Source: Candidatus Desulforudis audaxviator MP104C
GTDB lineage: Bacteria; Bacillota; Desulfotomaculia; Desulfotomaculales; Desulforudaceae
DNA: 64,000 bases
Direction of reading: 5' to 3'
Assembly: GCF_000018425.1 (NCBI RefSeq)
Contig: NC_010424.1
Span: 930,001 to 994,000, forward strand
Shown here: piece by piece, positions 1-64,000 of the stretch
How the letters are laid out: each line of letters begins with the position of its first letter
Position numbering within the stretch: position 1 is the stretch's first letter
Notes under the pieces: model-generated
Seen by the model: only the letters and a program-made list of their open reading frames with translations
What the model was told of the DNA's origin: nothing
The model's database searches: none
Position numbers and translations under genes: made by a program

Positions 1-1365
1 ACGGACGTCCCCGAAATCCTGCCGAGCGGCATCTGCACGTACGAGCACGTGGTGGCGAACGTGCCGTACGAAAGCCTGGTGAGCCGGGCCTGCGAGGTGC
101 GGGGCTTGAAGATCACCGTGGACCGGGTACCGGTGCCCGTGGCCTTCGGCCCGGCGTTCGAAGGCGAAACCGTCCGGCGGGAGGATATGCACGTCGAGTT
201 CGGCGGGCAGAAGACCCCGGGCTTCGAGCTGGTGCGCACTGCCGGCCCGGACACGGTCGAGGACGGAAGGATCACCTTGTCGGGGCCGGACGTGGACGCC
301 GTCGAAGAAGGCGGCGCCCTGCCCCTGGGGATCGTGGTAGACATCTACGGGCGGAAGATGGAACCGGACTTCGAGCCGGTGCTGGAGAGGCGCCTGCACC
401 ACTACCTCAACTACGCGCAGGGTGTTTGGCACATCGGCCAGCGGGACGTGAACTGGGTCCGGATCAGCAAAGAGGCGTACGGGCGGGGGTTCCGGTTGCG
501 GCATCTGGGGGTCATCCTGTATGCTAAGCTGAAATCCGAGTTCGCGAGCATCGTGGACCGGGTGCAGGTGCGCCTGTCCACGGAAGCGGGTGAGGTGACG
601 GCTTGGCGCGGGGAAGCCCGGGAATACTACGCCCGGCGTGACGCCCGCCTGGCCGTGCTGAGCGACGAGAACGTTGACACCTTCTACTCGTGCACCCTCT
701 GCCAGTCATTCGCGCCTACGCACGTCTGCGTGGTGCTGCCGGAGCGGGTGGGGCTTTGCGGTTCGGTCAGCTGGCTGGACGCCCGGGCGGCGCACGAGAT
801 CGACCCGCACGGCTGCAACCAGCCCGTTCCCAAGAAAGACGTTTTGGACGCGGCGGGCGGGGAGTGGGCGTCCTGCAACGAGTTCATCCGCACCCACTCC
901 CGGGGGACCATTGAACGGGTCAAGTTCTACACAATCATGGACTCCCCGTTGACCTCGTGCGGCTGTTTCGAAGCGCTCGTGTGCATCGTGCCCGAGTGCA
1001 ACGGGTTTTTGATCGTGAACCGGGAACACGCCGGGATGACCCCGGCGGGCATGACCTTTTCCACCCTGGCCGGCAGCATCGGGGGCGGGGTGCAGACCCC
1101 GGGGTTCATGGGTGTGGGCAAGGCCTACCTTGGCTCCAGGAAGTTCTTGAAGGCCGACGGAGGGCTCGCCCGGATTGTCTGGATGCCCGCCGCTTTCAAG
1201 GAACAGATGCGCCCGGTGCTCGAAAAGCGGGCCGCAGAGGACGGCCTGGGCGCGGACTTCGTGGACCGGATCGCCGACGAGACCGTCGGGGTGGAGGTGG
1301 AGGAGATCCTGGCCTTCCTGTATGAGAAGGAGCACCCGGCCCTGAGCCTCGAACCGCTCTTTTAA
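1..1365 (+). CDS. acsB: Acetyl-CoA synthase (CODH/ACS alpha subunit), 3' part
   Basis: The reading frame is open from base 1, so the gene starts upstream and only its last 454 residues are visible; the full family is about 730. The enzyme joins a corrinoid-bound methyl group, CO and CoA into acetyl-CoA at a nickel-iron A-cluster. The A-cluster ligands are all present: cysteines coded at 691, 700, 727 and 757 (spacing C-x2-C-x8-C-x9-C) for the [4Fe-4S] cube, and the Cys-Gly-Cys at 958-966 that holds the distal nickel. It is first in a same-strand run with acsC, acsV, acsF, acsD and acsE, the order known from Moorella-type acetogens. CODH (acsA) is expected just outside the window. An internal GTG at 49 is not a credible start, because homologous sequence continues upstream of it. 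Confidence 0.97.
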   Translation, partial: TDVPEILPSGICTYEHVVANVPYESLVSRACEVRGLKITVDRVPVPVAFGPAFEGETVRREDMHVEFGGQKTPGFELVRTAGPDTVEDGRITLSGPDVDAVEEGGALPLGIVVDIYGRKMEPDFEPVLERRLHHYLNYAQGVWHIGQRDVNWVRISKEAYGRGFRLRHLGVILYAKLKSEFASIVDRVQVRLSTEAGEVTAWRGEAREYYARRDARLAVLSDENVDTFYSCTLCQSFAPTHVCVVLPERVGLCGSVSWLDARAAHEIDPHGCNQPVPKKDVLDAAGGEWASCNEFIRTHSRGTIERVKFYTIMDSPLTSCGCFEALVCIVPECNGFLIVNREHAGMTPAGMTFSTLAGSIGGGVQTPGFMGVGKAYLGSRKFLKADGGLARIVWMPAAFKEQMRPVLEKRAAEDGLGADFVDRIADETVGVEVEEILAFLYEKEHPALSLEPLF

Positions 1366-1371
1366 GAGGCC

Positions 1372-1394
1372 AAAAAGGTGTCAGACACCTTTTT
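1372..1394. repeat. Dispersed palindrome, copy 1
   Basis: An 11-base arm, AAAAAGGTGTC, is followed by one A and its exact complement. It lies 7 bases after the acsB stop codon. The same core recurs at 6481-6495 and 43151-43173, always between genes. A transcript would fold into a hairpin ending in five U, so this copy could act as a terminator or attenuator between acsB and acsC. Alternatively it is a mobile REP-like repeat. Confidence 0.85.
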
Positions 1395-1437
1395 GACTTC
1401 AATTTAAATCACGCTTCCGACAAGGGGTATCCCGCGT

Positions 1438-2769
1438 ATGGCGTTAACCGGACTGGCCATCTACAAGCTTTTGCCGAAAACCAACTGCAAGGAATGCGGA
1501 CAGGCCACCTGCCTGGCGTTCGCGATGCAGATCGCGGCGGGGAAGGCGGGATTGGACACCTGCCCGCACGTAAGCGCGGAGGCGCGGGAGACGTTGAGCG
1601 CTGCCTCGGAGCCGCCGGTGGCCCTGGTGCGGATCGGCGCCGGTGAAAACGCCCTCGAGATCGGCAACGAAACGGTGCTGTTTAGACACGACAAGCGGTT
1701 TGTGCACCCCACCGGGATCGGGATCATTGTCCCGGACACCCTGGATGACGGCGTGCTGGCGGAACAGATCGGCCGGGTAAACCGGCTCTCCTTCGACCGG
1801 CTGGGGCAGATTCACGGGGTCGACCTCCTGGCGGTGCGCCACGAATCCGGCGACCCGGAGCGGTACGTACGTGCCGTGCGCGCGGCGGCCGTGCACACGC
1901 CGTTAAACCTGGTGCTACTGTGCGCGGAACCAGGGACGGCGGAACGGGCGCTCGAGGCGGTGGGGGAGCGCAAGCCGCTTCTTCACGCCGCCCACGCAGA
2001 AAACCTGGAGGCGATGGTGGCGCTGGCTCGCCGGTACGACCTAGCCCTGGCCGTGCGAGGCCGAAACTTGGAGGAACTGGCGGAGCTCTCCGGACGGGCG
2101 GTCCAGGCCGGCCACAAGCAATTGGTGCTTGACTCCGGCGCCCGGGACGTGGGCCGGGTGCTGGCCGACCAGACGCAGATCCGGCGGCTGGCCGTGAACA
2201 AGCGCTTCCGCCCCTTCGGCTTCCCGACCATCTGCCTGGCCGCCGGTGAAAACGCCGTGCTGGACGCCGCTGTATACATCGGCAAGTACGCCGCGGTGGT
2301 GTTGCTGGAAACCGCCGACCCGGCCGACCTTCTGCCGCTCATCACCTGGCGGCTGAACGTGTACACCGACCCCCAGAAGCCCATCGCCATCGAGGCCAAG
2401 GTATACGAGGTCGGGAACCCTGGACCGGAGGACCCGGTGTTTTTGACCACCAACTTTTCACTGACCTACTTCTGTGTGCGTGGAGACGTGGAGGCGGCCC
2501 GAGTGCCGGCTTACATCCTTCCGGTCGACACCGACGGCACTTCGGTGCTTACCGCCTGGGCAGCCGGAAAGATGACCCCCGAAAAGATCGGGACTTTTCT
2601 AGAGTCATCGGGGATCACCAAACGCGTGCAGCACCGGCGGTTGATCATCCCCGGGGGGCTGGCGGTGTTGAGCGGTAAGTTGCGGGAAGTCACCGGGTGG
2701 GAGGTGCTGGTCGGACCGCGGGAGTCCGCGGCAATTCCGGCCTTTTTGAGGGAGTATTGGTCTCGCTAG
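1438..2769 (+). CDS. acsC: Corrinoid iron-sulfur protein large (gamma) subunit
   Basis: This 443-residue protein pairs with AcsD to form the corrinoid iron-sulfur protein. That protein carries the methyl group from methyl-tetrahydrofolate to acetyl-CoA synthase. The N-terminus has the [4Fe-4S] motif C-x2-C-x4-C-x16-C (residues 17-42, beginning CKECGQATC), whose cluster delivers the electron that reactivates cobalt. The remainder is the TIM-barrel and C-terminal corrinoid-binding part, of normal length. ATG at 1438 is preceded by AAGGGG about 10 bases upstream. It lies 72 bases after acsB, with palindrome copy 1 in the gap, and 22 bases before acsV. Confidence 0.96.
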   Translation: MALTGLAIYKLLPKTNCKECGQATCLAFAMQIAAGKAGLDTCPHVSAEARETLSAASEPPVALVRIGAGENALEIGNETVLFRHDKRFVHPTGIGIIVPDTLDDGVLAEQIGRVNRLSFDRLGQIHGVDLLAVRHESGDPERYVRAVRAAAVHTPLNLVLLCAEPGTAERALEAVGERKPLLHAAHAENLEAMVALARRYDLALAVRGRNLEELAELSGRAVQAGHKQLVLDSGARDVGRVLADQTQIRRLAVNKRFRPFGFPTICLAAGENAVLDAAVYIGKYAAVVLLETADPADLLPLITWRLNVYTDPQKPIAIEAKVYEVGNPGPEDPVFLTTNFSLTYFCVRGDVEAARVPAYILPVDTDGTSVLTAWAAGKMTPEKIGTFLESSGITKRVQHRRLIIPGGLAVLSGKLREVTGWEVLVGPRESAAIPAFLREYWSR

Positions 2770-2791
2770 GAGCAACCCTGCCGGGGGGTGA

Positions 2792-4684
2792 GTGCGGGTG
2801 CGGTTCCTGCCGGACGAAGTGCATGTTGAAATCAGGGAAGGCGAGTCCATCCTGGAACTTGCGGCGCGGGCCGGCATCACTCTGCGGGGCGCCTGCGGGG
2901 GCGATGGCACTTGCGGCCGCTGCCTGGTGGTGCTCCGGGAAGGTGCGGTCCAGGACGCCGATGGGATTGCCGTCGCCGGGACCGGGGCCGTGTTCCGGGC
3001 CTGTCGGTTCTACCCGGTGGGCGACCCGGTGATCGAAGTACCGGACACCTCGCGGCTGCACGAGCACCAGGTACTGACCGGTGACGGGGAGGAGGACGCG
3101 GCGCCGCTGTGGGCCCAGGAAGGGGTCGATGGACAGTTGGCCGATCCCCTTTTGCGCCGGGTGACCGTCTCCCTTGTGCCGCCGGAGCCCGGGGAAACGG
3201 CGGACGACTGGGGGCGGCTTGCCCTGGCGCTAGCGCGGGAGACCGGCGGGGAGGTCCGGGCCGATCTGGCCGTGCTCCGGGAACTGCCGGCCGTTCTGCG
3301 GGCGCGGGACTGGACGGTGACAGCGGATCTGGGAACGGCTGGGGGGCCGGAGCACGAGGTGGTGGCGGTTCAGCCGGGCCGGGCGGCGGGGCCGGCGTAC
3401 GGGGTGGCGGTTGACCTGGGAACCACCACGGTGGCGGCCCAGTTGGTTGATCTTGAGAGCGGTCGGGTGTTGGGCACAGCGGGCACCTATAACCGTCAGG
3501 CCGCCTATGGGGATGACGTGATTTCCCGGATTATCTTCGCCGGGGAGCATTCCGGGGGACGACGTCGGCTCCAGGAGGCGGTGGTGAACACGGTGAACAG
3601 CCTGTTGGCAGAGTTGCGGCGCCTGTGCGGGATCGAACGGGACGCGGTCCGGGCCGCCGTTTGCGCGGGCAACCCCACCATGAGCCACCTGTTTCTGGGG
3701 GTCGACCCGGCCCACATCCGGCTGGAACCCTACACTCCGGCGGCTAATTTCTGGCCGCCGTGCCGCGCGGACGATTTGGGGCTTGATCTCCACCCCCGGG
3801 CGCCCGTGCACGTTTTGCCGGGCGTGGCCAGCTACCTCGGCGGGGACATTACGGGGGGGCTCACGGCCTCCGGGTTCGGCGCGGAGGGGCGGACCGCCCT
3901 GTTCGTGGACATCGGGACCAACGGGGAAATGGTTTTAGGGGACGGGGATTGGCTGATCGGCTGTTCCTGTTCGGCGGGGCCCGCCTTTGAGGGCAGCGGG
4001 ATCACCTGCGGGATGCGGGCCGTCAGCGGGGCTATCGAGCGGGTGGGGGCCACGCCCGGCGGGTTCGAAGTGGTGTGCCGGGCCATCGGGGACGGTCCGC
4101 CGGCCGGGGTGTGCGGCTCCGGGCTGATCGCCGCCCTGGCGGGCTTGCGGCGGGCCGGGGTGATCAACCGGGCCGGGCAGTTTGAACCGGATTTGGAAAC
4201 GCCTCGTTTCCGGAGCGGCGACGCAGGAGAAGAGTTCGTGCTGGTCTGGGCCCGGGAAACGGCGCACGGCCGGGACATTGTCCTGACCGGGGCGGACCTC
4301 CAGAACCTGCTCCGCGCCAAGGCGGCGGTATACGCCGGACTGCGGACGCTTCTGGCCGCCGTGAATCTCGACCAGCAGGATATCAGCCGGGTGTACATCG
4401 CAGGCGGGTTCGGGCGGTTTCTGAACCTGCGGGAGGCCGTGGCCATCGGGATGCTTCCCGACATCGCCCCCGAGCGGTATACGTTTGTCGGGAACAGTTC
4501 CCTGCGGGGGGCGCGGGCCGCCCTGCTGTCGGGGCGTCGGCTGGCCGAGATCGGGGAGACGGCGCGCAGGATCACCTACCTTGAGCTGGGTGAGGGCACG
4601 CGGTTCATGGAAGAATACGTGTCGGCGCTCTTTTTGCCGCATACGGATATGGGGCTTTTCCCCTCAGTACGGGAGTGTGAATGA
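2792..4684 (+). CDS. acsV: Reductive activator of the corrinoid protein (RACo/AcsV), 2Fe-2S plus ASKHA ATPase
   Basis: This 630-residue protein uses ATP to drive an electron onto cob(II)amide of AcsCD, rescuing enzyme that has oxidised. Residues 1-95 are a plant-type [2Fe-2S] ferredoxin domain with C-x5-C-x2-C (GACGGDGTCGRC) and a distal cysteine near residue 71. The C-terminal two thirds is the DUF4445/ASKHA ATPase, with phosphate loops VDLGTTTVAAQLVD and FVDIGTNGEM and the late motif IAGGFGRFLN. Start GTG 2792 follows a G-rich ribosome site directly. The next gene starts 3 bases after its stop, which implies translational coupling. Confidence 0.93.
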   Translation: MRVRFLPDEVHVEIREGESILELAARAGITLRGACGGDGTCGRCLVVLREGAVQDADGIAVAGTGAVFRACRFYPVGDPVIEVPDTSRLHEHQVLTGDGEEDAAPLWAQEGVDGQLADPLLRRVTVSLVPPEPGETADDWGRLALALARETGGEVRADLAVLRELPAVLRARDWTVTADLGTAGGPEHEVVAVQPGRAAGPAYGVAVDLGTTTVAAQLVDLESGRVLGTAGTYNRQAAYGDDVISRIIFAGEHSGGRRRLQEAVVNTVNSLLAELRRLCGIERDAVRAAVCAGNPTMSHLFLGVDPAHIRLEPYTPAANFWPPCRADDLGLDLHPRAPVHVLPGVASYLGGDITGGLTASGFGAEGRTALFVDIGTNGEMVLGDGDWLIGCSCSAGPAFEGSGITCGMRAVSGAIERVGATPGGFEVVCRAIGDGPPAGVCGSGLIAALAGLRRAGVINRAGQFEPDLETPRFRSGDAGEEFVLVWARETAHGRDIVLTGADLQNLLRAKAAVYAGLRTLLAAVNLDQQDISRVYIAGGFGRFLNLREAVAIGMLPDIAPERYTFVGNSSLRGARAALLSGRRLAEIGETARRITYLELGEGTRFMEEYVSALFLPHTDMGLFPSVRECE

Positions 4685-4687
4685 ATC

Positions 4688-5464
4688 TTGCAGATTGCGG
4701 TGGCCGGCAAGGGCGGCGTGGGCAAGACCACCTTTACGGCGTTGGTGGTCAGGGAGCTTGTAAACACGGGAAATGTACCGGTGCTGGTGGTGGACGCAGA
4801 CGCGAACGCGAACCTGGCCGAAGTGCTCGGCATAGGGGTTGAGGGAACGGTGGCCGACGTGCTGGCGGAACTCAACGGCGACCGGCGTTCCCGTCTCGGG
4901 GGGATGTCCAAATCCGAATACCTGGACTTCCGCCTGCACCAGGTGCTGGCCGAGACCCCGGCGGTGGACCTCCTGGTGATGGGCGGGCCGGAAGGACCGG
5001 GGTGTTACTGCTACGTCAACAACCTCCTGCGGGGCTTCATGGAGCGCAAGGCGCGCGACTACCCCTTCCTGCTACTGGACAACGAGGCCGGCCTGGAGCA
5101 CTTAAGCCGCCGCACCACGCGGGAGGTCGACCTCCTGTTCGTGGTCAGCGACGCCACGGTGCGCGGGATCCGGTCGGCGGAGAGGATTCACCAGCTGGCC
5201 GAAAGCCTTGATCTCGGTATCAGGAAAACCTTGCTGGTCGTGAACCGGGTGCGTGACGGGGCACGGGCGGCGTTGGCAGCGCCGGTCGCAGCGACCGGGC
5301 TAGAGGTTGCGGGCTGGGTGCCGCAGGACCCGGCGGTGGAGGCGTGGGATCTGGAGGGCCGGCCGCTGGTGGCACTGCCGGACGACGCTCCGGCGGTCGC
5401 GGCCGTGCGGCGGGTTGTGCGCCGCTTCGTCCTCGGGCAGTCGGACGGACCGGACTTGGGCTGA
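4688..5464 (+). CDS. acsF: CODH/ACS nickel-insertion ATPase (CooC/AcsF type)
   Basis: This 258-residue MinD/CooC-family P-loop ATPase is thought to load nickel into acetyl-CoA synthase or CODH. It begins with the deviant Walker A motif GKGGVGKTT at residues 8-16. It also has a Cys-x-Cys pair in GPGCYCYVNN (about residue 106), the metal site typical of CooC proteins. TTG at 4688 is the only sensible start: it places MQIAVAGKGG at the N-terminus, with GGGAG 12 bases upstream. The out-of-frame ATG at 4681 is not used. Position between acsV and acsD matches the acetogen cluster. Confidence 0.92.
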   Translation: MQIAVAGKGGVGKTTFTALVVRELVNTGNVPVLVVDADANANLAEVLGIGVEGTVADVLAELNGDRRSRLGGMSKSEYLDFRLHQVLAETPAVDLLVMGGPEGPGCYCYVNNLLRGFMERKARDYPFLLLDNEAGLEHLSRRTTREVDLLFVVSDATVRGIRSAERIHQLAESLDLGIRKTLLVVNRVRDGARAALAAPVAATGLEVAGWVPQDPAVEAWDLEGRPLVALPDDAPAVAAVRRVVRRFVLGQSDGPDLG

Positions 5465-5502
5465 TCACACGAGTATTCGGAATGGAGAGGGAGAAGCAGC
5501 AG

Positions 5503-6462
5503 ATGGCCGTAGAGATTGTGCGCGAGCGATGGAAGGGGAAGGTGTGCGAAATGGTCCTGGGCCGCGAGCCCCGCACCGTGCGTGCTGGCGGCGACACTTC
5601 CCTGCCGTTCATCCATTTCGAGGGGGATCCGGTCCGGCCGGTGACGGCGCTGGAGGTGCAGGACATTGACCCGGGCGACTGGCCCGCAGTGCTGCGCCAA
5701 GAGTTTGACGAAGTTTTGAGCGACCCGGCGGCCTGGGCGCGCCGGTGTGTGGAACTCGGCGCTGACCTGGTCCTGCTCCGGCTGGCCGGGACCCATCCGG
5801 AGAACCGGGATACCGGGCCGGAGGAGGCGGCGGCGACGGCCCGCCGGGTGGCCGAAGCGGTGGACGTGCCGCTCATCGTGCTGGGCTCCGGCGTGGAGGA
5901 GAAGGATGCCCGGGTATTGCCCGTGGTGGCGGAGGCCCTGGAGGGGCGAAACTGTCTTCTAGGCCAGGCCACGGCGGAGAACTACAAGACCGTGGCGGCC
6001 GCGTGCGTGGCCTACGGGCACAGCGTGGTGGCCACCTCACCCCTGGATATCAACCTGGCGAAGCAGTTGAACATCCTGATCACTGAGATGAACCTGCCGC
6101 CGGAGCGGATCGCCATGGACCCGTCCATCGGCCCTCTGGGCTACGGGCTCGAGTACGCCTACTCGATCATCGAGCGCAAACGCCTCGGCGCATTGTCGGG
6201 AGACCGGATGCTGGCCCCGCCCGTGATCTGCCTGGTGGGTGAGGAAACCTGGAAAACCAGGGAGGCTCAGGTCGAGGATCAGCCGGAATGGGGGGACCAG
6301 TCCCGGCGGGCGGTGCTGTGGGAGACCGTAACGGCGGTGACGCTGGCCCTGGCCGGCGGTTCCATCTTCGTTTTCCGGCACCCCGGGTCGTTGGCCCGCT
6401 TCAACCGGGAGGTCGACGCCCTCATGCGCCCGTGGGAGTACCCGTCACCCCCACCCGGTTAA
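5503..6462 (+). CDS. acsD: Corrinoid iron-sulfur protein small subunit
   Basis: This 319-residue protein has the TIM-barrel fold and forms the heterodimer with AcsC. Conserved stretches include GGDTSLPFIHFEG near the N-terminus, ALEVQDIDP, and ITEMNLPPERIAMDPSIGPL in the middle. ATG 5503 gives MAVEIVRERW, which matches the family N-terminus, and has GGAGAGGGAG upstream. The in-frame ATG at 5482 would add seven residues overlapping that ribosome site. The gene lies 38 bases after acsF. Confidence 0.95.
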   Translation: MAVEIVRERWKGKVCEMVLGREPRTVRAGGDTSLPFIHFEGDPVRPVTALEVQDIDPGDWPAVLRQEFDEVLSDPAAWARRCVELGADLVLLRLAGTHPENRDTGPEEAAATARRVAEAVDVPLIVLGSGVEEKDARVLPVVAEALEGRNCLLGQATAENYKTVAAACVAYGHSVVATSPLDINLAKQLNILITEMNLPPERIAMDPSIGPLGYGLEYAYSIIERKRLGALSGDRMLAPPVICLVGEETWKTREAQVEDQPEWGDQSRRAVLWETVTAVTLALAGGSIFVFRHPGSLARFNREVDALMRPWEYPSPPPG

Positions 6463-7457
<995 letters not shown>

Positions 7458-7487
7458 CGTATTCTGTCCCTCTAGGGGGAGTGACCG

Positions 7488-10475
7488 TTGGCAGTCCACA
7501 AGGTGGGAGCGGTAATGGTGGTCGGGGGCGGCGTTGCGGGAATCCAGGCCGCCCTTGATCTTGCCGACGGGGGTTTCAAGGTGTATCTGGTGGACGAAGC
7601 ACCGGCCCTGGGCGGCAAAGTGCCGCAATTGTCCAGAACCTTTCCAACTAACGAGTGTTCCCTGTGTTCTTTTTCGCCACAGCTGGCCAGAATCACCCGG
7701 CATCCGAACCTCGAGGTGCTGGTGGGTACTCGGGTAGAAGGGGTGACCGGCGATCCGGGCCGGTTTCGCGTTTCACTGCGCCATTCCCCCCGGGGTGTGG
7801 CGGCGGAGGCGTGCAAGGGTTGCGGCGACTGCGCCGCTGTGTGCCCGGTAGAAGTGCCGGACGCTTTCAATATGGGATTCGGCACCCGCAAGGCTATTTA
7901 CCAGCCCTATTCCCAGGCCTATCCCAGGGCCTATGTGCTCGACCCCGAGCACTGTATCGAATGCACTTTGTGCGTGGAGGCCTGTCCCACCGGGGCGGTC
8001 ACGCTCGGGGCCCCGGAGGAGGCTTCGCAGGTGGAGGTCGGGGCGGTGATACTCTGCCCCGGCTGCGAGGTATTCGATCCCTCCCCCCTTAAAAACCTGG
8101 GATACGGCCTGCTGCCGGACGTGGTCACCAATCTGGAACTGGAGCGCCTGTTGAGCGCCGCCGGCCCCTTCGGGGGGCGGCTGGCTCGTCCTTCCGACGG
8201 CGCGCCGCCGCGGAGTATCGCCTGGATCCAGTGTGTCGGTTCACGGAACCGGACTCTGGGCCGGGAGTATTGTTCCACGGTGTGCTGCATGGCAGCGTTG
8301 AAAGGAGCGGTCACCGCGCTGGAGCAGGCCGAGGGTCCCCTGGATACCGTGGTTTTTTATCAGGAAATGCGCACCCCGGGCAAGGGGTTTGACCGTTACC
8401 GGCAGCGGGCCGAACGGAAGGGCGTGGAGTTGCGGTGCGCCGGGGTGGATACGGTCCGGCCGTGCGACGGCGGCCTGGAGGTGCGCTACGCTGGAGTTGA
8501 CGGACCCGGCTGGCAGGTGTTCGACATGGTGGTTCTATCCGCCGGAATCGGGCCGGGGCCCGGGGCGGCGGCACTCGCCCGGCGTCTCGGGGTGGACCTG
8601 GACCGGTACGGGTTTTGCCCGCCGGCGGCTCCGGGGGGCACGACGACTTCCCGGCCCGGGCTGTTTGTGGCCGGGACCTTTGCCGGACCCAAGGATATCG
8701 CGGCGGCCGTGATTGAGGCCGGGGCGGCGGCGGCCGAAGCGGGTGCGTTGCTGGCAGGGGCGCGGGGCGCCGCCGGCCGGGAGGAACAGCCGGTTCCGGA
8801 GCGGGACGTACGGGAGGAGCGCCCCCGGGTCGGCGTGGTCGTGTGCCGGTGCGGGACCAACATTTCCGGGGCGGTGGATGTCTCGGCGGTGGTGGAAGCG
8901 GCCGGGCGGCTGGAAGGCGTGGCCCTGACTCTGGAGATGATCCACGCTTGCGCGCCGGACAGCCTGGACCGGCTGGTGAAAACGGTCCGGGAACACGGCC
9001 TGAACCGGCTGGTGGTTGCGGCCTGCAGCCCGCGCAGCCACAGGTCGTTGTTCCAGAATGTGCTCCGCGACGCCGGGGTGAACGGGGCACTGTGCGAGAT
9101 GGCCAATATCCGCGAGCATTGCGCCTGGGTGCACCGGAAGCCGGAGGCGGCGACCGCCAAGGCGTGCCGGCTGGTCTCCATGGCCGTGGCCAAAGCCCTG
9201 CTGCTGGAGCCGGTGCCCTATGTCACGGTGCCGGTTTTGCCGGCGGCTCTTGTGGTGGGGGCGGGCCCGTCCGGTCTGTCGGCCGCCCTAGGACTGGCGG
9301 AGCAGGGATTTGAGGTGCACCTGGTGGATAAAAAGGAGGCACCCGGCGGTGCCTACCGTGGGGTGGCCGAAGAACGGCGTCCCGGGACCGGCCCGGTCCG
9401 GTCCCTGGCGGAGCAGGTTGTCCGGCACCCGCTGGTGCGGTTCTATCCCGAAAACGAGCCCGCGGCGGTTGAGGGACATATCGGGCGGTTTGTCACCCGC
9501 CTGCGCGGCGGGCAGGTGATCCACCACGGCGCGGTAGTGCTGGCCACTGGGGCCCGGGAAGCGCGGCCGGACAGCCACCTGTACGGGGAGCATGCGGCGG
9601 TGATCACCCTGTCGGAGGCCGAGCGGGAATCACCCGGGGCCGGGGCCGGGGACACGACGGTGTTTATCCAGTGCGTCGGTTCCCGTGACGCGCGCCGGCC
9701 CTGGTGCAGCCGGGCCTGCTGCCGGCGGAGCCTGGCCCTGGCCCTGGAAATGAAGACGGCGCACCCCCAGCGCGATATTTACGTACTGTTCCGGGACATC
9801 ACCGTTAGCGGGTCGGACGAGAGACTGTACTCCGAGGCCCGGGCCCGGGGAATCATCTTCGTCCGTTACCGGCCGGGCGAGGAACCGCGGGTCACTGCCG
9901 CCGGCGGAAGAGTGGCGGTGGAGGTCGCCGACCCGGTGCTGGGGTGTAACCTCAGGATCGACGCGGACCGGGTGATCCTGGCAGCTGCCACCGAGGCGTC
10001 CGCGGACAGCCGGGCGCTGGCGCACCTGTTCAAAGTGCCGACCGACCAGGACGGGTTTTTCCTGCAGGCGCACACCACCCTGAGGCCGGTGGATTTCTCG
10101 GCGGCCGGGGTGTTCATGTGCGGTGACGCGGCGGGGCCGAAAAACCTCTTCGAGAGCCTCCTCGAAGGCCGGGCCGTCGCCGCCCGGTGCGCCGCAATTC
10201 TGGGCCGGGGGTCGGTGACGGCTCCCGGCGTCTACGCCCGGGTGACGCCCGAGAAGTGCGCGGCCTGCCTGGGCTGCGTCCGGGTGTGTCCCTTCAACGT
10301 GCCGGTGATCGCCGGGAACATCTCCTGGATTGAGCCGGTACAGTGCCAGGGCTGCGGGATCTGTGTGGCCGAGTGCCCGAACGCGGCTATTCACCTGATC
10401 GGTTACCGCAAGGAACAACTGCTCTCGCAGGTGCGCGCCGGCCTGGCCGGCGGCTCGGGGGAGGTGGGAGCATGA
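7488..10475 (+). CDS. hdrA: Double-module heterodisulfide reductase subunit A-like flavoprotein
   Basis: At 995 residues this is about one and a half times a normal HdrA. Residues 1-440 form a first FAD module: GGGVAGIQAAL near 13, the HdrA motif PTNECSLCSFSP near 45, and two inserted [4Fe-4S] motifs (CKGCGDCAAVCP near 107, CIECTLCVEACP near 154). From about 447 a complete second HdrA begins with VVVCRCGTNISG, has a second FAD loop VVGAGPSGLSAAL near 588, and ends in two ferredoxin motifs (CAACLGCVRVCP near 923, CQGCGICVAECP near 952). HdrA is the electron-bifurcating flavoprotein of Hdr complexes. With mvhD, metV and metF directly downstream it probably channels electrons to or from methylene-tetrahydrofolate reductase. 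TTG 7488 has AGGGGGA 7 bases upstream. No hdrB or hdrC is adjacent. Confidence 0.88.
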   Translation: MAVHKVGAVMVVGGGVAGIQAALDLADGGFKVYLVDEAPALGGKVPQLSRTFPTNECSLCSFSPQLARITRHPNLEVLVGTRVEGVTGDPGRFRVSLRHSPRGVAAEACKGCGDCAAVCPVEVPDAFNMGFGTRKAIYQPYSQAYPRAYVLDPEHCIECTLCVEACPTGAVTLGAPEEASQVEVGAVILCPGCEVFDPSPLKNLGYGLLPDVVTNLELERLLSAAGPFGGRLARPSDGAPPRSIAWIQCVGSRNRTLGREYCSTVCCMAALKGAVTALEQAEGPLDTVVFYQEMRTPGKGFDRYRQRAERKGVELRCAGVDTVRPCDGGLEVRYAGVDGPGWQVFDMVVLSAGIGPGPGAAALARRLGVDLDRYGFCPPAAPGGTTTSRPGLFVAGTFAGPKDIAAAVIEAGAAAAEAGALLAGARGAAGREEQPVPERDVREERPRVGVVVCRCGTNISGAVDVSAVVEAAGRLEGVALTLEMIHACAPDSLDRLVKTVREHGLNRLVVAACSPRSHRSLFQNVLRDAGVNGALCEMANIREHCAWVHRKPEAATAKACRLVSMAVAKALLLEPVPYVTVPVLPAALVVGAGPSGLSAALGLAEQGFEVHLVDKKEAPGGAYRGVAEERRPGTGPVRSLAEQVVRHPLVRFYPENEPAAVEGHIGRFVTRLRGGQVIHHGAVVLATGAREARPDSHLYGEHAAVITLSEAERESPGAGAGDTTVFIQCVGSRDARRPWCSRACCRRSLALALEMKTAHPQRDIYVLFRDITVSGSDERLYSEARARGIIFVRYRPGEEPRVTAAGGRVAVEVADPVLGCNLRIDADRVILAAATEASADSRALAHLFKVPTDQDGFFLQAHTTLRPVDFSAAGVFMCGDAAGPKNLFESLLEGRAVAARCAAILGRGSVTAPGVYARVTPEKCAACLGCVRVCPFNVPVIAGNISWIEPVQCQGCGICVAECPNAAIHLIGYRKEQLLSQVRAGLAGGSGEVGA

Positions 10476-10909
10476 ACACGGACCCGAGGATCATCAGTTT
10501 TTGCTGTTATAACTGTGCGTATGCCGCCGCTGACCTGGCGGGGGCCATGCGGGTGTCGTACGACCCCCGGGTGACCATCGTGGGGGTGCCGTGCACCGGC
10601 GCCATGGAGGCCGTGGTGGTGCTGGGCGCCTTCGAGGAAGGCGCCGACGGGGTATTCGTCGCCGGCTGCCTGGACGGCGAGTGCCACTATAAGGAGGGCA
10701 ACCTGCGGGCCCGGGAGCGGGTGGCCAGGCTGCGGGAGCGGCTGTCCGAGGTGGGCCTGGAGCCGGAGCGGCTGGAGATGTACCAGGTGTCGGCGGCCAT
10801 GGGCGCCCGCTTCGGAGAGATCGCCGCCGAGTTCGTGGACCGGATCAAAGCGCTGCCTCCGTCCCCGTTGCGGCGGGGTGCCGCCGTCAAAGGAGGTATG
10901 TCCAGATGA
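10472..10909 (+). CDS. mvhD: Hydrogenase iron-sulfur subunit MvhD-like electron carrier
   Basis: This 145-residue protein of the MvhD/FlpD family carries a [2Fe-2S] cluster and links HdrA to its electron partner. Visible ligands are the cysteines in SFCCYNCAYAAAD at the start, the one in GVPCTGAME, and those in AGCLDGECHY near residue 70. ATG 10472 overlaps the hdrA stop by four bases (ATGA), and its own stop overlaps metV the same way, so hdrA-mvhD-metV is tightly coupled. No hydrogenase large subunit is nearby, which suggests the electron partner is MetVF or another redox protein. Confidence 0.88.
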   Translation: MNTDPRIISFCCYNCAYAAADLAGAMRVSYDPRVTIVGVPCTGAMEAVVVLGAFEEGADGVFVAGCLDGECHYKEGNLRARERVARLRERLSEVGLEPERLEMYQVSAAMGARFGEIAAEFVDRIKALPPSPLRRGAAVKGGMSR

Positions 10910-11571
10910 TCGTCGTGGAAGCCAAATCGTTCGCCCAGGTGGCCGCCATGACGTCTGACTGCCGGCGCCTGCTGGTGGCGGCCTGCGCCGGATGCACCGC
11001 GGTTTGCGGGGTGGGCGGGGAGCGTCAGGCCGAAGAACTGGCGGACGCCTTGCGCCTGCACGCGCGCCTGCGGGGGAAAGTGCTGGAAACCGAAGTGCGC
11101 GGTGTCACCCGGCAGTGCGAACCCGAGTTTGTCGCCGAGTTCGCCCCGGCGATGGGCCGCGCCGAAGCAGTGCTCACCCTGGGGTGCGGCGTGGGGGCTC
11201 AGTTTCTGGCGGAGCGCTACCCGAACGTGCCGGTGCTGCCCGGGGTAAACACCCGCTTCGCCGGGGGCTTGACGGCGCCCGGTGTCTGGGAGGAACGCTG
11301 CCGCCTGTGCGGGGACTGTGTGCTACACCTGACCGGGGGCATTTGCCCGCGTACCCGCTGCGCAAAGGGCATCATGAACGGCCCCTGCGGGGGAGCCGCC
11401 GGCGGGTTTTGCGAGGTGGGCGGCGGCAGTCCCTGCGCCTGGCTGCTGATCTGGGAGCGCCTGGAGCGATTGGGGCGCGCCGGGGTGCTGGACGAGATCG
11501 GCCCGCCGCCCGACTGGTCGGACGCGCAGGCCGGCCCGCGGCGTTCCGGGAAAGGGGGCGGGGCGGAATGA
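10906..11571 (+). CDS. metV: MetV, zinc/iron-sulfur partner of methylene-tetrahydrofolate reductase
   Basis: This 221-residue protein matches the MTHFR C-terminal domain family (MetV), the small subunit of the acetogen-type methylene-tetrahydrofolate reductase. It is cysteine-rich: VAACAGCTAVCGVGG near residue 25, TLGCGVG near 90, then ERCRLCGDCVLHLTGGICPR and AKGIMNGPCGG near 130-160. These probably bind [4Fe-4S] clusters. Start and stop both overlap neighbours by four bases (mvhD before, metF after), so the subunits are likely made in fixed ratio. Confidence 0.88.
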   Translation: MIVVEAKSFAQVAAMTSDCRRLLVAACAGCTAVCGVGGERQAEELADALRLHARLRGKVLETEVRGVTRQCEPEFVAEFAPAMGRAEAVLTLGCGVGAQFLAERYPNVPVLPGVNTRFAGGLTAPGVWEERCRLCGDCVLHLTGGICPRTRCAKGIMNGPCGGAAGGFCEVGGGSPCAWLLIWERLERLGRAGVLDEIGPPPDWSDAQAGPRRSGKGGGAE

Positions 11572-12512
11572 GGGGGGTGAGCGGGCTCGCCCGGCTGCTC
11601 GGCGCCGGGCACTTCGTGGTGACCTGCGAAGTGGGCCCGCCCAAAGGCGTGAACGTGGACGGCCTAACGGAAAAGGCCGCCCTGCTGAAAAGTTTCGTGG
11701 ACGCGGCCAACGTCACCGACTGCCAAACCGCCGTGGTCCGGCTCTCCAGCATCGCCGCCTGCGTACACCTGGCAGCAATGGGCCTGGAGCCGGTGGTCCA
11801 GATGACCGCCCGCGACCGTAACCGGATCGCCGTTCAGAGTGATCTCCTGGGTGCCTACAGCCTGGGCATCAGAAACGTGCTCTGCCTGACCGGTGATCAC
11901 CAGAAGTTCGGCAACCACCCCGGAGCCAAGGGGGTCTTCGACCTGGACTCGGTTCAGATGGTGGAGATGGTCCGCCGCCTGGGTGCCCCGGGGGAGTTCC
12001 AGTGCGGTGAGCCGGTGTGCGGCGAACCGCCGGTGTTTTTCGTGGGCGCGGTGGAAAACCCCTGCGCCGAGCCGCTGGAGCTGCGGGTGCGGCGCCTGGA
12101 GAAGAAAATCCGGGCGGGGGCGCGCTTTGTCCAGACCCAGTGCGTGTACGACCTGGACCGGTTCCGCCACTTCATGGGCCTGGTGCGGGCCCGCGGCCTG
12201 CACGAACATGCCCACATCCTGGCCGGGGTCACGCCATTGAAGTCAGTGCGCATGGCCCGGTTCATGCGCGACGCGGTGGCTGGTGTTTACGTTCCGGACG
12301 AGGTGGTCGCCAGAATCGAGGCTGCTGCCGACCCCGCCGCCGAGGGGGTCGCCATGTGTGTCGAGCAAATTGCCGCGTTGCGTGAGATTGAAGGTGTCGC
12401 CGGCGTGCACATCATGGCCGTCGCCTGGGAGGCGATCGTGCCCGAAATAGTACGCCGGGCGGGGCTGTATCCTCGCCCCGCGGACGACGAGCCTAAGGAT
12501 CGCAATCGATAG
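11568..12512 (+). CDS. metF: Methylene-tetrahydrofolate reductase catalytic subunit
   Basis: This 314-residue FAD TIM-barrel reduces 5,10-methylene- to 5-methyl-tetrahydrofolate, the last step of the methyl branch of the Wood-Ljungdahl pathway. Typical elements are VTCEVGPPKG at the start, PVVQMTARDRNR near 85, VLCLTGDH near 110 and RFVQTQCVYDLDRF near 190. ATG 11568 lies within the metV stop (ATGA) and follows GGGGGCGGGG. It ends the operon. The next gene, gap, faces it 32 bases away, with no clear hairpin in the gap. Confidence 0.92.
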   Translation: MRGVSGLARLLGAGHFVVTCEVGPPKGVNVDGLTEKAALLKSFVDAANVTDCQTAVVRLSSIAACVHLAAMGLEPVVQMTARDRNRIAVQSDLLGAYSLGIRNVLCLTGDHQKFGNHPGAKGVFDLDSVQMVEMVRRLGAPGEFQCGEPVCGEPPVFFVGAVENPCAEPLELRVRRLEKKIRAGARFVQTQCVYDLDRFRHFMGLVRARGLHEHAHILAGVTPLKSVRMARFMRDAVAGVYVPDEVVARIEAAADPAAEGVAMCVEQIAALREIEGVAGVHIMAVAWEAIVPEIVRRAGLYPRPADDEPKDRNR

Positions 12513-12544
12513 CTGCGAACCCATTATTACTACTAATAACCGGT

Positions 12545-13621
12545 CTAGTGCTTCGTTCGGGCCGGGTCGCGCCGGCGGGCTTCCTCGCGCACCTTGTCCC
12601 GGGCGGCGTCGCCGACCGTTTCCCGGAAATGCGTGTACAGAATGATGTCGAGCAACCGGTTGGAAAAGCCCCACTCGTTGTCGTACCAGGCCAAAACCTT
12701 CGCGAAGGTCCCTTCGATCACGAACGTCGAAAGCCCATCCACGATGGACGAATGCGGGTTTCCGGTGTAGTCGATGGAAACCAGGGGCAGTTCATTGTAA
12801 GCAATAATCCCCGCCATGTCGCCGTCGGCGGCCGCCCGCAGCGTGTCATTCAGCTCTTCCTTGGTGGTGGGCCGCTCCAGTTCGGCCACGAAGTCAATGA
12901 TCGAAACATCCGGGGTGGGCACGCGCAGAGCCAGCCCGGTGAGTTTTCCCTCCAGTTCGGGAATTGCGGCGCCGACGTTCTTGGCGGCGCCGGTGGTGGT
13001 CGGGATGATGGAGAGGGCCGCTGCTCGCGCCCGTCGCAGGTCCCGGTGGGCCAGGTCCAACAGCTGCTGGTCGTTGGTGTAAGAATGGGCGGTGGTCATG
13101 AACCCGCGCTTCACTCCGAACCGGTCGTGGAGCACCTTGACCACCGGCGCCAGGCCGTTGGTGGTGCAGGATCCGGCCGAGATGATCCGGTGGCTGGCGG
13201 GATCATAACACCTTTCGTTCACGCCCATGATTATCATTACGTCCTCACCGTTGGCGGGAGCCGAAATCAGGACCCGCCGGGCTCCGGCTTGCAGGTGTTT
13301 GGCGGCGCTCTCGGCTTTCGTGAAACGGCCGGTGGCTTCAACCACGACGTCCACCCCGTGCTTGTTCCAGGGGATTCGGGACGGGTCCGGTTCGGCGTAC
13401 GCGGCGATGTCCTGGTCGTCGACCCAGAAACCGTTCTCGGTGGCCCGGACGTCGGCGTTGAAGATGCCGTGCACGGAATCGTATTTCAAAAGGTGCGCGC
13501 ACGTAGCCGGGTTGGATAAGTCATTCACGGCCACGACCTCGATATCGGGGTGCCCGTGCACAATTCGTAGGAAGTTCCGCCCGATCCGGCCGAACCCGTT
13601 GATTCCCACGCGAACACTCAT
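12545..13621 (-). CDS. gap: Glyceraldehyde-3-phosphate dehydrogenase, type I
   Basis: This 358-residue enzyme interconverts glyceraldehyde-3-phosphate and 1,3-bisphosphoglycerate. It has the NAD loop INGFGRIGRN, an Asp-containing NDLSN that favours NAD, the active-site SAGSCTTNGLAP with its catalytic cysteine, and the late DNEWGFSNR motif. ATG at 13621 has AAGGAGG about 10 bases upstream. About 20 polar residues after the usual end (ARDKVREEARRRDPARTKH) make it longer than the usual 335-340. Two TATAAT boxes lie upstream on this strand (13669-13664 and 13690-13685), but neither has a good -35. It is convergent with metF and divergent from the PP-loop gene, so it stands alone. No other glycolytic gene is nearby. 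Confidence 0.95.
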   Translation of the reverse strand: MSVRVGINGFGRIGRNFLRIVHGHPDIEVVAVNDLSNPATCAHLLKYDSVHGIFNADVRATENGFWVDDQDIAAYAEPDPSRIPWNKHGVDVVVEATGRFTKAESAAKHLQAGARRVLISAPANGEDVMIIMGVNERCYDPASHRIISAGSCTTNGLAPVVKVLHDRFGVKRGFMTTAHSYTNDQQLLDLAHRDLRRARAAALSIIPTTTGAAKNVGAAIPELEGKLTGLALRVPTPDVSIIDFVAELERPTTKEELNDTLRAAADGDMAGIIAYNELPLVSIDYTGNPHSSIVDGLSTFVIEGTFAKVLAWYDNEWGFSNRLLDIILYTHFRETVGDAARDKVREEARRRDPARTKH

Positions 13622-13774
13622 CTTACGGGCATGCCTCCTTGCGTTTGCGCTGATTTTCGGGCTATTATACCCATGCCGAAGGGCATTATACCGTTGGGCG
13701 GGCATGCCGCCCGGCGGGCTTTTGGGCCTATCGGCGGACTCGAACGTGTGGGAAGCCGGCGTGGAGGGCAGAAT

Positions 13775-14671
13775 GTGAACAAGACCGAGCACTACGGGAA
13801 ATGGTTTTTGACCCGGGTGAAAAAGGCTGTCGGGGACTACCGGATGATTGAGCCCGGCGACCGGGTGGCGGCCGGAGTCTCCGGCGGCAAGGACAGTACC
13901 GCCCTGCTCTACATTCTGGCCTACCTGCGGGACTATTCCCACCTGCGGTTCGAACTGGAAGCCGTGATGCTGGATCTCGGATGGGGCGAAGTTGATTTCG
14001 AGCCGCACCGGGAGTTCTGCCGGCGCCTGGGGGTGCCTCTGCATATTCACGTCCGACCGGTGGCCGGAATCATCCGGGATAAGGAGGGGATGAACCCCTG
14101 CAAACTCTGCGGTAAGCTCCGAGCGGGCATTTTGAACCAGGCTGCCCTGTCACTGGGGGCAAACCGGGTGGCGCTCGGTCACCACCTGGACGACGTGATT
14201 GAAACTTATCTTCTGAATTTGATTTTCACGGGACAGATGAAGACCTTCCGGCCCAGCACTTACCTGACCAACACCGGCCTGACCTTGATCCGGCCCCTGG
14301 TGTACCTGCCCGAGCGAGTTCTCTCCGGCCTGACGGCTGGCAAGGGGTTCCCGGTGATCGAAAACCCCTGCCCCTACAACGGGCGGACCAAGCGGGACGA
14401 GATGAAGGCCGTCGTTACCGAACTGGCGTCCCGGTACCCGAAGTTCCGGGAAAGGTTCTTGAGCGGTCTGCAAAACGTCGACCTGGAAAACCTCTGGGAA
14501 CAGCGGCGTCCGGGTTCCGTGGCGGACGCGGAAGAATTGCGGACGCGGCGTTCGGCGCCGGAGCCGGAGGCGTCTGGCGGGGCGCGGCGTGAACGGGGGC
14601 AACACGGCGACGCTCAAGACCCCCGCCGTGCGGCAGGAGAACCGGGTGGGTCTGCAGAAGGAACCTCGTGA
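13775..14671 (+). CDS. PP-loop ATPase, TtcA-like tRNA 2-thiolation family
   Basis: This 298-residue protein has the PP-loop SGGKDSTALL near residue 32, a C-x2-C pair in NPCKLCGKLR near 109, GHHLDDVIETYLLNL near 135, and a late ENPCPYNG cysteine. That is the layout of TtcA-type enzymes, which bind an iron-sulfur cluster and thiolate a tRNA base. The last 45 residues are Arg/Glu/Gly-rich and look poorly conserved. GTG 13775 follows GGAGGGCAGAAT at good spacing. The longer frame upstream runs through the promoter region and is unlikely to be translated. The exact tRNA substrate cannot be read. Confidence 0.8.
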   Translation: MNKTEHYGKWFLTRVKKAVGDYRMIEPGDRVAAGVSGGKDSTALLYILAYLRDYSHLRFELEAVMLDLGWGEVDFEPHREFCRRLGVPLHIHVRPVAGIIRDKEGMNPCKLCGKLRAGILNQAALSLGANRVALGHHLDDVIETYLLNLIFTGQMKTFRPSTYLTNTGLTLIRPLVYLPERVLSGLTAGKGFPVIENPCPYNGRTKRDEMKAVVTELASRYPKFRERFLSGLQNVDLENLWEQRRPGSVADAEELRTRRSAPEPEASGGARRERGQHGDAQDPRRAAGEPGGSAEGTS

Positions 14672-14778
14672 CGGCCGCCCCCGGCCCGCGGCAGGGGGCA
14701 CCCGCTCGGGGTACCCGCGCTAGCGGGTCGGGTCAGCGGGTCGGGCCTCCGCAGCAAACTGGGGAAGAGGCGGCACAA

Positions 14779-15369
14779 GTGGATCAGAGGCACTATCGTA
14801 CGGTCTATGTCGGACGCCATTCGAAGTGGGAGCCGGACGAACCCGGCCTCCGGCCGGATCCCGAGCCCGATTTCACTCCGGAGGAGCGGGGGCGCCTCCT
14901 GGGGGAAATCCAGGCGGCCGCGCGGGCGCGCAAGTTCACCCTGATGGAGTCGCTGCTCCGGCGTCTTCTGGCGGTCGACGAGCACTGTGCTGAAGCCTGG
15001 TACGGGCTCGGAATGCTCCTGCTCCAGGACGGGAGCCTCGAGGAGGCCTACGACAGCCTGAGCGAGTACGCGATGCTGGCCGGCGTCCGGGAGGCTGCGG
15101 AAAAGGTGGAACTGGCGCTGTTCTTTCTGGAGCGCCTGGCCGGCGGCGGGGATGAGTTGCCGTACGAGATTCAGGATGAACTGGAAGAGGGATTCCTCGC
15201 GGCTTTTTCCGAACCGGGCTGGTCTGACGTCCCGCGGGCCGCCCTGAAAGGGCTGACCCCGCGCGAGGCCGTCCGCGACCGGGAGGGGAAAAGGCAGGTC
15301 CTTAAGTTGATGCGGGATAAGGGCTGGTTTCTCGACGCGGCGGTCCAGGCGGTGGAGGGAGTGGGGTGA
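14779..15369 (+). CDS. Hypothetical TPR-like protein
   Basis: I do not recognise a named family. The 196 residues are acidic and helical. A possible TPR pair spans about 60-110 (LRRLLAVDEHCAEAWYGLG, then LLLQDGSLEEAYDSL). A C-terminal segment, LTPREAVRDREGKRQVLKLM, resembles a helical motif that often ends small bacterial TPR proteins. GTG 14779 follows GGGGAAGAGG. An alternative GTG at 14668, overlapping the previous gene, would add 37 residues of low-complexity Gly/Arg/Pro. That stretch (14690-14760) contains a CCCGC-GCTA-GCGGG hairpin and looks non-coding. Its stop overlaps the next start, suggesting an operon with the methyltransferase. Confidence 0.6.
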   Translation: MDQRHYRTVYVGRHSKWEPDEPGLRPDPEPDFTPEERGRLLGEIQAAARARKFTLMESLLRRLLAVDEHCAEAWYGLGMLLLQDGSLEEAYDSLSEYAMLAGVREAAEKVELALFFLERLAGGGDELPYEIQDELEEGFLAAFSEPGWSDVPRAALKGLTPREAVRDREGKRQVLKLMRDKGWFLDAAVQAVEGVG

Positions 15370-16313
15370 TCGTTTTGCCGAACAGGGACCAGTTGGTTTT
15401 CCCCGACGAGTTGCTGCTGGCCGGGGCGGCCGTCAGGTGCGGCCTGATTGAAGCCCTGCGGGCCGGCCCGAGGCCGGTGGCTGAAGTGGCGCAAGTCATC
15501 GAAGCGGACCACCGTGCCCTCGAACGCCTGATTGAGGCACTGGTGCAATTGGGGTACCTCGAACTGGAAAACAGTGTTGTGGCGCTTGCCCCGGAAGCGC
15601 GGCGGATGCTCTTTGAACCGGAGAGTGAGGACTATACAGGTTTCGCCTTCATGCACGCCTACAGCCGGCTGGGGAGCTGGCTGGCACTGCCGGAAGTGAT
15701 CAGGACGGGCAAGCCGCCGCGCAAGGAGCGCAGCCCCGAAAAGATCCGCTACTTTATGGACGCCATGCGAGAGCACGCCCGCCCGGTGGCTGACGCGGTG
15801 GTTGACCTTTGCCTGGAGGGCCTGTCCCCCCCGCTGCGTCTCCTGGACCTGGGCGGCGGGCCGTTGAATTACGCCGTGCCTTTCGCCCGGCGGGGCGTGG
15901 CGGTCACCGTGCAGGACATGCCCGAGGTTGTCGCCCTGATGGCGCCCCTGGTGCCCCCCGGCCTTGAGATCAAACTGGTGGGGAGAGATTTCCGGGAGGA
16001 ACTGGCGCCGGGACCGTTCGAGGTGGCTTTTCTGGGCAACATCACGCACATATACGGCCCGGACGAAAACCGGGACCTGTTTTCCGGGGTGGCCGAAGTG
16101 CTCACCCCGGGGGGCCGGATCGCCATCCTGGACTACGTCCGCGGGGTCAGTACCCGGGCCGCCTACATGGGAGTGAACATGCTGGTTTCGTCAGCGTCCG
16201 GCGGGGTGTGGAGGGCGGACGAATACACCGCCTGGTTGGAGGCGGCCGGGTTCGGCCCGCCGCGGATCAGGAGCATTGAGGAACGGCAGGTGCTGGTGGC
16301 CCATTTGCGGTAG
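15366..16313 (+). CDS. SAM-dependent O-methyltransferase-like protein
   Basis: This 315-residue protein has an N-terminal winged-helix dimerisation region (residues 10-85) followed by a class I Rossmann methyltransferase. The SAM loop is RLLDLGGGPLNYA near 160, with the acidic end of strand 2 at VTVQDMPEVV and the post-motif FLGNITHIYG near 222. The layout matches the acetylserotonin/hydroxyneurosporene O-methyltransferase family, whose members act on phenolic or small acceptors. The substrate here is unknown. GTG 15366 overlaps the upstream stop (GTGA), so it is translationally coupled to the TPR-like gene. A BadF-type activator follows 55 bases later. Confidence 0.75.
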   Translation: MIVLPNRDQLVFPDELLLAGAAVRCGLIEALRAGPRPVAEVAQVIEADHRALERLIEALVQLGYLELENSVVALAPEARRMLFEPESEDYTGFAFMHAYSRLGSWLALPEVIRTGKPPRKERSPEKIRYFMDAMREHARPVADAVVDLCLEGLSPPLRLLDLGGGPLNYAVPFARRGVAVTVQDMPEVVALMAPLVPPGLEIKLVGRDFREELAPGPFEVAFLGNITHIYGPDENRDLFSGVAEVLTPGGRIAILDYVRGVSTRAAYMGVNMLVSSASGGVWRADEYTAWLEAAGFGPPRIRSIEERQVLVAHLR

Positions 16314-16368
16314 GAACCGCGGCGGGAAAGAGGGCGCCGGTCAGTCCGCGAGTGGTGAGGTTTGACGT

Positions 16369-17148
16369 ATGTTCGTGGTCGGAATCGACATCGGGTCTTT
16401 GTCCGCCGAAGCTGTGGTGCTGCGCGACGGGGAAATGGCGGGGTACAGTATTTTGCCCACCGGCGCCGACAGCCGCCTGGCGGCCGAAAAGGCTCTTGCC
16501 TTGGCCCTCGAACGGGCGGGATGCCCGCTGCGGGAGGTGGTTTTTGCCGTGGCGACCGGTTACGGCCGCGTGAACGTGCCGTTCGCTGACCTGCAGGTGA
16601 CCGAAATCACCTGCCACGCCCGGGGCGCCGTGTACCTTTATCCCGACACCCGGACCGTGATCGACATCGGCGGACAGGACAGCAAGGTGATCCGGCTTGA
16701 AGACGGGGGGGCGGTCATCGACTTCGCCATGAATGATAAGTGCGCGGCCGGCACGGGGCGGTTCCTGGAAGTCATGGCCCGGGCCCTGGAGGTCGGGGTT
16801 GAAGACCTGGCGGCGCTTGCCGGAGAGGCCGGTAAGGCGGCTCAAATCAGCAGCCTGTGCACCGTGTTCGCGGAGTCCGAGGTGGTGGCCCTGATTGGGC
16901 AGGGGGCGCCGCGGGCGGAAATCGCCCGGGGTCTTCTTGAATCGGTGGCCGACCGGACCGCCGGACTGGCCGTCCGGGTGGGAGTACAGCCGGAGGTGAC
17001 CATGACCGGGGGGGTGGCCAAGAACACAGGAGTGGTAAGCGCACTGGCGGCCCGCCTTGGGGTGCCCATCCGGGTTCCGCCGGAGCCGCAGATTGTAGGC
17101 GCCCTTGGTGCGGCCCTGATTGCGCGCTCCCGGGCCCTCAAAAGATGA
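16369..17148 (+). CDS. BadF/HgdC-type ATPase, 2-hydroxyacyl-CoA dehydratase activator family
   Basis: This 259-residue ASKHA ATPase belongs to the BadF/BadG/BcrA/BcrD family. Members form dimers around one [4Fe-4S] cluster and use ATP to inject a low-potential electron into dehydratases or benzoyl-CoA reductases. It has GIDIGSLSAEAVVL at residues 5-18, DIGGQDSKVI near 100, and the two cluster cysteines in NDKCAAGTGRFLE (near 125) and SSLCTVFAESEV (near 164). The length is normal. No dehydratase subunits lie beside it, so the client enzyme is elsewhere. It overlaps the convergent DUF456 gene by 11 bases. Confidence 0.85.
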   Translation: MFVVGIDIGSLSAEAVVLRDGEMAGYSILPTGADSRLAAEKALALALERAGCPLREVVFAVATGYGRVNVPFADLQVTEITCHARGAVYLYPDTRTVIDIGGQDSKVIRLEDGGAVIDFAMNDKCAAGTGRFLEVMARALEVGVEDLAALAGEAGKAAQISSLCTVFAESEVVALIGQGAPRAEIARGLLESVADRTAGLAVRVGVQPEVTMTGGVAKNTGVVSALAARLGVPIRVPPEPQIVGALGAALIARSRALKR

Positions 17149-17617
17149 CGACGAAGAACCAGAGGAGCATGGCGCCGGCGATTAGGATTTTGGTGAGCGT
17201 ACTGCCCACAAAACCGATCAGGGTGCCGACCCCGACGCGCAGGGCCTGCCTGGTTGAACCCCGGGCCAGGAGTTCGGCGGCGAAAGCGCCAAGAAACGGC
17301 CCGGTGATGATTCCGAACGGACCCAGGACGACCATGCCCAGGACCGCTCCGGCGACGCCTCCCCAAACGGCGATCCTGGAACCGCCGAACCGGTGCACGC
17401 CCCAGACGGTGGCGGCATAGTCAACGAAAACGGTCAGCGCCACGGCCAGGCCCTGACCCGCGAAAAAGACCCAGGTCAGGCCCTCGAAGCCGGTCATGAA
17501 CCCGTAGATCAGCATACCTACCCAGATCAGTACCGGACCGGGCAGCACCGGAAACACGATGCCGGCCAAGCCGGCCAGGAAAAAGAGCAGGGCCACCAGA
17601 AGCGCCAGTGTCGTCAT
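17138..17617 (-). CDS. DUF456 family membrane protein
   Basis: This 159-residue, very hydrophobic protein has four to five predicted membrane segments (about residues 3-22, 27-46, 50-72, 83-110, 130-157). Glycine-rich GPFGIITGPFLGAFAAEL in the middle is characteristic of DUF456 proteins, whose function is unknown. ATG at 17617 faces DUF503 across an AT-rich gap of 113 bases. The 3' end overlaps the BadF-like gene by 11 bases on the opposite strand, a tight convergent arrangement. Confidence 0.8.
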   Translation of the reverse strand: MTTLALLVALLFFLAGLAGIVFPVLPGPVLIWVGMLIYGFMTGFEGLTWVFFAGQGLAVALTVFVDYAATVWGVHRFGGSRIAVWGGVAGAVLGMVVLGPFGIITGPFLGAFAAELLARGSTRQALRVGVGTLIGFVGSTLTKILIAGAMLLWFFVVIF

Positions 17618-17730
17618 CGACAGGACCCCCTCTGTTGTCCGGTGTCGGCGTTCTTATAAATAATTCTTATAATAATAACATGTATGCGGCTGGTATGCCC
17701 CCGATAAGTCGTGGAGCGGAGGAACCTGAG

Positions 17731-18012
17731 ATGCGCGTCGGCATTCTCACCGTCGAACTGTTTCTGGGGGAGGCCGGCTCCCTCAAGGACAAGCGCAGGC
17801 ACCTCAAAAGCCTTTTGACCCGGCTGCGGAACCGCTACAACGTATCGGTCGCCGAGGTGGACCACCAGGGGAACTGGCAGCGGGCCACCCTCGCGGTTGC
17901 GGTGGTCAGCAACCGAACCGCGCACGTCGACGAGTCGCTCCGGGAAGTGGTCAATTTCATCGCCGCCCAGACCGCCCTGGAAATCATCGGTCACCGGACG
18001 GAAGTGCTCTAA
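17731..18012 (+). CDS. DUF503 (YlxP-like) protein
   Basis: This 93-residue protein of the DUF503/YlxP family begins MRVGILTVELFLGEAGSLKD and includes KRRHLKSLLTRLRNRYNVSVAEV. The family has a ferredoxin-like fold and in many Firmicutes sits between infB and rbfA. Here it is far from that operon (55946-59048), next to an insertion sequence. ATG 17731 has GGAGGAA six bases upstream. The function is unknown, though linked elsewhere to ribosome biology by context. Confidence 0.85.
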   Translation: MRVGILTVELFLGEAGSLKDKRRHLKSLLTRLRNRYNVSVAEVDHQGNWQRATLAVAVVSNRTAHVDESLREVVNFIAAQTALEIIGHRTEVL

Positions 18013-18159
18013 CCCTTCCCCAAGGCCCACCACCCCGAAGGTTACTCTGCCGAACATTTTCATTCCCCGGCAGGATTTTTCCAAAACCGCGTAGAAGGCC
18101 AAAGGCTATTCCTGTTTGCTGCAGGAAGGGGATGTATACACCGGTGTCGCCCCAGCTGG
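18013..18159. other. Intergenic stretch left of the insertion sequence
   Basis: There is no gene. A short stem TTCCTG/CAGGAA pairs 18109-18114 with 18122-18127. The rest shows no recognisable promoter or RNA. It may contain the IS target flank. Confidence 0.4.
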
Positions 18160-18181
18160 TTATAAAATCGCTGCGGGAAGA

Positions 18182-18203
18182 CCCGCCCCCTTCAGGGGGC
18201 GGG
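18182..18203 (+). repeat. Left-end hairpin of the IS
   Basis: CCCGCCCCC, loop TTCA, GGGGGCGGG: a perfect nine-pair stem followed by GATGAAAGC. In this family TnpA recognises such subterminal hairpins on single-stranded DNA. Confidence 0.8.
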
Positions 18204-18268
18204 ATGAAAGCAGCTTTTTGCCGGGAACGCTTGTTTCCCGGCAAAAATTTTGGTATACTTAGCTTACC

Positions 18269-18664
18269 ATGGAAACAAAGAAAACCAGGTATGCACACTA
18301 CAACATCAACTACCACTTTGTTTGGATACCCAAGTACCGGAGAAGGATTTTAGTTGGAAAAGTAGCGGAAGAATTCGAGCAGTTGCTGCGGAAAGTCTGC
18401 AAAGACCGGGAAGTCGAGATACTGGACCTGTCCGTGCAGCCCGACCATGTGCACCTGTTTGTGTCCGCGCCGCCCAGGCACGCGCCCTCTGAACTGGTCA
18501 ACACGTTCAAGGGCTACACGTCCCGGTATTTGCGCCAAAAATTCCCCGAGTTGAGCAAACAGACAGGAAAAGGACTGTGGACGCGCACTTACTATGTCGG
18601 CACAGCCGGCACTGTATCCGCTGAGACCATCAAACGCTACATCGAAGAGTGCCAGGACGAGTAG
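18269..18664 (+). CDS. tnpA: IS200/IS605 transposase TnpA (Y1 HUH)
   Basis: This 131-residue HUH endonuclease cuts and rejoins single-stranded ends of the element. It has the family opening YNINYHFVWIPKYRR, the metal-binding HUH motif in PDHVHLFV near residue 60, and the late catalytic helix ETIKRYIEECQDE with its tyrosine near 124. Length and motifs are intact, so it is probably active. ATG 18269 is only 65 bases past the left hairpin. The stop is four bases before the AGGAGG site of tnpB. Confidence 0.93.
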   Translation: METKKTRYAHYNINYHFVWIPKYRRRILVGKVAEEFEQLLRKVCKDREVEILDLSVQPDHVHLFVSAPPRHAPSELVNTFKGYTSRYLRQKFPELSKQTGKGLWTRTYYVGTAGTVSAETIKRYIEECQDE

Positions 18665-18676
18665 GAGGTGAGAACA

Positions 18677-19999
18677 GTGGGCTGGGCAAAGAAAAAAGGC
18701 AAGAAGCAGGAAAACCGGCTGTACCTGACCAGGGTAGCGCCGCTTCCGCTGGATAAATGGCTGCCCGTCTTCGAGATACCCATGCTTGCTGGGACGAAGC
18801 TGTGGAACTCCTGCGTGTGGGAGAGCCGGGAAGCCCGCAAAAACGGCACAAAGTACCCGACTGAAAGCGAGATGAAGGAAAAGTTCAAGGGCTACGAGTC
18901 CTGGAAACGGCTCCACTCCCAGAGTTCCCAGTCTGTGGTGGAAGAGTATTTCGAGGCGGTGCGCTCCTACGTCAAACATAAAGACAACGGACGCGACGAG
19001 ATGCGCCCGCCCGGATTCAAGCCCAAAGCTACCTTGCGCACTATAACCTGGAAGCGGCAGGGCTTCGAGTGCCGGGAAGGCCTTTTGACCCTGAAGCTCT
19101 CCCGCAAGCTGGACGACATCGGAGTGTCACTTCCCGAGGGCTTTGACACCCTGGAATTGCCCGACGGCACAGTTTTGAAGGGGACGCCTGTCGAGGTCAA
19201 GGTGAAAGCGGTTTACCGCAAGGGGAAAGTGGTTGGTTTAGAGATGCACGTCACCTGGGACTTCGGCGTGGTGCCGATGGTGCTGGCCGGCAAGGTGTCG
19301 GCCTACGATTTAAACGCCGCCCTGGTCGCCAGGGGTTCCACCGAAGGCAGCCAGCAGTTAATCGTCTGCCGGGAACTGCTCTCTTTAATCCAGTACCGGA
19401 ACAAAGTAATCGCCGAGTTCCAGCAGAAGATGTCCCGGTGCAAGGAAGGTTCCCGCAGGTGGAAAGCTCTTTTAAGCGCCAAGCGCAAAGCCCTTAAGAA
19501 ATTGGAGCGCCGGATTAAGCAGTTGACCAACGCCTTGACCAAACTGATGGCCGGACTGGATCAGGCGGAAGACATAACCTTCTCTGTCCTAGGTGACTTA
19601 ACCGACATCAGGCGGAAGTCCAGGTCCGGCGACAAGGACAAAAAAGCCAGCCAGAAGATTAACCAGTTACCTTACGCTCAAATCGAGCAGCAGCACGCGT
19701 ACAAGTCCCTGCTCAGGCAGGTATATCCGGACAAAGCGAGCGAGAGATACAGCTCTCAGACGTGCAGTCATTGCGGGACGAGGAACAAATCTTACCGGGT
19801 CCACCGGGGCCTTTGGTGCTGCAAGAAGTGCCGTGCGACGATGCACGCCGATTTAAACGGTGTTAACGGCATCATGAAGAATTACCTGTTCGGGCACTGT
19901 GGTATAGAGCAGCCTTTCCCGCTCAAGCCGCCGGAAGTGTATCGGTGGAATAAAAGGTTGAACAGGTTTGTAAAAGTATCTCCAAGGGCATCGGCGTGA
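18677..19999 (+). CDS. tnpB: IS605-family TnpB, RuvC-like RNA-guided nuclease relative with atypical active site
   Basis: This 440-residue protein has an N-terminal helical part, a RuvC-like core and a zinc finger (CSHCG...CCKKC near 375-395), then MHADLNGVNGI. TnpB proteins use a transposon-end RNA to cut DNA at sites left by excision. Two core positions differ from the norm. The first RuvC motif reads VSAYDLNAALVARG, not the usual D-x-G-x-x-N. Where the catalytic Glu is expected, the sequence is TFSVLGDLTDIRR. The third motif Asp is kept. It may use a rearranged active site or be nuclease-dead. GTG 18677 has AGGAGG eight bases upstream; the GTG at 18668 overlaps that site and is less likely. 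Confidence 0.88.
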   Translation: MGWAKKKGKKQENRLYLTRVAPLPLDKWLPVFEIPMLAGTKLWNSCVWESREARKNGTKYPTESEMKEKFKGYESWKRLHSQSSQSVVEEYFEAVRSYVKHKDNGRDEMRPPGFKPKATLRTITWKRQGFECREGLLTLKLSRKLDDIGVSLPEGFDTLELPDGTVLKGTPVEVKVKAVYRKGKVVGLEMHVTWDFGVVPMVLAGKVSAYDLNAALVARGSTEGSQQLIVCRELLSLIQYRNKVIAEFQQKMSRCKEGSRRWKALLSAKRKALKKLERRIKQLTNALTKLMAGLDQAEDITFSVLGDLTDIRRKSRSGDKDKKASQKINQLPYAQIEQQHAYKSLLRQVYPDKASERYSSQTCSHCGTRNKSYRVHRGLWCCKKCRATMHADLNGVNGIMKNYLFGHCGIEQPFPLKPPEVYRWNKRLNRFVKVSPRASA

Positions 20000-20146
20000 G
20001 CCGGTGTACCTGGAGTAGTTGCGACGGTGTGACGGTCGCCTGTGGGAGCCCCTCCGGCAACGGGTTAAAAGGGGGCGCTTACCACTGTAACCGCGCCAAG
20101 GGTTCCATTCGCCCAGGCGGGAAGCCCGTCCCCTGAAGGGGACGGG
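20000..20146 (+). ncRNA. Candidate omega RNA (reRNA) region and right-end hairpin
   Basis: The 147 bases between the tnpB stop and the right hairpin are GC-rich and structured, as expected for the guide RNA encoded at the right end of IS605 elements. The hairpin at 20125-20146 is CCCGTCCCC, loop TGAA, GGGGACGGG. Guide sequence would begin past the element end, in the flank near 20155. This is inferred from family organisation, not from a sequence match. Confidence 0.5.
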
Positions 20147-20148
20147 AG

Positions 20149-20364
20149 GAAGTCACTCAGGCTCAAATCAGCCAGGTGGATTTTTGCGATGTTCTCCTCC
20201 TGAAGGTCGAACTGGATCAGGACGAGAACGCCGCCGACACTGCGGCTGCCGTTGCCCAACAGGCCAAGGAAATCCTGAGGTTCACCTGCCAGGTGGAAAC
20301 GGTGCCGTCCGGAACCTTCAGCGACGGCGACCGGAATATCCTGGACACACGCACTTGGGAATAG
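20149..20364 (+). pseudogene. Gene 3' remnant, possibly phenylacetate-CoA ligase C-terminus
   Basis: An open frame begins at the IS right end and stops at 20364; a GTG at 20176 opens 62 residues. The text DVLLLKVELDQDE, QQAKEILRF, then VETVPSGTF resembles the C-terminal domain of phenylacetate-CoA ligase-type enzymes, but the final conserved lysine region is not clear. No 5' part of such a gene lies left of the IS, so it is a fragment. The family guess is weak. Confidence 0.3.
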
Positions 20365-20500
20365 TACCGCCGTTTTACCGGCCGAAAAGGCGTCAGGATT
20401 TGCTCTCCATAAATATTTCCGCAACAACCCCGTGTGCGTCCGGGATGATGGTTCAGTGGAAGTGGACTCACAGCAGGGCGATTGCGTTGTCCCGCGCTGA
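20365..20500. other. Degenerate spacer between two gene remnants
   Basis: No gene, RNA or clear promoter is seen. All frames contain stops. It is probably decayed coding DNA like its flanks. Confidence 0.4.
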
Positions 20501-20821
20501 ATCCTTCACCATCGACGATTACTGCCCACGGCCTTCGGCCGGGTGGAACTCATCTTCTCGGCGATGGCCGCCCGGGGGATGGCCCTGGAAATCAACCCGG
20601 GCTTTGAGGAGTGCTTGCCCGGAACTCGCCTGACGCGCATGGCCCGTGACTTCGGAGTGGCCTACTTCTGCGTCGGGTCCGATGCGCACCGGCTTTCCGA
20701 TCTTGCCTCAGGACTGGACAGAGTGCAAGTGCAACTAGATAAGCTCAAGCTTGGGGTAGCTACTTTTCGGCGGCGGCACGTGGTGCTGTTGGACAAACCG
20801 AGAAACCCGGGAATAAAATAG
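20501..20821 (+). pseudogene. PHP-domain phosphoesterase, C-terminal remnant
   Basis: The frame is open from 20501, with a possible GTG at 20543. It carries MAARGMALEINPG, followed by CVGSDAHRLSDLASGLDR. These are the late strands and GSDAH metal motif of PHP-domain enzymes such as histidinol phosphatase or the polymerase X-type PHP domain. The N-terminal HxH and middle His motifs are missing, with stop codons upstream, so the gene lost its first two thirds. It ends 19 bases before dnaD. A truncated protein could be made but would lack metal ligands. Confidence 0.55.
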
Positions 20822-20840
20822 GTTTCAGGAGGCGACGGGC

Positions 20841-21623
20841 ATGGCGGTGAAGCAATACCGAGAAGGCAACATTACGGCGGCTTTCGGTACGGACCTTTTC
20901 ATCCACGGGGTGACCTTCGTGCCCAGCCTGTTGTTGAAATCGTACCGGCAGATGGGTCTGAACGAATCGGAGATGATGCTCCTTTTGCACCTGCTGCGGC
21001 TGCGTACCGAGGAAAAGGAACTTTGCCCGCCGGCGGCTTTACTCGGCGGGTTCATGTCCGGCGGGCAGGCTCAAGCGGAGCGTGACCTGGAGGGCCTGTT
21101 GGCGAAAGGCGTTATTGCCGTTACCCAGTACTTTCGCGAGGATGACCAGGGCGTAACCGAAGGGTACGACTTCGAGCCCCTGTTTGAGAAACTCTCAGAG
21201 GCCTGGGCGCGAAGCAAGGTGCATGAGATCGAGCTTACTCAGGCCCTGTTGGAGAACGGTGCCCACGCCGGATTGGAGGACCGCGAACTGGGCCAGCTGT
21301 GCGCTGAGTTTGCGAGGGAGTTCGGGAGGCCGCTCTCTCCGATCGAAGCCGAACAGGTGTCGCGCTGGTATTCGGGCCTCGGCCCGGCCTTGGTCCGGGA
21401 AGCCCTGCGCCGGGCGGTGCTGATCGGCAAGTATAATTTCAGGTACATCGACAGCATCCTGTTGGCCTGGCACAAGAACAACGTGCGGACCATTGAGCAG
21501 GTGCATGCCTTCGAACAGGAGTTCCAGCAACTCCGTAGCAAGCGCAAGCCGAAAAAAGCCGCTGCCGAAAGCCGCAACCGGGAAAAGGAAAAGGCGCTCA
21601 TCAAAGCCCTATACATGAGTTAA
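20841..21623 (+). CDS. dnaD: DnaD-domain replication protein
   Basis: This 260-residue protein has an N-terminal winged-helix part (residues 20-110, from VPSLLLKSYRQMGLNESEMMLLLHLL) and a C-terminal DnaD domain (130-215). The latter includes ELGQLCAEFAREFGRPLSP and a YNFRYIDSILLAWHKNNV motif near 200. It ends in a Lys/Arg-rich tail. DnaD helps load the replicative helicase at origins and restart sites in Firmicutes. ATG 20841 follows AGGAGG. The helicase-loader gene follows 13 bases later, so the two likely act together. Confidence 0.9.
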   Translation: MAVKQYREGNITAAFGTDLFIHGVTFVPSLLLKSYRQMGLNESEMMLLLHLLRLRTEEKELCPPAALLGGFMSGGQAQAERDLEGLLAKGVIAVTQYFREDDQGVTEGYDFEPLFEKLSEAWARSKVHEIELTQALLENGAHAGLEDRELGQLCAEFAREFGRPLSPIEAEQVSRWYSGLGPALVREALRRAVLIGKYNFRYIDSILLAWHKNNVRTIEQVHAFEQEFQQLRSKRKPKKAAAESRNREKEKALIKALYMS

Positions 21624-21636
21624 GGAGTCTGATAGC

Positions 21637-22362
21637 TTGCCGGGCTGCAACGTCTGTGGCGACCGGGGCATCTACATAGTGGCCGGAACGGCGGTACCAT
21701 GCAACTGCATGCGGCAGCGGGCCCTGGGTAACCGGCTGAAAACGGCCCAACTCACGGAGAGCATGCGGCGGCAAACTTTCGCCCGTTTTCAGCTACACTA
21801 CTACTCCCAGGAACAGGCCGACGGCGGACGGTCGTATCGTGAAATCGCCCAACTGGCCCTCGGGGCGGCTCACGCCTTCGTGGAAAGGGTCAAGGCCGGC
21901 CCGACTGCCGAAGGGCTCCTGTTTACCGGCCGGGTCGGCACCGGAAAGACCTTTCTGGCCTGCTGCATTGCCAACGCCTTGCTGGAAGCTGGGGTTCAAG
22001 TGCTTTTTCTGGTGGTCCCGGACTACCTGGACCGGATCCGGTCCACCTACGACCTGGAAAGACCCGAGTATACCGAGCTGGACCTGACCGAGGCGGCCAA
22101 GTGGGCGCCGGTCCTGATTATGGATGACCTGGGCGCGCATCACTATACCGAGTGGGGCCGTCAGAAGCTTTATTCCTTGGTCAACCACCGCCTGAACCAC
22201 CAACTGCCGCTGGTGGTAACCACCAACGTGAGCCTGGAAGACCTGGAGGAATACCTTGGAGAGCGAACAACCTCACGCCTTTTCCAGATGTGCCGTCCCT
22301 ACCGTCTTCTGACCGACGTCGACATCCGCATTTCCCGCCGTCTGGGTCCCGAAACGGCGTAG
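21637..22362 (+). CDS. DnaC/DnaI-like helicase loader ATPase
   Basis: This 241-residue AAA+ protein has an N-terminal zinc site (CNVCGDRGIYIVAG, then CNCM). Its Walker A is FTGRVGTGKT near residue 100, Walker B is VLIMDDLGAH near 153, a sensor region reads PLVVTTNVS, and the arginine-finger end is SRLFQMCRPYRL. This matches the primosomal DnaI/DnaC loaders more than IstB transposition helpers, since no IS21 transposase is present and dnaD lies just upstream. TTG 21637 has AAGGAG upstream. It would load DnaB-type helicase together with DnaD. Confidence 0.85.
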   Translation: MPGCNVCGDRGIYIVAGTAVPCNCMRQRALGNRLKTAQLTESMRRQTFARFQLHYYSQEQADGGRSYREIAQLALGAAHAFVERVKAGPTAEGLLFTGRVGTGKTFLACCIANALLEAGVQVLFLVVPDYLDRIRSTYDLERPEYTELDLTEAAKWAPVLIMDDLGAHHYTEWGRQKLYSLVNHRLNHQLPLVVTTNVSLEDLEEYLGERTTSRLFQMCRPYRLLTDVDIRISRRLGPETA

Positions 22363-22373
22363 TAACGTAGCGT

Positions 22374-22397
22374 AAGCGCTCCAAAACCCGCTTTTTT
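22374..22397 (+). terminator. Weak terminator after the helicase-loader gene
   Basis: AAGCG pairs with CGCTT (22389-22393) around a 10-base loop, followed by a run of T to 22397. The stem is short. Confidence 0.4.
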
Positions 22398-22491
22398 GCC
22401 GCAGCCTTTCCGCTCATAACCCCCGCCGTCGAAGTCCTCAGGCCGAGCCACCAGTTTTATGGATGTAATTAACTGGGCAGCCTTTAAATGG

Positions 22492-22519
22492 TTGCATAAC
22501 GCTGCATTGCACTATGCAA
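22492..22519. repeat. Inverted repeat upstream of the cortex hydrolase gene
   Basis: TTGCATA (22492) and TATGCAA (22513) are exact complements 14 bases apart, just ahead of the ribosome site of the LysM gene. It could be a regulator site or leader hairpin. No regulator can be named. Confidence 0.45.
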
Positions 22520-22545
22520 AATACGTTTTGCGGAAGGAGGAGACA

Positions 22546-23166
22546 ATGAGAGTAATTTATGTAAGCGTCCTGGTTCTGGTTCTGGCGCTGGGGGCGGCAT
22601 TGTCGCCGGTGTCGGCGGCGGCGCACGTATACTACACGGTGCAGAACGGAGATACACTCTACGATATCTCCAGGCAATACGGCGTTTCGGTCGGTGTGCT
22701 GAGCGCGGCCAACCGCCTGCGGGGAGATCTGATCGTGCCCAACCAGGTTCTGGTAATTCCCGAGCACGTTCTTCGCTATTCCCGCGGCGACATTTGCCAG
22801 GAAGAGTTGGCACTCCTGGCGCGGATCATTCACGCCGAGGCGCGGGGGGAAAGCTTCGCGGGCCAAGTGGCCGTTGGTGCGGTGATTATGAACCGTTTGG
22901 CCAGCCCCGACTTTCCGTCCGATCTGCGGAGCGTGATCTTCCAGCGGAGTGCAAGCGTCTTCCAGTTCTCACCGGTCGGTGACGGTTCGATCGTGCTCTC
23001 ACCCGACGAACGGGCGTTTCAGGCGGCCAAGCAGGCCCTGAGGGGAATGGATCCGACCCATGGGGCGTTGTTTTTCTACAACCCAAAGCTCGCCAGTGAC
23101 ACCTGGATACGGACGCTTCCGGTGATAACAACCATCGGGAACCACGTCTTCGCCACAAAAATTTAA
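22546..23166 (+). CDS. LysM-SleB-like cell wall (spore cortex) hydrolase
   Basis: This 206-residue secreted protein has a signal peptide (residues 1-26, ending SPVSAAAH), one LysM domain (30-73, YYTVQNGDTLYDISRQYGV) and a Hydrolase_2 domain (85-206). The latter contains LARIIHAEARGESFAGQVAVGAV with the catalytic Glu region, and ends in GNHVFATKI. The layout matches SleB/CwlJ-type germination enzymes that cleave spore cortex peptidoglycan, although some relatives act in vegetative cells. ATG 22546 has GGAAGGAGGAG upstream. A longer frame upstream has no ribosome site. A clear terminator follows. Confidence 0.88.
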   Translation: MRVIYVSVLVLVLALGAALSPVSAAAHVYYTVQNGDTLYDISRQYGVSVGVLSAANRLRGDLIVPNQVLVIPEHVLRYSRGDICQEELALLARIIHAEARGESFAGQVAVGAVIMNRLASPDFPSDLRSVIFQRSASVFQFSPVGDGSIVLSPDERAFQAAKQALRGMDPTHGALFFYNPKLASDTWIRTLPVITTIGNHVFATKI

Positions 23167-23167
23167 G

Positions 23168-23191
23168 AGCGCCTGCGAGCGCTTTTTTTTT
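23168..23191 (+). terminator. Rho-independent terminator after the cortex hydrolase
   Basis: AGCGC (23168-23172) pairs with GCGCT (23179-23183), followed by eight T. Confidence 0.75.
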
Positions 23192-23278
23192 GGCATAAAA
23201 AGGAGTGCCACGGCCGGCGGCGAAAAGGCTATAAACTATCATATCCGGGTGTAGGATACTTGTAGAATAAGCGGGAAG

Positions 23279-25390
23279 GTGACCGGTTTGGAGAACTTGT
23301 CCGCCCTTTTCAATCCGGCCTCCGTAGCGATCATCGGGGCTTCCGGCAAGCCGGGTAAGATAGGTAATATCATTTTAAAAAATGTGATTTCGTCCGGTTA
23401 TGGCGGGCAGATCATCCCCATCAACCCCAGGGAAAAGGAAATCGAGGGTTATCCGGCCTACGCGTCGGTCACCGAGGTCCCCGGGTCCGTTGAGGTGGCC
23501 GTGATTGCCGTTCCCGCCGCGGGTGTCCTGCCGGTGGTTGAAGAGTGCGGGCGGGCCGGGGTGAAACACTTGGTCGTGATCAGTGCCGGGTTTAAGGAAA
23601 CGGGAGCCGAAGGCCTGGAGCGGGAGAAAGAACTGGTGGCGACGGCACGAAAGAGCGGCATGCGGGTGGTGGGGCCGAACTCTGTCGGCATCATGGACAC
23701 CCACACGCCCCTGAACGCCTCTTTTGCCGCCGGTTTTCCGGGTCGGGGGGAAATCACCTTCATTTCCCAGAGCGGCGCGATGCTGGTCGCGATCCTGGAT
23801 TGGAGCCTGATCACCGGCCTGGGCTTCAGCAAATTCATCAGCCTGGGAAATAAATCGGATTTGAACGAGGCCGACTTCATCGCCGCGGTCGCCGACGACC
23901 CCACGACCAAGGTGATCCTCTGCTACATCGAGGACGTGGCGGATGGCCTGCGTTTTCTGGAGGTGAGCAGCCAGGTCTGCCGGAAAAAGCCGATTGTGGT
24001 CCTGAAGTCGGGAACCAGCCAGGCCGGGGCCCAGGCCGCCTCCTCCCATACCGGGGCGCTGGCCGGCATTGACCTGGCCTACGAGGTGGCCTTCCGCCAG
24101 GCCGGGGTGATCCGGGTGCCGACGATGGCCGAACTGTTCGACCTGGCGGTGGCCTTCGCCCAGCAGCCCGTTCCGAAGGGAGACCGGCTGGCCATCGTGA
24201 CGAATTCCGGCGGCCCCGGGATTGTGGCGACGGACAGCGCCGAGCGGCAGGGTTTGACCATCGCGCGGTTCAACAAGGCGACCCTGGAAGCGCTGCGGGC
24301 GGAGTTGCCCCGGGAGGCGAACATTTACAACCCGGTCGACGTCCTGGGAGACGCTCGGGCCGACCGCTACCGTTTCGCCCTGGAGAAGGTGCTGGCGGAC
24401 GAGAGCGTTGATTCCGCCGTGGTCCTGGTTTGCCCGACCGCCACCGCAGAACCGGGCGAAACCGCGAAAGCGATTGTGGAAGTCGCCCGGCGGTTCCCCG
24501 ACAAGCCGCTTTTCGGGGTGTACATGGGCGGCGAAATCCTGAAAGAGGGCGTTGATATTCTAAGCGCCGCCGGCATACCGTGCTACACCTTTCCGGAGAC
24601 GGCGATCAGTGCCATGAGGGGGCTGGCGCAGTACGCCCGGTTGAAGAACTCTCCGCTCCCCGCACCCCGGCCGGTATTCGAGGGCGTCGACCGGGAGCGG
24701 GTGGCAAATATTTTCCGGGCGGTGAAAGAGGACAACCGGCTGGTGCTTCTGGGCAGTGAAGGGGCGGCAGTGGTCGAAGCTTACGGCATCCCCGTGTCTC
24801 CCACCAGGCTGGCCACCAGGGCCGAGGAGGCGGTGGCCGTGGCGGAAGAGATCGGTTACCCGGTTGTGCTGAAGGTGGCTTCGCCGAAAATCATTCACAA
24901 GACCGACATCGGAGGCGTACGGATGGGCTTGGACACGCCCGGTGAGGTGATGGCCGGCTTCTGGGCGGTGATGAGCAACGTGCAGCGCTCGCTGCCCGAG
25001 GTGATCCCGCACGGGATCGACGTCCAGCGTATGGCCCCCAAGGGAACGGAGGTGATTATCGGGATGAGCCGGGACGTCCATTTCGGCCCCCTGATCGCGT
25101 TCGGCTTGGGCGGCATCTACGTGAACCTTCTGGAGGACGTCTCCTTCCGCCTGGCCCACGGGTTGTCCCGAATGGAAATAGAGAAGATGATTATGGAAAC
25201 CAAGGCCTTTACGCTGTTGCGCGGTTACCGCGGCCAGAAACCGGCCGACATCGCCGCTCTGGTCGATATTGTCGCCCGAGTGGCCCAATTGGTGATTGAC
25301 TTTCCGGAGATCACGGAAATGGACATCAACCCGGTGTTCGCATACGTGTCGGGAGCACAGGCCCTGGACGTGAAAATTACCATTTCGTGA
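23279..25390 (+). CDS. ADP-forming acetyl-CoA synthetase (acyl-CoA synthetase), fused alpha-beta
   Basis: This 703-residue protein joins the CoA-binding and ligase-CoA domains (alpha, 1-460) to an ATP-grasp domain (beta, 480-703). It converts acyl-CoA, ADP and phosphate to the acid, CoA and ATP. The N-terminal Rossmann loop is VAIIGASGKPGKIGN; the phosphohistidine region is SSHTGALAG near 262; the ATP-grasp part has VVLKVASPKIIHKTDIGGV near 540 and EMDINPVFAY at the end. In this genome it could harvest ATP from acetyl-CoA made by AcsB or from acyl-CoA. Start GTG 23279 or TTG 23288 are both possible; GGGAAGG suits either. The next gene is nearly contiguous. Confidence 0.88.
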   Translation: MTGLENLSALFNPASVAIIGASGKPGKIGNIILKNVISSGYGGQIIPINPREKEIEGYPAYASVTEVPGSVEVAVIAVPAAGVLPVVEECGRAGVKHLVVISAGFKETGAEGLEREKELVATARKSGMRVVGPNSVGIMDTHTPLNASFAAGFPGRGEITFISQSGAMLVAILDWSLITGLGFSKFISLGNKSDLNEADFIAAVADDPTTKVILCYIEDVADGLRFLEVSSQVCRKKPIVVLKSGTSQAGAQAASSHTGALAGIDLAYEVAFRQAGVIRVPTMAELFDLAVAFAQQPVPKGDRLAIVTNSGGPGIVATDSAERQGLTIARFNKATLEALRAELPREANIYNPVDVLGDARADRYRFALEKVLADESVDSAVVLVCPTATAEPGETAKAIVEVARRFPDKPLFGVYMGGEILKEGVDILSAAGIPCYTFPETAISAMRGLAQYARLKNSPLPAPRPVFEGVDRERVANIFRAVKEDNRLVLLGSEGAAVVEAYGIPVSPTRLATRAEEAVAVAEEIGYPVVLKVASPKIIHKTDIGGVRMGLDTPGEVMAGFWAVMSNVQRSLPEVIPHGIDVQRMAPKGTEVIIGMSRDVHFGPLIAFGLGGIYVNLLEDVSFRLAHGLSRMEIEKMIMETKAFTLLRGYRGQKPADIAALVDIVARVAQLVIDFPEITEMDINPVFAYVSGAQALDVKITIS

Positions 25391-25401
25391 GGTGGCGAAC
25401 G

Positions 25402-26457
25402 GTGAAGAATCTGTACTTGATCGGTACCCCCGGAAGCGGAAAAACGGCGGTGGCCCTGGGGCTGGCGCTGAAACTGCGCCAGGAGGGGTTCAACCCCGGG
25501 TATTTCAAACCTGTCGGAAGCACGGCCGGGGTGCTGCAGCAGCGTGACGAGGACGGGGTACTGATGAAAACGGTCCTGGGAATGTCGGAGGACCTGGATA
25601 CCATTGTTCCGCTTACGGTGGGCAACTTTTACGTATCCGGATACCGGGAACCCCAGGAATGCCGGGACCGGGTGTTTGCGGCGTACCGCTTGATTGCCGG
25701 GAAGTACAACCCGGTGATTATCGACGGCACAAGTTTTCCGTGGGTCATGGCCGCTTTCGGTCTGGACGCCGTCAGCATCGCCGACGAGGTGGGGGCCGGG
25801 ATCCTGTGCACCATGCGGATCAGGAACGATTTCAACTTCGACGAAACCCTATTTTTCAACCGTTACATCCGGTGCAAGGGTCTGAATTTGGTGGGAAACA
25901 TTTTCAACAACATCCCGCGGCCGATGCTCGCGAAGACCCAAGGGGAATACGCCAACCTGTTGGAGTCTTCCGGTTTCCGCTGGCTGGGGGCGATTCCCCG
26001 GCGGCGTGAAATCCACGCCCCGACCGTGGCCGAGTACTACGACGTCCTGGGCGGCGAGCTGCTCGTCGGCGGGGAGAGACTGGACCTATTGGTCGAAGAC
26101 GTGCTTATCGGCGCGATGACCATTGACAGCGCCTTGGATCACCTGCGGCGCGGCCTAAACAAGGCGGTGATCATCGGGGGGGACCGGGCGGATTACGCGC
26201 TCGCGGCACTCGAGACGAGTACGTCGGTACTGATCCTGACCGGCGGCTTGTACCCGCACCTGAGTGTGATCACCAGGGCCAAGGAGAAGGGTGTGCCGGT
26301 GATCCTGGTCCATTACGACACCGTGACGACCGTCGAGCGGATCTCGGAGGTGGTCCGCCGCATCCGGCCCGGTGACGAGAAGGCGATCGCGCTGGCGCTG
26401 GAGAATATTGAGCAATACTGCGACTGGCAGAAGATCATTGAACTTCTGGAGGCGTAA
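25402..26457 (+). CDS. DRTGG-domain BioD-like P-loop protein (phosphotransacetylase-associated family)
   Basis: This 351-residue protein has an N-terminal BioD/CobB-like P-loop domain (LIGTPGSGKTAVALGL near residue 5, YFKPVGST near 34, VIIDGTSFPW near 110). A C-terminal DRTGG domain follows (about 205-320, IGAMTIDSALDHLRRGLNKAVIIGGDRADYALAALE). The pair also forms the N-terminal regulatory half of long phosphate acetyltransferases, but the catalytic PTA domain is absent. GTG 25402 has AGGTGG seven bases upstream; the GTG at 25387 overlaps the previous stop. Contiguity with the ADP-forming acetyl-CoA synthetase suggests a regulatory or accessory role in acyl-CoA energy metabolism. A strong terminator follows. 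Confidence 0.75.
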   Translation: MKNLYLIGTPGSGKTAVALGLALKLRQEGFNPGYFKPVGSTAGVLQQRDEDGVLMKTVLGMSEDLDTIVPLTVGNFYVSGYREPQECRDRVFAAYRLIAGKYNPVIIDGTSFPWVMAAFGLDAVSIADEVGAGILCTMRIRNDFNFDETLFFNRYIRCKGLNLVGNIFNNIPRPMLAKTQGEYANLLESSGFRWLGAIPRRREIHAPTVAEYYDVLGGELLVGGERLDLLVEDVLIGAMTIDSALDHLRRGLNKAVIIGGDRADYALAALETSTSVLILTGGLYPHLSVITRAKEKGVPVILVHYDTVTTVERISEVVRRIRPGDEKAIALALENIEQYCDWQKIIELLEA

Positions 26458-26486
26458 ACTTCGCTTTTAGACCGGATTAAAGCGGC

Positions 26487-26520
26487 AATCCCACCCTGGA
26501 AATCGGGTGGGATTTTTTGT
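26487..26520 (+). terminator. Strong terminator after the DRTGG gene
   Basis: AATCCCACCC (26487-26496) and GGGTGGGATT (26505-26514) form a ten-pair stem with an eight-base loop, followed by a T-rich run. Confidence 0.88.
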
Positions 26521-26694
26521 TTAGCCTCTCGGTATATTGGACACCCCCGTTCATATATATATAGTGTTAATGTCCGATTATGGAAAAATATTCTTCCCAA
26601 TGGGATTCACCCCGGGGGGGATGCGTTAAGGTTGAGTAAAGCTTTTGACAACGGGGGCCGGATACCTTGAAATTCAAAGGGGGGAAGCAAGAAA

Positions 26695-28173
26695 ATGGAA
26701 AGAATAGATATCTTCCGTGATATCGCCGAGCGTACCGGGGGTGACATCTACATCGGTGTGGTCGGGGGCGTGCGTACCGGCAAATCCACGTTCATCAAGA
26801 GGTTTATGGAACTCCTGGTCATCCCGAACATTAAAGACATTTACGACAAGGAACGGGCTCGCGACGAACTGCCGCAGAGCGGCGCCGGCCGTACGGTGAT
26901 GACCACCGAACCCAAGTTTGTGCCCAACGAGGCTGTGGAAATCCTGGTCGGGCAAAGCGTGAGGCTCAAGGTGCGCCTGGTCGACAACGTGGGTTACCGG
27001 GTGGAGGGAGCCCTGGGCTTCGAGGAAGATGAAGAGCCCAGAATGGTGACGACGCCGTGGTTTGAAGAACCGATTCCGTTTATGGAAGCGGCCGAAATCG
27101 GCACGCGCAAGGTGATCACCGACCATTCCACCATCGGCCTGGTAATCACCACAGATGGCAGCATTACCGACATCCGGCGTGAAAACTACGTTGAAGCCGA
27201 GGAGCGAGTCATTGATGAATTGAAGCAGTTCGGAAAACCCTTTTTGGTGATCCTGAACACCACCAAACCACACGCCATAGATACGCAACACCTGGCGGGG
27301 GAGTTGCAGGTGAAATACGATGTGCCCGTGCTGCCGCTCGACTGCCTGGAAATGAGCCAGGGCGACGCGGTCACCATCTTGGAGGAGATCCTGTATGAGT
27401 TCCCGGTGACCGAAGTCAGAATCGATGTCCCGCTATGGGTGGAAGAATTGGAACCAACCCACTGGCTGCGTGAAAAGTTTGAGTCGGCCGTCCGGGAGGC
27501 CATCCGCCGGGTGCAACGGGTGCGGGACATCCAGGAGGCGACCGACCTCTTGGCCGGACAGGATTTCGTAGAGGAAACCACCTTGCGGGACCTGAACATG
27601 GGCACCGGTTGGGCCCAGGTGGAAGTGAAAGCCCGTCCGACCCTGTTCTACGAAATCGTCACCGAGCAGACCGGATTCCAGGTCAAGGGGGACCAGGATC
27701 TGTTCCGCCTGACCAAAGACCTGGCGGTGGCCAAGCGGGAATACGATAAAGTCGCCGCGGCCCTGCACGAGGTGCGGGATACGGGTTACGGTGTGGTGAC
27801 GCCGCGGTTGGACGAGATGAATCTCGAAGAGCCGGAACTGATTCGCCAGGGCAACCGTTTCGGTGTCCGTTTGAGAGCCAGCGCCCCGTCGCTGCACGTG
27901 ATCCGGGCCGACATCACCACCGAGATCACGCCGATCATCGGTACCGAAAAGCAATGTGAGGAACTGGTCCGGTTTATCTTGAACGAGTTCGAGGACGACC
28001 CGAAGAAGATCTGGGAATCGGAGATCTTCGGCAAGTCCCTGCACGATCTGGTCCGCGAGGGCATCCAGAACAAGCTGCACCGGATGCCCGAAAACGCTCA
28101 GGTAAAACTGCAGGAGACGTTGCAAAGAATCGTTAACGACGGTAGTGGCGGTCTCATTTGTATCATCATCTAG
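26695..28173 (+). CDS. spoIVA: Stage IV sporulation protein A
   Basis: This 492-residue ATPase polymerises into the basement layer of the spore coat. The Walker A motif GGVRTGKSTFIKRFMELL is near residue 24, and the family ending GGLICIII is present; it is the part that contacts the forespore surface through SpoVM in Bacillus. Full-length homology shows that the organism sporulates. ATG 26695 has GGGGGG upstream. TTGACA at 26645 with TGAAAT 17 bases on could be a sigma-A promoter. In Bacillus the gene uses sigma-E, and I see no convincing sigma-E site. Confidence 0.96.
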   Translation: MERIDIFRDIAERTGGDIYIGVVGGVRTGKSTFIKRFMELLVIPNIKDIYDKERARDELPQSGAGRTVMTTEPKFVPNEAVEILVGQSVRLKVRLVDNVGYRVEGALGFEEDEEPRMVTTPWFEEPIPFMEAAEIGTRKVITDHSTIGLVITTDGSITDIRRENYVEAEERVIDELKQFGKPFLVILNTTKPHAIDTQHLAGELQVKYDVPVLPLDCLEMSQGDAVTILEEILYEFPVTEVRIDVPLWVEELEPTHWLREKFESAVREAIRRVQRVRDIQEATDLLAGQDFVEETTLRDLNMGTGWAQVEVKARPTLFYEIVTEQTGFQVKGDQDLFRLTKDLAVAKREYDKVAAALHEVRDTGYGVVTPRLDEMNLEEPELIRQGNRFGVRLRASAPSLHVIRADITTEITPIIGTEKQCEELVRFILNEFEDDPKKIWESEIFGKSLHDLVREGIQNKLHRMPENAQVKLQETLQRIVNDGSGGLICIII

Positions 28174-28216
28174 GCCGCTGTTCGGCGAAAGCCGTTTGGT
28201 ACAAATACAAAAAACA

Positions 28217-28249
28217 AGAAACCCTTCTCAACTATAGAGAAGGGTTTCT
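28217..28249. terminator. Bidirectional terminator after spoIVA
   Basis: AGAAACCCTTCTC (28217-28229) and its complement (28237-28249) form a 13-pair stem with loop AACTATA. On the minus strand the stem is followed by TTGTTTTTTG. On the plus strand the tail is only mildly T-rich. Confidence 0.75.
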
Positions 28250-28660
28250 ATTATAGAGCCCGTAATGGCCTGCGCTCCGGCCACCACGAATCCCTTTACA
28301 GCCCGCGGCCACCTTTCGGCGACCACGGACCGTTGCGGAACCCGTGATGACCTTTGCTCGACCAAAATGCCTGCTTTAAGAGCTGCCGGCAGTCTCTCGA
28401 CCGTCAGCAACCCGATACTCCGAATAAACTGAGTTGTCAGCAGACACCTTGATCTTAGCCTCGGACGGATGATTTCTCTTGGCAAGAAACCATCCGCCCT
28501 TACCTCCGGCCGATACCAAGCCGCTTGACCCGGTATCGGCTTTCGGTTCGATCACCGCCGAACCTTTCGATCCGGCGGTGGTCTCAGGCCCGGCCATTAC
28601 GAACCCTTGACCTGTAGTATAACCATCGCCCGGCGGATTATCAGTCGTGCCGTCTGACAT
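28228..28660 (-). pseudogene. Decayed repetitive minus-strand gene, unknown
   Basis: A 94-residue frame (28660-28376, starting MSDGTTDNPPGDGYTTG) is followed in another frame by a shorter one ending at 28228. The segments QGFVMAGPETTAGS and KGFVVAGAQAITGS in the two frames are alike, so this looks like one repetitive Gly/Ala/Ser/Thr-rich gene broken by a frameshift. No clear ribosome site precedes the ATG at 28660. The terminator at 28217-28249 would end its transcript. A small spore-surface-type protein next to spoIVA is possible, but nothing in the sequence proves it. The rest of the gap to 28799 shows no other gene. Confidence 0.35.
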
Positions 28661-28799
28661 ATTCTAGCGGTTGGAAAGGTATTTTTCCAATCCAGAAGCG
28701 GTTTGAGCCGTTGAATACTGAATAAGTCATTTAGTTGTTATTAATGACGCTCTTAATGTGCATACTAATGAAAACTATTCTGTAAGGAGGTTAAGATAG

Positions 28800-29090
28800 A
28801 TGGTCATCAGTACGCCGGCTTCGCTGACCGAGTATTTCATGCAGGTGGATCACCGCCTGCCGCCGGAAGCGACCAGGGTGTTGCGGGCGCTGGGCGAACA
28901 GGGGCGGATGAACAAGGAGGAGTTGTCCCTGACCTCCCGCGTGAAACGGGCGGTGCTGGATCACATCATTATGCAGCTCTACGCCCTTGGCCTGGTGGAC
29001 GTGACGGCGGAAGGCAAGAGCAAGATCTGCAGCCTGACCAAGCTGGGCTGGGAATTCATTGATTTGAAAGAAGAGCAGTTGCTCCAATAG
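28800..29090 (+). CDS. Small winged-helix domain protein
   Basis: This 96-residue protein looks like a winged helix-turn-helix domain: LPPEATRVLRALGEQGRMNKEELSLTSR would be the first helices, and LDHIIMQLYALGLVDVTAEGKSKICSLTKLGWEFIDL the recognition helix and wing. It resembles MarR/ArsR-like folds but matches no named family I can recall. ATG 28800 has AAGGAGG nine bases upstream. It may be a DNA-binding regulator. Its neighbours spoIVA and recJ do not reveal a target. Confidence 0.7.
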   Translation: MVISTPASLTEYFMQVDHRLPPEATRVLRALGEQGRMNKEELSLTSRVKRAVLDHIIMQLYALGLVDVTAEGKSKICSLTKLGWEFIDLKEEQLLQ

Positions 29091-29108
29091 TCGAAGCACC
29101 TCACCAGC

Positions 29109-29137
29109 TTGTAAACCGGCCCCCGGGAGATTATAAT
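29109..29137 (+). promoter_or_regulatory. Promoter for recJ
   Basis: TTGTAA at 29109, a 17-base spacer and TATAAT at 29132, 31 bases before the recJ ATG. Confidence 0.7.
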
Positions 29138-29167
29138 AAACTTCAGAAATAATTTCCCGGAGCAGAC

Positions 29168-31741
29168 ATGAACGACCATCGGGAATGGCGGTTGAAAAAG
29201 CCCGAACCGGTGCTCTCCCGGATGCTGGCGCGGGAGTGCGGTATTTCGGAGTTGACGGCCCAGTTGCTAGTCAACCGGGGTATTATCACCGTCAGGGAAG
29301 CACGAATTTTTTTGGACGGGGACCTGGACAGTCTATGGTCCCCGTATTTGCTGCGGGACATGGCCCCGACCGTGGACCGGATCCGGGGAGCGCTGGCCGC
29401 GGGTGAGAAGATCCTGGTCTATGGGGACTACGATGCGGACGGGATGACGGCTGCGGCCCTGATGGTGGCTGCCCTGCGGACCCTGCGCGGCCGGGTCGAG
29501 TATCATATTCCCTGGCGGGCGGACGGTTACGGTCTGAATCCGGAGGTGCTCGAGCGGGCGGCCGCGGACGGAGTCGGCCTGGTGATCACGGTGGACTGCG
29601 GGGTCAGCGCCCGCCGCGAGATCGAGCGGGCCCAAGCGCTGGGCCTGGACGTGGTGGTCACGGACCACCACGAGCCGCAGGGTCTTTTGCCGCCGGTGCC
29701 GGTGGTGAATCCCCGCCGGCCGGACTGTAATTACCCGTTTAAGGATCTCGCCGGGGTCGGAGTGGCTTTCAAGTTGGCCCAGGCCCTGCTCGGTGACGAA
29801 TTGCCGCCGCCGTTTTTGGGGCTGGCCTGTCTGGGCACCGTAGCCGATGTGATGCCGCTGCGGGGCGAAAACCGCTTGCTGGTTCGTCACGGTCTGCCGC
29901 AATTGTTGGACAATCCCGGCATCGCCGCCCTGGGCGCTTGCCAAGGGGAGAACCCGGTCGTTCGTGATGTGGCCTTTGGTATCGCCCCCTTGCTGAACGC
30001 TGCGGGGCGCATCGGCCGTCCGGAACTGGGAGTGGAAATCCTCCTGGCCGGACCAGGTGAGGCTGCGGCACTCGCCGCGCAACTGGCGGCTTTGAACGAG
30101 GAGCGCAAGTACCTGGAGGAAAAAGTGTCCGCCGCGGTGCTTGCCGAATTGAGCGGACTGCCGGAAGTACCCCCGGTGGTGGTTCTGGCCGGTGAAGATT
30201 GGCACCCGGGAGTGATCGGGATCGTGGCTTCACGCCTGGCGGGCCGTCTGGGAAGACCGGTGGCCCTGATCGCGGTGGACGGCGACGAGGGCCGGGGTTC
30301 GATCCGGGCCGGAGAGGGCTGGAATCTGGTGGAGGCGCTGGAGTCCTGCAGGGAGGTTTTGACCCGGTTCGGAGGCCACCGGTGCGCGGCCGGATTCACT
30401 CTGCCCACCGCAGCGATCCCCGGCTTCCGCGAAGCCATATGCCGGTACGCCCGGCACCTTCCGGTTCCGGCGTCGGGGCCGGAGTTGGAGATTGAGGCGC
30501 TGGTAACTCTGGACCAGCTCACGCCGGAGGTTTTGCGGGAGATTGAGGCCCTGGAACCTTGGGGCGCGCAAAACGACCCTCCGATCCTGGCCGCCGAGGA
30601 TTTGCGGGTCGTGAAACACTACAGGGTCGGGCGGGAGGGCGAACACCTGAAGTTGGTCCTGGAGCAGGGCCGGACGATCATAAGCGGTATCGGTTTCGGT
30701 CTGGCCCCGGCCCACCCGGAAATAGCGGAGTGCAGGCGGGTGCACCTGGCGTTTGTGCCGGTAATCAACCGGTGGAACGGAAGGGAGACGCCCGAAATCA
30801 AAGTGGTGGATTGGAAACCGGGCCCGGCCGGCACGATGACGGTCCAGTCCGCCGCCGGCGCGGAAGCGCCTGATTATGTGCCGCCCCCCTTTCTGACCGA
30901 AGCGCTGACCGGCGGAGACCCGCGGGAACCGGAGGGCGAATGGCGGCTCCGCACGGTGTATGACCTGCGGCACCTGCCGTTCTGGGGACCGCAGGCCCGG
31001 CGTTTTCTAAACGGAGACCGCCCGACACTGGTCGCCGTACCCAACCCGGAGATGATCCCGGAAGTCGTGTCCAAAATGCGCATGACTCTCCCCCGGTTGC
31101 TCGAAAGGCTGGAATGGCTGACACCGGAGATGGATACGGCGGGCGGCGGCGTCCGTGAGCGTTTTCGTTCCGGGGCGGCGAGCACCGTGGTCGCGGTGCC
31201 TCCCGACGGCTGTGATCTTTTCCCCGCGCGTGTCGTCACGCTCGGCCTGATGTACCACTGGTCGCAGTGGCGGGCCCTGGCCCGGTGCGGGGAGGAACTG
31301 GTGCTAGCCTTTTCCGGTTATGACCACGTCCGCAACCGGCGTCATCTCCGCAGTCTGGCACCGAACCGGAAGTGTCTTTTGACGCTGTTCCGGCTGTTGC
31401 GTTCCCTGGACCTCCGGGTGGACTCCGACCGCCGCGCGCTCTTCGCCGCGATGCATACCCAGGGCCACCCTGATTTTACACCCGTCACGTTGGACGTCGG
31501 TCTCACCATCCTCGAGGAACTCGACCTGGTCGCCCGCCGCGGTGACGGCGGGCTGGAGGTTCGTAAAAAACCGGGTGAACGAAAGCATCTGAGCCAGGCG
31601 CCCACCTTCCGGCGCGTGCATAGGATAAAGCGCGACGCCTGGCGGTGCCACAAGTTCTTTCTGGGGGCGACCCGCGGTGAACTGGCTCGGTTTTTCAAAT
31701 GTGATATAATTCCCTTGGGTGATGGTCCGCATGCCGATTGA
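29168..31741 (+). CDS. recJ: Single-stranded-DNA-specific exonuclease RecJ, long form
   Basis: This 857-residue DHH-family nuclease degrades single-stranded DNA 5' to 3' in recombination and repair. Motifs are YGDYDADGMTAAAL near residue 91, VVVTDHHEP near 160 and the DHHA1 motif GGHRCAAGFTLP near 405. An OB-like domain follows to about 565. The last 290 residues are the extra C-terminal region seen in Firmicutes RecJ, longer than the 577-residue E. coli protein. ATG 29168 is weakly served by CCCGGAGC. The stop overlaps the start of relA by about 20 bases. Confidence 0.93.
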   Translation: MNDHREWRLKKPEPVLSRMLARECGISELTAQLLVNRGIITVREARIFLDGDLDSLWSPYLLRDMAPTVDRIRGALAAGEKILVYGDYDADGMTAAALMVAALRTLRGRVEYHIPWRADGYGLNPEVLERAAADGVGLVITVDCGVSARREIERAQALGLDVVVTDHHEPQGLLPPVPVVNPRRPDCNYPFKDLAGVGVAFKLAQALLGDELPPPFLGLACLGTVADVMPLRGENRLLVRHGLPQLLDNPGIAALGACQGENPVVRDVAFGIAPLLNAAGRIGRPELGVEILLAGPGEAAALAAQLAALNEERKYLEEKVSAAVLAELSGLPEVPPVVVLAGEDWHPGVIGIVASRLAGRLGRPVALIAVDGDEGRGSIRAGEGWNLVEALESCREVLTRFGGHRCAAGFTLPTAAIPGFREAICRYARHLPVPASGPELEIEALVTLDQLTPEVLREIEALEPWGAQNDPPILAAEDLRVVKHYRVGREGEHLKLVLEQGRTIISGIGFGLAPAHPEIAECRRVHLAFVPVINRWNGRETPEIKVVDWKPGPAGTMTVQSAAGAEAPDYVPPPFLTEALTGGDPREPEGEWRLRTVYDLRHLPFWGPQARRFLNGDRPTLVAVPNPEMIPEVVSKMRMTLPRLLERLEWLTPEMDTAGGGVRERFRSGAASTVVAVPPDGCDLFPARVVTLGLMYHWSQWRALARCGEELVLAFSGYDHVRNRRHLRSLAPNRKCLLTLFRLLRSLDLRVDSDRRALFAAMHTQGHPDFTPVTLDVGLTILEELDLVARRGDGGLEVRKKPGERKHLSQAPTFRRVHRIKRDAWRCHKFFLGATRGELARFFKCDIIPLGDGPHAD

Positions 31742-33869
31742 GACGCTGGTGGAAAGGATCCGGCAATACAACCCGCGAGTCGATGTTTCCTTTATTCAGC
31801 GGGCGTACGAGTTCGCCCAGGAGGCGCACCACAACCAAAAGCGGATTTCCGGTGAGGACTTCATCGTTCACCCCCTGGAAGTGGCGCAGATTCTGGCCGA
31901 ACTTGAACTCGACCTGGAAAGCGTAGTCGGGGGTCTTTTGCACGACGTCATAGAAGACGCCGGGATCGAACTGTGCGTCATCCGGGAGGAGTTCGGCGAC
32001 GAGGTCGCCCTGCTCGTCGACGGGGTCACCAAGCTGAGGCGCCTGGCCTACCGTTCCAAGGAGGAGCAGCAGGCCGAAAACCTGCGGAAAATGCTCCTGG
32101 CTATGGCCAAGGACGTGCGGGTGATCCTGATCAAGCTGGCCGACCGCCTCCACAACCTGCGGACCCTCCAGTACCACACCGTGCCCAAACAGCGCGAAAT
32201 CGCCCAGGAAACCCTGGAAATATTCGCTCCTTTGGCCCACCGCCTCGGTATCTACCGGATCAAATCTGAATTGGAAGACATCGCTTTTCGTTTCCGGGAA
32301 CCGGAGCGGCACGAGGAACTGACCCGGCGCCTGAGCGCGACCCGCAGCGTGCGCGAAGGCTACATCGGGGGCGTGATCAAAATCTTGCAGGAAAAGCTGG
32401 GCGGCATGGGAATCACCGCGGACATCCAGGGCCGACCCAAGCACCTGTACAGCATCTACCAGAAGATGTTGGCTCAGGAAAAAGACCTGGAGGAAATCTT
32501 CGACATCCTCGGCATCCGGATCCTGGTGGAGTCGGTCAAAGACTGCTACGCCACCCTCGGGGTGGTCCACACCCTCTGGAAGCCGGTCCCCGGGCGTTTC
32601 AAGGACTATATCGCCATGCCCAAGTCGAATATGTACCAATCGCTGCACACTTCCGTGGTCGGCCCCGAAGGCGAGGTGCTGGAAATCCAGGTCCGCACCT
32701 GGGACATGCACCGTACCGCCGAGTACGGCATCGCCGCGCACTGGCGCTATAAATCCGGGACCCGCGCCGACCCCGCGTTCGACGAAAAACTAGCCTGGTT
32801 GAGACAGCTCCTGGAGTGGCAGCACGAGTTGCGGGACGCCCGCGAGTTCATGGAAACCCTGAAGATCGACCTGTTCGCCGATTCGGTCTACGTCTTCACC
32901 CCGGCGGGCGACGTGCTGGAATTGCCTGCGGGTTCGATACCGTTGGACTTCGCCTACCGCATCCACACCGACCTTGGTCACCGGAGCATCGGGGCCCGGG
33001 TGAACGGCAAACTGGTGCCTTTGAACTACCAGTTAAAAACCGGCGACATCGTCGACATCATCAAGGGCAAACAGGCCGGCCCCAGCCGGGACTGGCTGAA
33101 CCTGGTAAAGACTCCCCAGGCGAAGACCAAGATCCGTCAGTGGTTCAAAAAGGAACAGCGCGAGGAGAACATCCAGCGCGGCCGGGAGGCCCTGGAGCGC
33201 GAGGCGCGGAAGCAGGGTTTGGAATTGGAGCATCTGCGGGGCGAACGCGTGCTGGAACTGGGCAGGAAGTACAACTTACACACCATCGAAGACGTCCACG
33301 CGGCGGTGGCGCTCGGCGTGGTGACGGCCAACACCCTGGTGGCGCGTTTGAAAGAACTGCTCCGGCCCGTGCCCGCGGAAGTTCAGCTTCCGGACGTAGT
33401 CCTTGAAAAACGGCGGTCTCCGGCTACCCAGGGGGTACGGGTCCTAGGGGCCGACAACCTGCTGGTGCGTCTGGCTCACTGCTGCAACCCGGTGCCCGGG
33501 GACGCCATTGTGGGCTACATCACCCGGGGGCGCGGGGTTTCGGTGCACCGGGCGGACTGCCGCAACATCGGAGTGTGGCGGGAAAAAGAGCGGGAACGGC
33601 TCGTGGAAGTCGTCTGGGAGAAGACCGAAATTCCTTTCCAGATCCGGCTGGAGATTTCGGGAATGGACCGGGCCGGCCTTTTACGCGACGTGATGAATGT
33701 GCTCAGTGAAATGAAGATCAGCGCCAGCTGGGTGACTGCCCGGGGCAACAAGAGCAAGATGGCGACGATCGCCCTGACCGTGGAAATCCGCAACCTGGAG
33801 CAATTCGACTACCTCCGGCAAAAGATCGGCAGAATACGGGACGTATATGAGGTAAGGCGGGTGATCTAG
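31722..33869 (+). CDS. relA: (p)ppGpp synthetase/hydrolase RelA/SpoT
   Basis: This 715-residue stringent-response enzyme has four domains. The HD hydrolase covers about 40-185 ([25 protein letters not shown]), the synthetase 235-350 ([13 protein letters not shown]), TGS 385-445 ([24 protein letters not shown]) and ACT the last 80. Both HD and synthetase motifs look intact, so it should make and degrade (p)ppGpp. Start is ATG 31722, with GTG 31719 and ATG 31731 as alternatives; no strong ribosome site separates them. It overlaps recJ and is followed by dtd, a common Firmicutes order. Confidence 0.95.
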
Positions 33870-34318
33870 TGCGGGCGGTGGTCCAGCGCGTCTCCCGGGG
33901 GGTGGTAACCGTCGGGGAAGAGACGGTGGGGGAGATCGGTCACGGTTTTGTGGTCCTTCTGGGAGTCGGTCGGGAAGACACCCCGGACGATGCCGCCTAC
34001 CTGGCCGAGAAGATCGCCAACCTGCGGGTATTCGCCGACGAGAACGGCAAGCTGAACCGTTCGGTGCTCGAAAACGGCGGCAGCGTTCTGGTCGTATCCC
34101 AGTTCACCCTGTTCGGGGACTGTCGCAAGGGGCGGCGGCCCGGTTTTTCGGCGGCCGCGCCGCCGGAGCGCGCCGTTGAATTGTACGCCGAGTTTGTGCG
34201 GCGGCTCGCCGCCCTGGGCGTGCCGACGGCTCAGGGGCGGTTTCAGGAACATATGGAAGTTTTGATCGTGAACGACGGTCCGGTAACCCTGATCCTGGAC
34301 AGCAGGAAGCTTTTTTGA
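33869..34318 (+). CDS. dtd: D-aminoacyl-tRNA deacylase
   Basis: This 149-residue enzyme removes D-amino acids wrongly attached to tRNA. It has the catalytic SQFTLFGD motif near residue 77 and the cross-subunit Gly-Pro motif [11 protein letters not shown] near the end. The dimeric fold and length are normal. GTG 33869 shares a base with the relA stop codon, and the next gene begins within its last codons, so relA-dtd-hydrolase is one transcript. Confidence 0.95.
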
Positions 34319-34335
34319 GGAGGGGAACGGGGGAA

Positions 34336-34977
34336 GTGCGAAGGCTGATCCTGGACACACTCGTGGTGGGAGCGCTGCAAACCAACTGCTACATCCTCGG
34401 CTGTCCCAATACCCGGGAGGCGCTGGTGATCGATCCCGGGGCGGAAGCGGAACTCATCGGCAGCACCCTGGACAAGCACGGGCTGAAATTGAAAACGGTC
34501 GTCCTCACCCACGGGCACGCCGACCATATCGGTGCCTGCGGGGAACTGCGGCGCGAGCCTGGTGTCACGCTGGCCATCCACCGGGAAGACGCGCCCCTGC
34601 TCTCCGACACGCACCGGAACCTCACTGCTTACATCGGCCCCCCGCTCACTCTATCCGCGGCGGAAACGCTACTCGGCGACGGGGACCGGGTGGAGTTCGG
34701 CGCCGGAATCCAACTGACTGTCCTGCACACCCCGGGGCACACCCGGGGAAGCATCTGCCTTTTGGGCGAGGGTTTCCTGTTCAGCGGCGACACGCTGTTC
34801 GCCGGGGCTGTGGGGCGAACGGATTTCCCCGGAGGGGATTTCAAAACGCTCATCGCTTCCCTGAAGAACCGGTTGGAGCCGCTTCCCGATGACACCCGGG
34901 TTTACCCGGGCCACGGGCCGGCGAGCACCATGGGGGTTGAAAAGCGGGAGAACCCCTACCTGACGACCGAATGGTGA
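34336..34977 (+). CDS. Metallo-beta-lactamase-fold hydrolase (glyoxalase II-like)
   Basis: This 213-residue hydrolase has the metal motif THGHADHIGACGEL near residue 60, HTPGHTRGSICLL near 130, FSGDTLFAGAVGRTD near 150 and the final PGHGPAST. It belongs to the YqgX/hydroxyacylglutathione hydrolase-like group, which hydrolyses thioesters such as S-lactoyl thiols; the actual substrate is unknown. GTG 34336 gives a normal N-terminus (RLILDTLVVGALQTNCYI). The in-frame TTG at 34315 overlaps dtd and is also possible. Genes following relA-dtd in Firmicutes often include this family. Confidence 0.85.
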   Translation: MRRLILDTLVVGALQTNCYILGCPNTREALVIDPGAEAELIGSTLDKHGLKLKTVVLTHGHADHIGACGELRREPGVTLAIHREDAPLLSDTHRNLTAYIGPPLTLSAAETLLGDGDRVEFGAGIQLTVLHTPGHTRGSICLLGEGFLFSGDTLFAGAVGRTDFPGGDFKTLIASLKNRLEPLPDDTRVYPGHGPASTMGVEKRENPYLTTEW

Positions 34978-35009
34978 CGCAAGAACAGGCAGATAATCGG
35001 GGTGAGGGA

Positions 35010-35414
35010 ATGTTTAACGAAGAACCGCCGGAGGCCGGCGACAGGCGTTACACCATCGTGGTGACCGGTGACGGGGAGTTTCTGGTGGGCACGTGCGTGG
35101 AACTCGGGGTATCTGCGCAGGGGGGGACCCGGGAGGGGTGCCTGGAAAACCTGCGCGAGGCCATCGCCCTTTTTCTGGACGATGAACCGATTGTGCTTCC
35201 GGCCAAGGTGGTAAAAGCCCTGACAGCAGCCGGCTACCACGGGGTGAACAAGAGGGGCCGCCACATCAAGTTCCGCAAGTACGGCTCCCGGCCGGACACA
35301 CTGGTGCTGCCGAACGAAACCCGGTTGGCGCGTCATTTTATCGACCTGGTTTGCGCCCGGACCGGGTGCTCCCCGGAAGAACTCCAGGGCCCGGGAAACG
35401 GGACCGAGTCTTGA
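35010..35414 (+). CDS. Single-chain HicB-HicA toxin-antitoxin fusion
   Basis: This 134-residue protein has two recognisable halves. Residues 10-57 (RRYTIVVTGDGEFLVGTCVE, QGGTREGCLENLREAIALFL) match the HicB antitoxin fold (UPF0150). Residues 60-128 match the HicA/YcfA double-stranded-RNA-binding-like mRNA interferase: KVVKALTAAGYHGVNKRGRH, with the catalytic-type His in RGRH (usually GSH), then LVLPNETRLARH. HicA and HicB are normally separate genes. Here the antitoxin half lacks its usual C-terminal DNA-binding domain and runs straight into the toxin half. ATG 35010 has GGGGTGAGG close by; ATG 34971, overlapping the upstream gene, would add 13 residues. The hisS promoter overlaps its stop codon. 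Confidence 0.75.
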   Translation: MFNEEPPEAGDRRYTIVVTGDGEFLVGTCVELGVSAQGGTREGCLENLREAIALFLDDEPIVLPAKVVKALTAAGYHGVNKRGRHIKFRKYGSRPDTLVLPNETRLARHFIDLVCARTGCSPEELQGPGNGTES

Positions 35415-35439
35415 CAGATTCCTGCGCCCGGCATAAAAT
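35411..35439 (+). promoter_or_regulatory. Promoter for hisS-aspS
   Basis: TTGACA at 35411, a 17-base spacer and TAAAAT at 35434: a near-consensus sigma-A promoter. It overlaps the stop codon of the HicB-HicA fusion. Confidence 0.8.
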
Positions 35440-35469
35440 CTCGGCAGTTTATGTTTTGATGGGAGACGA

Positions 35470-36738
35470 GTGCCAATGCTGATTTCCAGGCCGCGAGGTA
35501 CCAGCGACCTCCTGCCGGGGGATACGGCAAGGTGGCAGCGGGTGGAAGCGGTGATCCGGGACCTCTGCCGGGTTTACGGGTACGGGGAAATCCGCACACC
35601 GCTCTTTGAGGCCACGGAGCTTTTCCAGCGCGGCGTGGGTGATATCACCGACATCGTGGAAAAAGAGATGTACACCTTCACCGACAAAGGCGGCCGCAGC
35701 CTGACCCTGAGGCCCGAAGGAACCGCTCCGGTGACCCGGGCCTATCTGGAAAACGGCCTGCACGCCGTCCCGCAGCCGGTGAAGCTTTTTTACGTCGGGC
35801 CGATGTTCCGTTATGACCGGCCGCAGGCCGGGCGTTACCGCCAGTTCCACCAGTTCGGGGTGGAGATTTTCGGGGCGGCGGACCCGGCCGCCGACGCCGA
35901 AGTGATCGCGCTGGCGATGCACTTCTTCGACCGGCTGGGCTTGGCCGGCCTGGAACTGCATCTGAACAGCGTGGGCTGTCCCGGCTGCCGGGCGGTGCTG
36001 CGCAGAAAACTGGCGGACTATTTTGAGCCCCGGGCCGATGAATTGTGTGCAAACTGCAGAGGCCGCCTTAGGAAAAACCCGCTGCGGCTCCTGGACTGCA
36101 AGGAAGAGCGGTGCCGTGAGGCCGGGCGGGGCGCTCCCGTCCCAGTGGACTACCTGTGTCCGGAGTGCGGCGGTCATTTCGGCCGGGTGCAGCGTTATCT
36201 GGACCTCCTGGGAATAAGTTTCAAGCTGAACCCATGTCTGGTGCGCGGGCTGGACTACTATACCAGGACCGCCTTTGAAATTCTGGTCCCCGGGGGCGGC
36301 GCCCAGGACGCGGTGGGCGGCGGCGGCCGGTACGACGGGTTGGTGAGTGCCATCGGGGGGCCGGCCGTTCCCGGTGTCGGCTTCGCCTTGGGGCTCGAGC
36401 GGACGCTGCTTTTGTGGTCCAGGCAGGCCGGAGAAGAGGTCTTACCTCAGGGTCCGGTGGTGTTCATCGCCACCGCGGGGGAAACGGAGGAGACGGCCAC
36501 CGTGCTGCTGTCCGGACTGCGTGCGGCCGGCGTGCCCGCCGACCGCGAATACACCGGTCGGAGCCTCAAGGCGCAAATGAAGTTTGCCGCCAAGTTGGGT
36601 GCGCGCTGGGTGATCATTGTGGGTAAGGATGAACTGGAGGCCGGTGAGGTGATCCTGAGAGATATGGGGGCGGGCCTGCAAACTAGGGTTTCACTGGGGG
36701 AAGTCGTGGAGCGGCTGCGGCGAGACGCCCGAGGATAG
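35470..36738 (+). CDS. hisS: Histidyl-tRNA synthetase
   Basis: This 422-residue class II synthetase charges tRNA-His. It has PRGTSDLLP at the start, LRPEGTAPVTRAYLE near residue 80, motif 2 FRYDRPQAGRYRQFHQFG near 115, the HisRS signature GLDYYTRTAFEI near 260 and a C-terminal anticodon-binding domain (from about 330). Start GTG 35470 or ATG 35476; GGGAG lies 5-11 bases upstream. No T-box fits in the 55-base leader. aspS follows 17 bases later, the usual Firmicutes pairing. Confidence 0.96.
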   Translation: MPMLISRPRGTSDLLPGDTARWQRVEAVIRDLCRVYGYGEIRTPLFEATELFQRGVGDITDIVEKEMYTFTDKGGRSLTLRPEGTAPVTRAYLENGLHAVPQPVKLFYVGPMFRYDRPQAGRYRQFHQFGVEIFGAADPAADAEVIALAMHFFDRLGLAGLELHLNSVGCPGCRAVLRRKLADYFEPRADELCANCRGRLRKNPLRLLDCKEERCREAGRGAPVPVDYLCPECGGHFGRVQRYLDLLGISFKLNPCLVRGLDYYTRTAFEILVPGGGAQDAVGGGGRYDGLVSAIGGPAVPGVGFALGLERTLLLWSRQAGEEVLPQGPVVFIATAGETEETATVLLSGLRAAGVPADREYTGRSLKAQMKFAAKLGARWVIIVGKDELEAGEVILRDMGAGLQTRVSLGEVVERLRRDARG

Positions 36739-36755
36739 TGAAAGGTGGTGGGACA

Positions 36756-38561
36756 GTGGAAACTGATACCATGCGGGGACTGAAACGCACCCACAGCTGC
36801 GGCAGCCTGTCCCGTAAAGAGGTAGGCTTACGGGTGGTCGTCATGGGCTGGGTGGACAGCAGGCGGGATCACGGGGGTCTCGTCTTCGTCGACTTGAGGG
36901 ACCGGTCAGGGGTGGTGCAGGTCGTGTTTAGCCCCGAGGACCGGAAATCCTTCACCAAGGCCCAAACCTTGCGCAGCGAGTACGTGCTGGCCGTGGCCGG
37001 TACAGTCCGCCGGCGCCCGGCGGGTACCGAAAACCCGAAGCTCAGCACCGGAGAGATCGAGATCCAGGCGGAGGAGGCGCGGATCTTGAACCGCGCCCGC
37101 ACCCCGGTGTTTTACATTGAGGACGGCGTGGAGGTAGATGAAAACCTGCGCCTGCGCTACCGCTACCTGGACCTGCGCCGTCCCGAAATGCAGCGGACCC
37201 TTGAATTCCGGCACCGCGCGGCGAAAGCGGTCCGGGACTTTCTTGATTCCCGGGGCTTCTGGGAGATTGAAACGCCCTTTCTGACCCGGAGCACGCCGGA
37301 GGGCGCGCGCGATTACCTGGTGCCCAGCCGGCTGAATCCCGGCAAGTTCTACGCCCTGCCCCAATCACCGCAGCTGTTCAAACAGCTGTTGATGGTTTCC
37401 GGGTGCGAACGCTACTTCCAGATTGTGCGCTGCTTCCGAGACGAGGACCTACGGGCGGACCGTCAACCGGAGTTTACTCAGATCGACCTGGAGATGTCCT
37501 TTGTGGACAGCGGGGACGTAATGGCCCTCGTGGAGGAAATGGTGGCCGCGTTGTACCGGGAAACCACGGGGGTTGAACTCGAAATCCCGTTCCCGCGGAT
37601 AACCTACGCCGACGCCATGGACCGGTTCGGCACCGATAAGCCCGACCTGCGTTACGGGATGGAACTCCATGACGTCACAGACGTGGCAGCGGGGTGCGGT
37701 TTCAAGGTGTTCCAGACCGTCGCCGGGGGCGGCGGCCGGGTGAAGGGGATCAGCGTGCCCGGCGGTGCGGTTTTCAGCCGGAAAGAGCTGGACGACCTGA
37801 CCAGGTTCGCCGGACAGTACGGCGCCCGGGGTTTGGCCTATCTGCTGTATACCGAAGAGGGGATCAGATCGCCGATTGCCAAGTTCTTCACCGCCGGCGA
37901 ACTCGAGGCGCTGGTCCGGCGCCTGGAGGCGGTGCCGGGCGACCTGCTGCTGTTCGTGGCCGACCGCCCGGCGGTGGTGGCCGCGGCGCTGTCGGCCCTG
38001 CGGCGTCACCTGGCCGAACGGCTGGGACTGATCGACCGTTCGCGGAACGAGTTTGTCTGGGTGCGGGAGTTTCCGCTCCTGGAGTACGACGAAGATGAGA
38101 AACGGTTTGTGGCCGTACACCACCCGTTCACTGCGCCCGTGGAAGAGGACATCGCCCTGCTGACTGTAGAACCGGCGCGGGTTCGGGCCCGGGCGTATGA
38201 CCTGGTGTTGAACGGGGTCGAAATCGGCGGCGGCAGCATCCGGATACACCGCCGGGACGTCCAGGAGCTGGTTTTCAGCGCGATCGGCCTTGAACCTGGG
38301 GAGGTTAAAGAGAAGTTCGGTTTTTTGCTGGAAGCTTTCGAATACGGGACCCCGCCGCACGGCGGTTTCGCGGTCGGGTTCGACCGGCTGGTGATGCTCG
38401 CCGCCGGCAAACAAACCATCCGTGACGTGATGGCCTTCCCCAAGACCCAGAGCGGGACCGACCTGATGACCGGCGCCCCCGACGCCGTCGCTCCGGCACA
38501 GCTGCGTGAATTGGGCATAATCGTCGCCAGCAAGCCGAAGGGTGCAGCCGGCGACGGGTGA
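36756..38561 (+). CDS. aspS: Aspartyl-tRNA synthetase
   Basis: This 601-residue bacterial-type class II synthetase has an N-terminal OB anticodon domain (residues 1-105), motif 2 FRDEDLRADRQPEFTQID near 220, the GAD insertion domain (about 290-400) and the C-terminal motif GFDRLVMLAAG near 540. GTG 36756 has AAGGTGG eight bases upstream; the GTG at 36738 sits before that site. Whether it also charges tRNA-Asn cannot be read. It is co-transcribed with hisS, and the 6S RNA gene lies just downstream. Confidence 0.96.
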   Translation: METDTMRGLKRTHSCGSLSRKEVGLRVVVMGWVDSRRDHGGLVFVDLRDRSGVVQVVFSPEDRKSFTKAQTLRSEYVLAVAGTVRRRPAGTENPKLSTGEIEIQAEEARILNRARTPVFYIEDGVEVDENLRLRYRYLDLRRPEMQRTLEFRHRAAKAVRDFLDSRGFWEIETPFLTRSTPEGARDYLVPSRLNPGKFYALPQSPQLFKQLLMVSGCERYFQIVRCFRDEDLRADRQPEFTQIDLEMSFVDSGDVMALVEEMVAALYRETTGVELEIPFPRITYADAMDRFGTDKPDLRYGMELHDVTDVAAGCGFKVFQTVAGGGGRVKGISVPGGAVFSRKELDDLTRFAGQYGARGLAYLLYTEEGIRSPIAKFFTAGELEALVRRLEAVPGDLLLFVADRPAVVAAALSALRRHLAERLGLIDRSRNEFVWVREFPLLEYDEDEKRFVAVHHPFTAPVEEDIALLTVEPARVRARAYDLVLNGVEIGGGSIRIHRRDVQELVFSAIGLEPGEVKEKFGFLLEAFEYGTPPHGGFAVGFDRLVMLAAGKQTIRDVMAFPKTQSGTDLMTGAPDAVAPAQLRELGIIVASKPKGAAGDG

Positions 38562-38594
38562 CCGCCGCCTCCCGGCGCGCGTGGGCTCAGGCAC

Positions 38595-38623
38595 TTGCCA
38601 AAGATGAACGTTTGTGCTAGTAT
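38595..38623 (+). promoter_or_regulatory. Promoter for the 6S RNA candidate
   Basis: TTGCCA at 38595, a 17-base spacer and TAGTAT at 38618, placing the RNA 5' end at about 38630. Confidence 0.65.
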
Positions 38624-38629
38624 TGTTTA

Positions 38630-38845
38630 AGACCCGGGCAAACAGAATATGAGCACAAGCCCTACTTTGTCCGTGGCATTCTCGAAGTTCTGAGCCAACA
38701 CCGACGCATTGGGAGCCCGGCCTCTGGTTGCGGCTTGCAGGCCTCCGCCGCGAGGAAGCGAAAAACAACCAGGAGGGCACCCACCAGTTCTGAGATTGGG
38801 TTCAGGAAACTTTGAGCGGAGCCACGGCAATGTGGGGTTTTACTT
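38630..38845 (+). ncRNA. ssrS: Probable 6S RNA
   Basis: A 447-base gap after aspS holds a structured transcript with its own promoter. A long closing helix pairs CCCTACTTTG plus CCGTGGC (38660-38677) with GCCACGG plus CAATGTGGGG (38821-38837). It encloses an open middle region and a terminal arm near 38720-38775, and is followed by TTTTACTTTT. Size (about 190-215 bases), the long rod shape with a central bubble, and location beside aspS, where a Bacillus 6S gene also sits, all fit 6S RNA, the regulator that binds sigma-A RNA polymerase. The call rests on structure and position, not on a covariance search. Confidence 0.65.
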
Positions 38846-39008
38846 TTCCGTACTTAAACAAAACACTCTTTCTGACATAGTCATTCTCGCACGACTTGTT
38901 GCGATCGGTAATAGCCGTGTTCGTCCGGACACGGTTCTCTGTTATTTGACATAAACTGGGACCGTTAGGCGGACACTAACCGAAGCCGGGGAAAAGGAGG
39001 CGCTGGGG
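38846..39008. other. Spacer between 6S RNA and iscS
   Basis: There is no gene. A six-pair hairpin (CCGTGT 38915 with ACACGG 38929) followed by TTCTCTGTTATTT could be a further terminator. A TTGACA at 38946 lacks a clear -10. Confidence 0.45.
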
Positions 39009-40160
39009 TTGCGGAGGATATACCTGGATCACGGAGCGACCACCCCACCCGATCCGCGGGTGGTCGACAAAATGCTCACTTACCTGAGGGGAACGTTCGG
39101 AAACCCCTCCAGCGGGCACGTCTTCGGGCGCGAGGCCCGGGAAGGCATTGAAAAGGCACGGGTCAGGGTGGCCCTGGGGTTAGGCGCCGATCCCCGGGAG
39201 ATCATCTTCACCAGCGGCGGCTCGGAGGCCAACTATCTGGCCTTGAGGGGGGCGGCCTACGCCAACCGGGAACGGGGCCGCCACATCGTGGCCTCACAGA
39301 TTGAACACCACTCGGTGCTGGACACCTGCCGGGATCTGGAGCGCGAGGGTTTTGAGGTCAGCTGGGTTCCGGTCGACGAGTGGGGCCTCGTGGACCCCGG
39401 GGACGTGGCGGCGGTTTTGCGGCCGACCACCATCCTGGTCAGCGTCATGCTGGCGAACAACGAAGTCGGAACCATCCAGCCGGTCGGGGAGATCGCCGCC
39501 CTGGCGCGGACGGCCGGGGCGCTGTGCCACACCGACGCCGTGCAGGGCTTCGGGAAAATGGCGGTGAATGTCCGGGAGTTGGGGGTGGACCTTTTGTCCA
39601 TCTCAGCGCACAAGATATACGGGCCCAAGGGCGCGGGCGCCCTGTATCTCCGGAACGGAACAAACTGGCGGCCGCTGAATTACGGCGGGGGCCAGGAGTG
39701 GGGGCGCCGGCCGGGCACCGAAAACGTGGCCGGCATCGCCGGTCTGGGAATGGCCGCCGAACTGGCTGTCGCCGAACTGGAAACAGAGGCGGCACGCGTC
39801 GGAGCCCTGCGGGACCGGCTGGTGGAGCAGGTTCTGCTCCGGGTGCCCGGGGCGCGTTTGACCGGGCACCGGGAACGGCGGATTCCGCACAACGCCCATT
39901 TTCTGATTGCCGGGGTCGCCGGTTTTGAACTGCTGGCGGGTTTGGACGCCGAGGGTGTGGCCGTGTCGGCGGCGTCGGCTTGTGCCGCCGGTTCGGGGGC
40001 GCCCTCGCATGTCCTGCAGGCGATGGGAGTGCCCAACGAACTGGCAATGGGCGCCGTCAGGGTGACCCTGGGCCGAGGCAACACCACCGAGGAGGTAGAC
40101 CGGTTTGTCGATCTCCTGGAGCGGTTGGTCAATAACCGGGCGCCGCCCATGCAAGGCTAG
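39009..40160 (+). CDS. iscS: Cysteine desulfurase (NifS/IscS family)
   Basis: This 383-residue PLP enzyme takes sulfur from cysteine for iron-sulfur clusters and thiolated tRNA. It has IYLDHGATTPPDP at the start, HTDAVQGFGK near 178, the PLP lysine in SISAHKIYGPKGAG near 203 and the active cysteine in SAASACAAGSGAPS near 325, in the longer loop of the NifS/IscS group. TTG 39009 has AAAAGGAGG upstream. No iscU, iscR or mnmA is adjacent, so its partner is elsewhere. Confidence 0.93.
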   Translation: MRRIYLDHGATTPPDPRVVDKMLTYLRGTFGNPSSGHVFGREAREGIEKARVRVALGLGADPREIIFTSGGSEANYLALRGAAYANRERGRHIVASQIEHHSVLDTCRDLEREGFEVSWVPVDEWGLVDPGDVAAVLRPTTILVSVMLANNEVGTIQPVGEIAALARTAGALCHTDAVQGFGKMAVNVRELGVDLLSISAHKIYGPKGAGALYLRNGTNWRPLNYGGGQEWGRRPGTENVAGIAGLGMAAELAVAELETEAARVGALRDRLVEQVLLRVPGARLTGHRERRIPHNAHFLIAGVAGFELLAGLDAEGVAVSAASACAAGSGAPSHVLQAMGVPNELAMGAVRVTLGRGNTTEEVDRFVDLLERLVNNRAPPMQG

Positions 40161-40221
40161 TTGGATTCTGCCGAAAAACGCAACCAAACTTCTCACCTCT
40201 CCGTGACCGACTGTTTGAGTC

Positions 40222-40254
40222 TGCCCCGGAATCTAATTTTCAAGAGCCGGGGCA
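40222..40254. repeat. Inverted repeat between iscS and the zinc ribbon gene
   Basis: TGCCCCGG (40222) pairs with CCGGGGCA (40247) across a 17-base loop. There is no T run, so it is more likely a leader structure or weak terminator. Confidence 0.45.
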
Positions 40255-40291
40255 TACTAATAGCAAACGCCGATCCGGCTCATAGGGGGTA

Positions 40292-40471
40292 ATGGCCTTG
40301 CACTGCCCGATCTGCAGCGGGAGAGCGACCGGCAAGGTGGGTGTGGAACAGTACTACTGCTGGGATTGCTGTGTGGAATTTAGAATCGACAAAGAAGGGG
40401 TGCGGATCTTCGACGTCAACGAGGACGGCAGTCTGGTCGACTTTGACCCCAACAACGAATTGGTTTACTGA
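40292..40471 (+). CDS. Small zinc ribbon protein
   Basis: This 59-residue protein is coded by ATG 40292 after AGGGGG. It has two knuckles, CPIC near the start and CWDCC around residue 23, and then an acidic tail (DVNEDGSLVDFDPNNELVY). The compact Cys-x2-Cys...Cys-x2-Cys arrangement predicts one zinc ion. The function is unknown; it resembles small orphan zinc ribbons common in Firmicutes. Regular codon use, a good ribosome site and an uninterrupted frame support a real gene. Confidence 0.7.
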   Translation: MALHCPICSGRATGKVGVEQYYCWDCCVEFRIDKEGVRIFDVNEDGSLVDFDPNNELVY

Positions 40472-40494
40472 AATCAAGCGCCGGCGTGACCGGT

Positions 40495-41226
40495 CTAAAG
40501 CGGTACCAGTCTTACCTGTCCCTTAACCGCCAGATCATCCCCAATTATAGCCAGCGCCCCGGTCACGCCCGCGACCGAAAGGGCGAATTCAACCGCCCCG
40601 GCCAGGTCGGCGGGTTTTTTCACCCGGTTCGCTGCGGCGGTGGCGACCGCATCGGCCAGCGCCGCCGAGGGGGCCAGGATGGTCACAGCGTCCGCCGTTC
40701 CAAAGCTGACGGAGTGACCGATGGTGCCCGAGGACGTGCACAGCCCGAGCGGTGTCATTCCGGGGGTGACTTCCACCCCGATGCGGTTGCTCAGCGGGGA
40801 ATCCCCGGCGTAAATGCCGACCAGACGCCGGCGCGCCGACTTGATGAACAGGTCACCCCCGTTTTCCACGAATACATCCCGGGAGTACCGGGCGAGAAAC
40901 CGGCCGACATGGTCGGCGATGGCACCGGCCACCGCGGCCATGGGCCCGACTCCGGCCAGCGCCGCCGCCGCCGCCATGTCGGCGGCGACCGGCGGAGCCC
41001 CGCTCCGGACGGGGTGGGGCTCCATGGCGTGCAGGAAGGCAGGATCGCCAGCGATGTAGGACTCGAGCCCGCGCCGCAGCTCCTGGACGTACCGTTCGAC
41101 CTCGCGGGCGAGCGCCGGGGTGAAACGGTCACGCCGGACCCCGATCAAAAGGTCGGTCTGGCGCACCACCACCTGGAAGTGGGTCAGGTCCTCCTGGCGC
41201 AGCTGCCGCCGGTAAGTCCTTTCCAA
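40495..41226 (-). CDS. UPF0280/COG2122 protein, ApbE-like, homocysteine synthesis partner
   Basis: This 243-residue COG2122 protein is last in a three-gene minus-strand operon. In Methanosarcina acetivorans a COG2122 protein was linked genetically to homocysteine synthesis from sulfide together with COG1900 and NIL-ferredoxin proteins. Visible family features are PVAADMAAAAALAG near 93, VENGGDLFIKS near 135, and LGLCTSSGTIGHSVSFGTAD near 175, which resembles the ApbE flavin-transfer fold. TTG 41226 gives LERTYRRQL and lies just past the ferredoxin stop; no better start is visible. The exact reaction is not established. Confidence 0.82.
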   Translation of the reverse strand: MERTYRRQLRQEDLTHFQVVVRQTDLLIGVRRDRFTPALAREVERYVQELRRGLESYIAGDPAFLHAMEPHPVRSGAPPVAADMAAAAALAGVGPMAAVAGAIADHVGRFLARYSRDVFVENGGDLFIKSARRRLVGIYAGDSPLSNRIGVEVTPGMTPLGLCTSSGTIGHSVSFGTADAVTILAPSAALADAVATAAANRVKKPADLAGAVEFALSVAGVTGALAIIGDDLAVKGQVRLVPL

Positions 41227-41228
41227 AG

Positions 41229-41630
41229 CTAAAACTTGACCTCCATGGCCCGCACGGGGCAAGCCCGCGTGCACAGCTGACAGACGATGCATTTCTGTCC
41301 GTCAAAAGCAACGGTCATCTCCGGCCGTTCGACGTACAGCGCCCCGACCGGGCAGATCGCCGTACAGGCCCCGCAGCTGATGCACCGTTCCTCGCTGCGG
41401 ACGATCTCCTCGCTCAGCGGCTGGACGGCCACTCCCCGGGAGGCCGCGAAGGCGAGGCCCGCCTCAAGGGCTTCCCCGGTCAGCTCCACGATCATGGTCC
41501 CCTGCTTGTGCGGGTTTATGTTCGCCTTCAGAATGTTCACCATCAGGTCGTAATCCTTGACCAGGTAATAGATCAGGGGTTTGTCGGCCACTTCGGCCGG
41601 AAAACGCAGGACCACCTTTCTGGTAGCCAC
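41229..41630 (-). CDS. NIL domain plus 2[4Fe-4S] ferredoxin, homocysteine synthesis partner
   Basis: This 133-residue protein has an N-terminal NIL domain (residues 1-75, KVVLRFPAEVADKPLIYYLV) and two [4Fe-4S] motifs at the C-terminus (CISCGACTAICP near 84, CIVCQLCTRACP near 113). It corresponds to the MA1822-type protein that works with COG1900 in anaerobes, probably supplying electrons for sulfur transfer. GTG 41630 is seven bases from AAAGGAG. The ATG at 41636 overlaps the upstream stop and sits too near that site. The stop lies two bases before the COG2122 start. Confidence 0.87.
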   Translation of the reverse strand: MATRKVVLRFPAEVADKPLIYYLVKDYDLMVNILKANINPHKQGTMIVELTGEALEAGLAFAASRGVAVQPLSEEIVRSEERCISCGACTAICPVGALYVERPEMTVAFDGQKCIVCQLCTRACPVRAMEVKF

Positions 41631-41635
41631 GGTCA

Positions 41636-42844
41636 TCACTCCTTTGGACCCTTGATTTCAAGCGGTTTGCCGGTAAGGCCGGCCTCCGGGGACGGGAGTA
41701 GGCGGACCGGCTCGGACAGCAGAAATTCCCCGGACAAGAGCCACTCTTTCAGGATAGTGGCGATCTCCAGCGCCCTGCTGTAGCTTGACAGGGGCGCGGT
41801 GGGTACTTTGCGGCCCCGGACCTCGATCGTGCCCGACTTCAGTTCGGCGTAGCTAACGAGCCCCAGGTTGCCGGGATGGCGCTGCGGATAGGCCTCGCTG
41901 TAGTCCACGACCGGCGCGTACAGATCCTCGTCCGCCAGGGCGGCATAGCGCAACACCTCTTCATCCAGGACGGGGATCGGGATGCCGAGGCCCACCACCA
42001 GCGTGGCTCCGTAGCCCAGGAAACTGGCGCCCACCAGCCAGCGGGGGCTCATCTGTTTCAGGTCGCCCAGCACCGTGAGGGTACCCCCGGCCGCGAACAC
42101 CGAACCCTCCACCGGGCCTTCCCGCACGGCGGGGAAGTGCTGGGTGCCGTTCCAGACCACGTAGCCGGTGCCTCCGCCCAGGAAGATCCGGGTGCCGATG
42201 CCAATGGTCCGGAAATATGGGTCCTTCAGAAGCGGACTCAATTGTCCGCTGGTCGAATAGTGAGCGTTGCCCAGGTCGGGTTTCAAGACTCCCATATAGG
42301 TATAAAGCGTCCTGGGGCCCAGGTTCACCGCCACGTTGTAGTTCTGATAAGCGTTACGCGGGTTGAAAAGCACGACCTCGTTCAGGTCGTCCAGGGTGAT
42401 CCAGGTCTCGATCTCGCGCCGGGGATAGCAGTCGGTGCCGTAACCCTCCACCTTCAGCTTGACCGGATTGCCGGCTACCAGGTCGTGAATGACGTGACCC
42501 CCTCCGTACCGGAACTCGCCGGGGTGGTTCCGGTTCAAGGGGTCGGTTTCCGGGACGGAAGTCGCTCCCAGGAAAGTGTCCACCGCCGCGAGACCGCCGC
42601 AGGCCGGCACGTCGTTCAAGAATACCCGGTGCCCCTTGATGCGCGGGGCGCTGTGGCCGAAATTCAAGTATACTCCGGAGGAACACATCGGTGCGAAAGT
42701 ACCCGTGGTCACCACGTCCACCCGGCGGGCCGTTTTGGTGAGGCCCTGTTCCCGGACCATGGACACCACCTCTTCCGCGGTGACGACCACCGCCTTTCCT
42801 TCACGGAGCCGGGCGTTGATTTCGGCGTAGGTTTTAGTGCTCAC
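41636..42844 (-). CDS. Homocysteine synthesis protein, COG1900/DUF39
   Basis: This 402-residue protein is first in the operon. COG1900 proteins in methanogens are required to make homocysteine from aspartate semialdehyde and sulfide, bypassing cystathionine or acetylhomoserine routes. It begins STKTYAEINARLREGKAVVV and has conserved cysteines in TFAPMCSSGVYLNFGH, DVPACGGLAAVD and GYGTDCYPRREIET, candidates for carrying sulfur. The CBS domains found in the methanogen protein are not present. GTG 42844 has TTTTGGAGG ten bases upstream. The longer frame from 43015 runs through the riboswitch and is not coding. A SAM-I riboswitch directly upstream ties it to methionine supply. Confidence 0.9.
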   Translation of the reverse strand: MSTKTYAEINARLREGKAVVVTAEEVVSMVREQGLTKTARRVDVVTTGTFAPMCSSGVYLNFGHSAPRIKGHRVFLNDVPACGGLAAVDTFLGATSVPETDPLNRNHPGEFRYGGGHVIHDLVAGNPVKLKVEGYGTDCYPRREIETWITLDDLNEVVLFNPRNAYQNYNVAVNLGPRTLYTYMGVLKPDLGNAHYSTSGQLSPLLKDPYFRTIGIGTRIFLGGGTGYVVWNGTQHFPAVREGPVEGSVFAAGGTLTVLGDLKQMSPRWLVGASFLGYGATLVVGLGIPIPVLDEEVLRYAALADEDLYAPVVDYSEAYPQRHPGNLGLVSYAELKSGTIEVRGRKVPTAPLSSYSRALEIATILKEWLLSGEFLLSEPVRLLPSPEAGLTGKPLEIKGPKE

Positions 42845-42884
42845 CTGACACACACCTCCAAAAAATGATGCCCCCGGAGAATCG

Positions 42885-43047
42885 AAAAACCTCTTCTCCG
42901 CAGGGAAAAGAGGCCGAAAACGATACGGTCCTCTTATCTCCCAGAAGAATCGATCTCCCGCAGGAATTAGCACCTGGCCGGTGACCACCGCCACCGACTG
43001 GTTGCCGGGCTTCATCGGGCCAGTCCCTCCGCCACTCTCGATAAGAG
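42885..43047 (-). promoter_or_regulatory. SAM-I (S-box) riboswitch with terminator
   Basis: On the minus strand the leader starts CTCTTATCGAGAGTGG and has the S-box core GGCGGAGGGACTGGCCC, ATGAAGCCCGGCAACC, a GGTGCTAATTCCTGC segment, and the closing strand GAGATAAGAG at 42940-42931, pairing with 43047-43040. A terminator follows: CCTCTTTTCC (42913-42904), loop CTGC, GGAGAAGAGG (42899-42890), then five U. SAM binding should stabilise the aptamer, allow termination and shut the homocysteine operon. Confidence 0.95.
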
Positions 43048-43075
43048 ATTGGGACGTTATGAAATATATGCTCCC

Positions 43076-43105
43076 AGTCTAGCAGTTGGGCCGGGACGCT
43101 GTCAA
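43076..43105 (-). promoter_or_regulatory. Promoter of the homocysteine operon
   Basis: On the minus strand TTGACA (43105-43100), an 18-base spacer and TAGACT (43081-43076), about 30 bases ahead of the riboswitch. Confidence 0.75.
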
Positions 43106-43150
43106 GAAGGTTTTCGCGCCGTGCCCGGCCACCGAAAACACCGGCCCCAC

Positions 43151-43173
43151 AAAAAGGTGTCAGACACCTTTTT
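43151..43173. repeat. Dispersed palindrome, copy 3
   Basis: AAAAAGGTGTC, one A, and its complement, identical to copy 1 at 1372-1394. Here it is flanked by CAC and GTG, so the pairing extends to 43148-43178 with two extra T. It lies between the divergent homocysteine operon and alaS. Confidence 0.85.
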
Positions 43174-43279
43174 TTGTGTAAAGAGGTGCCAGCGGTCTTG
43201 GACTCCGCGCCCAAGGAGGGTGTCCGGATGGGCGTTTCGCCACCGGCGCTCGGTGTTTCTTGCGCGGTGCGCGCTTTTC

Positions 43280-43308
43280 TTGACCATATTGGCAATTCTT
43301 TGTATAAT
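43280..43308 (+). promoter_or_regulatory. Promoter for alaS
   Basis: TTGACC at 43280, a 17-base spacer and a perfect TATAAT at 43303, 27 bases before the alaS ATG. No T-box element is seen in the leader. Confidence 0.85.
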
Positions 43309-43335
43309 TTAGAGCGCAACGAGGGGGTCCGCCAA

Positions 43336-45978
43336 ATGAACAGCAGTGAAATCCGTAAGCGTTATCTGGAATTCTTCGCGGCCCGGGGGCACCGGGTTAT
43401 TCCGAGCGCGTCCCTGATTCCGGGTAACGACCCCACGCTCCTGTGGACGTCGGCCGGCATGGTGCCGTTCAAGCCGTATTTCACCGGCGTGGCCACTCCC
43501 GAGTTCCGGCGGGTGGTCACCTGTCAGAAGTGCCTGCGCACCCCCGACATCGAAATGGTGGGCAGAACGGCGCGCCACCACACCTTCTTCGAAATGCTCG
43601 GAAACTTCTCCTTCGGCGACTATTTCAAGGAGCGCGCCATCCCCTGGGCGTGGGAGTTCGTAACCCGGGACCTCGGGCTGGCACCGGAACACCTGTGGAT
43701 TTCCGTGTACCTGGATGACAACGAGGCCTTTGATCACTGGCGCGGTCTGGGCGTGCCCGCGGAACGGATCGTGCGCCTGGGCCGGGATACCAACTTCTGG
43801 GAGATAGGCGTCGGCCCCTGCGGCCCCTGTTCGGAAGTCTATTACGACCGCGGGCCGGCGTACGGTTGTGAGAGCGCTTCCTGCGGTCCGGGTTGTGACT
43901 GCGACCGGTGGCTGGAAATCTGGAACCTCGTGTTCATCCAGTATTTCCGTAATGAAGCGGGAGACTATTCCCCCCTGGAAAGCCCGGGAATTGACACCGG
44001 GATGGGACTGGAACGGGTGGCGTCCGTACTCCAGGGTGTAAATACCAACTTTGACACCGACCTTTTCCGCGGTCTGATTGACTACACGGCTGGGGTGCTC
44101 GGCGTGCGGTACGGCGATGACCCGGCCGGTGACGCGGCCCTGAAAGTCATCGCCGACCACGGCCGGGCCATCACCTTTGCGATCGCGGACGGGGTGCTGC
44201 CCTCCAACGAGGGCCGCGGCTACGTCATTCGCCGCCTGTTGCGCCGGGCCGTCCGGAAAGCCCTGCTTCTGGGCCGGGAAAAGCCGTTCCTGGAAGGGGT
44301 GGCGCTGGCGGTCATCGAACAGATGGCCGGTGCTTATCCGGAACTGGAGACGGCGCGGGACAGTGTGCGCAAAGTCGTTCGTTTTGAAGAAGAGCGGTTC
44401 CGCCAGACTCTGACTCAGGGGAACGAAATTATCGGCCGCCTGATCGCCGAGGCCCGGGCCGAGAAACGCTCCACTCTCGAGGGTGCCGCCGCCTTCCAGC
44501 TTTACGATACCTACGGTTTTCCCCTGGAACTGACGCGGGAGATCTGCGCCGAGCAGGGCCTCGCGGTGGACGAAGCCGGGTTTGAGGCGGCGTTGAAGGC
44601 CCAACAGCAGAAGGCGCGCTCAAGCCGCCGGGAAACAAGGTACGTGGAGGAGCGGGAGACCTTCTTCCGGAACCTGCGTGACGAGATCGGCCTGACCAGG
44701 TTTGTGGGGTACGAGCAGTTGGAGGCCGACGCCGGCGTACGGGCTCTAATTCGCGACGGGCAACGGGTGCCTGCGGCCGGTTCCGGGGAACAGGTCAGCC
44801 TGGTGGTGGACACCACCCCCTGTTACGCCGAGTCCGGTGGCCAGGTGGGTGATCACGGCCTGATCGAGGGGGAAAACGTCAGGGGCCGGATCACGGATAC
44901 CTTCGCCCCGGTGGAGGGGCTCCACGTACACGAGGTGGTGGTAGAGGCAGGCGTACTGGAAGAGGGGGCCCGCATCCGGATTCTCGTGGACGGCTCCAGG
45001 CGCCGGAAGATCTGCCGGAATCACACCGCCACGCACCTCCTGCACCGCACCCTGAAAGCAGTTCTCGGCACCCACGTGAACCAGGCCGGTTCCTTGGTGG
45101 CCCCGGAGCGCCTGCGGTTTGACTTCACCCACATTCAGCCTCTTTCAGAGGCGGAACTGGCTGAAGTGGAGAGCCGGATCAACGAGATCGTGCTTTCCAA
45201 CCTGCGTGTAGAGAGTTTTCAGACCTCCTTCGACCGGGCCCGGGAACTGGGGGCGGTCGCCCTCTTTGGAGAGAAATACGGGGACCTAGTCCGCGTGGTT
45301 CAAATCGACGGGGTGAGCATGGAACTGTGCGGCGGCACCCACGTGCTGTCCACAGCGGAGATCGGGCCGGTGAAGATCACTGCGGAAAGCAGTGTCGGGG
45401 CCGGGTTGAGACGGTTGGAAGCCGTTACCGGCATGGAAGCGCTCGCGTTTCTGAATTCCCGGAACGAGCAGTTGCACCGGATCGCCCAGGCGGTGCGCGT
45501 ACCGGTGTCCGAACTGGTGGTACACGTCGAGCGGCTGCTTGACCACCAGAAAAAACTCCAGCGCGAAAACGAACAACTGCAGGACCGCCTGCAGGTTTAT
45601 GAGGTCAAAGAACTCCTGGACCGGGCGAGTACGCACGAAGGCGTGAGAATCCTGGCGACCAGCGTACGGGCACGCGACATGGCCGAGTTGCGCAGCATGC
45701 TGGACCTTCTACGCGAGCGGTTGGGCTCGGCGGTGATTGTGCTCGGCTCGGCGGTGAACGGTAAGGTGAGCCTGGTTGCGTCCGTATCGCGGGATCTGGT
45801 GGCGCGTGGACTGCACGCCGGGGCGATAATAAAAGAGGCGGCGGCGGTGGCCGGAGGCGGCGGCGGTGGCCGACCCGAAATGGCCCAGGCCGGCGGAAAA
45901 AACCCCGAAAAGCTGACGGAAGCCTTGGAAAAGGCCCGCCAAGTGGTTCTGCGCCGGGTAGACGGCGGCTCCGCCTAG
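43336..45978 (+). CDS. alaS: Alanyl-tRNA synthetase
   Basis: This 880-residue class II synthetase charges tRNA-Ala and edits misacylated Ser or Gly. The catalytic core has [13 protein letters not shown] near residue 36. The editing domain has [12 protein letters not shown] near 565 and CGGTHV near 664. The C-terminal DHHA1 region ends [15 protein letters not shown] near 850. ATG 43336 has GAGGGGG upstream and a strong promoter. A longer open frame from 43174 includes the promoter and is not coding. It begins the alaS-ireB-ruvX-DUF1292 block conserved in Firmicutes. Confidence 0.97.
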
Positions 45979-46072
45979 TCGGGCACCCAGATTTTCACTG
46001 GATTTACAGAGGAAATACTTGCCGTGTGGAGAACATGTCCGAAGAGTGTCGTTTGAAGGGAGGGTTCAAAGG

Positions 46073-46351
46073 GTGACGCACCCCGAATTCCCGGATCAAA
46101 CTGTGCGGTTTGAGCGGAAGGCGGAAGAGGTCAGCGCAGCCTATGAAATCCTCTTGGCCGTTCACCAGGCTTTAAAAGACAAGGGCTACAACCCTATCAA
46201 CCAGATAGTCGGATACCTTTTATCCGGCGATCCCTCCTACATTACCAGCCACCGGAACGCCCGAAATCTGATCCGGCGTCTCGAGCGGGATGAGTTGTTG
46301 GAGGAGTTGGTCAAAAGCTACCTGGCGCACAAAAGCCCTACCGGGGAGTAG
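46073..46351 (+). CDS. ireB: IreB/UPF0297 family regulatory protein
   Basis: This 92-residue protein of the UPF0297 (YrzL/IreB) family includes [40 protein letters not shown], then [19 protein letters not shown]. In Enterococcus IreB is a substrate of the Ser/Thr kinase IreK and restrains cephalosporin resistance. Elsewhere the family sits between alaS and ruvX, as here. GTG 46073 has GGGAGG upstream. A ten-pair hairpin overlaps its stop codon, and an aldo/keto reductase gene interrupts the usual order before ruvX. Confidence 0.92.
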
Positions 46352-46357
46352 GGCTTT
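46332..46357 (+). terminator. Hairpin overlapping the ireB stop codon
   Basis: AAAGCCCTAC (46332-46341) pairs with GTAGGGCTTT (46348-46357) around CGGGGA. The T run is short, so it may attenuate rather than stop transcription into the reductase gene. Confidence 0.6.
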
Positions 46358-46383
46358 CACTTGTGCTGTCCGGACGGGGGACG

Positions 46384-47334
46384 ATGGAATATCGTCAACT
46401 GGGGCGCACCGGGCTTGAAGTTTCGCGGCTTTGCTTCGGCTCCCTCACGTTAAGCCCGTTGCAGGCCGGCCTCCCGGTCCGGGAGGCCGCCCGGGTGATG
46501 CGGCACGCTTTTGACTGTGGCGTTAACTTCATCGATACGGCCGAATTGTACCAGAACTATGACCAGATCCGCAGCGCGGTCCAGGGCCTCGGGGACAGCG
46601 TCCTGATCGCCACCAAGAGCTACGCCCATCGCCGGGACCAGATGGAGAAAAGCCTGATTCGGGCCCTACGGTCTCTGAAACGGGACTACATCGACGTCTT
46701 TCTGCTCCACGAACAAGAGTCGGTACATACCTTACGGGGACACCGCGCGGCACTGGAATACCTGGTGGAAGCTCGGGAGAAGGGTCTGGTGCGCGCGATC
46801 GGCATTTCCACCCACCACGTGGCCGGGGTGGAGGCCGCAACCGCGGACCCGGACATCCAGGTGATCCACCCGATCATCAACCGGCTCGGAATCGGGATAC
46901 GCGACGGGGACACCGGGGCGATGCTGCGGGCCATCCGGATCGCGGCGCAAAACGGCAAGGGTGTCTATGGCATGAAAGTCTTGGGCGGCGGGCATTTACT
47001 GGAGGACTCCGAGACCGCCCTGAGGTTCGCCATCGGCATCCGGGACCTGGCCTCCGTGGCGGTGGGCATGCAGACCACCCTCGAGGTTGAATACAACGTG
47101 CGCCTGTTTTCCGGCCAGGTGGTCCCGGACGGCTTGCGCCAGATTGTCAGGCGCCGGCCGCGCCGGTTGTTGGTGGAGCACTGGTGTCTTGCCTGCGGGG
47201 AATGTGTGCGGCGGTGCTCGGCCGGGGCACTATATATCAAGGATGACGGCCGGGCGGCGGCCAGGCAGGAACTGTGCAACCTCTGCGGGTACTGTGCCTC
47301 GGTTTGCCCGGAATTTGCCATAAAGGTGATTTAG
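46384..47334 (+). CDS. Aldo/keto reductase with C-terminal ferredoxin domain
   Basis: This 316-residue protein combines an aldo/keto reductase barrel (residues 1-255) with two C-terminal [4Fe-4S] motifs (CLACGECVRRCS near 269, CNLCGYCASVCP near 299). The barrel has YRQLGRTGLEVSRL at the start, active-site Asp and Tyr in FIDTAELYQNYD near 48, Lys in IATKSYAHR near 80 and His in VFLLHEQES near 110. AKR-ferredoxin proteins are common in anaerobes; their substrates are unknown, and the clusters suggest ferredoxin-linked chemistry. ATG 46384 follows GGGGG. ruvX starts two bases after its stop. Confidence 0.87.
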   Translation: MEYRQLGRTGLEVSRLCFGSLTLSPLQAGLPVREAARVMRHAFDCGVNFIDTAELYQNYDQIRSAVQGLGDSVLIATKSYAHRRDQMEKSLIRALRSLKRDYIDVFLLHEQESVHTLRGHRAALEYLVEAREKGLVRAIGISTHHVAGVEAATADPDIQVIHPIINRLGIGIRDGDTGAMLRAIRIAAQNGKGVYGMKVLGGGHLLEDSETALRFAIGIRDLASVAVGMQTTLEVEYNVRLFSGQVVPDGLRQIVRRRPRRLLVEHWCLACGECVRRCSAGALYIKDDGRAAARQELCNLCGYCASVCPEFAIKVI

Positions 47335-47336
47335 CC

Positions 47337-47762
47337 ATGCGCCTGATGGGACTCGATATCGGCGACCGGAGGATCGGGGTGGCCTTAACTGATGAAAACG
47401 GGGTTGCGGCCTACCCCCTGGAGGTGTTGGAGCGGACCTCGCCGGAAAAGGATCTGCGCCGGATCACCGAGATCATTGACCAGTACGGGGTCGAGCGGGT
47501 GGTGGCCGGACTGCCGAAAACACTCTCGGGGCAAATCGGACCCCAGGGCGATAAGGTGTTGTCTTTTTTGGATAAGCTCCGGGTGCGTTCGACGGTGCCC
47601 GTGATCACCTGGGACGAACGGTTAACAACCGCGGAGGTGGAAAAACTACTGGTTAGTGCCGATCTGGGCCGCCGCCGGCGCCGCAAGGTGGTGGACAAAC
47701 TCGCGGCGACGCTGATCCTGAATTCCTATCTCAATTCCCGGAAATCAGGCCGTAACACTTGA
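47337..47762 (+). CDS. ruvX: RuvX/YqgF putative pre-16S rRNA nuclease
   Basis: This 141-residue RNase H-like protein has GLDIGDRRIGVALTD near the start with the first catalytic Asp, VVAGLPKTLSG near 58, and ITWDERLTTAEVE near 95. YqgF proteins process the 5' end of 16S rRNA in E. coli and have also been proposed as Holliday junction resolvases. ATG 47337 has AAAGGTGA upstream. A promoter for the next gene overlaps its 3' end. Confidence 0.92.
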   Translation: MRLMGLDIGDRRIGVALTDENGVAAYPLEVLERTSPEKDLRRITEIIDQYGVERVVAGLPKTLSGQIGPQGDKVLSFLDKLRVRSTVPVITWDERLTTAEVEKLLVSADLGRRRRRKVVDKLAATLILNSYLNSRKSGRNT

Positions 47763-47787
47763 CGTTCATGGCTACGGCCAATAGAAT
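47759..47787 (+). promoter_or_regulatory. Promoter for the DUF1292 gene
   Basis: TTGACG at 47759, a 17-base spacer and TAGAAT at 47782. The -35 box overlaps the ruvX stop codon. Confidence 0.65.
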
Positions 47788-47818
47788 ACTCATAATTTGG
47801 TGAAGGAGTGAACAGAAG

Positions 47819-48082
47819 TTGACCATGACATCGGAAGAGGTCATTACCCTGATTGACGAAGAGGGTGTGGAACATGATTTTACTGTCCTGGACATCCTGG
47901 AAGTGGACGGTACGGAGTACGCCATCCTGATCCCCGTAGACGACGAGGAACAAGAAGACGAAGTGGTTATCTTCAAGTTCACGGAGGATGACGAAGGAAA
48001 CGAGATCCTGGTCGAGATTGAGGACGACGAGTGGGAGAAAGTTGCCGACGCCTGGCAGGAGAAAGTTGGTAGAGAACACTAG
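47819..48082 (+). CDS. DUF1292 (YrzB-like) protein
   Basis: This 87-residue, very acidic protein has VITLIDEEGVEHDFTVLDIL, YAILIPVDDEEQEDEVVIFK, then DDEWEKVADAW, typical of DUF1292. The function is unknown; the family is found next to ruvX across Firmicutes. TTG 47819 is ten bases from AAGGAG; ATG 47825 would remove two residues. A VanW-type gene follows 12 bases later, so the two may share a transcript. Confidence 0.88.
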   Translation: MTMTSEEVITLIDEEGVEHDFTVLDILEVDGTEYAILIPVDDEEQEDEVVIFKFTEDDEGNEILVEIEDDEWEKVADAWQEKVGREH

Positions 48083-48094
48083 GGGGAAAGGTCC

Positions 48095-49570
48095 GTGACC
48101 GGGCGTCGCTTACTGCTGTTGGTTCTTTCGGGTCTGGCCGCACTCCTGTTGACCGTCACGGGAACATTCTGGGGCATTGTCACCGTGGAGGGCCGGTCGC
48201 AAACTGTGTTCCCGGGGGTGTCGGTTTACGGTCTTGACTTGGGCGGCCTTGACCAGGCGGGATGCCTGGAGGCGGTCGGCTCACTCGAACAGAGCCTCAG
48301 GTGCACACCGCTTACCCTGGTCTACGGGAGTAGGTCGTGGCGGGTGGAGCTGGGGGACCTCGGGCTGGTCGTTGACGGAGACAAGATCACAAGCGAAGCG
48401 CTCAAAGCCGGACGCTCCGGTTTTTTTGTGTCCCAGTGGCTGGAGCGTGGTGAAATCAGTCGGAACGGGTTTAAGCTCGACCTCTGCGCCGATTTTGAAG
48501 AACCCCGGTTCCGCACGGTGATCGACGAGATCACCACCGAAATCACTCGCGCGCCGGTGGACGCCAGGTACCATATCGGTAACGACGACACCGTGCACAT
48601 CATCCCGCACCAGGACGGCTACCAGGTGGATCACGGCCGGTTGAAACAGCGTATCCTGCAGCAGCTGGAGACCGGACGCCTCGCCCCGGTTTCCATTCCT
48701 GTGGTTCACGTTGTGCCGGAGTATACCACCAGCGATGTGGAAGCCATGAACCTGACCGGTCTCCTGGCCGAGTTCGGCACCAACTACGATCCCGCGGTGG
48801 TGAACCGGTCTTACAATATCAGCGTGGCGGCGGGTGCCCTTAATAATCTGTTGATCCCCCCCGGGGAGATCGTGTCCTTCAACCGTATTGTTGGTCCCCG
48901 CAGCAGTGAGGCGGGGTATCGGACCGCACCGGTGATCATCGAGAACCAGTTCCAGGAGGGCATCGGCGGAGGGGTCTGCCAGGTGTCATCCACCCTGTAC
49001 AACGCCGTCGTCCTGGCCAACCTCGAAGTCTTGGAACGTAAGAACCACTCCCTGCCGGTGACTTACGTCCCGATCGGCAGGGATGCCACCGTGGTATTCG
49101 GGGCGATCGACCTCAGATTCCGGAATAATACCGGAGGGTACATTTACCTCAAGACTTCGGCGGCCAACGGCCGGGTTTCCGTAAAGATCTTCGGCGACCA
49201 CCGGTATCATCCCCGGGTGGAAATCAAGAGCTGGATCACCGAAACACTGGAACCCCGGACCGTGTACGAGGATGACGAAAACCTGGAAAAGGGCAAGCAA
49301 GTCGTCAAGCAGGCGGGCTTGCGCGGGTATCGGGCCCAGGCCGAGCGTTGGGTGTGGCAGAACGGCGCGGCTGAAAAGGAACCGCTCCCGGCGAGCTTCT
49401 ACCACCCGGTGCCCGAAATCATTGCGGTGGGCACCAGGGAGCCGGTTCCGGCCTTGATTGTGCCCCCGGAAAGCGGGGTGCCGATCTGGATCCCCGACCC
49501 CGGTAACCCGTTGTCTCCACCCGGATCAATACCCCCGCGAGAGGAAAATCGTGTTCTGCAGCCGGAATGA
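48095..49570 (+). CDS. VanW/peptidoglycan-binding protein with G5-like domain
   Basis: This 491-residue envelope protein has one N-terminal membrane anchor (residues 5-28), a YoaR-type putative peptidoglycan-binding region (about 35-215), and a VanW domain (about 235-370). The VanW part contains GIGGGVCQVSSTLYNAVVLA near 288. A G5-like domain follows (about 375-450, ending IIAVGT), then a Pro-rich tail. VanW proteins occur with cell wall genes and in vancomycin-resistance clusters; their chemistry is unknown. GTG 48095 has AGGGGGAAAGG upstream. mltG and a penicillin-binding protein follow, a wall-remodelling neighbourhood. Confidence 0.87.
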   Translation: MTGRRLLLLVLSGLAALLLTVTGTFWGIVTVEGRSQTVFPGVSVYGLDLGGLDQAGCLEAVGSLEQSLRCTPLTLVYGSRSWRVELGDLGLVVDGDKITSEALKAGRSGFFVSQWLERGEISRNGFKLDLCADFEEPRFRTVIDEITTEITRAPVDARYHIGNDDTVHIIPHQDGYQVDHGRLKQRILQQLETGRLAPVSIPVVHVVPEYTTSDVEAMNLTGLLAEFGTNYDPAVVNRSYNISVAAGALNNLLIPPGEIVSFNRIVGPRSSEAGYRTAPVIIENQFQEGIGGGVCQVSSTLYNAVVLANLEVLERKNHSLPVTYVPIGRDATVVFGAIDLRFRNNTGGYIYLKTSAANGRVSVKIFGDHRYHPRVEIKSWITETLEPRTVYEDDENLEKGKQVVKQAGLRGYRAQAERWVWQNGAAEKEPLPASFYHPVPEIIAVGTREPVPALIVPPESGVPIWIPDPGNPLSPPGSIPPREENRVLQPE

Positions 49571-49708
49571 CTCCGGTAAATGCTTCTGTTGGGCGACAGT
49601 GAGGCGCTGCGGCGAACCTAGCCCGGCGAAGGGACGGGGGCCGGTATTTCTTTTTGCTGCCCGGGCTGCTATAATTTTGACCAACAAGCAACCCGAGAGG
49701 TACTTGCC

Positions 49709-50746
49709 TTGACCTTCCGGCAGACAGTCATCGACCGTTCCCTGTACATTCTTTTGGGGCTCCTGGGATCGGCCGCTTTTCTGATCGGCGCCGCCTGGAT
49801 CACCGCCAACGCGATGCTGGCGCCGGTTTGCGACCGGGAAACGGATCCGGTGCTGGTGGAGATCCCGGCCAGGGCAAGCACCGGGCAGATCGGCGCCATC
49901 TTGGCCGACAAGGGCCTAATCCGGAACGCCACCGCTTTCCGGTTGTATGCCCGGTTTCGGCGACTGGATGCCGTCCTGAAAGCGGGAGAGTACGAGCTTT
50001 CCCCGTCTCTGTCCACCCCGGAGATCATTGAGATTCTGGCCCAGGGCCGGGCCAGGCTCGTGGCGTTCACCATCCCCGAGGGGCTGACCTTGAAGCAGAC
50101 CGCCGTTTTGCTGGCAGACCGCGGGTTCGTGGACGCCGATGTCTTTACGCGGCTCCTGGACGAGAAGGCGGCGTCTCATCCGCTGTTGTCCGGCCTGCCG
50201 GAGGAGCAACGCTCGCTGGAAGGCTACCTTTTCCCGGACACCTATATGATTTCCATCGGGACCAGCGAAGAACAGATCATCCGGCTTCTGCTCGCCCGTT
50301 TCGAAGAGGAAACTGCCCGCCTGGATCTGGAGCGCCGGGCCGCGGCACACGGTCTTAATCTGCACGAAGCGGTGACCCTTGCCTCCCTGATCGAGCGTGA
50401 GGCACGCGTGGCTGAAGAGCGCCGGGTGATTTCCGGGGTGCTCCACAACCGGCTCAAGCGGAATATGCTCCTGCAGGTTGACGCCACCATCATCTACGCG
50501 CTGGGCGACTTCGACCGCCAGGTGGTGCTGTACCGCGACCTGGAGGTTGACTCCCCCTACAACACCTACCGGTATTCCGGCCTCCCCCCGGGTCCCATCG
50601 CCAGCCCGGGCCGGGACTCCCTGATTGCCGCGGTGGACCCCGACCAACACGACTACCTCTACTACGTCGCCAAACCCGACGGCACCCACGCCTTTTCCCG
50701 CACCCTGGCCGAGCACAACGCCAACAAGCGGCGGTACCTGCCCTAG
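49709..50746 (+). CDS. mltG: Endolytic murein transglycosylase MltG
   Basis: This 345-residue YceG-family enzyme cuts nascent glycan strands and so sets their length. It has a membrane anchor at residues 13-36, a LysM-like region (TGQIGAILADKGLIRNATAF) near 58, YLFPDTYMIS near 175 and the catalytic Glu in TLASLIEREARVAEERRV near 230, plus LLQVDATIIYALG. It ends SRTLAEHNANKRRYLP. TTG 49709 follows CGAGAGG. A TATAAT at 49670 lies upstream but lacks a clear -35. The AGGAGYCAG repeat begins four bases after its stop. Confidence 0.92.
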   Translation: MTFRQTVIDRSLYILLGLLGSAAFLIGAAWITANAMLAPVCDRETDPVLVEIPARASTGQIGAILADKGLIRNATAFRLYARFRRLDAVLKAGEYELSPSLSTPEIIEILAQGRARLVAFTIPEGLTLKQTAVLLADRGFVDADVFTRLLDEKAASHPLLSGLPEEQRSLEGYLFPDTYMISIGTSEEQIIRLLLARFEEETARLDLERRAAAHGLNLHEAVTLASLIEREARVAEERRVISGVLHNRLKRNMLLQVDATIIYALGDFDRQVVLYRDLEVDSPYNTYRYSGLPPGPIASPGRDSLIAAVDPDQHDYLYYVAKPDGTHAFSRTLAEHNANKRRYLP

Positions 50747-50750
50747 AACA

Positions 50751-50782
50751 GAATTCAGGAGCCAGAAGCCAGAAGTCAGAAT
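50751..50782 (+). repeat. AGGAGYCAG repeat, copy after mltG
   Basis: It starts GAATTCAGGAGCCAGAAGCC and continues with AGAAGTCAGAAT: a run of 10-base units, CAGAAGYCAG-like. It matches the reverse strand of the repeat in the acsE 3' end (7401-7457). Confidence 0.75.
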
Positions 50783-51072
50783 AAGAAACCAAAAACCAGG
50801 ATTTAATGACAGCCAAAGCCTTATCGATACCTGGTTTCTTTCCCCATCACCCAATGTTCGGCTGGACCACATATTCTCTCCATATTGTACGCTGTTTACG
50901 GCATAGGGTCTAAATCCTTTTACTACATTACGCCCTAACGGGTGGGTCTTCCCGCATAAAACCCGGGTTTGCAGGCAAAGCTATTCCAAGCTAGCTAGTT
51001 CCCGAAGGACATCGGCGGCGCGACTCCGGCCGACCGCGTCCGGGAATGGGTTTGGAAGGGGATTGAAGGCCG
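50783..51072. other. Unexplained intergenic region before the penicillin-binding protein
   Basis: There is no gene. AAGAAACC...CCAGG (50784-50800) can pair with CCTGGTTTCTT near 50830. Further on are AACCCGGGTT, AAGCTAGCTAG and a GC-rich CCGGCCG segment that could fold, so a structured leader is possible. I could not match it to a known riboswitch or T-box. Confidence 0.4.
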
Positions 51073-52734
51073 TTGGAGCAATTGCGCCGGAGACGTGTGC
51101 GCTGGGTTTTCGTGGGCTTGGTGGCCGCCCTAGCTCTGTTGGCTGGGAAGCTCGGGGAAGTCCAGATCACTCAGCACGCCGCTTTCAGGGTGGCCAAACT
51201 CAGCCAGACCGCGGTGCAGGTTTCTCTGGAGTCCGTGCCCCGCGGCGCGATCCTGGACCGGAATCTTTTTGACTTGACGGGCCGGCACGCCGCGGCCCGG
51301 ATCGTGGTGATCCCGCAGCTCCTTCCGGAACGGGAAGGGTTGGCGGCGGAGCTGGCGGCGATTCTGGGCGTTGATGCCGGTGAGATCCGGGCACACCTGG
51401 ATTCCCCCGGCATCCTGCCGTATCCGCTGTCCCGGGTCCAGAAGGAGACTGTTCTGGCCCGGGGTTGGCCGGGAGTCGGAGTGCTGCCGGTGGCCTTCAG
51501 GTACGGGGAACGCCCGGTGGCGGCCCACGTTCTGGGGCACCTGGGCCCGCATTCGCCCGCGGCCTCCGGAGCGGCGGCCGAACCCGGCCGGCTGGCCGGC
51601 AAGTCGGGAATCGAATTGTTTTATGAACCCGAACTCGCCGGCCGGCAGCCGGTGGCGGTGGTGCGCAGCTTTTTTGACGCCCGCGGTCTCCCGTTGCCGG
51701 GCCTGGGGCTGGTCGTCGAGACCCACAAGGGGGATGACGGGCGTCAGGACGTACGATTGACCCTGGATCTTGCCGTGCAGGAGATCGTAGAGGAGGTCAT
51801 GGACCGGAAAATCGAGACGGGGGCAGTAGTGGTCCTGGATATCGCCACCGGAGATATTCTGGCCCTGGCCTCACGGCCCGACTACCACCCGGCCCGGGTG
51901 GGCGAGTATCTGAGTTCCGGAGTGGCAGACGTGTTCAACAACCAGGCCCTGGCCCTGTACCAGCCGGGCTCCATATTTAAAATTGTGGTGGCGGCCGCGG
52001 CACTGGAGGAGGGAATTGTGGCGCCCGACACGACGTTTGCCTGTGCCGGGCACGAGGACAGGCTGGTACGGTGCTGGCTGGCTGAGGGCCACGGTGCGGT
52101 CGGTTTTGCTGAGGCCTTCGCCGTTTCCTGCAATCCCGCTTTTGCCCGCCTGGCGCTGCAGTTGGGCAGCGACAAGGTCGTGGAGTACGCCCGCCGTTTC
52201 AAACTGGACCAGCAGGCGGTGATCGGGTTTCCTTTTCCACCCGACCGGCGTCAGGATCTCGACCTCATCAGTCGGCCTTACAACCTGGTGAACGCGGGAA
52301 TCGGCCAGGGACCGGTTTTGGTGAACCCCCTGCAAATCACCGCCCTGGTGGCGGCGGTGGGGCGGGATGGGGTTTACATTCCCCCGCGGCTGGTGATTGA
52401 AATCCGACGGGAAAACCGGGTGGTTCGGACATTGGAGCCGGGAGCGCCGGAGCGGATAATGACGGCCGGTACGGCACGGGCCATGAACACGCTGCTCAAA
52501 TCGGTGATCGCGGGGGAACTCGGGGAAGCCGCCCGGGTACCCGGATGGGGAAGCGCCGGGAAGACCGGAACGGCACAAACCGCGAACGGGAACAACAACG
52601 CCTGGTTTTCCGGCTACGTGCCAGCGGAAAAGCCGCGCTACGCGATTACGGTGTTCGTGCGCGGGGGCGGCAACGGTGGTCAGAGTGCCGCTCCGGTGTT
52701 CCGGGAGGTCGCGGAGCAAATCCTCGCCCACTAA
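51073..52734 (+). CDS. Class B penicillin-binding protein (transpeptidase)
   Basis: This 553-residue wall transpeptidase has a membrane anchor at residues 12-28, a PBP dimerisation domain (about 50-200) and a transpeptidase domain. The catalytic Ser-x-x-Lys is in YQPGSIFKIV near 297, Ser-x-Asn in AVSCNPAF near 352, and Lys-Thr-Gly in GSAGKTGTAQT near 496. It is shorter than FtsI or SpoVD and has no PASTA domain, so it resembles PbpA-type or elongation enzymes. TTG 51073 is preceded by GGAAGGGG. Clustering with VanW and MltG genes suggests a shared role in wall synthesis or sporulation. Confidence 0.88.
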   Translation: MEQLRRRRVRWVFVGLVAALALLAGKLGEVQITQHAAFRVAKLSQTAVQVSLESVPRGAILDRNLFDLTGRHAAARIVVIPQLLPEREGLAAELAAILGVDAGEIRAHLDSPGILPYPLSRVQKETVLARGWPGVGVLPVAFRYGERPVAAHVLGHLGPHSPAASGAAAEPGRLAGKSGIELFYEPELAGRQPVAVVRSFFDARGLPLPGLGLVVETHKGDDGRQDVRLTLDLAVQEIVEEVMDRKIETGAVVVLDIATGDILALASRPDYHPARVGEYLSSGVADVFNNQALALYQPGSIFKIVVAAAALEEGIVAPDTTFACAGHEDRLVRCWLAEGHGAVGFAEAFAVSCNPAFARLALQLGSDKVVEYARRFKLDQQAVIGFPFPPDRRQDLDLISRPYNLVNAGIGQGPVLVNPLQITALVAAVGRDGVYIPPRLVIEIRRENRVVRTLEPGAPERIMTAGTARAMNTLLKSVIAGELGEAARVPGWGSAGKTGTAQTANGNNNAWFSGYVPAEKPRYAITVFVRGGGNGGQSAAPVFREVAEQILAH

Positions 52735-52840
52735 TCCTATGCTACCGCAAATTAACTTTGGATACCGGTTTGCTTCCGGGTACCATGCTAATAAAATGGC
52801 TAATGACGGTGTTTTGCCCAAAAATGATGAATGATAAATA

Positions 52841-52870
52841 TTGCCTGGAAATGGCGTTTATAATTATAAT
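52841..52870 (+). promoter_or_regulatory. Promoter before the FmdB-like gene
   Basis: TTGCCT at 52841, an 18-base spacer and TATAAT at 52865. A second TATAAT abuts it at 52859. Confidence 0.65.
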
Positions 52871-52930
52871 ACAATAGTAAGGCAGTCATATAAACGTGTG
52901 CCTTGCACTGAGGGGGAGGTGTGTTGTTTC

Positions 52931-53128
52931 ATGCCGATCTATGACTTCAGATGCCGTAATTGCGGGCATCAGTTTACCGTGCTGATTCAGTTGTCGGAGA
53001 AAGACGGGGTACATTGCCCGCGTTGCCGGAGCAGGAATATCCGGCAGATCATTTCCCCCTTCAGTTTGTTCGGCCGGAAGCCCTCCCGGGACAAATGCGG
53101 TTCCGGTGGTGCTGTGGGCGGCGGGTGA
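52931..53128 (+). CDS. FmdB-family zinc ribbon protein
   Basis: This 65-residue protein starts MPIYDFRCRNCGHQF and has a second Cys pair in VHCPRCRSRNI, the FmdB/CxxC regulatory zinc ribbon. It ends in a Gly-rich tail with a lone Cys. FmdB was proposed as a regulator of formamidase or amidase genes; the family role is otherwise unknown. ATG 52931 begins the conserved MPIYDF. GGGGGAGG lies about 12 bases upstream, so the spacing is long but acceptable. Confidence 0.85.
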   Translation: MPIYDFRCRNCGHQFTVLIQLSEKDGVHCPRCRSRNIRQIISPFSLFGRKPSRDKCGSGGAVGGG

Positions 53129-53143
53129 AGGATCTGACAAATT

Positions 53144-53162
53144 GGGGAACAGGCTGTTCCCC
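53144..53162. repeat. Inverted repeat upstream of trxA
   Basis: GGGGAACA, GGC, TGTTCCCC: a perfect eight-base inverted repeat 37 bases before the trxA ATG. It has no T run, so it could be an operator or the base of a leader hairpin. Confidence 0.5.
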
Positions 53163-53199
53163 TAGAATAATAAAATAATGTTGAAGGGATGGTTCGGGA

Positions 53200-53523
53200 A
53201 TGATAGTAGAAATCAATGAAAAAACGTTCGAGAACGAAGTGACCAGGAGCGACCAGCCCGTGGTGGTTGACTTCTGGGCGGAATGGTGCGGCCCGTGCCG
53301 CAGTATGGCCCCGGTGATTCAGCAGGTGGCGGCAGAGTTTGCGGGCCGGGTCAAGGTCGGCAAGGTGAACGTCGACCAGAATCAGGCCTTGACCGCGCGG
53401 TTTGGGATCAAGGGGATTCCCACCTTGTTGTTCTTCAGGGACGGTCAGGTGGTCGACCAGGAGGTCGGCTTCACCCCGCGCGGTGTCGTGGTGGAGAAAA
53501 TCAACGCCTTGCTAAAGAAATAG
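53200..53523 (+). CDS. trxA: Thioredoxin
   Basis: This 107-residue thioredoxin has the redox motif FWAEWCGPCRSMAPV (WCGPC near residue 31) and the cis-proline loop GIKGIPTLLFF near 73. It reduces protein disulfides in the cytoplasm, drawing electrons from a thioredoxin reductase encoded elsewhere. ATG 53200 is served only weakly by GAAGGGATGG upstream. It is monocistronic by position, between fmdB-like and the rimP promoter. Confidence 0.95.
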   Translation: MIVEINEKTFENEVTRSDQPVVVDFWAEWCGPCRSMAPVIQQVAAEFAGRVKVGKVNVDQNQALTARFGIKGIPTLLFFRDGQVVDQEVGFTPRGVVVEKINALLKK

Positions 53524-53583
53524 AAGTCTCAACAAACGCCCGAACCGCGTTGAAACCGCGGCAACAAATGCCGTTGATATTCC

Positions 53584-53612
53584 TTGTAAGGCGTTTGCAT
53601 TTGTGTTATACT
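53584..53612 (+). promoter_or_regulatory. Promoter of the rimP-nusA-infB operon
   Basis: TTGTAA at 53584, a 17-base spacer and TATACT at 53607. Confidence 0.75.
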
Positions 53613-53649
53613 ATGTCCGGTATTCTTGTTCTCCTCCCGCACCATTTTT

Positions 53650-53679
53650 CGAAGGAGTGGGTTCCGTCCCACTCCTTCG
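53650..53679 (+). promoter_or_regulatory. Leader hairpin of the rimP operon
   Basis: CGAAGGAGTGGG (53650-53661), loop TTCCGT, and the exact complement (53668-53679): a 12-pair stem 37 bases before the rimP start. There is no T run. It resembles an RNA-stability or protein-binding leader element more than a terminator. Confidence 0.6.
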
Positions 53680-53716
53680 CGTTAGTAAAGCGCCGGTTGG
53701 CGGAGGTGTAAGCGAA

Positions 53717-54181
53717 GTGGCGGCAAGTGATATCGCCGGGCGGGTCGAGGAAATGGCCCGTCCCTTGGCGGAAAGGAAAGGGCTCGAACTGGTCGAGGTT
53801 CAATACGTCACTGAGGGTGGTCGGCGGTACCTGAGGGTTTTCCTGGATAAACCCGGCGGGATCAACCTGGATGACTGTGAGGCCGTGTCGAGGGAGTTGG
53901 ACCGGGCCCTGGATGATGTCGATTTCATCCCCCACTCCTACGTGTTGGAGGTTTCTTCGCCCGGGCTCGAGCGCCCGTTGAAAAGGGCTGAAGATTACGT
54001 GCGGTTCAAGGGGCGCCTGGTGCAGATCAACACCTATGCACCCCTGAACGGACGCAAGAAGTTCTCCGGTCGGTTGATGGGCAGCGGGGAAGAAGGCGTT
54101 ACAATCCTTCTCGGCGAGCACGAGTTAGCAACCATTCCCTGGGATCAGATTTCCAAAGCCAGGTTGGCGGTAGAATTTTAG
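53717..54181 (+). CDS. rimP: Ribosome maturation factor RimP
   Basis: This 154-residue factor is needed for 30S subunit maturation. It has GLELVEVQYVTEGGRRYLRVF near residue 25, the acidic DDCEAVSRELDRALD near 55 and YVLEVSSPGLERPLK near 75, followed by the SH3-like C-terminus. GTG 53717 has GGAGGTG eight bases upstream. It is the first gene of the rimP-nusA-rnpM-ylxQ-infB-rbfA operon. Confidence 0.95.
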   Translation: MAASDIAGRVEEMARPLAERKGLELVEVQYVTEGGRRYLRVFLDKPGGINLDDCEAVSRELDRALDDVDFIPHSYVLEVSSPGLERPLKRAEDYVRFKGRLVQINTYAPLNGRKKFSGRLMGSGEEGVTILLGEHELATIPWDQISKARLAVEF

Positions 54182-54210
54182 GGCTGATATCTTTAGGAGG
54201 TTACTAACAA

Positions 54211-55290
54211 ATGAATAGCGAGTTTCTGGCGGCTTTGCGCGACCTGGAGAAAGAGCGCAGCATCAGTGTGGAAGTCCTGCTTGAAGCCATCGAGGCGGCG
54301 CTTTTGTCCGCCTACCGGCGCAATTTCGGGACTTCACACAACGCGCGGGTGCAGGTTGACCGCCACACCGGAGACTGCAAGGTGTACGCCAGGCGGACCG
54401 TTGTCCAGGAAGTGGAGGACCCCCAGGATCAGATTTCCCTTGAGGAGGCCAGAGCCATTAACCCGGGCTACCAACTGGAGGACACGGTAGAATCGGAAAT
54501 CACGCCGCGCAATTTTGGACGTATCGCCGCCCAAACGGCAAAACAGGTGGTGGTGCAGCGGATTCGGGAAGCAGAGCGAAACATGGTCTTCGAGGAATTT
54601 GCCAGCCGCGAGGGCGACATCGTCACCGGTGTGGTGCAGCGCATCGAGCAGCGCAACGTGTACATCGAACTGGGCAAAACCGAAGCCGTGCTTCCCCCGG
54701 CGGAACAGATACCGAGAGAGAACTACCGGCCCGGTCAACGGCTGAAGACATATATTGTCGAAGTGAAGAAGACCACCAAGGGGCCGTTGATCCTGGTTTC
54801 CCGGACTCATCCGGGTCTCCTGAAGCGGCTGTTTGAGATTGAGGTTCCCGAGTTGCACCAGGGGCTGGTGGAACTGAAAGCGGTGGCGCGGGAGGCTGGG
54901 ATCCGGTCCAAGATCGCCGTCTATTCGAATGATGAGGGCATTGATCCGGTCGGGGCTTGTGTCGGCCCGAAGGGCGCCCGGGTACAGGCGATCGTTCAGG
55001 AGTTGAACGGCGAGAAAATCGATGTCGTGAAGTGGAGCCCCGACTCCTCGAAGTTTGTGTCCAGTTCCCTGAGCCCGGCCAAGGTGATTGCGGTGGAGGT
55101 GTGGGAGGACGAAAAGATCGCCCGGGTGATCGTACCCGACTACCAACTGTCGCTGGCCATTGGGAAGGAAGGTCAAAACGCCCGCCTGGCCGCCAAGCTG
55201 ACCGGTTGGAAAATCGACATCAAGAGCGAATCGCAGATGGCTGAAATTTACCGGGAATATCTTGAGCAGCAGGGCTACGAGCAGGTGTGA
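54211..55290 (+). CDS. nusA: Transcription termination/antitermination factor NusA
   Basis: This 359-residue protein has an N-terminal RNA-polymerase-binding domain (1-125), S1 domain (about 135-200, GDIVTGVVQRIEQRNVYIELG) and two KH domains (220-345). The KH part includes DPVGACVGPKGARVQAIVQE near 248 and the second KH GXXG in AIGKEGQNARLAAKLTGW near 317. It lacks the C-terminal acidic repeats of E. coli NusA, as is usual in Firmicutes. ATG 54211 follows TAGGAGG. NusA modulates pausing, termination and antitermination. Confidence 0.97.
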   Translation: MNSEFLAALRDLEKERSISVEVLLEAIEAALLSAYRRNFGTSHNARVQVDRHTGDCKVYARRTVVQEVEDPQDQISLEEARAINPGYQLEDTVESEITPRNFGRIAAQTAKQVVVQRIREAERNMVFEEFASREGDIVTGVVQRIEQRNVYIELGKTEAVLPPAEQIPRENYRPGQRLKTYIVEVKKTTKGPLILVSRTHPGLLKRLFEIEVPELHQGLVELKAVAREAGIRSKIAVYSNDEGIDPVGACVGPKGARVQAIVQELNGEKIDVVKWSPDSSKFVSSSLSPAKVIAVEVWEDEKIARVIVPDYQLSLAIGKEGQNARLAAKLTGWKIDIKSESQMAEIYREYLEQQGYEQV

Positions 55291-55339
55291 GGCTCCTAAT
55301 ACGTTGCTTGTAGTTTACTTCCCCGGGGGAGGTTTTTAA

Positions 55340-55618
55340 ATGCCCGCCAAAAAGGTGCCATTGCGCATGTGCCTGGGTTGCCGGGAGATGCGTCCCAAGA
55401 AGGAACTGATCCGGGTGGTGCGCACCCCGGCAGGCACCGTTGAGATAGATCCGACTGGAAAACGCCCGGGACGGGGTGCCTACGTATGCGGCAGGGAGTC
55501 GTGTGTCGATCAGGCCGTTGAGACGAGGAGGTTGGAAAAGGCCCTGAAAACAGGGGTTCTGCCCGAAACGATTCAGGATCTCCGGAGGGAGATAGAGAGG
55601 CGTGCAGGCGGTATATAA
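55340..55618 (+). CDS. rnpM: RnpM/YlxR RNA-binding protein
   Basis: This 92-residue protein of the YlxR family has RMCLGCREMRPKKELIRVVR at residues 8-27, GRGAYVCGRESCVDQA near 48 and a C-terminal helix. Family work in Bacillus links it to RNase P, hence the name RnpM; an RNA-binding role is supported by its basic surface. ATG 55340 follows GGGGGAGG. Its end overlaps the ylxQ start by 17 bases. Confidence 0.92.
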   Translation: MPAKKVPLRMCLGCREMRPKKELIRVVRTPAGTVEIDPTGKRPGRGAYVCGRESCVDQAVETRRLEKALKTGVLPETIQDLRREIERRAGGI

Positions 55619-55919
55619 GCTACTGGGGCTTGGTCAGCGCTCCCGCAGCGTGGTATCCGGCGATGAGGGGGTGCGTGCCAAGTTGGAGAGACATCAGGCG
55701 CGGCTGGTGATTGTGGCCCGGGACGCGGCACCGGCGACGCGGCGGGATTTTCTCGTCCTGTCCGCGCGGTATGCGGTTCCGTGTGTGGAGTTCGGCACCA
55801 AGGGCGAACTCGGGATCGCGGTGGGCAAATCTCCGAGAGCGGTGCTGGCTCTCCTCGAAGACAATCTGGCCCGGCGCGTGTTGGATTTACTGGAAAGGTC
55901 GGAGGACGGTTCAGTATAG
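55602..55919 (+). CDS. ylxQ: YlxQ, ribosomal protein L7Ae-like
   Basis: This 105-residue protein of the L7Ae/L30e/Gadd45 family has [19 protein letters not shown] at the start, [16 protein letters not shown] near 35 and [20 protein letters not shown] near 58. Its relatives bind kink-turn RNA, but YlxQ itself has an unclear role. GTG 55602 lies within the 3' end of rnpM, with GGAGGGAGATAGAGAGG upstream. It is a standard member of this operon. Confidence 0.92.
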
Positions 55920-55945
55920 GGACCGTGATCAGTGGAGGTGATTAC

Positions 55946-58669
55946 TTGACGAAACAACGGGTCCACGAAGTGGCCAAAGAGATCAATATGGGGAGCAAAG
56001 AGTTGCTCAAGGTTTTGACAGACCTGGGTGTCGCCGTCAAATCACATATGAGCACCCTGGACCCGGAAGATATTGTTCGCTTGCGGGAGCACCTGAATGC
56101 GGGAAAGAAGGGGGATAAATCCAGAGTCGGCCCGGCCGCCCCGGAGGAGCGGGGTGGTCCGGCGGGACAACCGCGCTCCCGAGGTGTCAAACTGAGCCAG
56201 TACGGCCCGGGGCTGGTGGACAAGGTGCCGCAGCGTCCGCCGGACAAGCGTCTGATTGAACGACCGTTCCGGGTGCCGACGATTCTGCCTCCCGCCTTCG
56301 GGGAAGAGGTCAAGGCTCCGGCCCCCGCGCCGAAACCGCCGGAAATACCGGTTGAGGCGCGTCCGGCGCCGCCACCGGCGGCACCCGCGCCTCAACCGGA
56401 ACAGCACCGGCCGACGCCGCCGACGCGGCCGGTGCCGGACCGGCGTCCGCAGCCTGCCGGGCCCCATGCCCGTCCGCCCTACGCCGGACGGCCTCAATCC
56501 GGCGGCCCCCGGCCCCCGCAGGCGGGGGGTGGACCACCCCGCCCGCAAGCACCGGCGGGACGTTATCCGGGACCGCCACGCCCGGCTCAGGGCGCCAGGC
56601 CGGCCGTCCCCGGAAGGCCGCCGCAGCACCGGGGTCGTCCGGGAGTCGCCGCAGCGGGAGCCCCGCATCCGGGCCCCGGCGGAGCCCGGCCCCCAGCCCG
56701 TGGGATTCTGAGCAAGGCGATCCCCAAGCCGCCCGCCGAACTGGAAGCGGTTAAGCCGGACAAGAGCGTGGGGCAGCAGCGGTTCGCCGATAAGAAGGAG
56801 AAAGACCGCCGGACCCACTGGGACAAGAATGTGGGCAACAAAGAGAACCGGCTCCGCCTACGCCCGAAGGAAAAGCAGCATGGGCCGCGTGTGGTTCCTC
56901 CATCGGAACGGAAGCCGGTCGTGCTTACCGGCAGCCTGACGGTAAAAGATCTGGCGGAGAGAATGGGCGTCAAGTCGGCGGAGATCATTAAACAACTCAT
57001 GTTTCTAGGAATCATGGCCACCATCAACCAGGAGATAGATGTGGAGACCGCGGTAGTGGTGGCCGAAGAAATGGGCTTCCGGGTGGAGATCAAGGAACGG
57101 GAACTCGATCCGGAGGAGCTCCTGGAACTGGAACCGGAAGAAGATGAGCCGGAGAAGCTGCAATCCCGGCCGCCGGTGGTTACCGTACTGGGTCACGTCG
57201 ACCACGGTAAGACCTCGTTGCTGGATGCCATCCGGGATGCCAAAGTAACGGCGACCGAAGCCGGGGGCATTACCCAGCACATCGGTGCCTACCAGGTGAA
57301 GTACCAGCAAAAGCGGATCACCTTTCTGGACACACCCGGTCACGAGGCCTTTACGGCGATGCGGGCCCGCGGGGCTCGGATCACGGACGTAGCTATTCTG
57401 GTGGTGGCGGCCGACGACGGAGTGAAACCCCAAACGGTGGAAGCCATAAACCACGCAAAGGCGGCCGGAGTACCGATTATTGTGGCCATTAACAAGATCG
57501 ACAAGCCGGACGCCAATCCGGACCGGGTCAAGCAGCAGCTTACTGAACACGGTCTGGTCGCCGAGGAATGGGGTGGCGATACCATCTGCGTTCCGGTATC
57601 GGCGCTGCAGAAAACCGGCCTGGACGAACTTCTGGAAATGATCCTCCTGGTGGCCGAGATGAATGAACTCAAAGCCAACCCCTTCCGAAGCGCCAGGGGC
57701 ACGGTGATCGAGTCCCAGCTTGACAAGGGGCGCGGACCGGTGGTCACGGTGCTGGTCGAAAACGGAACGGTGGAGGTTGGCGACTTCCTAGTGGCCGGCA
57801 GCGCCTTTTGCCGCGTGCGCGCGATGATTGACCACAAGGGCAGGCGGGTGAAAAAGGCGGGCCCGTCCGCGCCGGTGGAGGTGTTGGGCTTTTCCGAAGT
57901 GCCGCAGGCCGGGGAGCGTTTCTACGAGGTGCCCGAGGAGAAGGTGGCGCGGCAAATCGCCCTGAAGCGGCAGGAGCGGAAGCGGCAGCAGGAACTCAAG
58001 GCCTCGGGCCGGATTTCCCTGGAGGACGTATTCAGCCGCATTCAGGAGGGAACCGTAAAGGAACTGCCGCTGATCGTTAAGGCGGACGTACAGGGGTCGG
58101 CGGAGGCGATGGTCCAGTCCCTGCAACGGTTGAGTACCGAAGAGGTCAAGGTCCAACTGATTCACCAGGGCGTCGGCGCCATCACCGAAAGCGACGTGAA
58201 CCTGGCCGCGCTGGCGGGCGCGATCATCATCGGTTTCAACGTGCGGCCCGATGTGAACGCCCGGAAGGCGGCCGAGAGAGAACTGGTGGATATCCGCCTG
58301 TACCAGGTGATCTACGAGGCGCTGGACGATGTGAAGGCCGCTTTGAGCGGGCTCCTGGAGCCGACCTACCGGGAAGTGATTCTCGGACGCGCTCAAGTGC
58401 GCCAGATCTTCAAAGTCTCCCGGGTGGGGACGATCGCCGGCTGCTATGTGCTGGAAGGGAAAATCACGCGGGACGCGGGCGTGCGCGTGATCCACGACGG
58501 TAAAGTGGTACACGACGGCCGGCTTTCTTCCTTGAAGCGGTTCAAGGACGATGTACGGGAAGTAGTCCAGGGCTACGAATGCGGACTGACGCTGGAGCGG
58601 TTTAATGACATCCACGAGGGTGACCAACTGGAGTTCTACACGACGGAAGAAATCCAGCGCGAACTATAG
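55946..58669 (+). CDS. infB: Translation initiation factor IF-2
   Basis: This 907-residue GTPase recruits initiator tRNA to the 30S subunit. It has an N-terminal IF2_N domain (residues 1-52), a long Pro/Arg/Gly/Ala-rich linker (about 60-250), a second IF2_N (about 330-378), then the G domain. GTP motifs are [13 protein letters not shown] near 416, DTPGHEAF near 465 and [11 protein letters not shown] near 518. Domains II-IV follow to the end. TTG 55946 has GGAGGTGAT upstream; a longer frame upstream overlaps ylxQ and is not needed. The linker composition is extreme even for this family. Confidence 0.96.
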
Positions 58670-58697
58670 GAGTGTCTTCACGCGGGAGGTGGGCCCG

Positions 58698-59048
58698 GTG
58701 ATCTTCAGGCCGGAACGGCTGGCCGAGGTGATTAAGAAAGAGATCTCGGATTTGTTGCGTCAAATGAAAGATCCGCGCCTCGGTTTTGTGACCGTCACTG
58801 CGGTGGAAGTCTCTTCGGACCTGCGCTATGCCAAAGTGTTCGTCAGCGTGCTGGGGAGCAACGAAGATCAGGATGCTTCCCTGAAGGTCCTCCGCGGGGC
58901 CCAAGGGTTCATCCGCACCGAACTCGGGAAGCGGATCCGGCTCAGGTACACACCCGAGGTGAGTTTCGTTCACGACCCGTCGATTGAGGAAGGGACCCGG
59001 ATTATTCAGATCATCAGGGACATCGGAAAGGGGCAGCCCGGACAATAA
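58698..59048 (+). CDS. rbfA: Ribosome-binding factor A
   Basis: This 116-residue KH-like protein assists late 16S rRNA maturation in the 30S subunit. It has RPERLAEVIKKEISDLLRQM near the start, DPRLGFVTVTAVEVSSDLRYAKVFVSV (about residues 28-55) and LGKRIRLRYTPEVSFVHDPS near 80. GTG 58698 has GGGAGGTG seven bases upstream. It follows infB by 28 bases. The YlxP gene usually found in between is instead at 17731-18012. Confidence 0.95.
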   Translation: MIFRPERLAEVIKKEISDLLRQMKDPRLGFVTVTAVEVSSDLRYAKVFVSVLGSNEDQDASLKVLRGAQGFIRTELGKRIRLRYTPEVSFVHDPSIEEGTRIIQIIRDIGKGQPGQ

Positions 59049-59049
59049 G

Positions 59050-60045
59050 ATGGGTAACAAGAGCCTGGCGGCCGTCGCCGCAGAACTCAGGCGGGCGGTA
59101 AGGCCGGTTCTGGCTGGTCACGTAATGCCGGACGGCGACAGCATTGGTTCGACCTTGGCGCTGGGGCTGATGTTGGAACAACTGGGGAAGACGGTACAGA
59201 TGGTCAGTCAGGACCCGATTCCGGCCACGTACCGCTTCCTGCCCGGTGTGGAGCGCATCCACATCGGCACCGTTCCGGATGCGGATTACGACTATCTGGT
59301 GACGCTCGATTGTTCGGTTCCCGAGCGTCTGGGACCGGACGTCAAACCCCTCCTGTCCCGCCCCGGAATCCGGGTGGTCAACATCGACCACCACATATCG
59401 ACAGGCCCGTTTGCGGATTTCAACCATATCGACCCGACGGCGGCCGCCGTCGGGGAAATCGTGTTTGACCTGGCCGAACCCCTCGGGGTGGAAATAACCG
59501 TGGACATTGGGACTTGCCTCTACGTGGCGATTGCAACGGACACCGGTTCTTTCCGGTACGAGAACACTACGGCGGGAACACACCGGCGCATCGCCCGCTT
59601 GATGGAAATGGGCCTGGACGCGGCTGCCGTCAACACCCGCATCTACGACGAAAAACCCCTGGCCGCTATCAGGCTTCTGCACCAAGTTCTGGGCACCCTG
59701 GCCTTGAGCGCCGGCGGGCGGATCGCCTGGCTGAGGCTGACCAGGGCTATGGAAGCGGAATACGGCGAAGAGGTTGATGTCGAGGACCTGATCAACTACG
59801 CCCGCCGGATCAGCGGGGTGGAGGTCGGGATTCTGTTTCGGGAGCTGCCCGAAGGTCAGATCAAGGTCGGTTTCCGGTCCAAGCGCGCGGTGGATGTGGC
59901 CGCGTTGGCTTCGGCCTTCGGCGGAGGCGGACATCCCCGCGCCGCCGGCTGCCGATTTGAGGGTGAACTGGCGGAGGCCGAGCGACAGGTGCTCGGCGCC
60001 ACGGAAAGGGTGGTCGCGGAGGCGTTTGATGGAAGGAGTCCTTAA
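59050..60045 (+). CDS. nrnA: DHH-family nanoRNase/pAp phosphatase NrnA
   Basis: This 331-residue DHH-DHHA1 enzyme degrades very short RNA and hydrolyses 3'-phosphoadenosine 5'-phosphate in Bacillus. It has GHVMPDGDSIGSTLALG near residue 23, the DHH motif VVNIDHHISTG near 112 and the substrate-binding FGGGGHPRAAGCRF near 295. ATG 59050 overlaps nothing and starts one base after the rbfA stop. Its 3' end overlaps truB by 17 bases, so the chain rbfA-nrnA-truB is tightly coupled. Confidence 0.93.
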   Translation: MGNKSLAAVAAELRRAVRPVLAGHVMPDGDSIGSTLALGLMLEQLGKTVQMVSQDPIPATYRFLPGVERIHIGTVPDADYDYLVTLDCSVPERLGPDVKPLLSRPGIRVVNIDHHISTGPFADFNHIDPTAAAVGEIVFDLAEPLGVEITVDIGTCLYVAIATDTGSFRYENTTAGTHRRIARLMEMGLDAAAVNTRIYDEKPLAAIRLLHQVLGTLALSAGGRIAWLRLTRAMEAEYGEEVDVEDLINYARRISGVEVGILFRELPEGQIKVGFRSKRAVDVAALASAFGGGGHPRAAGCRFEGELAEAERQVLGATERVVAEAFDGRSP

Positions 60046-60946
60046 CGTCCTTAAACCTCCCGGGATGACCTCCCACGACGTGGTCGGTTTCCTGAGACGC
60101 AGACTGGGGATCAGGAAGGTTGGCCATACCGGCACGCTGGACCCGTTGGCCGCCGGGGTGCTGGTCGTCTGCGTGGGCCGGGCGACCAGGATCGCTCAGT
60201 ATATTCCGGATGACAAGGTCTACCGCGCCGAACTGGTCCTGGGAATCACCACCACGACCGGCGACGCTCAGGGTGACGTTCAACGGGTCGAGCCCCTTCC
60301 GGACGGCCTGGACTTGGAACGGCTGGAGGAGGTGCTCGCCGGGTTTGCCGGCCCGGGGTTGCAGGTGCCGCCGATGACGTCGGCGCGCAAGGTGAAGGGG
60401 AAAAAGTTGTACGAGTTGGCGCGCCGGGGGGTGGAGGTGCCGCGTGAAGCCCGCCCGGTCATGATCCACCGCCTCCGCCTGGTGCACACCAGGTTCGAGC
60501 GCAGCGCGCACCCGCGAGCGCTCATCGATGTGTCCTGCAGCAAGGGTACGTATGTCCGCACCCTGTGTGCCGACATCGGAGCGCGGCTGGGCTGCGGGGC
60601 CTATATGTCTTTCCTGGTGCGGTCGGCGGTAGGGCCGTTTCCAATCACGGCGGCACGGACCCTAGAGGAGCTCGAGGGATCGCTGGCCGGGGAGTTGATC
60701 GCGGTGGATACCGCCCTCGGCCATCTGCCGGCGGTGCTCGTTCATCCCGGAGCGTCACGGGCCGTTCTGTCCGGGAGAGCCCTCTATCCTCCCGGAATCG
60801 CCGCGGGCCCCAGCCCGAAAGAAGTAGACGGGTATGTGCGCCTGCGGGACGAAACGGGTCTTTTAGCCGTGGCGAAGCCGCTCGCTGTGAGAGAGTCCCC
60901 GGAGCCCGTGGCTTTTCAACCGGTCTGGGTGCGGGGCGGAGCTTAG
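60029..60946 (+). CDS. truB: tRNA pseudouridine-55 synthase
   Basis: This 305-residue enzyme makes pseudouridine 55 in the tRNA T loop. It begins GVLNVLKPPGMTSHDVV and has the catalytic Asp in GHTGTLDPLAAGVL near residue 39, with KVYRAELVLGITTTTGD near 66 and SCSKGTYVRTLCADIG near 172. A PUA-like domain covers the last 70 residues. ATG 60029 lies inside nrnA with GGAGG upstream. Confidence 0.96.
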   Translation: MEGVLNVLKPPGMTSHDVVGFLRRRLGIRKVGHTGTLDPLAAGVLVVCVGRATRIAQYIPDDKVYRAELVLGITTTTGDAQGDVQRVEPLPDGLDLERLEEVLAGFAGPGLQVPPMTSARKVKGKKLYELARRGVEVPREARPVMIHRLRLVHTRFERSAHPRALIDVSCSKGTYVRTLCADIGARLGCGAYMSFLVRSAVGPFPITAARTLEELEGSLAGELIAVDTALGHLPAVLVHPGASRAVLSGRALYPPGIAAGPSPKEVDGYVRLRDETGLLAVAKPLAVRESPEPVAFQPVWVRGGA

Positions 60947-60983
60947 GAGCGGGTGGAGTTGGAATGGAAAGGGGAGCGGGGAG

Positions 60984-61910
60984 TTGGACCTGAGGACGAA
61001 TTTCAAGAACCTGCGCCAGGATTACCCCCGGTTGGTGCTCGGCCTAGGCAACTTTGACGGGGTGCATCTCGGGCACCAGGAACTGATTCGGAGAATGGTG
61101 GAAAGGGCACGCCGTTTGGGCGGCGTGCCGGGCATTTTCACCTTTCACCCCCATCCGGTGTCGGTGCTGCGCCCCGAGCATGCCCCACCCCTGTTGCTGA
61201 CCCAGGAAACCAAGGAAGAAATCATCGCCGGACTGGGAGTCCGGTTGCTGCTCCGAATCCCGTTCACCCTGGAATTCGCCCGGTTGTCGCCGGAGGAGTT
61301 CATCAGGGATGTGCTCTACACCCAGTTGGGCGTCGTCAGTGTGTTCGTGGGCTATAACTACACCTTCGGGCACCGCGGGCGGGGCACCCCGGCGACATTG
61401 GCCCAGCTCTCGCAAATCTACGGCTTCGAGACCAACGTGGTCGAGCCGGTCGAGGTTGCCGGTGAAGTGGTGAGCAGCACGAGGATACGTGAGCTGTTGT
61501 CCCGGGGCCGGGTGGAGGAGGCCCGGCGGTTTCTCGGTTTTGCTCCTTTCGTCGACGGCATGGTGGTTTCCGGAGACGGCCGCGGCCGCAGACTGGGATT
61601 CCCCACGGCCAACCTGGAGACCAGCCCGGACATCCTGATCCCGGCCAACGGGGTCTACGCCGTCAAGGCGGAAATAAGCGGGCAAAGGCACTCGGGGGTG
61701 GCGAACATCGGTTACCGCCCCACTTTCACCGGGGCGGACTCCGGCCGGAATCTGGAGGTCCACCTTTTTGACGTTGCCGACAACCTGTACGGAAAGTCAA
61801 TGCGGGTCTTTTTCAGCCGGTATATCCGGGGTGAACGGAAGTTCGGCTCGCCCGCGGAGCTTATCCGGCAAATCGAAGCCGATATCCGGCAGGCCCGGGC
61901 CGTTGAGTGA
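60984..61910 (+). CDS. ribF: Bifunctional riboflavin kinase/FAD synthetase
   Basis: This 308-residue enzyme makes FMN and FAD. The N-terminal adenylyltransferase half has LGLGNFDGVHLGHQELI near residue 14 and FTFHPHPVSVLRP near 50. The C-terminal riboflavin kinase half begins near 185 with GDGRGRRLGFPTANLE and includes GVANIGYRPTFTG near 235. TTG 60984 has GGGGAGCGGGGAG upstream; no competing start is seen. It completes the operon that begins at rimP. Confidence 0.95.
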   Translation: MDLRTNFKNLRQDYPRLVLGLGNFDGVHLGHQELIRRMVERARRLGGVPGIFTFHPHPVSVLRPEHAPPLLLTQETKEEIIAGLGVRLLLRIPFTLEFARLSPEEFIRDVLYTQLGVVSVFVGYNYTFGHRGRGTPATLAQLSQIYGFETNVVEPVEVAGEVVSSTRIRELLSRGRVEEARRFLGFAPFVDGMVVSGDGRGRRLGFPTANLETSPDILIPANGVYAVKAEISGQRHSGVANIGYRPTFTGADSGRNLEVHLFDVADNLYGKSMRVFFSRYIRGERKFGSPAELIRQIEADIRQARAVE

Positions 61911-61945
61911 CCGCAGGCGCCCGTGAGGCTCCATAATTATGTGCG

Positions 61946-61975
61946 TTTACACCGTGCAGGTGGTTATGCTAAAAT
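61946..61975 (+). promoter_or_regulatory. Promoter for the small genes before rpsO
   Basis: TTTACA at 61946, an 18-base spacer and TAAAAT at 61970, 28 bases before the next start codon. Confidence 0.65.
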
Positions 61976-62002
61976 AAGGCGGAACATAAAGGTGGGGTGC
62001 CA

Positions 62003-62215
62003 GTGGGGTTTCCCAAGTACGATCTGTCCGAAGACGAGATGAAGAAGTGGATCGACCAGATCGCCGTCATCTGCCTCAGTGATGACTTCCAGCGTCTTAA
62101 GGACGAACTTGAAGTTCTCTACCGGGCCTCGGGGATCGGCGACAGTGCCGAGGAAGCCAGGATGTGTGCGTTTTCGGATGCGTTGTATGCGTTCCTGGCG
62201 GAAAAGGAAGCCTAA
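62003..62215 (+). CDS. Small conserved-looking hypothetical protein
   Basis: I do not recognise this 70-residue protein. It is acidic and helical: FPKYDLSEDEMKKWIDQIA, LSDDFQRLKDELEVLYRASG, then ARMCAFSDALYAFLAEKEA. GTG 62003 is seven bases from AAAGGTGG; the GTG at 61997 is too close to that site. It has its own promoter and is followed by another small gene 17 bases on, then rpsO. No domain suggests a function. Confidence 0.6.
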   Translation: MGFPKYDLSEDEMKKWIDQIAVICLSDDFQRLKDELEVLYRASGIGDSAEEARMCAFSDALYAFLAEKEA

Positions 62216-62232
62216 GGTTAAGGGAAGCAGGC

Positions 62233-62454
62233 ATGCCGGTAGTAATTACGGAACACGCTCGAAAGAGACTGAACCAGAAGCGCCAGGAGAATATCTCCAC
62301 CAGCGACATCATTGAGGCAGCGTCCGGTATTCCCGGGCACATCCCTTCGGCCACGCGTTTCCGAGGTTTCGTCGCCAAATCGGGGCGGGTCTTTGACATA
62401 GTGGCCAAGGATATCCCCGGCAGGCGCCTGGTAGTCACGGTAATCGGGAAGTAG
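62233..62454 (+). CDS. Small hypothetical protein, DUF4258-like
   Basis: This 73-residue basic protein reads VVITEHARKRLNQKRQENIS, TSDIIEAASGIPGHIP, RFRGFVAKSGRVFDIVAK, then GRRLVVTVIG. The order (His-x-x-x-Arg helix, then four strands) is like DUF4258 and RelE-fold small proteins, but no catalytic set is evident. ATG 62233 has AAGGGAAGCAG upstream. It sits between a small unknown gene and rpsO. No partner antitoxin is obvious, although the preceding acidic gene is a formal candidate. Confidence 0.55.
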   Translation: MPVVITEHARKRLNQKRQENISTSDIIEAASGIPGHIPSATRFRGFVAKSGRVFDIVAKDIPGRRLVVTVIGK

Positions 62455-62541
62455 GATGAACTGTCGGCTAGGCCCGGCGAGACTCCGACGTCCGGCTTGG
62501 CCGGCAGCAATTACTTAATTTACAAGTGGAGGTATTTTTTA

Positions 62542-62811
62542 ATGACCCTCAGCGCGGACAAGAAGCAGCCCATAATTGATAAGTTCAAACTGCACGAGAA
62601 CGACACCGGTTCCCCGGAAGTACAGGTGGCCATTCTCACCGAGCGGATCAATCTGCTCACCGAACACCTGAAGACGCACCGCAAGGACTTCCATTCCAGG
62701 CGGGGCCTTTTAAAGATGGTCGGACAACGCCGGGCGCTGTTGAATTACCTGCGGGACCGTGCTCCGGACCGTTACCGGAAGCTTATCCAGGAACTCGGAC
62801 TGCGGAAGTAG
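62542..62811 (+). CDS. rpsO: 30S ribosomal protein S15
   Basis: This 89-residue protein has the full S15 sequence pattern: [20 protein letters not shown] near residue 17, then [20 protein letters not shown], and [19 protein letters not shown]. It binds the central domain of 16S rRNA. ATG 62542 has GGAGG upstream, with a T-rich spacer. The upstream 87 bases include a CCGGCTTGGCCGG stem that might serve in the autoregulation known for S15 in other bacteria. pnp follows, the common rpsO-pnp order. Confidence 0.96.
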
Positions 62812-62892
62812 GGGAAGGCATCCCCTGCTTCTTACCGTTTTGGGCGGTGCCCGGCTGCAATGAATTACGAGGTAGGAGGATCAAGCAGATTC

Positions 62893-64000
62893 ATGACCGA
62901 GCAGGGTTATATTACACGTACAATTGAAATCAGCGGTCGGACTTTCAGCGTGGACATCGGCCGTGTGGCCGGGCAGGCCTCCGCTGGCGTCCTGGCCCGG
63001 TACGGGGAAACGGTGGTGCTGGTGGCGGCCACCCGGGAGGCGCTCCGGGAAGGGTTGGATTTCTTCCCCCTGACCGTGGACTATGAAGAACGGCATTACG
63101 CCGTCGGGCGGATTCCCGGAAGCTTCATGAAGCGTGAAGGCCGCCCCGGGGAAAAGGCCATTCTCGCCGCGCGGCTGATCGACCGGTCGATCAGGCCGCT
63201 CTTCCCGCGCAACTTCACCCAGGATGTGCACGTGGTGGCGCTGGTGATGTCGGTGGACCAGGACTGCTCGCCGGCGATCACGGCGATCCTCGGTGCTTCG
63301 GTGGCGCTGACCCTTTCGGACATCCCCTTCGCCGGCCCGGTGGGAGCGGTGATCATGGGGATGGTTGACGGGCAGTTGGTGGTCAACCCCACGCTGGAGC
63401 AGGACGAGAAGTCGGACCTGCACCTTACCGTCGCGGGGACCCGGGAAGCGATCAACATGGTGGAGGCGGGCGCCAAGGAGGTCTCCGAAGAAATAATAGT
63501 TGAGGCGCTCACCAAGGCGCACGCCGAGATCCAGCGGATCGCGGAGTGGGTCGGAGAGATCCGGGCGGAAGTCGAACCCCTGGGTTTGGCCCACCCGAAA
63601 ATTGAGGTGCCGGCGAACGAACCGGGTCCGGAACTGGTGGAGGCGGTCCGATCCGCCGGTTACGAAAAGATGCGGGCCGCCGTGCACCACTGCAAGAATG
63701 AGCGGCTCGACAAGAAGTCCGCCGACCGGCACCTGGAGGGGACCAAAGCCGAAATCATCAATGCCGTTCTGGAAAACTTCCCGGAAGAGGAACAGCGCCT
63801 GAAAAGCCTGGTCGACAAGCTGGAGAAAGAAGCCGTGCGGGAGTTGGTGCTGAAGGAAAAGGTACGGCTGGACGGCCGCGCCTTCGACGAAATCAGGGAC
63901 ATCAGCGTGGAGGTCAACGTGCTGCCGCGCACCCACGGTTCGGGGCTTTTCCAGCGCGGGCAGACCCAGGTCCTTTCGGTCCTCACCCTCGGCGCGGTGC
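62893..64000 (+). CDS. pnp: Polynucleotide phosphorylase, 5' part
   Basis: The first 369 residues of a roughly 700-residue 3'-5' exoribonuclease; the gene runs off the window. The first RNase PH-like domain has [20 protein letters not shown] near residue 41, RRIPGSF-type [15 protein letters not shown] near 71 and [15 protein letters not shown] near 95. A helical linker and the start of the second RNase PH domain follow ([20 protein letters not shown] near 330). ATG 62893 gives the standard N-terminus. AGGAGG lies 13 bases upstream, a long spacing. PNPase degrades RNA using phosphate. Confidence 0.96.

Follow-up and report, generated by a model that had tools for sequence, protein, structure and literature searches.

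A fused HicB-HicA gene with a fixed place in a family of deep-subsurface bacteria resembles a retired and reused toxin-antitoxin pair more than one still in action

Among the HicA classes described to date, Class 12 comprises a fused layout of a small HicB followed by HicA (Gerdes 2024, PMC10865869), known from sequence and models only, and Class 2, the commonest bicistronic layout, is a hicBA pair with a short HicB that lacks a DNA-binding domain (PMC10865869). For the fused Classes 11-13 switchable self-inhibition was suggested by Gerdes by analogy with CapRel-SJ46, which is tethered yet switchable, and EzeT was noted in the same work as possessing its antitoxin in cis (PMC10865869). As to the HicA active site, mutagenesis of the B. 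pseudomallei HicA revealed Gly22 and His24 to be needed and Ser23 to be dispensable, with variant S23A still being toxic, and its authors described a second loop histidine, spatially near the first, for many HicAs (PMC3969222). In solved HicAB complexes the active-site histidine of HicA was found to be masked by HicB (PMC11594946).

The gene described here lies in a window of 64,000 nucleotides of Candidatus Desulforudis audaxviator MP104C (the whole stretch analysed; NC_010424.1, positions 930,001 to 994,000) and shares with Class 12 one gene encoding one small chain, HicB first and HicA second, without a recognisable DNA-binding domain; order and size resemble the hicBA of Class 2. As Class 12 already has this layout, the fusion itself is not new, contrary to what a preliminary description of the locus implied. 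The same description took a toxin-first order and a DNA-binding HicB tail as the norm, but this is not the only one, hicBA with a short HicB being the commonest two-gene layout (PMC10865869). Set against the published layout description of Class 12 only, this case differs and adds in three respects: (i) the gene is vertically inherited and fixed in a housekeeping cluster within a single bacterial family, (ii) one family genome (G004) has a natural deletion and (iii) HicB strand 4 and the HicA loop motif are consistently lost. Class 2 shares both domains and their order and is the likely ancestor, but consists of two genes, with a HicB tail carrying the fourth strand and a HicA carrying GSH, P-x-H and GTL. 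With the canonical HicAB systems (E. coli, Y. pestis HicAB3, B. pseudomallei, S. pneumoniae) both folds and the catalytic-type Gly and His are shared. CapRel-SJ46 and EzeT likewise unite toxin and antitoxin domains in one chain; their domains are unrelated, however, and they possess a known trigger or toxic activity, hence the comparison is one of analogy only. Since a single frame is found in seven genomes, the locus is not a type II module of two genes with separable toxin and antitoxin.

The genome around the window is a single contig of 2,349,476 bases, and the gene order at the locus is one which we take, with names assigned from the sequences, to be recJ, relA, dtd, an MBL-fold gene, the fused gene, hisS and aspS. 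The MBL-fold hydrolase gene (34315-34977, +; sequence motif HxHxDH) is located directly upstream and hisS (35470-36738, +) directly downstream of the fused gene (35010-35414, +), which is a single open frame from ATG to TGA encoding 134 amino acids plus stop. The surrounding stop-to-stop frame comprises 157 codons and offers a further ATG upstream, at 34971, which overlaps the preceding gene; the likely start is the ATG at 35010, behind the purine-rich GGGGTGAGGGA. Downstream of aspS a 6S RNA (RF00013, 86.4 bits) was identified at 38656-38842 (+).

The stretch 35010-35414 is confirmed to be an intact HicBA fusion whose halves are joined in one protein, an uninterrupted frame as well as profile-profile, fold and PDB matches bearing out the two recognisable halves proposed earlier. 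The HicB-like half was assigned to residues 13-58 (35046-35183, +) based on Pfam DUF7387/UPF0150, hhalign, AlphaFold2 and fold matches; its presence was thus correctly recognised before, while the boundaries of 10-57 given then had to be corrected. The HicA-like half, a dsRBD-like helix-beta-beta-beta-helix arrangement, covers residues 60-125 (35187-35384, +) according to Pfam HicA, hhalign and fold matches. When compared with Pfam HicA_toxin (PF07927), it yielded E 9.1e-5 alone and 2.6e-4 within the whole protein, with 21.5-22.9 bits covering profile positions 3-37/38 of 58, so that the fused protein stays below the gathering cut-off of 27; the same profile was matched by all seven fused orthologues (best E 8e-6). 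Likewise, the matches of the HicB half to DUF7387 (E 7.6e-5) and UPF0150 (E 9.6e-4) are both under cut-off. These Pfam scores are weak because the fusion family has diverged, as is illustrated by 21.5 bits for its HicA domain against 74 bits for one stand-alone HicA.

Profile-profile comparison by hhalign gave 98.7% (E 2.8e-16) for the HicA half against 14 stand-alone HicAs and 99.4% (E 9e-22) for the HicB half against 19 stand-alone HicBs, with 0.3% for the HicA half against HicBs as negative control. Among these 19 HicBs, 18 match DUF7387 and seven match HicB_lk_antitox, hence DUF7387 and HicB represent the same fold family. As the second half falls below the PF07927 cut-off and its homology follows from profile-profile and predicted-fold comparison, it is best named a diverged homologue of the HicA domain rather than a HicA toxin. 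The preliminary description had named two ways in which it could fail, namely a second half that does not score as HicA and a missed stop or frameshift between the halves; the former is countered by the profile-profile result, and no stop separates the halves in seven of the eight family genomes. NCBIfam and PADLOC scans of the fused protein returned no match, and neither the Pfam and NCBIfam scans nor the AlphaFold2 model revealed a DNA-binding or other extra domain, in agreement with what had been claimed.

Structure prediction returned a HicB-like and a HicA-like fold. AlphaFold2 (41 sequences; pLDDT 83.5, pTM 0.55) predicted the element order E E E H / H E E E H, the HicB half (E16-21, E24-29, E34-38, H41-56) ending at its helix, and the same elements were obtained when only the seven fused sequences were used (pTM 0.53). 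At these pTM values the relative placement of the two halves is not predicted. VIA-align matched residues 63-120 to HicA of S. pneumoniae and B. pseudomallei (Z 6.3 each) and residues 10-59 to TTHA1756, B. pseudomallei HicB and E. coli HicB (Z about 6), values which are modest because the domains are small; PDB fold matches were 5yrz_B, 6g26_F and 1whz for the HicA half and 2yzt, 6g1c and 6hpb_B for the HicB half. Considered together with the sequence evidence, these matches are convincing for HicA and HicB folds of the modelled domains. Many dsRBD chains were also aligned to the HicB half (VIA-align, Z about 5-6), which was read as a common simple topology and not as evidence for RNA binding.

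HicB possesses a beta-beta-beta-alpha-beta partial RNase H fold, of which the first four elements are predicted here and the last strand is missing from sequence and model alike. Past the helix, 29 of 30 stand-alone HicBs carry a tail, usually about 19-21 residues long and usually closed by a strand (e.g., TVEVAI), and this tail is missing in all seven fusions, where the HicB helix (LFLDD) passes via EP into IVLP, the start of HicA. This junction (residues 59-64, EPIVLP; 35184-35201, +) was delimited by comparison with stand-alone HicBs and HicAs, and as the tail is gone there, the join is not a mere loss of a stop codon but involved removal of the tail. What is truly missing from the HicB half, as judged from sequence and model, is hence the fourth beta strand.

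Within the HicA half, GRH (residues 83-85; 35256-35264, +) occupies the beta1-beta2 turn, where an alignment of the seven fusions and the mutagenesis reported in PMC3969222 place the essential residues: Gly (G83) and the catalytic-type His (H85) are conserved in 7/7 fusions, so the key histidine of RGRH is indeed retained, and Arg takes the place of the Ser of canonical GSH throughout. The surrounding GVNKRGRHI-FR-YG block over the active-site loop is likewise invariant in all seven. A different picture was obtained by alignment with stand-alone HicAs for the beta3-alpha2 loop and helix start (residues 101-110, PNETRLARHF; 35310-35339, +). All 14 stand-alone HicAs carry GSH and P-x-H-x-E, and 13 carry GTL or a one-residue variant; in every fusion the second His is lost, P-N being followed by E, A or T in its place, and GTL is absent. 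As the toxicity-essential Gly and His are kept and S23A is still toxic, RNase activity of the fused HicA half is possible, though its catalytic neighbourhood is rebuilt.

Fused orthologues were identified in seven of the eight family genomes covered (the window gene and six relatives), each located between the MBL-fold gene and hisS; the same chromosomal spot is hence kept through a family of deep-subsurface bacteria. The proposed search for further fused homologues and their context thus yielded six, and outside the family none passed the thresholds applied in 113 genomes of the class or 398 of the phylum. The two-gene hicB-hicA pairs of class and phylum matched by one half each, and a pair without DNA-binding domain, i.e., of the Class 2 type, is the likely source as far as sequence comparison can tell. 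The same genome harbours a separate, ordinary hicB-hicA pair (L001 1235-1671, genome about 795365-795801) encoding 83 and 62 amino acids with a 4-base overlap, its HicA scoring above the Pfam cut-off. A phage or plasmid origin of the fusion was considered and rejected, as phage records, viral contigs and PADLOC gave no match to it and plasmid matches were two-gene pairs or partial only. One plasmid match from Leptospira looked fused in one tblastn piece, but stops separate its halves; in this plasmid (Leptospira noguchii p2, L096 690-1175) an unannotated HicB-like frame directly precedes an annotated HicA gene, with in-frame stops between.

In the eighth family genome, G004, only a frameshifted internal-deletion remnant is left (L065, complement of about 3660-3900): a 5' part lies beside the last codons, and behind them the hisS promoter is intact. 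As G004 and the carrier G006 are sisters in the hisS tree (support 97/93), G004 is nested among carriers, so its state represents a loss and the fused gene is dispensable. G003 and G005 are family members by collection labels and their position in the hisS tree is unresolved; a single origin therefore rests on the common locus and sequence.

Ahead of hisS, a promoter-like TTGACA-17-TAAAAT is found (35411-35439, +), whose -35 box in the window shares bases with the stop codon that ends the fused gene. Similar sites, varying in spacing and last bases, are present in all family members and in the outgroups G012 and G008, where MBL gene and hisS are separated by 118-141 nt without trace of the fused gene; the fused gene therefore arrived just upstream of this promoter. 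Upstream of the fused gene, as far as the MBL gene, no promoter-like site was seen, and from this arrangement we infer that the fused gene may be co-transcribed with relA, dtd and the MBL gene. In the two closest relatives, G001 and G002, the fused gene is intact although a roughly 330-base repeat-containing segment (L005 753-1098 and L004 1162-1490, respectively) sets it apart from the MBL gene; parts of this segment occur in dozens of copies in G002 and in 14 in the window's genome. The relA-dtd-hisS setting was earlier regarded as a meaningful translation-stress context, a functional clue which had to be rejected: dtd-MBL-hisS is among the usual gene clusters of the order and exists in the outgroups without the fusion, and the context is therefore uninformative on function.

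Given the fixed family-wide locus and the loss of parts of both halves, a retired and reused pair is favoured over an active one. That a former two-gene pair became a fused, domesticated single-chain HicBA, not an addictive toxin-antitoxin switch, is a reading we would put at even chances, domestication itself being plausible, not proven. It would start with a short hicB-hicA pair free of a DNA-binding domain, which in the family ancestor probably came to lie behind the MBL gene and ahead of the hisS promoter and there lost the HicB tail, i.e., linker, fourth beta strand and stop, by a deletion yielding one gene. Carried on the relA-dtd-MBL transcript, its product would be a domesticated single-chain RNA-binding protein in which the HicB half packs on the HicA half of the same or a partner chain, so that RNA would be bound through the HicA half, the HicB half would serve as a built-in lid or partner and RNase activity would be weak, narrowed or held in check; a role as RNA-binding regulator may be envisaged from this. 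The kept toxicity-essential residues, the loss in G004 and the low pTM values (0.55/0.53) speak against the domesticated reading.

The main competitor assumes a switchable effector whose HicA active site stays covered by the HicB half until a signal displaces the latter (e.g., a phage protein or proteolysis), as for CapRel-SJ46. By that analogy it is possible, though rather unlikely: the catalytic Gly and His are kept in 7/7 fusions, HicB masks that His in solved complexes (PMC11594946) and self-inhibition was proposed for Classes 11-13 (PMC10865869), but the gene occupies a fixed housekeeping locus through the whole family, phage, plasmid or viral carriers were not found, loop His and GTL are lost and HicB is one strand short. 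The preliminary description argued that a toxin with its inhibitor permanently tethered is unlikely to be switchable, which is unsafe given CapRel-SJ46 and the EzeT antitoxin in cis; tethering therefore does not decide between domestication and self-inhibition. Far less probable is an ordinary toxin-antitoxin function in trans, in which chains dimerise, each HicA is inhibited by the HicB of the partner chain and toxin is set free by excess or misfolding. A linker of few residues may block packing within one chain and the relative domain position is undefined in the AlphaFold2 models, yet the autoregulatory DNA-binding domain is missing and a single chain fixes a 1:1 ratio, so that selective antitoxin decay frees no toxin without cleavage.

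A functionless, decaying relic of a toxin-antitoxin pair, to which the diverged HicA (21.5 versus 74 bits stand-alone) and the loss in G004 would point, is a shade more improbable still. Relative to the window gene, Nei-Gojobori dN/dS amounts to about 0.18-0.29 for the fusion, 0.12-0.24 for MBL and 0.16-0.22 for hisS, values which are rough where dS exceeds 1, as in several comparisons; persisting at such distances and with an intact frame in seven genomes, they make a relic unlikely. The fused gene is, by this sequence measure, under purifying selection like its neighbours, with both halves constrained, and this conservation pattern fits the retained, domesticated gene envisaged earlier. An artefact, i.e., a missed stop or frameshift joining two separate genes, is refuted to near certainty, no supporting point having been found, as the halves are joined in the same frame in each of seven independent assemblies, and the tail and intergenic stretch of two-gene pairs are missing there, which excludes a sequencing frameshift.

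Returning to the domesticated single-chain HicBA, a more specific version, which we offer tentatively and consider doubtful, is that HicB without its last strand may act as lid or second RNA-binding module, that the rebuilt-loop HicA may act on a specific cellular RNA and that the fusion may thus be a family-specific housekeeping RNA-binding protein which is itself controlled by the relA operon. For Class 12 at large, a vertically inherited case of this kind, which combines a series of intact genes with one natural deletion and uniform changes at the active site, makes domestication testable.
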